Below are positions 1 to 25,928 of a DNA stretch of 25,928 nt, one piece after another. Each line of letters opens with the position of its first letter. Positions within the stretch are counted from its first letter, which is position 1. The position numbers and the translations under genes were made by a program. Below the pieces are notes generated by a model. It worked only from the letters and a program-made list of their open reading frames with translations, did no database searches and was not told the DNA's origin. The stretch lies in IMG/VR virus record IMGVR_UViG_3300033991_000131, positions 1 through 25,928 of that record, one strand, 5' to 3'. Origin of the DNA: a virus.

Positions 1-78
1 GACGACTATTTAGAAGTAATCGGCAACATCTATGAGAACCCGGAGCTAATAGCGATAAAGAAGGAGGGGGAAGGATGA
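1..78 (+). CDS. C-terminal end of a YopX-type phage protein (5' truncated)
   Basis: The window opens inside a reading frame that gives 25 residues and stops at TGA 76-78. The visible tail contains EVIGNIYENPEL, the characteristic C-terminal signature of the YopX family of small phage/prophage proteins, whose function is not established. The stop overlaps the next start as ATGA, so the two are translationally coupled. Only the tail is visible, so the family call rests on one motif. Confidence 0.6.
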   Translation, partial: DDYLEVIGNIYENPELIAIKKEGEG

Positions 79-479
79 GTGAGAATATTGAAGTATTAAA
101 AGGGAAAATTCTTACGGGCATTGTTGGTAAGGTTGGTGATGAGGAAATGATGTTCACCACCGATGATGGCGAAAAATATAGAATGTTCCATTATCAAGAT
201 TGTTGTGAGAGTGTAACTATAGAGGATATCGTTGGTGATTTGAACGATCTTGTCGGTTCACCTATTATAGAAGCAGAGGAAGTAAGTCACGCTAGCGATC
301 AAAAGGACTTGCCCGATGATTTGAAAACAGATTCTGAAAGTTATACTTGGACATTTTACAAGCTCGGTACAGCTAAGGGATTTGTGACAATAAGGTGGTT
401 TGGAGAATCAAACGGCTACTATTCCGAAGGTGTTGACTTTAAGAGGATTTTTGACAATGGTCCGATAACCGTCCGATAG
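75..479 (+). CDS. DUF7448-like conserved phage protein
   Basis: A 134-residue protein with the pattern of a widespread phage family I recognise as DUF7448: an N-terminal strand segment, FTTDDGEKYRMFHYQDCCES, then an acidic IEDIVGDLNDLVGSPIIEAEE block and a C-terminal WTFYKL...VTIRWFGESNGYYSE block. The paired cysteines in QDCCE and the WFGESNGYYSE segment are the hallmarks. No enzymatic function is known to me. Start ATG 75 follows a strong AAGGAGGGGGAAGG stretch and overlaps the previous stop. The DNA here is less AT-rich than the rest of the window and uses GCG, CCG and GTC codons more, which hints at a different recent origin. Confidence 0.85.
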   Translation: MSENIEVLKGKILTGIVGKVGDEEMMFTTDDGEKYRMFHYQDCCESVTIEDIVGDLNDLVGSPIIEAEEVSHASDQKDLPDDLKTDSESYTWTFYKLGTAKGFVTIRWFGESNGYYSEGVDFKRIFDNGPITVR

Positions 480-488
480 GGGGTAAAG

Positions 489-791
489 ATGAGCAACCCA
501 CTTTGGAATAGATATGTAGAAGCAAACCCAAATGAACCATCATCAGATTTTGATACAGTTACATATTGGGCTGATGAACTTATATCAAAATATGAAGCCG
601 AGAACGCCGCCCTTCGTGAAGAAAATGAACGTATAAAAAATGCAGCAAAAGGTATTGGCATGGTATCAGAATTGAAAGATATGGAAGAAGCTGCTGTTCT
701 GGTGCTTGCTCTTACTAAAAAGATAGAAGCAATGAAGAAGTTAATTAAAAGAAGTCTTGTAAAAAGAAAAGACTTGACAAATGAAAAATAA
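489..791 (+). CDS. Hypothetical protein, coiled-coil
   Basis: A 100-residue protein I do not recognise. The first ~30 residues look globular and acidic; residues ~35-60 (SKYEAENAALREENERIKNA) show heptad-like spacing of hydrophobic residues among Glu/Lys/Arg, suggesting a coiled coil, and the C-terminus is Lys/Arg-rich. Start ATG 489 is preceded by AGGGGG. It ends inside the spacer of the promoter at 774-801 and overlaps the next start by 11 bases. An adapter or oligomerising role would be guesswork. Confidence 0.7.
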   Translation: MSNPLWNRYVEANPNEPSSDFDTVTYWADELISKYEAENAALREENERIKNAAKGIGMVSELKDMEEAAVLVLALTKKIEAMKKLIKRSLVKRKDLTNEK

Positions 792-801
792 ACAGTATAA
801 T
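774..801 (+). promoter_or_regulatory. Sigma-70-type promoter TTGACA-N16-TATAAT
   Basis: A perfect -35 hexamer TTGACA at 774-779 and a perfect -10 TATAAT at 796-801 are separated by 16 bases. Transcription would start near 808, after the ATG at 781, so this promoter would serve the genes from 990 onward (winged-helix and VWA-like proteins), not the ORF it overlaps. Lying inside coding sequence is unusual, but two perfect hexamers at near-optimal spacing are unlikely by chance even in AT-rich DNA. Confidence 0.65.
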
Positions 802-984
802 GATATTAACTACTTTGCTGTTCGTTGCAATCTAACAGGATTTTTCAGAATTGCACAGGGAAAAGAAGAAATTCCATTTGTTTGGGGTCATAATAATATT
901 GAAATCATAGATTTAGGTAAAGATAAAACAAAAGCTTTTTTGAAATTATTAGAGTTAGAAAAAGTTGCGAATGAAGGGAGTTAA
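781..984 (+). CDS. Hypothetical protein
   Basis: A 67-residue unrecognised protein with a reasonable mixed composition (aromatic N-terminal half, helical Lys/Leu-rich C-terminal half). The ATG at 781 is the only Met in frame and has only a weak purine-rich stretch upstream. It lies between the -35 and -10 of the promoter at 774-801, so translation would need readthrough from an upstream transcript. It overlaps the upstream gene by 11 bases and ends 5 bases before the next start. Confidence 0.55.
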   Translation: MKNKQYNDINYFAVRCNLTGFFRIAQGKEEIPFVWGHNNIEIIDLGKDKTKAFLKLLELEKVANEGS

Positions 985-989
985 TACAT

Positions 990-1670
990 ATGGCAAAAAG
1001 AGAAAAAACATTGAAAGTGAAAACATTGAAAAAGCCTTTGATGGAAGCAGGATTTAAACCATCTGTAGATGAAGTTGAAAAGAGAGAGAGTTTCTATTTT
1101 ATTCCTTCTGAAATTGAAATGACAAGAAATTCGGAGCTTTCTGAAATGAAAAAGACTATCCATAAACCCTTGCTTCTGTCTAAAAAGAAGGTTAGATATT
1201 CTGGACATTCAAAGTCTGGTTCTGTGACATCTATTCCTGAATCAATTGCTTCAAAACTTCTGACAGCATTGATTCTTACAGATAAACCTTTGACTGCAAA
1301 GGAACTCCATGAAAAAGCAAAGGAATATGGGGTTACTTCATCTTATAATGCTACTCAAGCACTTCTTACAATGTTGAAGAAAGCTCTTCCGAAGGAACTT
1401 ATTGTTGGAAAACAAAGACCTGCAAAGATGAGCCTTACATCAACAAGGTTGGAAGATATTCCTGTTCTGTATGAAAAATTCCTTGCTCGTATGAGGAATC
1501 AATATGCTGAAAAGAAAGAGAAAAAAGAAAAGAAGACAGAAGTAAAAGAAGAAGGACTTGAAATCAAAACTTCAGGTTCAGTGGTAGAACTTCAAGAATT
1601 GTTTAAAAAACTGAAAGGAATTGAAATTTCTGGTAATCTGGATATTTCATTGAAACTAAAACATGAATAA
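990..1670 (+). CDS. Winged-helix-like, Lys/Glu-rich protein of unknown function
   Basis: A 226-residue protein. Residues ~80-150 (starting SIPESIASKLLTALI) have the helix-helix-helix layout of a winged-helix DNA-binding domain: LTAKELHEKAKEYGV followed by a recognition-helix-like SYNATQALLTMLKKAL. Both ends are strongly charged, and residues ~165-190 are almost all Lys/Glu. Start ATG 990 has GAAGGGAG nine bases upstream. It overlaps the DUF2201/VWA gene by 8 bases and probably shares the promoter at 774-801. A DNA-binding partner of the VWA protein is possible. The domain call is by eye only. Confidence 0.65.
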   Translation: MAKREKTLKVKTLKKPLMEAGFKPSVDEVEKRESFYFIPSEIEMTRNSELSEMKKTIHKPLLLSKKKVRYSGHSKSGSVTSIPESIASKLLTALILTDKPLTAKELHEKAKEYGVTSSYNATQALLTMLKKALPKELIVGKQRPAKMSLTSTRLEDIPVLYEKFLARMRNQYAEKKEKKEKKTEVKEEGLEIKTSGSVVELQELFKKLKGIEISGNLDISLKLKHE

Positions 1671-2922
1671 CATGTTTTCACAAGTTAGAACACCACAGGA
1701 AAAGGTAGCTCAAGCAAAGAATTATCTTGTCTTGAGCTATCCTTTTTTTGGTAATTTAATTCTACGTTTAGAAACCACTGAAGATTATGAATGTAATTCT
1801 TCATGGACCGATGGAGTAAGTTTTGGTTATAACCCTGAATATATTAATAGTTTATCTGTTGAAGAAGTTCAGGGAATATTAGCTAAAGCAGTATTAAAAC
1901 TTGGTCTTGGGCATACTACCCGAAGAGGGGATCGTAACTATGAATTATGGCAGTTAGCATCTGAATATGTTACGAATCCCATTGTTATGGAATCAGGGAA
2001 AAACAAAATTTCTCTTCCTCAACCTGTGCTTTTTAGAAATGACCTTAAAGGTCTAAGTGTTGAAGATGCTTATAAAAAGCTTCAAAAGGAGCAACAAGAA
2101 TCCAAGAACAAAAATGGGAAAAAAACAGAAGGGGATCAAGAAACTGATGAAGAAAAAGAAGAAAGGCAGGGGGGAGAAAATTCAGAAAAAGAACAGCAAA
2201 CAGAACAGCAAACAGATGTAGAAGTCAAAGATGCAAAGGATAAAGAGGGGAATAAATTAACAGGGGGAGAAAAAAACAAAGAAGAACAAAAGTGGAGAAT
2301 CAATATCCAACAGTCTTATGAAATTGCAAAATCTATTGGGGATATTCCCGCTGGACTTGAAAGGTTTGTTGTTAAACTGTTGAATCCAAAACTTGGTTAT
2401 GAACTTCTTAGAGTTTTTATGGAAATCATTTCAAGAGATGATTATTATTGGGCAATTCCTAATAAAAGATATATTGCATTAAATACTTACCTTCCTTCCT
2501 TAAAATCAGAAGACTTACCTCCTGTTGTTGCTGCAATAGATAGTTCTGGTTCAATTAGTGAACCTGCTCTTACTCGATTCTTGTCAGAAGTTGAATATAT
2601 CCTAACAATATATAAGACAACAGTTTATCTTGTACTTTGTGATTGTAGAGTTCACAAAGTATATGAACTTACACAGGATGATCTACCTCTTCAATTAAAT
2701 AGAAATATTAAACTTTATGGTTATGGGGGAACAGATTTCAGACCTCCATTTGAATGGGTTGAAAAAGAAGGAATTACCCCATCAGTATTTTTATACTACA
2801 TAGATATGGAATGCCATGATTTCCCATCACAGGAACCTGATTATCCTGTTATTTGGATTAAAGAAGGGGAATATAATAATAAACCACCTTTTGGTGATTT
2901 GATCGAGTTGGGAACAGAATGA
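1663..2922 (+). CDS. DUF2201-type protein: degenerate metallopeptidase-like domain plus VWA-like domain
   Basis: 419 residues with the two-part architecture of DUF2201 proteins. Residues ~10-135 match the putative metallopeptidase half, including the conserved ELWQLASEYVTNPIV and LSVEDAYKKL segments. Residues ~140-212 are a Lys/Glu/Gln-rich linker. Residues ~285-415 form a VWA-like domain with an intact MIDAS motif (D293-x-S295-x-S297) and a conserved YGYGGTDF segment. The usual HExxH zinc site reads K75-A-V-L-K79, so its two His and the Glu are lost; only H84 remains. Such proteins often accompany MoxR-type AAA ATPases, but none is in this window. It overlaps its neighbours at both ends. I infer a metal-binding scaffold rather than a protease. 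Confidence 0.82.
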   Translation: MNNMFSQVRTPQEKVAQAKNYLVLSYPFFGNLILRLETTEDYECNSSWTDGVSFGYNPEYINSLSVEEVQGILAKAVLKLGLGHTTRRGDRNYELWQLASEYVTNPIVMESGKNKISLPQPVLFRNDLKGLSVEDAYKKLQKEQQESKNKNGKKTEGDQETDEEKEERQGGENSEKEQQTEQQTDVEVKDAKDKEGNKLTGGEKNKEEQKWRINIQQSYEIAKSIGDIPAGLERFVVKLLNPKLGYELLRVFMEIISRDDYYWAIPNKRYIALNTYLPSLKSEDLPPVVAAIDSSGSISEPALTRFLSEVEYILTIYKTTVYLVLCDCRVHKVYELTQDDLPLQLNRNIKLYGYGGTDFRPPFEWVEKEGITPSVFLYYIDMECHDFPSQEPDYPVIWIKEGEYNNKPPFGDLIELGTE

Positions 2923-3221
2923 AATTACAATATATTATTGAAATTGAAACAAATGATAATGAAGAAAATATCAATGTTTGGGTTGATATATTGAAAAAGA
3001 TTTTCAGAGAAAATGCTATATTATGTTGTGTTTGTGGTGATTATCTGTCTATTGATTTAACAGATGAAAACCAGTTTATTATTCGTTGTCCAACATGCAG
3101 CCAAATTGCAGAACCAATACTAGAACGAGAATATGATTTTTGTGATTTTGGTTATTTTAATATAGGAAGTTATATTAGAAACCGATTTATTGATTTTAAA
3201 AAGAAAGAAAAGATTAAATAA
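2919..3221 (+). CDS. Small zinc-ribbon protein
   Basis: A 100-residue protein with a CxxC pair (CVCGD, residues ~38-41) and a second pair (CPTC, ~57-60), the spacing expected of a zinc ribbon, between a strand-rich N-terminus and an aromatic C-terminus. The start overlaps the preceding stop as ATGA, so it is coupled to the VWA-like gene. It is the last gene before an AT-rich hairpin. It belongs, by architecture only, with the other zinc-ribbon mini-proteins between 6180 and 10228. Confidence 0.72.
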   Translation: MKLQYIIEIETNDNEENINVWVDILKKIFRENAILCCVCGDYLSIDLTDENQFIIRCPTCSQIAEPILEREYDFCDFGYFNIGSYIRNRFIDFKKKEKIK

Positions 3222-3260
3222 TAATAGAATAAATTTATCTGTTTAATATTCTATTATTTT
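3220..3260 (+). terminator. AT-rich hairpin, probable transcription terminator
   Basis: A perfect 12-bp inverted repeat (AATAATAGAATA at 3220-3231 and its complement at 3247-3258) with a 15-nt loop begins at the stop codon of the preceding gene and is followed by TTAATATT. It sits just before the promoter at 3269, as an operon boundary would. The stem has only two G-C pairs (one per arm strand position), so it may be a weak terminator. Confidence 0.5.
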
Positions 3261-3268
3261 AATATTCC

Positions 3269-3297
3269 TTGACAAATTTCAGGTAGAGTTGTATTAA
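3269..3297 (+). promoter_or_regulatory. Sigma-70-type promoter TTGACA-N17-TATTAA
   Basis: Perfect -35 TTGACA at 3269-3274, the optimal 17-base spacer, and TATTAA at 3292-3297. It directly follows a terminator-like hairpin and precedes a non-coding stretch. The predicted start near 3304 gives a leader of about 131 nt before the ATG at 3435. Confidence 0.75.
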
Positions 3298-3303
3298 GAA
3301 AGG

Positions 3304-3434
3304 CAAGCTACCCCTGTCATGGTTTAGAAACAAAAAACACCCTATTATTTATAATAAATTAGATATACGCCCTTTCTAAGTTCTGAGTATCAGAATTAAG
3401 GACCATCTGATTTAATGGGGGGAAGGAATTTGTT
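3304..3434 (+). promoter_or_regulatory. Structured 5' leader of the gene at 3435
   Basis: 131 non-coding bases between a predicted transcription start and the ATG at 3435. A perfect hairpin TTCTGA-GTA-TCAGAA lies at 3381-3395. ATGGT (3319-3323) can pair with ACCAT (3402-3406), and CCCC (3311-3314) with the G-run of the ribosome-binding region (3417-3422). Full pairing would enclose the hairpin and cover part of the GGGGGGAAGGA Shine-Dalgarno region, the layout of a translational control element. It matches no riboswitch class I know. Confidence 0.4.
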
Positions 3435-3923
3435 ATGAACCAAGAAAGAAAAATTTTCATTAGAAAGGCAAGGAAAGCTACAAAAAAGAACAAAGAAAGA
3501 GAAAAAAAAGAAGAAGGAAAAAGGTATGAACGCTTTTGGGCTTTTTACATGTCCATAGCAATACTAAACGAAAAGAATTTTCTCCCCTATTCTGAGATTG
3601 AAAGAGAATTAGATTATAGCCGTTATTCCGAGAAAGACGATGTTTATAAAGGAAACAGCTATGCTCCTATTCTATCTAATTACCCTTCTCCTGAAGAAAA
3701 TTTAATAAGAAAAGAAACATATTTACTCTTATCATCAGACGCAAAATATGTAATGGGAATTCTCTGTGATAATGAGTGTTTGGAACTATTATGTCCATCT
3801 AAAAAAGATGTAAGTAGGCGACTTCTTTATCATTTCTTACGAAGGCGAAAAGAATGGGAAAATAAACGAATTGAAAAAACATTCAAAGAATTAGATAAAA
3901 CTTTTTCTTTTGATTGGGTTTGA
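3435..3923 (+). CDS. Possible sigma-70-like/HTH phage protein
   Basis: A 162-residue protein: a very basic N-terminus (~1-30), an aromatic helical middle, then NYPSPEENLIRKETYLLLSS, a buried-looking LSSDAKYVMGIL helix, and a C-terminal SKKDVSRRLLYHFLRRR...RIEKTFKEL segment. This order (SPE, helix, serine-Lys turn, final helix ending in FKEL) resembles a family of small phage proteins often labelled sigma-like, with a tail like region 4 of sigma factors. Direct promoter recognition is not demonstrated. It has its own promoter and long leader and directly precedes a 43-bp promoter repeat, so a transcriptional regulator is plausible. Confidence 0.55.
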   Translation: MNQERKIFIRKARKATKKNKEREKKEEGKRYERFWAFYMSIAILNEKNFLPYSEIERELDYSRYSEKDDVYKGNSYAPILSNYPSPEENLIRKETYLLLSSDAKYVMGILCDNECLELLCPSKKDVSRRLLYHFLRRRKEWENKRIEKTFKELDKTFSFDWV

Positions 3924-3926
3924 TTT

Positions 3927-3969
3927 TAGGAACTTTTCAAAAAATATATGTTATAATCATAGTAGAGAG
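3927..3969 (+). promoter_or_regulatory. 43-bp promoter repeat, copy A (before UvsW-like helicase)
   Basis: A 43-base stretch identical, base for base, to 20178-20220. It contains an extended -10 (TGTTATAAT, with TATAAT at 3952-3957) and a conserved upstream block AGGAACTTTTCAAAAAA, but no canonical TTGACA at 15-18 bases. Transcription would begin near 3964, only about 7 bases before the ATG at 3971. The absence of a -35 suggests an activator, an extended -10 promoter or a phage-modified polymerase. Confidence 0.7.
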
Positions 3970-3970
3970 T

Positions 3971-5335
3971 ATGAATAAAAAGGTAAAAATAAAAATCCAT
4001 AACAATGTTTGGAGCAGTGTTAAAGATCATCTTTGCAGAGAGTTACTTTATCCCTGTCTATCATATGAAAAAGAATACTGGAAACAGGAAAAATATGGTA
4101 AGAAAAGACATACTTATAGAAAGTGTCTTATTGGGCATAATGGTTATTTTCTCTCAGGGCATTTAACAAGGGTAATTAATTATTGTAATCGTAATGATAT
4201 TGAAATTGAGTGGGAAGGGGCTTTAGATTCAATAGACACAGATCGTTTTCCTTATCTAAATGGGATTACATTTCGTGAAGATCAGATGAATATGATGCTA
4301 TCCTCTATTGCAGAACAAAGAGGGGTAATTAAATGCCCTACAGGAAGTGGGAAGACTTTATTGATTCTAGGTATTATGTCTTGCTTTCCTGATAAAAGAA
4401 TATTATTTCTTTGTCATTTGAAAGAGATTTTTGATCAAACAATTGAGGCATTAGGAAGATATGGTTTTAAAGACATAGGGGTCATAGGAGATAAAGAATT
4501 TAAAATAGGGGAAAATATTTGGGTAGCAATAGTTAATTCCTATCATAATTATTATACAAAAGAAGAAGTAAATAAAAACAATTGGGATATTATTATTGTG
4601 GATGAATGTCATCATATATCAGGAACAGACAGAATGTATTATGATATTTTAACTTATCATAATGCCCCCATGCGATTAGGATTTACAGCAACTTATCCGA
4701 AGAAAGAAGAGGAGATTTTTGCTTTAGAAGGTTGCCTTGGTGAATTAATTGGAGAAGTAACAGTTAAAGAAGGAATTGAATCTGGATTTCTATCCAAACC
4801 TAAAGTAAAAATTATTTCTGTTCCTGTTGATCCTTCACTTAGACCTTTATCTTATAAAACAGCATATCAGGAAGGTATAGTAAATAATAAAATACGAAAT
4901 CGTTTAATAGCAGATACAGCAAAAAAGATTAACACAGAAGGAAAAACTGTTCTTGTTGTTGTTAAAGAGATTGAGCATGGTAATAATATCATAAAAGAAA
5001 TGGAAAAGATAGGATTATCAGCATTATATGTTAATGGACAAGATGGAAGAAAGCGTGATGAAAAACGAGAAATCCGACATGCTTTTGATAGAAAAGAAAT
5101 TATGACTGTAGTTGCTACTTGTGTCTGGAAGGAAGGGGTAAACATTCCTAATTTGGATTGTGTTTTACTTGCTGCTGGAGGGAGAAAGGTAGAGCAACAG
5201 ATTGGAAGGGGTTTTAGAAAAACAAAAACTAAAGATGAATTTCTTATTATTGATTTGTTTGATAACAGTAATAAAAGTTTTGTATCTCAATTTGGGGAAA
5301 GAATAGCTTTTTATTGTGAAATGGAGTGGTTATGA
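3971..5335 (+). CDS. UvsW-like SF2 helicase
   Basis: A 454-residue superfamily 2 DEAD/H-type ATPase. Motif Ia region TFREDQ near 100-105, Walker A PTGSGKT at 123-129, DECHH at 211-215, GFTAT near 237-241 and motif VI QQIGRGFRKT at 409-418. The ~95-residue N-terminal domain and overall size fit T4 UvsW-type helicases, which reverse forks and unwind R-loops and recombination intermediates. An upstream in-frame ATG at 3914 would place the coding sequence across the promoter at 3927-3969, so I choose 3971, right after the promoter. The stop overlaps the next start as ATGA. Matching UvsX-, UvsY- and gp32-like genes lie further along. Confidence 0.85.
   Translation: MNKKVKIKIHNNVWSSVKDHLCRELLYPCLSYEKEYWKQEKYGKKRHTYRKCLIGHNGYFLSGHLTRVINYCNRNDIEIEWEGALDSIDTDRFPYLNGITFREDQMNMMLSSIAEQRGVIKCPTGSGKTLLILGIMSCFPDKRILFLCHLKEIFDQTIEALGRYGFKDIGVIGDKEFKIGENIWVAIVNSYHNYYTKEEVNKNNWDIIIVDECHHISGTDRMYYDILTYHNAPMRLGFTATYPKKEEEIFALEGCLGELIGEVTVKEGIESGFLSKPKVKIISVPVDPSLRPLSYKTAYQEGIVNNKIRNRLIADTAKKINTEGKTVLVVVKEIEHGNNIIKEMEKIGLSALYVNGQDGRKRDEKREIRHAFDRKEIMTVVATCVWKEGVNIPNLDCVLLAAGGRKVEQQIGRGFRKTKTKDEFLIIDLFDNSNKSFVSQFGERIAFYCEMEWL
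5317..5335 (+). repeat. 19-bp direct repeat at a gene junction, copy 1
   Basis: TGAAATGGAGTGGTTATGA spans the helicase stop, a GGAG Shine-Dalgarno and the next start. It recurs with one mismatch at 5660-5678, at the next-but-one gene junction. Both upstream proteins therefore end in Glu-Trp-Leu. Confidence 0.75.
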
Positions 5336-5508
5336 GTAAATATAGAATGGATTATGGTCCAATATTTATAGCTTTACTAGCATTTCTTTGGTTAGTTTTG
5401 GCTTTTTTAGCAGATAAAGAAAGTTGTTTAGCATATATAATTTTATCTCAGATTTGGTGTGTTGGTCTTTTTCTTTATAAAAGTAAACCCAATGAGGGGT
5501 GTTTATGA
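5332..5508 (+). CDS. Small membrane protein, two predicted TM helices
   Basis: 58 residues. Two hydrophobic stretches (residues ~10-27, IFIALLAFLWLVLAF, and ~34-50, AYIILSQIWCVGLFLY) are separated by a charged ADKES turn, suggesting an inner-membrane hairpin. The ATG at 5332 overlaps the helicase stop and follows GGAGTGG; an in-frame GTG at 5326 is less likely. It ends with an ATGA overlap into the next gene. Function unknown; it lies within a 343-bp unit bounded by 19-bp direct repeats. Confidence 0.65.
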   Translation: MSKYRMDYGPIFIALLAFLWLVLAFLADKESCLAYIILSQIWCVGLFLYKSKPNEGCL

Positions 5509-5678
5509 GAATCTTTGAAATTTACAAACAGTGTAATGGAAAGGGTTTACTTAGTGTTGTTATTTCAAGTGAAGTAACAACAGCAGGACTTTTTGAAACA
5601 AAAGAAACTAGGGAATGTCCTTATTGTAATGGAACGGGGTATATTGATTATTATGATCTTGAAACGGAGTGGTTATGA
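5505..5678 (+). CDS. Small DnaJ-type zinc-motif protein with one broken repeat
   Basis: 57 residues. It has one complete DnaJ-like CxxCxGxG motif (CPYCNGTG, residues ~40-47) and one incomplete motif near the N-terminus, YKQCNGKG, where the first Cys is Tyr. DnaJ cysteine-rich domains bind zinc through pairs of such motifs. It overlaps the previous stop and the next start, and is clearly related to the following gene, which has both motifs intact. It may be a diverged duplicate with impaired zinc binding. Confidence 0.65.
   Translation: MRIFEIYKQCNGKGLLSVVISSEVTTAGLFETKETRECPYCNGTGYIDYYDLETEWL
5660..5678 (+). repeat. 19-bp direct repeat at a gene junction, copy 2
   Basis: TGAAACGGAGTGGTTATGA differs at one base from 5317-5335 and again covers stop codon, Shine-Dalgarno and start codon. 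The repeats are 343 bases apart and bracket two small genes. Confidence 0.75.
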
Positions 5679-5881
5679 AAAAAATATTTAAAGTTTGTGA
5701 AGCTTGTGAAGGAACTGGTTCAGTAAAGAATTATGGTGATTATTGGAATACTACAACAATTTATTATTTAACAACTTGTTCGGTTTGTAATGGAACAGGG
5801 AAAATATTATGGGGCTTTATTGATGAGTATGATTGTTTTTCTGAAAATGGGGAGGATAGATATGCGAAAGAAACCAACTGA
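5675..5881 (+). CDS. Small DnaJ-type zinc-motif protein
   Basis: 68 residues with two complete CxxCxGxG motifs, CEACEGTG (residues ~9-16) and CSVCNGTG (~36-43), the spacing expected for one DnaJ-type zinc site. There is no J-domain, so it is a free-standing zinc-binding mini-protein rather than a chaperone. The start chosen is ATG 5675 (ATGA overlap, GGAGTGG upstream); an in-frame GTG at 5669 is the alternative. Paralogous to the gene just before it. Confidence 0.72.
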   Translation: MKKIFKVCEACEGTGSVKNYGDYWNTTTIYYLTTCSVCNGTGKILWGFIDEYDCFSENGEDRYAKETN

Positions 5882-6035
5882 AAAAGGGGATGCTCTTCTT
5901 TATTTAGCTCATTTTGGTATTAAAACAGAATTTGATTGGTTGATTATTCCAAGAGGAATGCAAGTAGGTATTAAGCTTTGGTCAGTAATAGATTTTCTTT
6001 GTAATAAGCATAATTATAAATGGAGAAAAGTATAA
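5862..6035 (+). CDS. Hypothetical protein
   Basis: 57 residues, unrecognised. The ATG at 5862 has a strong GGGGAGGA five bases upstream, inside the end of the previous gene, with a 20-base overlap. The protein has a basic N-terminus (MRKKPTEKGD) followed by hydrophobic segments (LLYLAHFGI, WLIIPRGM) and a basic C-terminus; no convincing membrane helix. A longer in-frame extension to 5790 lacks a ribosome-binding site and was not used. Confidence 0.65.
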   Translation: MRKKPTEKGDALLYLAHFGIKTEFDWLIIPRGMQVGIKLWSVIDFLCNKHNYKWRKV

Positions 6036-6199
6036 TGAGAGGAACAGTTGCAAAAAGGATAAGAAATATAGCAAGAAAAAATTCTGAACCTACTAAATGG
6101 ATTAAAACAAAAGAAGGCACAGTTATTTGTATGGAATATAGAGCAGTATATAAAGAACTAAAAAGGAGATATAAAAAAGGTGAACACTATGGTAGCTAA
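6035..6199 (+). CDS. Small basic conserved-type phage protein
   Basis: 54 residues: RGTVAKRIRNIA at the N-terminus and AVYKELKRRYKKG near the C-terminus. I recognise this pattern (basic VAKRIR start, KxLKRRY end) from small phage proteins of unknown function. The start overlaps the previous stop as TAATG. The C-terminal part overlaps the next gene's start region in another frame. Confidence 0.65.
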   Translation: MRGTVAKRIRNIARKNSEPTKWIKTKEGTVICMEYRAVYKELKRRYKKGEHYGS

Positions 6200-6452
6200 T
6201 ACTTTTGTAAGCCCCTATTTTATTGAATGTGATAATTGTGGGCGTATCACTACTATCAGAGAAATTTGGTATAAAAACACTGGAGAACGATATTGTGCTA
6301 CTTGTATGAAACTTGTTTATCCCGAGTGGTATAAAGAACTCAAAATGTGGGAAATTGAGGGTGCTGAACAAAAGAGAGATAAAGAACCAAAAAAAGAAGA
6401 AAAAAGAAATATTATTAATGAACTGTTTGGGCCTAAGAAAGAGGAAAAATGA
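6180..6452 (+). CDS. Zinc-ribbon protein with charged tail
   Basis: About 90 residues. CDNC (residues ~18-21) and CATC (~39-42) form a likely zinc ribbon; the C-terminal ~30 residues are Lys/Glu-rich. Two starts are plausible: GTG 6180, with AAGGAG ten bases upstream, or ATG 6189, with AAGGTG six bases upstream. It overlaps the next gene as ATGA. One of several zinc-ribbon mini-genes in this region. Confidence 0.68.
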   Translation: MNTMVANTFVSPYFIECDNCGRITTIREIWYKNTGERYCATCMKLVYPEWYKELKMWEIEGAEQKRDKEPKKEEKRNIINELFGPKKEEK

Positions 6453-7003
6453 AAGTAAAAATTTTACATGAAGCTGGATATGAACAGGCATTAATTGGGA
6501 TTAGTTTATCATATAAAAAAGTTTCAGAAGATGACCCTAAGTTTTTTGAAAAAATGGAAAAAATTGCTTTTAAGTTATCTTCAATGGATGATGGGCATAA
6601 CAAATTTCTGGAATCTATTTATGTTTGGTTAGATGTGACTGCCCCCCGATATTGGTGGCAACAAGCAGATACTTATCGTGTTGGTTGTTCTAAACAATCA
6701 GAATCAACTATGCACACACTAATGAAAAACGAGCTTGACCAAAGCAATTTTCAAGAACCATTAGATCAGAATATACTTAATAATCTCAATGAGTTACAAA
6801 AAACAGGGGAATTTAACAAACTAAAAAATTATTTGCCTGAAGGATTTTTACAAAGGAGAATTTGGTGTTTGAATTATAAAATGATCCGTAATATTATTAA
6901 GCAAAGGAAAAATCATAAGTTGCTTGAATGGCATTTATTTATTTTCTATTTGCTTATTACATTAAAACACTCAGAATTTTTTGATGATATTTTAGAGGAC
7001 TAA
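6449..7003 (+). CDS. ThyX-like protein (flavin-dependent thymidylate synthase fold), divergent signature
   Basis: 184 residues. GHNKFLES (~49-56), then APRYWWQQADTYRVGCSKQS (65-84), aligns with the ThyX core where an (R/Q)xxRHRx7S signature follows a Q; here RHR reads TYR while downstream Ser/Gln residues are kept. The C-terminal LPEGFLQRR...NYKMIRNIIKQRKNHKLLEW resembles the ThyX segment with Asn, Arg and a final Glu-x-R-like helix. ThyX makes dTMP from dUMP using FAD and folate. Loss of the RHR arginine/histidine leaves activity uncertain; it may use a different nucleotide. It overlaps the upstream gene as ATGA. Confidence 0.6.
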   Translation: MKVKILHEAGYEQALIGISLSYKKVSEDDPKFFEKMEKIAFKLSSMDDGHNKFLESIYVWLDVTAPRYWWQQADTYRVGCSKQSESTMHTLMKNELDQSNFQEPLDQNILNNLNELQKTGEFNKLKNYLPEGFLQRRIWCLNYKMIRNIIKQRKNHKLLEWHLFIFYLLITLKHSEFFDDILED

Positions 7004-7005
7004 TT

Positions 7006-7215
7006 ATGTGGACAAAGAAAAAAATCAAAAACATTTATAGTTGTTTTACAGAGAGGCAAAGATTTACATTACTTCTAATGATTATATCAGGATTTATTTT
7101 ATATCTTGATTATAGTGATTATCTTTTAATATGGTGTTTTTGTTTTATTGTTTATTTATATGCTATTATAGATTATCATGATATGTGGAATGATTTTGTT
7201 AGAAAACAAAAATGA
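7006..7215 (+). CDS. Small membrane protein, two predicted TM helices
   Basis: 69 residues: a basic N-terminus (TKKKIKN), hydrophobic helices at ~20-36 (FTLLLMIISGFILYL) and ~39-56 (YLLIWCFCFIVYLYAII), and a charged C-terminus. Positive-inside reasoning puts both ends in the cytoplasm. The start follows GAGGA by seven bases, and the stop overlaps the primase start as ATGA. Function unknown. Confidence 0.65.
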   Translation: MWTKKKIKNIYSCFTERQRFTLLLMIISGFILYLDYSDYLLIWCFCFIVYLYAIIDYHDMWNDFVRKQK

Positions 7216-8135
7216 AAACCTTAATTGACACATTTGATGTAATTGCATATTTAGACGAGCATCACATTCCTTATAGTCTAAGTGGGAAAAATACAACATC
7301 TGGATGGGTTGAGGTTAAATGTCCTTGGTGTCATGATCCATCAATGCATCTAGGAATTAACCTAACTACAAGATTAATTAATTGTTGGGTCTGTGGAGCA
7401 AAAGGGTCTATAAAAAGATTAATTCAAGAATGGGAAGGAACTTCCTATATCAGAAAAATAATAGATCAATATCAAGATAAAACTTATGAATCTTTAAAAA
7501 GAGATATTCTTATTAGACATGAAAGAAATGGAACACACACAGTTATCCCACAAGAATGCAATGATATGTTCCCATTAACTTATACTGATTATTTGAGAAA
7601 AAGGAATTTTGACCCTAATTATATTATCAAGAAATATAGATTGAAAGCTTTTCCTAATCATGGACAATTTAAATTTAGAATTTTTATTCCTGTATATATT
7701 GATAATGTTCTTGTAAATTTTACAGCTATGGATACTTCAGGAATTAAAGACAGACAGAAGTATATTCATTGTAAAAATGAAAATGCTATTATCCCAATGA
7801 AGGAATGTGTTTATAACATTGATTCAGTCAGAGATATTGCTATAATTTGTGAAGGTGTTGCCGATGTGTGGCGTGTAGGAGATGGAGCAGTAGCTACTTT
7901 TGGAGTAAATTACTCAATGTCTCAAGTAAATTTACTCATTAAAAAAAGAATACAAAAAGCTTATGTACTTTATGACAGTGATGAAGCGGGGAAAAAGAAA
8001 GGACAGCAGTTAGCAAGCGATCTGTCAGTCTTTATTCCAACTGAAATCATAGAATTAGAACAAGGTGATCCGGGGGATATGTCTGAGGAAGAAGTAAAAA
8101 AATTAAGGAGAGAAGTATTCTATGAAAAAGGATAA
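7212..8135 (+). CDS. DnaG-like primase (zinc finger plus Toprim)
   Basis: 307 residues. Residues ~36-62 form the N-terminal zinc finger: C37PWC40H, then CWVCG with C58 and C61, the CHC2-type template-reading module. The catalytic Toprim core is shown by ICEGVAD with E214, YDSDEAG with D255 and D257, and GDPGD with D286. No helicase-interaction or helicase domain follows, so it is a compact primase acting with the DnaB-like helicase at 15620. It would synthesise RNA primers for lagging-strand replication. Its start overlaps the previous stop; the Shine-Dalgarno is weak, so translation is probably coupled. Confidence 0.88.
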   Translation: MKTLIDTFDVIAYLDEHHIPYSLSGKNTTSGWVEVKCPWCHDPSMHLGINLTTRLINCWVCGAKGSIKRLIQEWEGTSYIRKIIDQYQDKTYESLKRDILIRHERNGTHTVIPQECNDMFPLTYTDYLRKRNFDPNYIIKKYRLKAFPNHGQFKFRIFIPVYIDNVLVNFTAMDTSGIKDRQKYIHCKNENAIIPMKECVYNIDSVRDIAIICEGVADVWRVGDGAVATFGVNYSMSQVNLLIKKRIQKAYVLYDSDEAGKKKGQQLASDLSVFIPTEIIELEQGDPGDMSEEEVKKLRREVFYEKG

Positions 8136-8535
8136 ATGGATACTAGGATGGAAAGTAGTAAAAAAACAAGAAGAAAATAATTCTGTTTTTACATCTTCTA
8201 CAACACAGGGATATGTTTGTTTTTATTCATATACAAAAATAACAGAGAAACCAAAAAACTGTGGTCCTCTTGCCGTGTTCAAATCTTTTTATGACGCTGA
8301 AAATTTTTTAAAATATATCTATATTTATTTAGATAAAAATCTTTCTATTTTTGAAATTCTACCATGTATTTATATAGAATCAAAAGAAGACTGTGTTTAT
8401 TCTATGAATTTAAAAACAAAAACAACACAGAAATTTTTAAAACAGAATTTACCTTATGGAACTGTTCTTGCTGATAAAGTTCTTTTAGTTCATATAATTA
8501 AAAAGAATGTAACAAAAAGATTAGAGGAAGAATAA
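8122..8535 (+). CDS. Conserved-type phage hypothetical protein
   Basis: 137 residues. It starts with GWKVV and contains a GPLAVFKSFYDAENFLKY block and, near the end, LPYGTVLADKVLLV. I have seen this combination (GPLxVF, then LPxGTxLAdxV) in phage proteins of unknown function. No catalytic motif is visible. The start has AAGGAG 11 bases upstream, within the end of the primase gene, and the two genes overlap by 14 bases. Confidence 0.65.
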   Translation: MKKDKWILGWKVVKKQEENNSVFTSSTTQGYVCFYSYTKITEKPKNCGPLAVFKSFYDAENFLKYIYIYLDKNLSIFEILPCIYIESKEDCVYSMNLKTKTTQKFLKQNLPYGTVLADKVLLVHIIKKNVTKRLEEE

Positions 8536-8538
8536 ATA

Positions 8539-8736
8539 ATGGAAACATTACATCCAGAACCAAGTGGGACAACTTATTTATTTAGAAATGGGAAATATTA
8601 TTTGTATAGCATAGCTTGTCCTCAATGTGATTATCCTTTTCCTTTGTTTTGGTGGACAGAAGATTCTTTTATCTTTCGATGCGAACATTGTCATTATGAA
8701 TGGGAAAATAAAGGATTTAAAAAAGTATTATTTTAA
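8539..8736 (+). CDS. Zinc-ribbon mini-protein
   Basis: 65 residues with CPQC (~27-30) and CEHC (~48-51) separated by 17 residues of strand-like aromatic sequence (YPFPLFWWTEDSFIFR), the classic zinc-ribbon layout. The start follows GAGGAAG. Related by architecture to the genes at 8749 and 9434 and the relic at 9624. Confidence 0.7.
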   Translation: METLHPEPSGTTYLFRNGKYYLYSIACPQCDYPFPLFWWTEDSFIFRCEHCHYEWENKGFKKVLF

Positions 8737-8748
8737 TTATATATTAAA

Positions 8749-8973
8749 ATGGAACAAACAATAATTGTTACTGAAAACAAACTATATTTTATTGTGTCTT
8801 CTGTATGTATGAATTGTGGTTCAAATCAATTATCATATGAAAACACATCAAACAAATTAAAACAAAAATGTCATGATTGTGATTATCAAACTGAATATAG
8901 AATGGTAACAAGAGAGATTAAATCAGAAATATACAGATTATTTAAAGAGAGAGGTTATTATGTCAAGAATTGA
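8749..8973 (+). CDS. Zinc-ribbon mini-protein
   Basis: 74 residues with CMNCG (~20-24) and CHDC (~41-44) and an intervening polar strand, followed by a charged helix. The start at 8749 has no obvious Shine-Dalgarno, only AT-rich sequence, so expression may depend on coupling. It overlaps the next gene by 14 bases. Confidence 0.65.
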   Translation: MEQTIIVTENKLYFIVSSVCMNCGSNQLSYENTSNKLKQKCHDCDYQTEYRMVTREIKSEIYRLFKERGYYVKN

Positions 8974-9223
8974 TGAAATTAGAAAAGAAGTAAAAATGAT
9001 TAGGAAAGCAGCTAAAGTAGAAAGGGGGGATAATTATTGTTTTTGTAAGCATGAGTTTGAAATATGTTCATGGTGTACAATTAGGAATCTGCTTCTACTT
9101 CTTGAAGAAACCTTGAATATTATAGATTCAACTATGGATTCAAGAGAAAGAATAAATGTAAAAATACCAAACAAAGCTCCAAAAGCAAAAAAGGAGATAG
9201 AAAAATATGATCACTGGTTTTAA
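8960..9223 (+). CDS. Cys-rich helical mini-protein
   Basis: 87 residues. A basic helical N-terminus (residues 1-23), then CFCKHEFEICSWC (~27-39), a tight cluster of four Cys and a His that could bind zinc, then a leucine-rich helix (IRNLLLLLEETLNII) and a Lys/Pro-rich tail. Start has AGAGAGG upstream. It overlaps the next gene by 17 bases. No family recognised. Confidence 0.65.
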   Translation: MSRIDEIRKEVKMIRKAAKVERGDNYCFCKHEFEICSWCTIRNLLLLLEETLNIIDSTMDSRERINVKIPNKAPKAKKEIEKYDHWF

Positions 9224-9437
9224 AAATTTTATAAATAACTATTTTGAATTAGGTGTTTTAATAAGTGTTATTTTTTCCCTTGTTATTGTGACAACAACTT
9301 ATGTAATAAACACAAAACCAACTATTCTCAATTCTATTGTAATTCTTAATTTGCTTTATATAAGTTTTGAAGTTATTGAAGGTGTTTTAGGTTGGGGTGT
9401 TGAAAGATCATTTTGGAAAGAAAGGAATAAAAAATGA
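9207..9437 (+). CDS. Small membrane protein
   Basis: 76 residues with a clear transmembrane segment at ~15-33 (LGVLISVIFSLVIVTTTYVI) and a second hydrophobic stretch at ~40-56 (ILNSIVILNLLYISFEVI). The start has AAGGAG ten bases upstream, inside the end of the previous gene, and the stop overlaps the next start as ATGA. Function unknown. Confidence 0.65.
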   Translation: MITGFKNFINNYFELGVLISVIFSLVIVTTTYVINTKPTILNSIVILNLLYISFEVIEGVLGWGVERSFWKERNKK

Positions 9438-9628
9438 AAACAGAAGTAGTAAAACATGGTATTCAATATTTTATTAATAATGGGGTTTATTGCCCTGAAT
9501 GTGATGAAATTAAATTTGGTATTGATACTGTACTGGACGTTACACCATGGGGTGGTCCTCAAAAATTTATTTATACATTTAGATGTTACAAATGTGATTG
9601 CATTTTTACAGTAACGGAGGACAAATGA
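9434..9628 (+). CDS. Zinc-ribbon mini-protein
   Basis: 64 residues with VVKHGIQYF at the N-terminus, CPEC (~20-23), CYKC (~51-54) and an aromatic strand between. It is paralogous to the start-less sequence immediately downstream, sharing the KHG, CPEC and final CxxCxC pattern. The start follows AAGGAATAAAAA and overlaps the previous stop. Confidence 0.7.
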   Translation: MKTEVVKHGIQYFINNGVYCPECDEIKFGIDTVLDVTPWGGPQKFIYTFRCYKCDCIFTVTEDK

Positions 9629-9827
9629 GTATATAGACTATTATGAAATAATAAAACACGGAAAGACCTTTTTCAAGAAGAGAAATATCAAGTGTCCTGA
9701 ATGTGGGTCAAGTACATATGCTCATGAGATTTATAAAGAGATAGCTAGAACAGATACAACTTTTTATAAATTTCATTGTTGGACTTGTCATTGTGAATAT
9801 ATAATTGGAATAGATAAAAATGAATGA
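9624..9827 (+). pseudogene. Zinc-ribbon paralogue with no in-frame start codon
   Basis: A 67-codon open frame encodes EIIKHGKTFF, CPECGSS and CWTCHC, matching the gene just upstream position by position, but it has no ATG, GTG or TTG in frame before those motifs; an in-frame TAA lies at 9612-9614. A good Shine-Dalgarno (CGGAGG) precedes ATG 9625, but that frame reads Met-Ser-Ile-stop. Loss of four bases from an ATGAATGA repeat would explain this: restoring them gives a normal start. Alternatives are an ATA/ATT start or a -1 frameshift after codon 3. Confidence 0.55.
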
Positions 9828-9832
9828 ACTTT

Positions 9833-9908
9833 TGCGGTGTAGCTCAGATGGAAGAGCAACTGGCTGTTAACCAGAGGGTCACAGGTTCGATCCCTGTCAC
9901 CGCAGCCA
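9833..9908 (+). tRNA. tRNA-Asn (anticodon GTT), CCA encoded
   Basis: A full cloverleaf: acceptor TGCGGTG (9833-9839) pairs with CACCGCA (9898-9904); D-stem GCTC/GAGC (9842-9845/9854-9857); anticodon stem CTGG/CCAG with loop CTGTTAA, anticodon GTT at 9866-9868; T-stem ACAGG/CCTGT with loop TTCGATC. Discriminator G9905 is followed by genomic CCA. The top anticodon-stem pair is an A-A mismatch (9859/9875). It decodes AAC/AAU and begins six bases after the relic gene's stop. Confidence 0.95.
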
Positions 9909-9919
9909 AGATCAACAGA

Positions 9920-9996
9920 GATAAGGGCTTAAGTGGGTTTTCTCCTTTTTCCCCACACACTCCGATGATGCTGGCTAAATTGGAGTAGCCCTTATC
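9920..9996 (+). ncRNA. Predicted three-way-junction RNA in the tRNA-to-10025 interval
   Basis: A perfect 10-bp closing stem (GATAAGGGCT 9920-9929 with AGCCCTTATC 9987-9996) encloses two further perfect helices: GTGGG/CCCAC (9933-9937/9952-9956) and ACTCC/GGAGT (9959-9963/9982-9986). The junction linkers are 3, 2 and 0 nt, so the last two helices can stack. It starts 12 bases after the tRNA and ends 28 bases before the ATG at 10025, whose Shine-Dalgarno is CAGGGAG. It could be a cis-regulatory leader or a processed small RNA; I cannot match it to a known class. Confidence 0.5.
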
Positions 9997-10024
9997 CTAT
10001 AATAAATTATACAGGGAGTATTTT

Positions 10025-10228
10025 ATGAAACCAAAACAAGCAGTAATTATACAAAATAGTGAGGCTTTTTTTAGTAACCTATTTGAAACACAATGTGATC
10101 ATTGTGGTGAAACAACATCTTGTATTTATGCTGAAGACCCATTCATCAGGGAAGTCTATCCAGAAGATAAACCAAGAAAATCCTATTGGTGTCAATCTTG
10201 TTATAATAACAGACACTCTGAGGTATGA
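10025..10228 (+). CDS. Zinc-ribbon mini-protein
   Basis: 67 residues with CDHCGE (~25-30) and CQSC (~56-59) at a zinc-ribbon distance; the acidic loop between is longer than in its relatives. The start has CAGGGAG eight bases upstream. It follows the predicted structured RNA and precedes the replication-organizer-like gene by five bases, so it may share regulation with it. Confidence 0.7.
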   Translation: MKPKQAVIIQNSEAFFSNLFETQCDHCGETTSCIYAEDPFIREVYPEDKPRKSYWCQSCYNNRHSEV

Positions 10229-10233
10229 AATAA

Positions 10234-11514
10234 ATGGATCAAGAAAACCATAAATTCAAATTAAAGAATGTTAATATGGATTACGCTTTAGCAAAAGCTC
10301 ATAATCTAAATTTGACGGATATAGCAGTCTTAAACACCATAACCTTACTTGATAATAAAGACCATTGTTTTGCAAGTAATGGTTATTTAGCAGATGTGTT
10401 GGAGGTGTCTGAAAGAACAGTTTCTGCAAGTATTAACAAATTAATAGAAGAAGGGATTATTTCAGTAATGAATTTTAATGGAAGAAAGAGAACTATGAAA
10501 TCAAACTATAGAAGTGTTCTTCAGAACAGACTAGAAGAAAGCTGCGAGGCAGGATCGCAGGAATCTTCTAGTCAGCATAGAGAAAGTCTTCCAGAAATAT
10601 ATACAAATATATATGTACAAGAAGATAAAGAAAAGAAGATAAAAGAAAATAACTGTGCAGATGAATCTGCACACCCTTTTCCTTCTTTATTCTCTTCTGA
10701 AAAGGATAAGAAAGAAGTAATCAAACATTGTTTTATCCCAAAGAAGCTACAACCTATCTTTGATTATTGGGAAAGGAAACCTAATGATCTCCAAAAACAT
10801 AAACGCAATACCAAAGTTCTTAAAGAATCAATAAGCAGATTAGAAAGCCTTATGGAAGGAACCTTGTTACCGAGAGAGGATTATCCAGAGTGGCACGATC
10901 ATAAATTTACTGAGGAGGAAATAAAGCAATCCATAGATAATTTTGCTTTGGCTGCTCATGATCATAATTATGATCCACAAAATGATAGTGTAAAGAAATA
11001 TATGAGAAAGATGTATATAGATAGGTTTTTATGGAATCCTGATGCAAAGAAGTGGGAAAAGAGTCTTTTTATAAAGTATCTTAAAAAACCTCGATGCCTG
11101 AATGTGGAAGATACATCCCCAAATCTTACAAAGAAGATTAAGAGATGGTATGTTGCAAATGTCCTTGGTGGTATTGAACCTGAATTTAGTGCAGAAGATA
11201 TGAATTGCTTTAAATATGCTTCGCAAAGACTGAGTGACTTTTATAAAAAACATAAACATAAATTTGCATTAGGAATGAATGATAGTTTAATGGATTTTGT
11301 TGATGATCTCTGTGATGCAATTAGAAAAGATGTAGATGATAATTTTACTAAAGTAACACCGAAGTGGTTCTGCTCCGATTACACATTTAATAAAAGACTT
11401 CCTACTTATCTGTATGATCAGGCAGCAATTAGAGATGAATACTATGAAGATTTTGGTATAAAAAATAATGATGATGGTAATTGGACCCCACCAAGTATTT
11501 ACGATGAGGAATGA
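10234..11514 (+). CDS. Winged-helix replication-organizer-like protein
   Basis: 426 residues. Residues ~22-90 form a winged-helix domain like those at the N-terminus of phage replication initiators: LNLTDIAVLNTITLL, then an HTH ASNGYLADVLEVSERTVSAS with recognition helix ASINKLIEEGIISV. Residues ~97-165 are a polar, low-complexity linker (Ser/Glu/Lys-rich), and ~170-426 a helical, unrecognised domain. Lambda O and related organizers bind origin repeats lying inside their own gene; the linker DNA here carries a cluster of perfect palindromes. The likely job is origin recognition and loading of the DnaB-like helicase at 15620. A transcription factor is the alternative. Confidence 0.65.
   Translation: MDQENHKFKLKNVNMDYALAKAHNLNLTDIAVLNTITLLDNKDHCFASNGYLADVLEVSERTVSASINKLIEEGIISVMNFNGRKRTMKSNYRSVLQNRLEESCEAGSQESSSQHRESLPEIYTNIYVQEDKEKKIKENNCADESAHPFPSLFSSEKDKKEVIKHCFIPKKLQPIFDYWERKPNDLQKHKRNTKVLKESISRLESLMEGTLLPREDYPEWHDHKFTEEEIKQSIDNFALAAHDHNYDPQNDSVKKYMRKMYIDRFLWNPDAKKWEKSLFIKYLKKPRCLNVEDTSPNLTKKIKRWYVANVLGGIEPEFSAEDMNCFKYASQRLSDFYKKHKHKFALGMNDSLMDFVDDLCDAIRKDVDDNFTKVTPKWFCSDYTFNKRLPTYLYDQAAIRDEYYEDFGIKNNDDGNWTPPSIYDEE
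10516..10672 (+). other. Candidate replication origin: palindrome cluster in linker-coding DNA
   Basis: Three perfect inverted repeats: GTTCT-TC-AGAAC (10516-10527); a compound hairpin with outer stem GACTAGAAGA/TCTTCTAGTC (10529-10538/10564-10573) and inner stem CTGCGA/TCGCAG (10542-10547/10555-10560); and GTGCAGAT-GA-ATCTGCAC (10655-10672). Between the second and third is a very AT-rich stretch (about 10585-10654) including TATATA and A-rich purine tracts, a possible unwinding element. In lambda-type phages the origin lies in the same place, in the initiator's linker. No clear tandem iterons are seen, so the origin call is inference. Confidence 0.45.
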
Positions 11515-11526
11515 AGAAGAATTAAA

Positions 11527-11706
11527 ATGAGAGTAGTCTTAATTTTAAGAAATGATGATAATGAAGTAATGTTTGGTAAACTTGTTTATTCTGAGTTTAT
11601 AGATTTAAATATATTTAAAGGAACATTTCTTCTTAATGAAAAGATAGATACAAAACAAAGTTTTTTACAAAAATTAATAGAAACAATTAGGGAAGTGTTT
11701 AAATGA
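11527..11706 (+). CDS. Small protein, paralogue of 12056-12271
   Basis: 59 residues, unrecognised. Its C-terminal half (FKGTFLLNEKIDTKQSFLQK and on to IREVFK) aligns without gaps to the C-terminal 30 residues of the protein at 12056, with about 12 identities. The start follows GAAGAAGAATTAAA, and its TGA overlaps the ATG of the lipoprotein gene. Duplicates on either side of the lipoprotein suggest a linked function. Confidence 0.62.
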   Translation: MRVVLILRNDDNEVMFGKLVYSEFIDLNIFKGTFLLNEKIDTKQSFLQKLIETIREVFK

Positions 11707-12056
11707 AACTAATAAAATTTGTAGTGTTTTTAATAATTTGTTTTTTTGCTTTTTCTTGTAGTAGTAGTGGAAGTAGTTCTTCTCAATTAAATTATGAACA
11801 AATTACTGAAACAGAAATATGTTTATCATGGGATGATCCAAATTCACCAGAAGCAGGTATTCTAGGTTATAAAGTCTATATAGGAAATAATTCAAGGGAT
11901 TATACAGAAGTTATTGATGTAAATATGGAAAAATCATTAACAATGGATGATTTAACAGAAGGATTGATTTATTATTTTGCTGTTACAGCTTATAATGCTA
12001 CTGCTGAAAGTGATTATTCAAATGAAGTTGAATATGAGTGTGGGGAAGATAGTTAA
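11703..12056 (+). CDS. Lipoprotein with a fibronectin type III domain
   Basis: 117 residues. A basic start (MKLIK), a hydrophobic segment and AFS-C19 form a lipoprotein signal peptide; the lipobox is slightly atypical (Phe at -2). A Ser-rich tether (20-28) leads to an FN3 domain (~35-112), recognised by LSWDDPNSPEAGILGYKVY, a central strand block and LTEGLIYYFAVTAYN...YSNEV. It should be exported and lipid-anchored, facing the periplasm or cell surface. Its location among early genes suggests action on the infected cell, for example superinfection exclusion. SD AGGGAAG is eight bases upstream. The gene overlaps both neighbours. Confidence 0.8.
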   Translation: MKLIKFVVFLIICFFAFSCSSSGSSSSQLNYEQITETEICLSWDDPNSPEAGILGYKVYIGNNSRDYTEVIDVNMEKSLTMDDLTEGLIYYFAVTAYNATAESDYSNEVEYECGEDS

Positions 12057-12271
12057 TGGAAAGGAAAAGAACAACAGGAAAAGTCTTATTAACATTTGGT
12101 GATCAAATATTGATTGGTGATCTTATTAGTGGTCAGTATCGTTGGACTGAAGGTTTTAGGGGGAAGATAAGGTTTGATGGTTCATTTATAATAAAGGATG
12201 TTATTGAAGATAAAAAGTCTCTATTAGAAAAATTTATACTTATTTTAAGAGATTTATTTAAGAGGGATTGA
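12056..12271 (+). CDS. Small protein, paralogue of 11527-11706
   Basis: 71 residues; unrecognised. A strand-rich N-terminal half (GKVLLTFGDQILIGDLI) is followed by FDGSFIIKD and a helical KKSLLEKFILILRDLFKRD tail, which matches the small protein upstream of the lipoprotein. The start overlaps the lipoprotein stop as TAATG, with GGGGAAGA upstream. The amphipathic C-terminal helix could lie on the membrane surface. Confidence 0.65.
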   Translation: MERKRTTGKVLLTFGDQILIGDLISGQYRWTEGFRGKIRFDGSFIIKDVIEDKKSLLEKFILILRDLFKRD

Positions 12272-12273
12272 TT

Positions 12274-12888
12274 ATGACTTGTATTGTTGGATTAAAAGAT
12301 AAGGATGGAAATATTTATATTGGTGGTGATAGTTGTGCTTCTGATCCTGTTGGGATGCAAACAAGAAGTGATGTAAAAGTATTTAAAATAGAAGGTTATG
12401 GGCAAGTTGCTATTATTGGTTTTTGCTCATCATTTAGAATGGGGCAGGTTTTACGTTATAAACTTAAACTTCCAAAAAGAAAGAAGAATGAAAATATTTA
12501 TGAATGGATGTGTACAAAATTTATTGAAGCAGTAAAAAAGGTATTAAACCATGAGGGGCTTTTAACTGTGGATGATGAGGGTGTAGATTCTTTTGCTGGT
12601 CCTTTTCTTGTAGCATATGAAGAGAGATTATTTAAGATAGACACAGATTTTCAAGTAGCTGAACATCGAAGACCATATGATGCTGCTGGTGTGGGGGAAT
12701 CATATGCTTATGCAAGTTTATACACAACTGATGAACATATTATAGAAGGGATAAATCCAATTACAAGAATTATTATTGCATTAAAAGCAGCTACTGAGTT
12801 TTCTCCATATGTACGTCCACCTTATATTATAGGTGTGCTGAAAGATAGGAAATATTATGAAGAAATTTTTTTTGAAGAGGAGAAATGA
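12274..12888 (+). CDS. Proteasome/HslV-like Ntn hydrolase
   Basis: 204 residues from ATG 12274 (AGAGGG seven bases upstream). Met removal would expose Thr1. Counted from it, Asp18 (in GGDS) and Lys34 (in SDVKVFKI) fall almost exactly where proteasome beta subunits carry the catalytic Asp17 and Lys33. SFRMGQVLRY, FLVAYEERLFKIDTDFQV and the AAGVGESYAYASLY segment match a phage family related to HslV/proteasome subunits. Length fits one beta-type subunit. No HslU-like ATPase is in view, so a self-standing peptidase or amidase is inferred. An upstream in-frame TTG at 12268 would bury Thr and is rejected. Confidence 0.72.
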   Translation: MTCIVGLKDKDGNIYIGGDSCASDPVGMQTRSDVKVFKIEGYGQVAIIGFCSSFRMGQVLRYKLKLPKRKKNENIYEWMCTKFIEAVKKVLNHEGLLTVDDEGVDSFAGPFLVAYEERLFKIDTDFQVAEHRRPYDAAGVGESYAYASLYTTDEHIIEGINPITRIIIALKAATEFSPYVRPPYIIGVLKDRKYYEEIFFEEEK

Positions 12889-12890
12889 AA

Positions 12891-13160
12891 ATGAGATTAT
12901 ATCATAAAGAAGAACTTAAAAAAAGTATTTTAGAATTAACTGAATGTTATGGGATAAAAATTAAGGTAAAATCTATTTATCAGACTTATATGATAGGGGG
13001 TACTAAAGAAGTAGTTTTAATTATTGCACTTACTAATAAAGATGATAAACCTATTATGGAATACCCTTTATTTTATTTAAAAGAAAATGATGAAGTTACT
13101 CTTAGATTTAAAAATAAAATATATGAATCAGATATACATTGGGATGAATATAATTATTAA
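12891..13160 (+). CDS. Hypothetical protein
   Basis: 89 residues, unrecognised: an N-terminal helix (HKEELKKSILELTECYG), then mostly strands (IKIKVKSIYQTYMIGG, EVVLIIALTN) and a charged C-terminus. Two in-frame ATGs exist; 12891 sits eight bases after AGGAG, whereas 12885 (ATGA overlap) is only two bases from it, so 12891 is preferred. Confidence 0.62.
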   Translation: MRLYHKEELKKSILELTECYGIKIKVKSIYQTYMIGGTKEVVLIIALTNKDDKPIMEYPLFYLKENDEVTLRFKNKIYESDIHWDEYNY

Positions 13161-13176
13161 GGAGAATTAAACTAAG

Positions 13177-13503
13177 ATGGAGAGAAGCACAAGAGATCAT
13201 GAATTGTTAGATTTATTTACAGAAACAATAACAAAAATTATTGATACAGTATCTGTGAAATTTCCTGATTATGGTGGACAGATGCTACTTGAATTTGAGA
13301 ACGTAGTTATCTCAAGATGTAATGATAAAATGGAGAGAATTAAAAACCTTCTAAGACATGGTAAAGCTTTTGTGGAAGGTGAATCATTGGAAGATTCTTT
13401 GGTTGATTTAGCTGCTTATTCTTTATGGGCGATTGCTGTTAGTAAATATATTAAGAAACATAAAATAAAATATGTGAATGGTGTTATTTCAAAGGATGAA
13501 TAA
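13177..13503 (+). CDS. DUF1599 / nucleotide modification associated domain 1 protein
   Basis: 108 residues, all-helical. FPDYGGQ near residue 30 and the RCNDKMERIKNLL...ESLEDSLVDLAAYSLWAI block match DUF1599, a MazG-like helical family named for its association with phage nucleotide modification genes. The acidic residues in EDSLVDLAAY are where MazG-type proteins bind metal and nucleotide phosphates. The next few kb contain an adenine methyltransferase and two deoxyribosyltransferase-like genes, supporting a role in nucleotide-pool or DNA modification. Substrate unknown. AAGGAG lies 12 bases before the ATG. Confidence 0.75.
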   Translation: MERSTRDHELLDLFTETITKIIDTVSVKFPDYGGQMLLEFENVVISRCNDKMERIKNLLRHGKAFVEGESLEDSLVDLAAYSLWAIAVSKYIKKHKIKYVNGVISKDE

Positions 13504-13730
13504 TGAATGAATCAGAGATGCGAAAAATCTGTGAAGTATTAAAAACAGCAGATGGTGGGTGTGGGGAATGTGTAACAGAATTGTTTTCCGAACTCAAAAA
13601 AGCCTTTCCGTGGTGGAAGAAATTTGTTACACAGATTTATGAAGAGTGGAAGAAAGACTATCCTTATCAGGAAGAATTAGAAATAATAAATGATATTTTA
13701 GAAAAGGATGAAGGGGATGACATTCAATAG
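13503..13730 (+). CDS. Hypothetical acidic protein
   Basis: 75 residues, unrecognised. One GGCGEC motif (~18-23), then aromatic/basic helices (KKAFPWWKKFVTQIYEEW) and an acidic tail. Too few Cys for a zinc site alone. The start overlaps the previous stop as TAATG, and the end overlaps the methyltransferase start by 14 bases, so it is firmly inside the modification-type cluster. Confidence 0.6.
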   Translation: MNESEMRKICEVLKTADGGCGECVTELFSELKKAFPWWKKFVTQIYEEWKKDYPYQEELEIINDILEKDEGDDIQ

Positions 13731-14112
13731 AAAATTATTTTCATCAGTAGATTTAAATTGGCAAACACCTGATAATGTATATGAGGAGTTGAATAAGGAG
13801 TTTTGTTTTGATTATGATCCTTGTCCAAACCAACCTTTTACTGATGGTTTAAATGAGTCATGGGGAAAATGTAATTTTGTTAATCCACCTTATGGTCGTG
13901 AAGTTGGGAAATGGCTTAAAAAAGGATATGAAGAATGGCAAAAAGGAAAGACAGTTGTGTTTTTAATAGCATCAAGAACAGATACAAAATGGTGGCATGA
14001 GTATGTAATGAAAGCAACAGAAATAAGATTTATTAAAGGTAGATTAAAATTTAAAGGAGCAAAAAACAGTGCTCCTTTTCCAAGTGCAATAATTATATTT
14101 AAAGGGGAATAA
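13717..14112 (+). CDS. Phage N6-adenine DNA methyltransferase (Dam-type)
   Basis: 131 residues. It matches the short phage Dam family: an early W-x-TP (NWQTPDNVYEEL), FDYDPCPN, the catalytic NPPYG motif (about residue 54), a TVVFLIASRTDTKWWH strand, IRFIKGRLKF and a terminal PFPSAIIIF. It transfers a methyl group from SAM to adenine N6, protecting phage DNA or altering expression. ATG 13717 lies nine bases after AAGG; the in-frame ATG 13708 has no spacing from it. This is the second methyltransferase in the window (see 21102). Confidence 0.85.
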   Translation: MTFNRKLFSSVDLNWQTPDNVYEELNKEFCFDYDPCPNQPFTDGLNESWGKCNFVNPPYGREVGKWLKKGYEEWQKGKTVVFLIASRTDTKWWHEYVMKATEIRFIKGRLKFKGAKNSAPFPSAIIIFKGE

Positions 14113-14114
14113 AA

Positions 14115-14453
14115 ATGAAAATAATGTTAATTGGTAGCCACGCTTACAGAAACAGAATGGAAGAAGCAGCAGATAAATTGAAAGAAGGGGGTTATGAAGT
14201 GTTGATTCCTGCATTTGATGATCATCCAGAGTGGAATGAATATGAAATTTGTATGTATAATCTTTCTCTTATGAAAGAAGCAGAAGAAGTGTGGATTTAT
14301 TGGGATAGGAGAAGTATGGGAACAGTGTTTGATTTTGGAATGGCATTTGCTCTTGGTAAAAGAGTTTATCTTAAATATTTGGAACCAAAGACGATGGAAA
14401 ATGTTATGAAAGCATATTCTTATATAAGTAAGCATGAAACTATTAAAAATTAA
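14115..14453 (+). CDS. Nucleoside 2-deoxyribosyltransferase-like protein (Asp for catalytic Glu)
   Basis: 112 residues with a Rossmann-like start (MKIMLIGSHAYRNRMEEAAD) and the family's signature loop SMGTVFDFGMAFALGKRVYL. In nucleoside 2-deoxyribosyltransferases the loop is SxGTxxExGxAxALGK with a nucleophilic Glu; here it is D73. Either the nucleophile is Asp or activity is lost in favour of nucleotide binding. Enzymes of this family cleave or exchange the N-glycosidic bond. It overlaps the next gene by 20 bases and is related to the gene at 14697. Confidence 0.65.
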   Translation: MKIMLIGSHAYRNRMEEAADKLKEGGYEVLIPAFDDHPEWNEYEICMYNLSLMKEAEEVWIYWDRRSMGTVFDFGMAFALGKRVYLKYLEPKTMENVMKAYSYISKHETIKN

Positions 14454-14700
14454 AAAAGTAATAGAGAAAGGACAATTGATTATAGTTCCTGAAGATGAGT
14501 TGACAGAAGAAGGGATTTATATAGAAATTTTATGTGAAGATAAGAAAGGGAGAAGAAAATATCCCAATATATATTTTTGTTCTGCATTTCATGCTTTTAT
14601 ATCAGAAGGAAGAACATTGTTATATAGAAAAATAAGACTTGTTCCTATTTGGAGATTAAAAAAAACAAAACTAAATAATGTGGAGAGTTCATTATTATGA
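14434..14700 (+). CDS. Hypothetical protein
   Basis: 88 residues, unrecognised: mostly strand-forming sequence, basic overall, with a KKGRRKYPNIYFC segment and an N-terminal KLIKIKKVIEKG-like block. It overlaps both neighbours (20 and 4 bases). The Shine-Dalgarno is weak (AAGTAAG), suggesting coupled translation. It lies between two deoxyribosyltransferase-like genes, which is the only hint at its role. Confidence 0.55.
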   Translation: MKLLKIKKVIEKGQLIIVPEDELTEEGIYIEILCEDKKGRRKYPNIYFCSAFHAFISEGRTLLYRKIRLVPIWRLKKTKLNNVESSLL

Positions 14701-15074
14701 AAATTTATTTAGCTGGTTCAATTGAAGAAAAGGAATATCGTAAATATGTGCATGATAATTATGGTCATTTGTTTGAAATATATGATCCTCTACGAATGGT
14801 TGATCAAGAAAGCTCTGAGCTTGTAAATGAAGATAAACTTTTGATTACAAAATCAGATTGTTTGGTTGCTTATGTTGAAAGACCTTCATTTGGAACACCA
14901 ATGGAAATTATTTTTGCATATGAGCGTTCTATTCCTGTTTATGTTATAACAACTAAGTTTGTTTCTAGTAAATGGGTAAAATTTCATGCAACGAAGATAT
15001 TCAATAATATTGAGGATTGTTTTCTTTATCTAATAAAGAAGTTAAAAAGACAAAAAGCAAACAGGGAGGATTAA
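14697..15074 (+). CDS. Nucleoside 2-deoxyribosyltransferase-like enzyme
   Basis: 125 residues. N-terminal MKIYLAGSI, the SDCLVAYVERPSFGTPMEII loop with the conserved nucleophile position occupied by E70, and AYERSIPVYVI following it match the nucleoside 2-deoxyribosyltransferase family. Unlike the copy at 14115, the catalytic Glu is retained, so hydrolysis or exchange of a deoxynucleoside or dNMP base is likely. In phages such enzymes can remove host nucleotides or help make modified ones. It starts with an ATGA overlap; the Lys/Arg-rich C-terminus is longer than needed. Confidence 0.72.
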   Translation: MKIYLAGSIEEKEYRKYVHDNYGHLFEIYDPLRMVDQESSELVNEDKLLITKSDCLVAYVERPSFGTPMEIIFAYERSIPVYVITTKFVSSKWVKFHATKIFNNIEDCFLYLIKKLKRQKANRED

Positions 15075-15075
15075 A

Positions 15076-15357
15076 ATGAAAGTATATTGTAAAAATTGTA
15101 AACACTACAGAGAATTAGTAACACGAACAATAGGTTCTTGTGAAAAAGAAAAAAGAGAAGTAATATATGATACTTGGTATGAAAGAAGAATAGGATATTT
15201 TTATAATAAATATCCAGAAAAAAAGAACGCAGATAATGATTGTCCTGATTATAAAGAAGCTATACAAAAAAAAAGAAAATATTCATTATGGACAAAGATT
15301 AAAAAATACTTAAAACCAAGACCCATTACAAGGGCAGATCAAGTGTTTAGGGGGTAA
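15076..15357 (+). CDS. Cys-rich protein, probable zinc binder
   Basis: 93 residues. N-terminal CKNCKHYRE (C5 and C8), then C-x-K near residue 23 and a CPDYKEA Cys near 56 form a CxxC...C...C pattern with aromatic residues, like phage proteins of unknown function with this Cys layout. The C-terminal third is basic (WTKIKKYLKPRP), suggesting nucleic acid binding. AGGGAGGA precedes the ATG by six bases. Confidence 0.68.
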   Translation: MKVYCKNCKHYRELVTRTIGSCEKEKREVIYDTWYERRIGYFYNKYPEKKNADNDCPDYKEAIQKKRKYSLWTKIKKYLKPRPITRADQVFRG

Positions 15358-15359
15358 TT

Positions 15360-15620
15360 ATGCCATATATTAAAATGGAAGAAAGAGACAGATTAGATAG
15401 GACTTCTTTGGAAGAGTTAGGCAAACATATAAAAACAGTGGGGGAACTAACTTATTGTCTTTATAAGTTGTTGTTGGATTATCGAAAATGGGAGCATCCT
15501 TCTTATGCTTTGTTATCAGAATCTATGGCAGCAGCAGAATGTGCTAAGTTGGAATTCTATCATCGGTGGCTTAGAAACTATGAAGAAATGAAAATTGAAG
15601 AAAATGGGGATATATTATAA
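15360..15620 (+). CDS. DUF6899-type conserved protein
   Basis: 86 residues with the fixed ends of this family: MPYIKMEERDRLD at the N-terminus and AAAECAKLEFYHRWL then a KIEENGDI C-terminus. The family is widespread in bacteria and phages and has no known function. Start follows a G-run (AGGGGGT). It ends with TAATG overlap into the replicative helicase, a position that suggests co-expression with replication proteins. Confidence 0.8.
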   Translation: MPYIKMEERDRLDRTSLEELGKHIKTVGELTYCLYKLLLDYRKWEHPSYALLSESMAAAECAKLEFYHRWLRNYEEMKIEENGDIL

Positions 15621-17194
15621 TGGCATATGTACGGAGAAGTATTAGCACAAATATAGAAAAACAAATTCTTACAGGAATGATTCTATCGAATAGATATTTA
15701 AAAGATGTTTATCTTATGATAGATAGAAACTACTTTCAAAGTGAATATGCAAAAAAATTAGTAGATTGGGTGCTTTTCTATTTTAGGAAATATGAGAAAG
15801 CTCCATGTGAGGATATAGAAAGTATTTATTTGGAACGAGAAAGAGAATTAAAAGAAGATGAAGCTGAAATAATGAAATCTTTTCTTGACTCTTTATTGAA
15901 GGAGATTAAAAACAAAAACAAATTTAATATAGAATATCTATTAGACAGAACCATTGAATATTTTCGTCAAAGAGCTTTAATTTTAACAATAGAAAATATA
16001 AAGATATTAGTAGATAATAATAAACTGGATGATGCTGAAAAAATAATTAAGGATTATAAAAAAGTATCAAAAGCAATATCGAAATGGATAAACCCTTTTG
16101 ATGAAAAACAAATAAAAAGACTTTATGAAACTAAATTTATTAAACATGATGAAGCTGAAAATCCTGATACACTATTTAAGCTCCAAGGAAAATTGGGGTC
16201 ATTGTTGGGGTGGTTTAAACGTGGGTGGTTGTGTGCTTTTATGGGTCCAGTAAAAAGAGGAAAAACATGGTTTCTACAGGAAGGGGCTATTCAGGCTTAT
16301 TTGTGTAGGTTAAGGGTGGTTTTTATTACTCTTGAAATGAGTGATGAAGAGATGAAGAAAAGATTTATTGATCGCTTATTTGCTTATACATCTGTAAATA
16401 CAAAAGATCAACATTTAATATATCCTTGTTTTGATTGTGTAAAAAATCAGACAGGGGAATGTAGAAAACCACAAAGAACAAATAAAATAGCATTGTATAA
16501 TGAAGAAAGGAAAATACCTGAATATAATCTTGAGATGGAATATCGTCCGTGTGTTGCTTGTCGAGGGGTATCAAAAGATTATGAAGCTGCTACATGGTTT
16601 GAATGGATTAATCGTGAAGAAGCAGAATTAAAAAAGCTGATTGATGGAATGAAAGGATTTGAAATGTATTTTGGGGATAGGATGAGAATAATTGCCTATC
16701 CAGAATATTCGGCAAATATATCTCAAATAAAAAAGGATTTAGATGATCTTGAATATATAGATGATTTTGTTCCTGATGTAGTAATTATTGATTATGCTGA
16801 TATTCTTGCTCCAGAGGATAAACGTGTTCAAGGTAGGGATAGGATAGATGAAACATGGAAGACATTAAAAAACCTATCATCTACTAGGCATTGTCTTATT
16901 TTAACAGCTACACAAGCAAATAAGAAAACTTTGGAAAAGAAAAATGTAAAAGCAATAGACACATCAGAGGATTATAGGAAAATGGCACATGCTGATGCAA
17001 TATTTTCATTAAGTCAGACAGATAATGAAAAGAAAAAAGGAATTATGAGAGTAGGGATTGTTATTCATCGTCATCAGGAGTTTGACCAACTAAACCAAGT
17101 AACAGTATTACAGAATCTTAATATGGGACAACCTGTATTGGATTCTGAATTTAAAAAGATGGATAAAGAAGAAGATGATAAGAGTAAAAATTAA
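15620..17194 (+). CDS. DnaB-like replicative helicase with a zinc-binding insertion
   Basis: 524 residues. Residues 1-~150 resemble the helical DnaB N-terminal domain (NIEKQILTGMI). The RecA-fold motor starts ~190: Walker A G209PVKRGKT216, catalytic Glu in FITLEM (E239), Walker B VVIIDYAD with D391, sensor-like TATQAN near 435, and a late basic IVIHRHQ near 490, where an arginine finger would lie. Inserted between Walker A and B is C270FDC273, C281 and C311VAC314, spaced as one or two zinc sites. It should unwind the fork 5' to 3' with the primase at 7212. It overlaps the next gene by 20 bases. Confidence 0.87.
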   Translation: MAYVRRSISTNIEKQILTGMILSNRYLKDVYLMIDRNYFQSEYAKKLVDWVLFYFRKYEKAPCEDIESIYLERERELKEDEAEIMKSFLDSLLKEIKNKNKFNIEYLLDRTIEYFRQRALILTIENIKILVDNNKLDDAEKIIKDYKKVSKAISKWINPFDEKQIKRLYETKFIKHDEAENPDTLFKLQGKLGSLLGWFKRGWLCAFMGPVKRGKTWFLQEGAIQAYLCRLRVVFITLEMSDEEMKKRFIDRLFAYTSVNTKDQHLIYPCFDCVKNQTGECRKPQRTNKIALYNEERKIPEYNLEMEYRPCVACRGVSKDYEAATWFEWINREEAELKKLIDGMKGFEMYFGDRMRIIAYPEYSANISQIKKDLDDLEYIDDFVPDVVIIDYADILAPEDKRVQGRDRIDETWKTLKNLSSTRHCLILTATQANKKTLEKKNVKAIDTSEDYRKMAHADAIFSLSQTDNEKKKGIMRVGIVIHRHQEFDQLNQVTVLQNLNMGQPVLDSEFKKMDKEEDDKSKN

Positions 17195-17474
17195 TAATGA
17201 TTTAACAATTGAGCATGATATAAAATATGCTCTTACTCATATTATGCAGATTATGCATATAGAATATTCTTCATTAGAAACATTAAAAGAGAATTTTAAA
17301 AGTATGATAGAGATGTTTTTTGAGGTATCTGAAGATAAAAAGTTTATAAAAAAACTAAAATTAATCTACAAAAAAATTGATGATATTAACAACAGAAGAG
17401 AATTTATGTATAAATATTATAATTGGTTATTGTCAATAGAAGGAAATACAACATATATAAGGGAGAGAAGATGA
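17175..17474 (+). CDS. Hypothetical helical protein
   Basis: 99 residues, unrecognised, predicted mostly helical with a basic tail (TTYIRERR). GAAGAAG precedes the ATG inside the helicase end. Position between replicative helicase and polymerase suggests a replication accessory role, but no motif supports it. Confidence 0.6.
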   Translation: MIRVKINNDLTIEHDIKYALTHIMQIMHIEYSSLETLKENFKSMIEMFFEVSEDKKFIKKLKLIYKKIDDINNRREFMYKYYNWLLSIEGNTTYIRERR

Positions 17475-17632
17475 AAGAAAACTTTACTTGGAAAGGCAAA
17501 CTTTTAAATGATTATAGTAAAGAGGAATTGATAAATATAATTGTGTTTATGGAAGAATATTATGAAAACAGGATTCAAGAAAAACAACATCAAATAGAAG
17601 TGATAAGAGAGTTAAGAAAGGGAAGAGAATGA
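17471..17632 (+). CDS. Small helical protein
   Basis: 53 residues from ATG 17471, which follows GGGAGAGAAG and overlaps the previous stop. The sequence WKGKLLNDYSKEELINIIVF then a charged helix (YYENRIQEKQHQIEVIRELR) suggests a short coiled coil. An upstream TTG at 17423 is in frame but has no ribosome-binding site. Its stop overlaps the polymerase start. Confidence 0.6.
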   Translation: MKENFTWKGKLLNDYSKEELINIIVFMEEYYENRIQEKQHQIEVIRELRKGRE

Positions 17633-20163
17633 CCTTAGATGAAAATTGTGTAAAATGTGGTTTGTATAAAAACAAAGAACTTAAATCTCCTTTTATGAAA
17701 TATTCAGGAGAAGGAAGAAAGAAAATACTAATTCTTGCAGAAGCACCGGGGGCAGTCGAAGATGCTAAAGGCACACAATTGGTTGGGGAGGCAGGACAAC
17801 TATTAAGAGATAAATTAACAGATGTTAATATTGATTTGGATTTTGATTGTTGGAAGGAGAACGCTATTTGTTGCAGACCACCAAAGAATAGAACCCCATC
17901 TAGGAAAGAGATTAATTGTTGTCGGCATAGGTTGGCAGAAACAATAAAAAAACTAAAACCTGATTTTATATGGGTATTTGGAAATGTTGCTCTTGAAGCG
18001 TTGTTATATGATAGATTTAGTGCAGAAGCAATAAATATTTCATCATGGAGAGGGCATTGTTTTCCTCATAAAGAAAGTGGGGCGTGGGTGATTCCTATGT
18101 TTCATCCTTCTTATCTTCTTCAGAGACAAGACCCATTATTGACAAGAATATTTGAGAATGATTTGAAATATGCTGTTTCTTGTTTAAAAAGAAAACGACC
18201 TATATTTTCTGATGATGAAAATAAAATTATGATCTTGAAGGATCATGAAGATATTATAGAGTTGTTAAACACAATCTTAGAAGAAAAGCCAATTATGGTT
18301 TATGATTATGAGACTTCTGGATTAAAACCATATAAGAGTGGACATAAAATTTATACTATTGGTGTGTCTTTTATTGGGTGTGAACAAGCATATTCTTTTC
18401 CTTTTCAACATTCTTATTGGACTTATGAGGAATATGAAAAGATTGAAAAGCTATGGAATAGGATATTGAGGGATAAAGAGATAAAGAAGATAGCTCAGAA
18501 TATTAAATTTGAGCATATTTGGACAAAAGTTATATTAGGAATAGATGTAGAATCATGGCATCATGATACTATGCTTGCTACTCATATTTTGGATTCAAGA
18601 CGAAAGATTACAGGTTTGAAAATTCAGGCTTATCTGCGATGGGGGGTTGATGATTGGGCAAAAGAAATAAAAAAATATATAGAAGAAGATGAAGAGGGTT
18701 TTAATAAACTTCATTTAGTTGAGTTAGATAAACTTCTTCTTTATAATGGTCTCGATGCTCTTTATGAAAATAAACTCTACTGTGAACAAACAAAAGAACT
18801 ATCAAGAAAAAAAGAATTAAAAAAGATATATGAGTTGTTCCATAATGGGATTCTTTCTTTTGCTGACACGGAATATGATGGTATATTAGTAGATAAAAAT
18901 TATTATGATTCTGTGGAAAAAGAAATTGAGAAAGATATTCAGGAGCTTTATAAAAAACTTGCAAATAGTGATGAAGCAAAAAAATTTGAAACTATTATAG
19001 GCAGACCTGTTGATATAGGAAAAAAGGATGATGTTAAGATTGCAACAAAAGATTTATCTGTTCTTTTTTATAATGTTTTAGGTTTTAAGGCTACTAAGTT
19101 TACGGCAAAAGGGAATAAACCTTCAATTGATGAAGAAGCTCTGAGTGAATTTGATTCTGATTTTGCTAGAGATTTATTAAAATTAAGAAAACTATTTAAA
19201 ATACGAAACACTTATTTAGCTCAAATGAAGAGAGAGATTTGTGATTCAAAAATTCATCCTTCTTTTGACCTTCATATTCCAGAAACAGGGAGATCAAGTT
19301 CATCCAGACCAAATTTACATAATATACCAAAACGAGAAGACATAGCAAGGGATATAGTCAGAAAAGGGATTATACCATCACTTAATAATAAATTATTAGA
19401 AGTGGATTATAAGACAATTGAAGTGCGTATCATGGCATGTTACACACATGATCCTGTATTAATTAAATATATTAATGATCCAACTACAGATATGCATAGA
19501 GATCAGGCAATGACTATATTTATGTTAGATGAAAATCAGGTTACAGAACCAATAAGACAGATTGGAAAGAACGGTTTTGTGTTCCCTGAATGGTATGGGG
19601 ATTACTATAAAGCCTGTGCTAAGTCATGTTGGAAAGAAGGGATAATATTAAAAACAAAAGATGATATACTGATAAAAGACCATTTATCAAAATATAATGT
19701 TAAAAGTTATGTTCAATTTGAAGAACATATGAAACAAGTAGAAAAGGCTTTTTGGGATTTGTTTTGTGTTACAAAAGAATGGAGAGACTATGAAATTGAT
19801 TTTTATGGAAGACATGGTTATGTAGATAGTTTCTTTGGTTTTAGAAGGAATGGTTATCTTAGGAGAAATCAGATTTGTAATGCTCCAATTCAAGGGAGTG
19901 CTTTTCATTGTTTATTGTGGTCATATATAAAGCTTAATAGGATAAGAAAAGAAGAAGGATGGAAATCAAAGATTATTCTGCAAGTCCATGATAATATTGT
20001 GTTTGATCTCGATCTTACTGAAGAAAAACACATAAAAGCTATTGTTGAAAAGGTAATGTGTAAAGATATTGTTGAAGAACATCCGTGGCTTATTGTTCCA
20101 TTGGAAGTGAAAATGGAAGAATCATTTGCTAATGGTTCATGGGCAGATGTGAAAAAACCATGA
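17629..20163 (+). CDS. Family A DNA polymerase fused to a family 4-type uracil-DNA glycosylase
   Basis: 844 residues in three parts. 1-~185: Fe-S uracil-DNA glycosylase with C7xxC10, C81/82 and C97/98 ligands, LAEAPG (36-41), CRPPKNRTP and HPSYLL (159-164). ~200-385: proofreading exonuclease with D226/E228 (VYDYETSGL), N291...E295 (normally Asp) and Y372xxxD376. ~400-844: polymerase with motif A EVDYKTIEVR (D593), finger motif with R643, K647 and Y656-G657, NAPIQGSA, and motif C VHDN (D788); the usual following Glu is Asn. No 5'-3' exonuclease domain; that is a separate gene at 24860. It is the replicative polymerase, probably coupled to uracil detection or excision. Confidence 0.93.
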   Translation: MTLDENCVKCGLYKNKELKSPFMKYSGEGRKKILILAEAPGAVEDAKGTQLVGEAGQLLRDKLTDVNIDLDFDCWKENAICCRPPKNRTPSRKEINCCRHRLAETIKKLKPDFIWVFGNVALEALLYDRFSAEAINISSWRGHCFPHKESGAWVIPMFHPSYLLQRQDPLLTRIFENDLKYAVSCLKRKRPIFSDDENKIMILKDHEDIIELLNTILEEKPIMVYDYETSGLKPYKSGHKIYTIGVSFIGCEQAYSFPFQHSYWTYEEYEKIEKLWNRILRDKEIKKIAQNIKFEHIWTKVILGIDVESWHHDTMLATHILDSRRKITGLKIQAYLRWGVDDWAKEIKKYIEEDEEGFNKLHLVELDKLLLYNGLDALYENKLYCEQTKELSRKKELKKIYELFHNGILSFADTEYDGILVDKNYYDSVEKEIEKDIQELYKKLANSDEAKKFETIIGRPVDIGKKDDVKIATKDLSVLFYNVLGFKATKFTAKGNKPSIDEEALSEFDSDFARDLLKLRKLFKIRNTYLAQMKREICDSKIHPSFDLHIPETGRSSSSRPNLHNIPKREDIARDIVRKGIIPSLNNKLLEVDYKTIEVRIMACYTHDPVLIKYINDPTTDMHRDQAMTIFMLDENQVTEPIRQIGKNGFVFPEWYGDYYKACAKSCWKEGIILKTKDDILIKDHLSKYNVKSYVQFEEHMKQVEKAFWDLFCVTKEWRDYEIDFYGRHGYVDSFFGFRRNGYLRRNQICNAPIQGSAFHCLLWSYIKLNRIRKEEGWKSKIILQVHDNIVFDLDLTEEKHIKAIVEKVMCKDIVEEHPWLIVPLEVKMEESFANGSWADVKKP

Positions 20164-20177
20164 AAATTTTAAAAAAG

Positions 20178-20220
20178 TAGGAACTTTTCAAAAAATATAT
20201 GTTATAATCATAGTAGAGAG
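20178..20220 (+). promoter_or_regulatory. 43-bp promoter repeat, copy B (before UvsY-like gene)
   Basis: Identical over 43 bases to 3927-3969, with TGTTATAAT (TATAAT at 20203-20208) and the same upstream block. Transcription would start near 20215, about 12 bases before ATG 20227, leaving AGAGAGG at the very 5' end as the ribosome-binding site. It occupies the only intergenic gap for many kilobases around, between the polymerase and UvsY-like genes. Confidence 0.7.
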
Positions 20221-20226
20221 GTAAAT

Positions 20227-20727
20227 ATGGAGTACGAAAATGATTTGTGTATAAATAAGCATCATTTAGATGAAGAATGGTTAAGACAACCTATGCTTTA
20301 TCAGCAGTATTCTGAATTACTTGCAGAAGCTGAAGCGGCAAAGGGGGAAGCACAAGCAAAATTGGATTATATTAGAGCTAAACTTGATTCTGAGATTCGT
20401 GGAAATCCATCGGAATTTGGTTTGCTTAAAGCAACTGAAGGAGCAATTGAAGCTACAATCCAAACACAGGATGAGTATAGAAAAGCTGTAGCAGAAACAA
20501 TTGAAACAAAGAAGAATTTGAAAATTATTGAAGGTGTTGTTCGTGCAATGGATCATAAAAAAAATGCTTTAGAAGATTTGGTTCAACTTTGGTTGCGTGG
20601 GTATTGGTCAGAACCAAGTGTTAAAACTGAAGTAAAGGATAAGTTAATTGAACGAAGTAAAGAGAAACAAGATGAGGCTTTAAAAAACAATGAGAGGATG
20701 ATGAAGAGAAGGAAAGGGGAAAATTGA
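20227..20727 (+). CDS. uvsY: UvsY-like recombination mediator
   Basis: 166 residues, almost all helical. The N-terminal LDEEWLRQPMLYQQYSELLA, the central DYIRAKLDSEIRGNPSEFGL, then EGAIEATI...VRAMDHKKNALEDLVQLWL follow a phage family commonly described as UvsY-like. UvsY helps load the UvsX recombinase onto gp32-coated ssDNA; both partners (RecA-like at 23526, gp32-like domain at 22359) are close. The C-terminus is a Lys/Glu-rich tail. It is the first gene after promoter copy B, so it heads an operon with them. Confidence 0.72.
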   Translation: MEYENDLCINKHHLDEEWLRQPMLYQQYSELLAEAEAAKGEAQAKLDYIRAKLDSEIRGNPSEFGLLKATEGAIEATIQTQDEYRKAVAETIETKKNLKIIEGVVRAMDHKKNALEDLVQLWLRGYWSEPSVKTEVKDKLIERSKEKQDEALKNNERMMKRRKGEN

Positions 20728-21098
20728 TGAAAGTCTTATGTTGTGGAGATCGTGATTGGAATAATAAAGAATTTATTAGAAACCTATTTATTATATGTGA
20801 AAACATAATAAAGAAAAAACTAATTATTATTCATGGAGCAGCAAGGGGGGCAGATACTCTATGTGGTGAAGTTGCAAAAGAGCTAGGTTTTGAAGTTAGA
20901 AAATATCCTGCTAAATGGGAAGAGTTAGGAAAAAAGGCAGGACCAATTAGAAACCAAGAGATGTTGGATAAGGAGAATCCTGATATGGTCTTTGCTTTTC
21001 ATAATGATATTGAAAGAAGCAAAGGTACAAAGGACATGGTTAAAAGAGCACAAAAAAGGAATATTAGAGTTCATATGTTTTGTGAAGGAAATGAATGA
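20727..21098 (+). CDS. YspA-type SLOG protein (DUF2493-like)
   Basis: 123 residues. MKVLCCGDRDW, then IIIHGAARGADTLCGEVAKE, KYPAKWEELGKKAGPIRNQE and a SKGTKDMVKRA segment fit the YspA/DUF2493 branch of the SLOG Rossmann superfamily, thought to bind or process nucleotides. The GxARGAD and AGPIRN motifs mark the ligand pocket. ATG 20727 overlaps the previous stop (TGATG) after GGAAAGGGGA; an in-frame TTG one codon earlier is not needed. The real ligand in phages is unknown. Confidence 0.82.
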   Translation: MKVLCCGDRDWNNKEFIRNLFIICENIIKKKLIIIHGAARGADTLCGEVAKELGFEVRKYPAKWEELGKKAGPIRNQEMLDKENPDMVFAFHNDIERSKGTKDMVKRAQKRNIRVHMFCEGNE

Positions 21099-21101
21099 TC
21101 A

Positions 21102-23441
21102 GTGGATTATATAAATACTATTATATGTGGTGATTGTTTGGAAGTTATGTCTGTATTGGAAGAGAACTCTATTGATTCAATTATTACTGATCCACCTTAT
21201 GGGTTGTCTTTTATGGGAAAGGAATGGGATCATGGTATTCCGGGTACTCTTTTTTGGGTTGAAGCTTTGAGGGTTGCAAAACCGGGAGCTTATCTTTTAG
21301 CTTTTGGTGGAACTAGGACTTTCCATTGGCTAACGTGTGCGATTGAGGATGCAGGATGGGAAATACGAGATTGCATAATGTGGGTATATGGTTCTGGATT
21401 TCCTAAATCATTAAATGTTGGTAAAGCAGTAGATAAATTACAAGGGAATGAGAGAGAAGTTATAGGAAAATCAAATAGACATAATTCTGCTCAGTTTGGT
21501 GGAGAAAAATATGGCAAATATAAGGGAGGACTACCTAATGAAACTAAAGGAGCTTCTGCATGGGAAGGATGGGGAACGGCTCTTAAACCTGCATGGGAAC
21601 CTATCATTATAGCTCGAAAACCAGTAGAAGGAACTGTTGCTGAGAATGTTTTAAAATATGGAACAGGGGGAATGAATATAGATGGGTGCAGGGTAGAAAT
21701 AAATCCTGATATTGATGATCCAAGATTAGGTGGTAAAGGCGATTGGTCATCTGACAAGATGGCGAAGAATGTTTATGAAGGTGGGTATGAAGGGAAAAGA
21801 GTTGGTTCATCGGAGTTAGGGCGTTTCCCTGCCAATTTTATTCATGATGGTAGTGATGAAGTAGTAGAGTTATTTCCAACAACAGTAAGCAGACCTAGAA
21901 CAGTATGTAATAGACGAACAAATAGTAATCATGAATATGGTTTTAAATCAGATGCGTTTAGTCCTCATTGTGATTCAGTTTCTGCTGCACGTTTTTTCTA
22001 TTGTGCGAAAGCAAGTAAAAAGGATCGTGATGAAGGTTTAGATAAAGAAACAAACTCTATAGCTATAAATACAGGGAATGCTCATAATGTAGCTCCTTTA
22101 GGTAGGGAAACTAAATATAAAAACAACCATCCTACTGTTAAGCCAACTGAACTTATGAAGTATCTTTGCAGACTTGTAACACAACCAAATGGAATTATTC
22201 TTGATCCTTTTATGGGGTCTGGAAGTACAGGGAAAGCAGCAGTATTAGAAGGTTTTAATTTTATTGGGATTGAGCTTGATCCAAATTATTGTGAGATTGC
22301 AAAACGAAGAATTAATAATGTTTTAAACAAAGAAACTAATTTAGGAGGATTTAGTATAATGAAATTAAGTGAAAGACGAGAAGAAGCAGTTAAAAAATTG
22401 GAAGAAGTTCAGAAGAGAAATTATGAAACTAGAAATGATAGTGGAAGATTTCAAGGTTTTTTGAGACCTGATGTTGAGATTCCTCTTTGGAATTGTAAAC
22501 CTGATTTTCATGAGATTGACTTGATTCCTTATATTACAGGGAAGAATAGTCCTACGCTTCCACCTGATGAGATTACTTATGTTTGTATTGTTTATGTTCA
22601 TGACAATGTTGGTCTGACTGATGCTCAGTTTGTGTGTCCATCTAGGAATTATAAAAAGAAATGCCCTATTTGTGAAGAGCAGAAAAGACTTCTTGAGCAG
22701 GAAGGGATGGAATGGAAGCAAGTAAGTCATCTTAGTCCAAAGAAAAAGACTATATATAATATTTGGTGTTTTGATTCACAAGAAGAAATGGATAAGGGTG
22801 TTCAGGTTTGGGTAACAGGTTTTAGGAATATGGAAGAGAATCTTCTTGAACTTGCACAGCAGACACCAAGGGGTGGTGGTGCTATTAATTTCCCTAATCC
22901 TGATACTGGAAAAACAATTGGTTTTAAAAGAGAAGGGACGAAACTAGAAGATACAAGATATAAAGGTCACAGATTTTTAGACAGAGATTATAAGATTCCA
23001 AATGAGATTTTGGATCAGGCTTTTTGCCTTGATGATCTTCTTCATATTTCTTCTTATGAAGAAATTTATGAGGCATTTTATGGTGAACCTTATGTTGAAG
23101 AGAAGAAAGAAACTGTTGATAATGGGATGAATCGTGTCAGGCGATCAGTTGAGGAAAGAAAAGAAAATCCCCCTGCCTCTACTCAGACTCCCCCACGCAA
23201 ACCAAGAGAAATGTTATCACAGAAACAGACTTCTGCTTCAACTCCAACTACTAAAGTTTCAGAAGAAGATGTTGGGCCAATGTGTCCAGAAGGTGGGGAT
23301 TATGGGAAAGACTGTGAAAAGTTAGATTCTTGTGGTAATTGTCCTATTTATGATGATTGTAAATCAGAAATGGATCGGGTTGAATCTGATGCTGCTTTAA
23401 GAATGAGGGATAGAATGGAAAAACGTAGGTTGAGACCATAA
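21102..23441 (+). CDS. DNA methyltransferase fused in frame to a gp32-like ssDNA-binding protein
   Basis: 779 residues from GTG 21102 (GAAGGAA upstream; no in-frame ATG near). Residues 1-~410 are an amino-type DNA methyltransferase: TDPPYG at 29-34, GTALKPAWEPI (~158-168), HPTVKP 343-348, and the SAM-binding DPFMGSGSTG 368-377 after it; DPPY and motif order suggest N6-adenine or N4-cytosine. Residues 420-779 are ssDNA-binding: H500-x11-C512-x8-C521-x2-C524, nearly the T4 gp32 zinc spacing. A second Cys cluster (CPEGGDYGKDCEK to CPIYDDC, ~736-762) ends it. No stop separates the halves, although an internal ribosome-binding site lies between them. Confidence 0.88.
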   Translation: MDYINTIICGDCLEVMSVLEENSIDSIITDPPYGLSFMGKEWDHGIPGTLFWVEALRVAKPGAYLLAFGGTRTFHWLTCAIEDAGWEIRDCIMWVYGSGFPKSLNVGKAVDKLQGNEREVIGKSNRHNSAQFGGEKYGKYKGGLPNETKGASAWEGWGTALKPAWEPIIIARKPVEGTVAENVLKYGTGGMNIDGCRVEINPDIDDPRLGGKGDWSSDKMAKNVYEGGYEGKRVGSSELGRFPANFIHDGSDEVVELFPTTVSRPRTVCNRRTNSNHEYGFKSDAFSPHCDSVSAARFFYCAKASKKDRDEGLDKETNSIAINTGNAHNVAPLGRETKYKNNHPTVKPTELMKYLCRLVTQPNGIILDPFMGSGSTGKAAVLEGFNFIGIELDPNYCEIAKRRINNVLNKETNLGGFSIMKLSERREEAVKKLEEVQKRNYETRNDSGRFQGFLRPDVEIPLWNCKPDFHEIDLIPYITGKNSPTLPPDEITYVCIVYVHDNVGLTDAQFVCPSRNYKKKCPICEEQKRLLEQEGMEWKQVSHLSPKKKTIYNIWCFDSQEEMDKGVQVWVTGFRNMEENLLELAQQTPRGGGAINFPNPDTGKTIGFKREGTKLEDTRYKGHRFLDRDYKIPNEILDQAFCLDDLLHISSYEEIYEAFYGEPYVEEKKETVDNGMNRVRRSVEERKENPPASTQTPPRKPREMLSQKQTSASTPTTKVSEEDVGPMCPEGGDYGKDCEKLDSCGNCPIYDDCKSEMDRVESDAALRMRDRMEKRRLRP
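22343..22361 (+). promoter_or_regulatory. Internal Shine-Dalgarno and start codon within the fusion gene
   Basis: AGGAGG at 22343-22348 lies ten bases before ATG 22359-22361, in the same frame as the upstream methyltransferase. It is among the strongest Shine-Dalgarno sequences in the window. In the fusion it encodes the linker Leu-Gly-Gly-Phe-Ser-Ile-Met. Its placement exactly at the domain boundary argues that it is used. Confidence 0.7.
22359..23441 (+). CDS. gp32-like ssDNA-binding protein, predicted free form from the internal start
   Basis: A 360-residue product read from ATG 22359 would be a complete ssDNA-binding protein: a basic helical N-terminus (KLSERREEAVKKL, the place where gp32 has its cooperativity arm), FLRPDVEIPLWNCKPDF, the gp32-like zinc set H500/C512/C521/C524 (fusion numbering), then GFKREGTKLEDTRYKGHRF and a Pro/Thr-rich hinge before a terminal Cys cluster. 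A phage needs far more ssDNA-binding protein than methyltransferase, and independent initiation would give this. It would coat ssDNA for the UvsX/UvsY-like proteins. This is a nested form, not a separate locus. Confidence 0.65.
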   Translation: MKLSERREEAVKKLEEVQKRNYETRNDSGRFQGFLRPDVEIPLWNCKPDFHEIDLIPYITGKNSPTLPPDEITYVCIVYVHDNVGLTDAQFVCPSRNYKKKCPICEEQKRLLEQEGMEWKQVSHLSPKKKTIYNIWCFDSQEEMDKGVQVWVTGFRNMEENLLELAQQTPRGGGAINFPNPDTGKTIGFKREGTKLEDTRYKGHRFLDRDYKIPNEILDQAFCLDDLLHISSYEEIYEAFYGEPYVEEKKETVDNGMNRVRRSVEERKENPPASTQTPPRKPREMLSQKQTSASTPTTKVSEEDVGPMCPEGGDYGKDCEKLDSCGNCPIYDDCKSEMDRVESDAALRMRDRMEKRRLRP

Positions 23442-23450
23442 GGGGTTTTT

Positions 23451-23522
23451 ATGTTTTTTTTAATAATGATTGCTGTTTTAATTTGGTATTTTATAATTGT
23501 AATAGAAGTTGCTTGGAGATAA
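23451..23522 (+). CDS. 23-residue single-span membrane peptide
   Basis: A short frame with ATG five bases after AAGGGG, stop TAA at 23520-23522 and four bases to the RecA-like start. The peptide is almost all hydrophobic (MFFLIMIAVLIWYF and on to EVAWR), with one Glu near the C-terminus and a terminal Arg, suiting one transmembrane helix with the C-terminus inside. It fills the only gap between the fusion and RecA-like genes. Small size makes chance occurrence possible. Confidence 0.5.
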   Translation: MFFLIMIAVLIWYFIIVIEVAWR

Positions 23523-23525
23523 TCT

Positions 23526-24617
23526 ATGGGAAGACATAAGAAGATTAAAGAGATTATTGATCAGGTTGAAGACCATCATATGAAAGACAAAACTTCCTTA
23601 GTAAAGAAAGGCAGGGTGCTTATTCCAACAGGGAGCACTCTGCTTAATTTATCCTTGTCTGATTCTGCATTAGGAGGTTATGTTCCCGGCTCTATTGTAA
23701 ATGTAGTTGGTGATAGCTCCGCAGGAAAAACATTCTTATTGTGGACTGCTTTTGCTGAAATTAAACATCATCCTGATTTTAAAGATTATCGTTGTATATA
23801 TGATGAGCCTGAACATGCTTTCTATATGCATATTCCAAAATTATTTAGTATGTCTGAGGATATGGTAGAAACTAATATTCAATCGAGAACAATTCAAGAA
23901 TGGTATCAAAATATAATGAAGGTTATTAGGGATGATGAGCCTTTTATTTATGGTTTGGATTCATTTGATTCTTTATCCTCAATTGAGGAACATGAAAGAG
24001 CAGAGAAATTGATAAAATCAGGTGAAGATACAGGTTCTTATAAAACTGAGAAAGCTAGAGTATCTGGTGAGATATTAAGAATGATTACTGATGATTTGGA
24101 GAAGACTAGATCAATAGTAATTGTTATTTCGCAAACGAGGGATAAGATTGGGGCGATGTTTGGAGAGAAGAAAACACGGAGTGGTGGTTATGCTCTTCGG
24201 TTTTATTCTACTCATGAGTATTGGCTTTCTGTTCTTGGTCATGAGAAAAGAAGGGAAAGAGAAGTTGGTGTTAGTATTAGAGCAAAAGTAAAGAAAAACA
24301 AATTAACAGGAAAACTCCGTGAAATAGAGTTTCCAATTTATTATGATTATGGTGTTGATGATATTGGTTCTATGATTGATTTTCTTATTTCTGAACAAGT
24401 ATGGAAGAAGAAACCCGGTGGAATTATTGATTCAGGTGGGGTTTTTCCAGAATCACGAATTACTGATTTGATTGCATATGTTGAGAAAGAAAATTTGGAG
24501 AAAAAGCTGATTGAGAAGGTGGAATCTGTGTGGAATGATATTGAAAAAAGTGTAGTTACTACTAGAAAACCAAAGTATTCTAAAGTAAAAGTAGAGGAAG
24601 AAAAGAATGAGGAATGA
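23526..24617 (+). CDS. RecA/UvsX-like recombinase
   Basis: 363 residues. Residues ~30-60 lead into Walker A G62DSSAGKT69; IYDEPEHAF supplies the catalytic Glu (E94); Walker B is IYGLDSFDSL with D145; VIVISQTRDKIGAMFG near 200-215 is the sensor/L2-like DNA-binding region. The ordering and size match RecA-superfamily recombinases of phages, which form filaments on ssDNA and exchange strands. The C-terminus is rich in Lys and Glu. With the UvsY-like, gp32-like and UvsW-like proteins it forms a T4-type recombination set. The start follows closely on the 23-residue peptide gene. Confidence 0.85.
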   Translation: MGRHKKIKEIIDQVEDHHMKDKTSLVKKGRVLIPTGSTLLNLSLSDSALGGYVPGSIVNVVGDSSAGKTFLLWTAFAEIKHHPDFKDYRCIYDEPEHAFYMHIPKLFSMSEDMVETNIQSRTIQEWYQNIMKVIRDDEPFIYGLDSFDSLSSIEEHERAEKLIKSGEDTGSYKTEKARVSGEILRMITDDLEKTRSIVIVISQTRDKIGAMFGEKKTRSGGYALRFYSTHEYWLSVLGHEKRREREVGVSIRAKVKKNKLTGKLREIEFPIYYDYGVDDIGSMIDFLISEQVWKKKPGGIIDSGGVFPESRITDLIAYVEKENLEKKLIEKVESVWNDIEKSVVTTRKPKYSKVKVEEEKNEE

Positions 24618-24849
24618 AGAATTGATAAATCGTAAGAGAGATCAATTAGATATTCTAATAGAATTTCTTTCTCAACCAGAGGAATTTATGAATTGGATAG
24701 TATATAGTGTTTCTTCTAGTAATAAAAATGTGTTTATTGTTGACCCAAGAACAATAAGAAAAGCAATTATGGCATTAGCAACTATATTAAAACATGAAGT
24801 AGATATTCTTGAATTAGGTGAAGAACAAGTTAAGATAATGTGTTTATAA
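24607..24849 (+). CDS. Hypothetical protein
   Basis: 80 residues, unrecognised, predicted helical: acidic/basic N-terminus, WIVYSVSSS strand, then a helical IRKAIMALATILKHEVDILEL. The start overlaps the RecA-like gene by 11 bases, with AGAGGAAG upstream. A replication accessory role is suggested only by position. Confidence 0.6.
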   Translation: MRNEELINRKRDQLDILIEFLSQPEEFMNWIVYSVSSSNKNVFIVDPRTIRKAIMALATILKHEVDILELGEEQVKIMCL

Positions 24850-24859
24850 GGAGAATATT

Positions 24860-25729
24860 GTGGATGTAATTATTGTTGATTCTAATTGTCTATGTCATAT
24901 AGCAAAACATTCTGTAGGTAAATTAAGTTATGATAATAAGATGACAGGAGTTATTTTTGGTTTTCTGAATACTATATTTAGGATTGCTATGAAATTTAAA
25001 ACAAACAAGTTTGTATTTGTTTGGGATTCAAGAAAATCAGTTAGGAAGAAAATAGAAAAAACATATAAAGAACACAGGAAAAAAGACGTTACAAGTGAAG
25101 ACAAAATGTTATTTAGACAGTTTTCAGATATACGACAAATTGTTTTAGATAAGTTTGGTTTTAGAAATAGTGTTATTGAAACAGGATATGAATCAGATGA
25201 TTTGATAGCTTCAATTGTTATGAATTCTTCTGGTAATAAATTTATAGTTGTGACAACTGATAGTGATTTATATCAGCTTCTTGATTATTGTGATATTTAT
25301 AATCCAATAAAAAAGAAAGTAATTACAAAAGAAACATTCAAGGAAGAACATCATATTGACCCTGATAAATGGGCAATGGTGAAGGCAATAGCTGGTTGTA
25401 ATTCTGATAATGTCAGAGGAGTTCAGGGGATTGGTGAAAAGACGGCTATTCGTTATCTGAAAGAAGAATTAAATATAAAATCAAAAGTTATTAAAAAGAT
25501 TGAGAGTCCTGAAGGACAGACAAAAATCATAAAAAATATGGGCCTTGTTTCTTTACCAATTGAAGGCACAAAAAAAATAGTAATAGATGATGGTTCTTTT
25601 AAAGATGAAGTTTTTTATGCTGATGATTTTATTGATATTTGTTTAAAATATGGTTTTGAGAGTTTTATGAAAGAGTTAACAAAATGGAAAGAAACATTTA
25701 AAATGATACAAAGAATTCAGGAGGTTTAA
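24860..25729 (+). CDS. 5'-3' exonuclease / flap endonuclease (T5 D15, PolI-N type)
   Basis: 289 residues from GTG 24860 (AAGGAG six bases upstream). Acidic metal ligands: D7 (VDSN), D56 (VWDSR), the ESDD cluster 111-114 and TDSD 134-136. The basic arch KTYKEHRKK (~67-75) and the helix-three-turn-helix NSDNVRGVQGIGEKTA (181-196) match the family; the usual Asp of GDxSDN is Cys180. It removes RNA primers and flaps, replacing the 5'-3' exonuclease domain missing from the polymerase at 17629. The recombinase, polymerase and helicase neighbours fit this job. Confidence 0.88.
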   Translation: MDVIIVDSNCLCHIAKHSVGKLSYDNKMTGVIFGFLNTIFRIAMKFKTNKFVFVWDSRKSVRKKIEKTYKEHRKKDVTSEDKMLFRQFSDIRQIVLDKFGFRNSVIETGYESDDLIASIVMNSSGNKFIVVTTDSDLYQLLDYCDIYNPIKKKVITKETFKEEHHIDPDKWAMVKAIAGCNSDNVRGVQGIGEKTAIRYLKEELNIKSKVIKKIESPEGQTKIIKNMGLVSLPIEGTKKIVIDDGSFKDEVFYADDFIDICLKYGFESFMKELTKWKETFKMIQRIQEV

Positions 25730-25730
25730 A

Positions 25731-25928
25731 ATGGAAATGAAAAGAAACAAACCAGTTTATTTTGTTATTGTTCCACAGGGACTTTTAATTGGGATGATTG
25801 ATCCGGGAATAATGAATGGAGATTGCTTGGAATATCCAAGACATTTTATGCTTAAACCCGATCCCCATGATCCTGCAAGAGCTATGGCAACAATTAATCC
25901 TATGATTGGTAATCCAAGAATAATTTAT
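25731..25928 (+). CDS. Hypothetical protein, 3' truncated by the window
   Basis: 66 codons remain open to the window end. ATG 25731 has a strong CAGGAGG seven bases upstream, straddling the exonuclease stop. The visible part has a strand-like start (NKPVYFVIVPQGLLIGMID) and a Pro/Asp-rich middle (KPDPHDPARAMATINP). Not recognised; too incomplete to classify. Confidence 0.6.
   Translation, partial: MEMKRNKPVYFVIVPQGLLIGMIDPGIMNGDCLEYPRHFMLKPDPHDPARAMATINPMIGNPRIIY

Follow-up and report, generated by a model that had tools for sequence, protein, structure and literature searches.

A candidate lambda-style replication origin within the linker-coding DNA of an initiator gene from an uncultured phage

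The sequence analyzed here is IMG/VR record IMGVR_UViG_3300033991_000131, positions 1-25,928, read on one strand, and "the window" denotes this whole stretch of 25,928 nt. A search of INPHARED gave no close relatives of the window at either the DNA or the protein level. The window carries a replication module in which the main genes follow the order primase, initiator, DnaB, PolA, and which consists of the following genes:

3914-5335, helicase
7212-8135, + strand, DnaG-like primase (PHROG DNA primase, E 1e-28; Toprim)
10234-11514, + strand, replication initiator (O-like) gene encoding 426 aa (PHROG replication initiation/O-like, best E 2e-16; Pfam HTH_36, E 1.7e-9)
15620-17194, + strand, DnaB-like replicative helicase (PHROG DnaB-like, E 1.5e-52)
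17629-20163, + strand, family A (PolA-type) DNA polymerase with an N-terminal uracil-DNA glycosylase domain (Pfam DNA_pol_A, E 5e-51; UDG, E 4e-20)
23526-24617, RecA-like gene
24860-25729, 5'-3' exonuclease

The primase is 34% identical to that of a relative, G002, in which the primase gene likewise lies upstream of the initiator gene. PolA relatives (L002-L004) align along nearly the full length of the polymerase, the uracil-DNA glycosylase domain included, and in the family of the DnaB-like helicase the ATPase domain has an inserted cluster of conserved cysteines (DCxxxQ...C, CxxCR), possibly a zinc site. An ORF at 12268-12888 that matches the HslV-type peptidase family in PHROG (E 1.6e-12) is unusual for a replication module. 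The ORF at 1663-2922 was considered as an HNH or guide-RNA nuclease and dropped, as Pfam describes it as a DUF2201 putative metallopeptidase plus VWA-like protein; its label "HNH endonuclease" comes from PHROG 1314, which is likely misnamed. Of all 160-nt stretches in the window, 1601-1760 has the strongest structure (z -5.6). It spans the end of the ORF at 990-1670 and the start of the ORF at 1663-2922, and its long hairpin, GGTAGCTCAAG...CTTGAGCTATCC, runs into TTTTTTT, which makes it resemble a terminator although it lies inside a coding start. Between the tRNA-Asn gene (9833-9905) and the initiator operon, positions 9917-9997 fold as an RNA-like three-way junction with the closing stem GATAAGGGCT...AGCCCTTATC and two inner hairpins; the RNA fold has a z of -3.7, none of 200 shuffles was as good, and an Rfam scan found only a tRNA, leaving 9917-9997 without a match at the gathering threshold.

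The first-pass annotation had read the gene at 10234-11514 as winged-helix initiator-like, which is supported by the PHROG and Pfam HTH_36 matches, by the winged helix in an AlphaFold model built with 29 homologues, and by the module context. The PHROG/O-like matches run through the winged-helix half of the protein. PHROG O-like profiles match the initiator at 1e-9, whereas the similarity was not significant in a profile comparison with the lambda O sequence alone. The protein is divided as follows:

10282-10503, + strand, winged-helix DNA-binding domain, codons 17-90 (HTH_36 at residues 24-76; AlphaFold; Foldseek)
10564-10698, + strand, disordered linker, codons 111-155 (AlphaFold pLDDT < 50 at residues 111-155)
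10720-11469, + strand, helical C-terminal domain, about codons 163-412 (matches to G002/G003 and G005; AlphaFold)

In the AlphaFold model, the winged helix is composed of H17-22, H27-39, H49-56, H60-72, E76-81 and E85-90, and a further helix at residues 92-109 lies between it and the disorder. Foldseek matches the winged helix to MarR/ArsR-type winged-helix proteins and also to viral helix-turn-helix and replication proteins, and this domain is presumed to be the origin-binding one. The C-terminal domain, presumed to be the helicase-recruiting part, is all-helical with a pLDDT of about 90 and is confidently modeled from 173 to 407. Its residues 163-391 are 29% identical to relatives that possess only this part (G002/G003), G005 also matches, and no PDB match was found for the same residues. 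This domain defines a family that adjoins DnaB-like helicases of the present type.

The DNA between the two domains of the initiator carries the following features:

10516-10527, short palindrome GTTCTTCAGAAC with 5-bp arms and the spacer TC (stem 1-4/9-12 in the fold)
10529-10573, 45-nt compound inverted repeat with 10-bp outer and 6-bp inner arms, a candidate initiator-binding element
10587-10594, + strand, third TCTTCYAG half-site
10594-10650, + strand, AT-rich tract with a purine-rich top strand, a candidate DNA unwinding element
10654-10673, downstream hairpin TGTGCAGAT-GA-ATCTGCACA with 9-bp arms, single copy in the window

The compound hairpin has the outer arms GACTAGAAGA / TCTTCTAGTC and the inner arms CTGCGA / TCGCAG (10542-10547 / 10555-10560), with a 3-nt unpaired step on either side between them. 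All three palindromes described by the first-pass annotation, including the compound hairpin with its 10-bp and 6-bp stems, are found at their place, although each of them is hyphenated by a spacer. The AT-rich stretch reported alongside them is likewise present, and the tract at 10594-10650 is less stable than 99.3% of the 57-nt stretches in the window. It is built of short tandem repeats (AAATATATAC x1.9 and AAGAAGATAAAAGAA x2.1) and its 35-nt purine content lies within the top 0.5%, while the AT palindrome at 10602-10617 is imperfect. The other two TCTTCYAG half-sites lie at 10531-10538 (-) and 10564-10571 (+), and the three might constitute a degenerate iteron, but their clustering in the window was not significant against synonymous shuffles (p 0.12). 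The direct repeats in the window's own initiator gene did not reach significance either (p 0.06). The repeats span codons 95-147, between the N- and C-terminal domains. The proposal that they sit precisely in linker-coding DNA holds for the AT tract and the second hairpin (codons 141-147), both in the part encoding the disorder at 111-155, but not fully for the compound hairpin (codons 99-114), which overlaps the helix at 92-109.

Single palindromes of this kind are near what chance would give in 26 kb: with loops of up to 30 nt, two stems of exactly 10 bp were seen against about 1.1 in Markov sequence, and nine of exactly 9 bp against about 4.9. The cluster, however, is significant. The DNA fold of 10516-10700 has a z of -6.26, with none of 200 dinucleotide shuffles as good, and 10481-10640 ranks as the second most structured among 323 windows. 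When synonymous codons were shuffled, which holds the protein and codon use fixed, only 1 of 2,000 shuffles matched the -20.5 kcal/mol of codons 81-120 (mean -10.7). The repeats and the unstable tract at 10516-10673 exceed what the encoded protein needs.

Such an excess might be selected in different ways. One is that the hairpins act in mRNA, for example by pausing translation or by terminating transcription in the sense or antisense direction. The RNA fold of the region is indeed strong (z -6.35), and the downstream hairpin is followed by T-rich bottom-strand DNA in the manner of an antisense terminator. Another is that the palindromes compose an autoregulatory operator, through which the initiator or another regulator would control its own operon. 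Palindromes are the usual targets of winged-helix proteins, the domain has MarR/ArsR-type regulators as its fold neighbors, and an operator and an origin can coincide. The sites, however, lie about 280-440 nt into the coding region, away from the promoter, and a promoter-like excess was not found at the palindromes. These readings, and that of a replication origin, can be weighed further with the initiator genes of relatives.

With the initiator or the helicase alone as the query, no close relatives were found in IMG/VR. Distant kin were reached via PolA and then via the DnaB-like helicase. In the records of the PolA kin, the initiator is represented by its C-terminal half, flanked by primase and DnaB. 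An alignment of DnaB-like helicases yielded 80 IMG/VR loci and 10 loci from genome contigs, and an iterated profile recognized about 50 initiator genes next to the helicase gene. The test set comprised 28 full-length, nonredundant initiator genes of metagenomic phages, with that of the window included. For each 40-codon stretch of these genes, the DNA fold energy was compared with that of synonymous-codon shuffles within the same stretch. The mean fold z was -1.40 in linkers, as against -0.25 in the winged helix and -0.17 in the C-terminal domain (paired Wilcoxon across genes, p 3e-7), and z fell below -2.5 in 27% of the linker stretches, 7% of the winged-helix stretches and 3% of the C-terminal ones. 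Perfect stems of at least 10 bp occurred at 2.06 per kb in linkers, 0.07 in the rest of the genes and 0.077 in the rest of the loci, the last comparison being a roughly 27-fold difference in density with noncoding DNA included. The linkers of the 28 genes also contained 183 inverted 8-mers (21.7 expected) and 961 direct 11-mers (385 expected), while the domain-coding DNA of the same genes had as many inverted repeats as expected and a number of direct repeats near expectation. The direct repeats tend to precede the AT tract (16 genes, as against 5; p 0.027). Unmistakable lambda-like iterons occur in several members, among them L071 (tandem GATCGAAACGATC-ATGGGGT), L047 (two copies of GGGGTTGATAAAATTATCAA) and L094 (GTAACAAAAATGTTAC). 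The order in which a hairpin follows the AT tract is not a family-wide rule, since it was seen in 11 genes versus 7 (p 0.48) and hairpins occur on either side, and in a few full-length members (L033, L072) the structure signal is absent, which counts against the origin reading.

The family data bear directly on the mRNA reading. Linker folding was as extreme on the antisense strand (z -3.23) as on the sense strand (z -3.32), with no strand difference (p 0.57), and this equality implies a symmetry at the level of DNA rather than mRNA structure. Direct repeats, which do not fold on themselves, are enriched as well. An A-rich 5' flank was found at 12 of 33 family hairpins, in agreement with antisense terminators; sense-strand terminators were rejected, with a T tail on none of the 33. 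We therefore regard a role of the hairpins in mRNA as very improbable. The operator reading, somewhat less improbable but still unlikely in our estimation, leaves unexplained both the adjoining AT-rich tract and the repeated placement in the linker DNA of 28 genes.

Conservation among relatives had been proposed as a means of judging the palindromes, and here the outcome is divided: their presence and place are kept, as the 28-gene test indicates, while their sequences turn over completely between relatives. Such turnover would be expected if the palindromes were mobile elements or by-products of recombination, without function and tolerated only in the disordered linker, and disordered linkers do tolerate insertions. 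The palindromes of the window are, however, single copy, the marked concentration of long stems in linkers relative to the rest of the loci argues against this reading, and it would not predict direct repeats occurring together with an AT tract; we give it as little credence as the mRNA reading. The relatives show that repeats placed in this part of the gene are a family trait under DNA-level selection.

The hairpins leave a residue of their own. Those with perfect stems of 8-19 bp and loops of 2-4 nt number 25 in the linkers against about three in synonymous shuffles, whereas inverted repeats with long spacers (13-30 nt) are enriched only about twofold. The short-loop surplus is in part composed of lambda-type iterons with an A-rich 4-nt spacer, but those with 2-3-nt loops are not of this type, so lambda-type iterons alone do not explain the short-loop surplus of the family. 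In addition, six distant members share the hairpin apex TCTAAAGA. One tentative idea, which we think rather doubtful, is that the linker hairpins are selected as hairpins and could be extruded, or exposed as single strands when the origin melts, acting as signals for loading or priming by the phage's own helicase and primase. If true, this would represent a hairpin-assisted theta origin, unlike the textbook scheme of iterons plus an AT tract.

Some relatives lack the winged helix in this gene (G002/G003, L036 and L065), a further point against the origin reading. In G002/G003 the gene starts past the linker, and about 500 nt without a convincing gene lie between the primase and the C-terminal ORF, with an AT/purine tract and inverted repeats inside; in L065 a 226-nt gap contains two 9-bp hairpins with 3-nt loops. 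These cases are only suggestive that the origin has kept its position between the primase and the helicase-recruiting domain though the winged-helix coding was lost or moved. In other relatives small winged-helix ORFs are found in addition: G005 has two (L015:2913-3619), one after the other and immediately before the initiator gene, and L035 and L073 have one each, an arrangement that looks like duplication of the winged helix into a gene of its own.

Considering these observations together, we infer that the region at about 10516-10673 is quite probably a lambda-style theta origin embedded in the linker-coding part of the initiator gene. The protein sequence of a linker is free to drift, and the DNA beneath it can therefore serve as an origin. 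In the process that might be expected, dimers of the winged-helix domain would bind the palindromic sites to the left of the AT tract, and the complex of initiator and DNA would melt the tract at 10594-10650. The C-terminal domain would then recruit the phage's own DnaB-like helicase, and primase and polymerase would follow. GC skew, which the first-pass annotation had named as a check on the origin, shows no sign change at the initiator gene; it is positive throughout the window, with local weakening only. The longer relatives G003, G005 and G004 similarly have no lasting sign change around the gene, only local weakening. GC skew is uninformative in this case, and neither supports nor excludes the origin.

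If this assignment is right, the origin of an uncultured phage has been narrowed to one short, testable stretch and, by extension, an origin would be placed for a family of metagenomic phages that possess their own DnaB-like helicase. Linker-embedded origins would be recognizable even between very divergent phages, from DNA structure and repeats in excess of the needs of the protein and although no origin base is conserved, and the approach might be usable as a method of finding origins.

Among known systems, the DnaD-like/O-like replisome organizers (PHROGs 2880, 678, 270, 391 and 186) share the winged-helix N-terminal domain and the module context with the initiator of the window, but differ from it in that its C-terminal helical domain (163-391) gave no match in the PDB. 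In the rep gene of the staphylococcal plasmid pSK41 (RepA_N family), the Rep boxes are located centrally and the ori-encoded protein segment is a linker (PMC5703833); this is, however, a plasmid initiator of another family, and it has been described with Rep boxes rather than long hairpins. A further comparison is with phage lambda and lambdoid relatives such as P27/933W. The lambda origin lies within gene O, where four hyphenated inverted repeats of 18 bp adjoin an AT-rich tract of 38-39 bp (PMC6022878, PMC7466680, PMC3349717). That lambda-type origins occupy the same part of the gene, as the first-pass annotation had remarked, is borne out by lambda O as a control: in the synonymous-shuffle test, its minimum z of -3.65 falls at its mapped origin, at codons 131-170, covering iterons, the AT tract and the inverted repeat that follows, the annotated iterons being codons 117-145. 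The likeness thus includes a positive synonymous-shuffle signal in both phages, hyphenated inverted-repeat sites adjoining an AT-rich tract with a purine-rich top strand, and an inverted repeat past that tract, which in lambda is GTCAGAG...CTCTGAC. The differences are that lambda has four clear 18-bp iterons, whereas the window has degenerate half-sites at best together with a larger compound palindrome; that the window's phage brings a DnaB-like helicase and a primase of its own; and that the initiator proteins are only remotely related, matching through PHROG O-like profiles but not through lambda O alone. The arrangement itself is already known from phage lambda, and the uncultured phage is most likely a further example of it.
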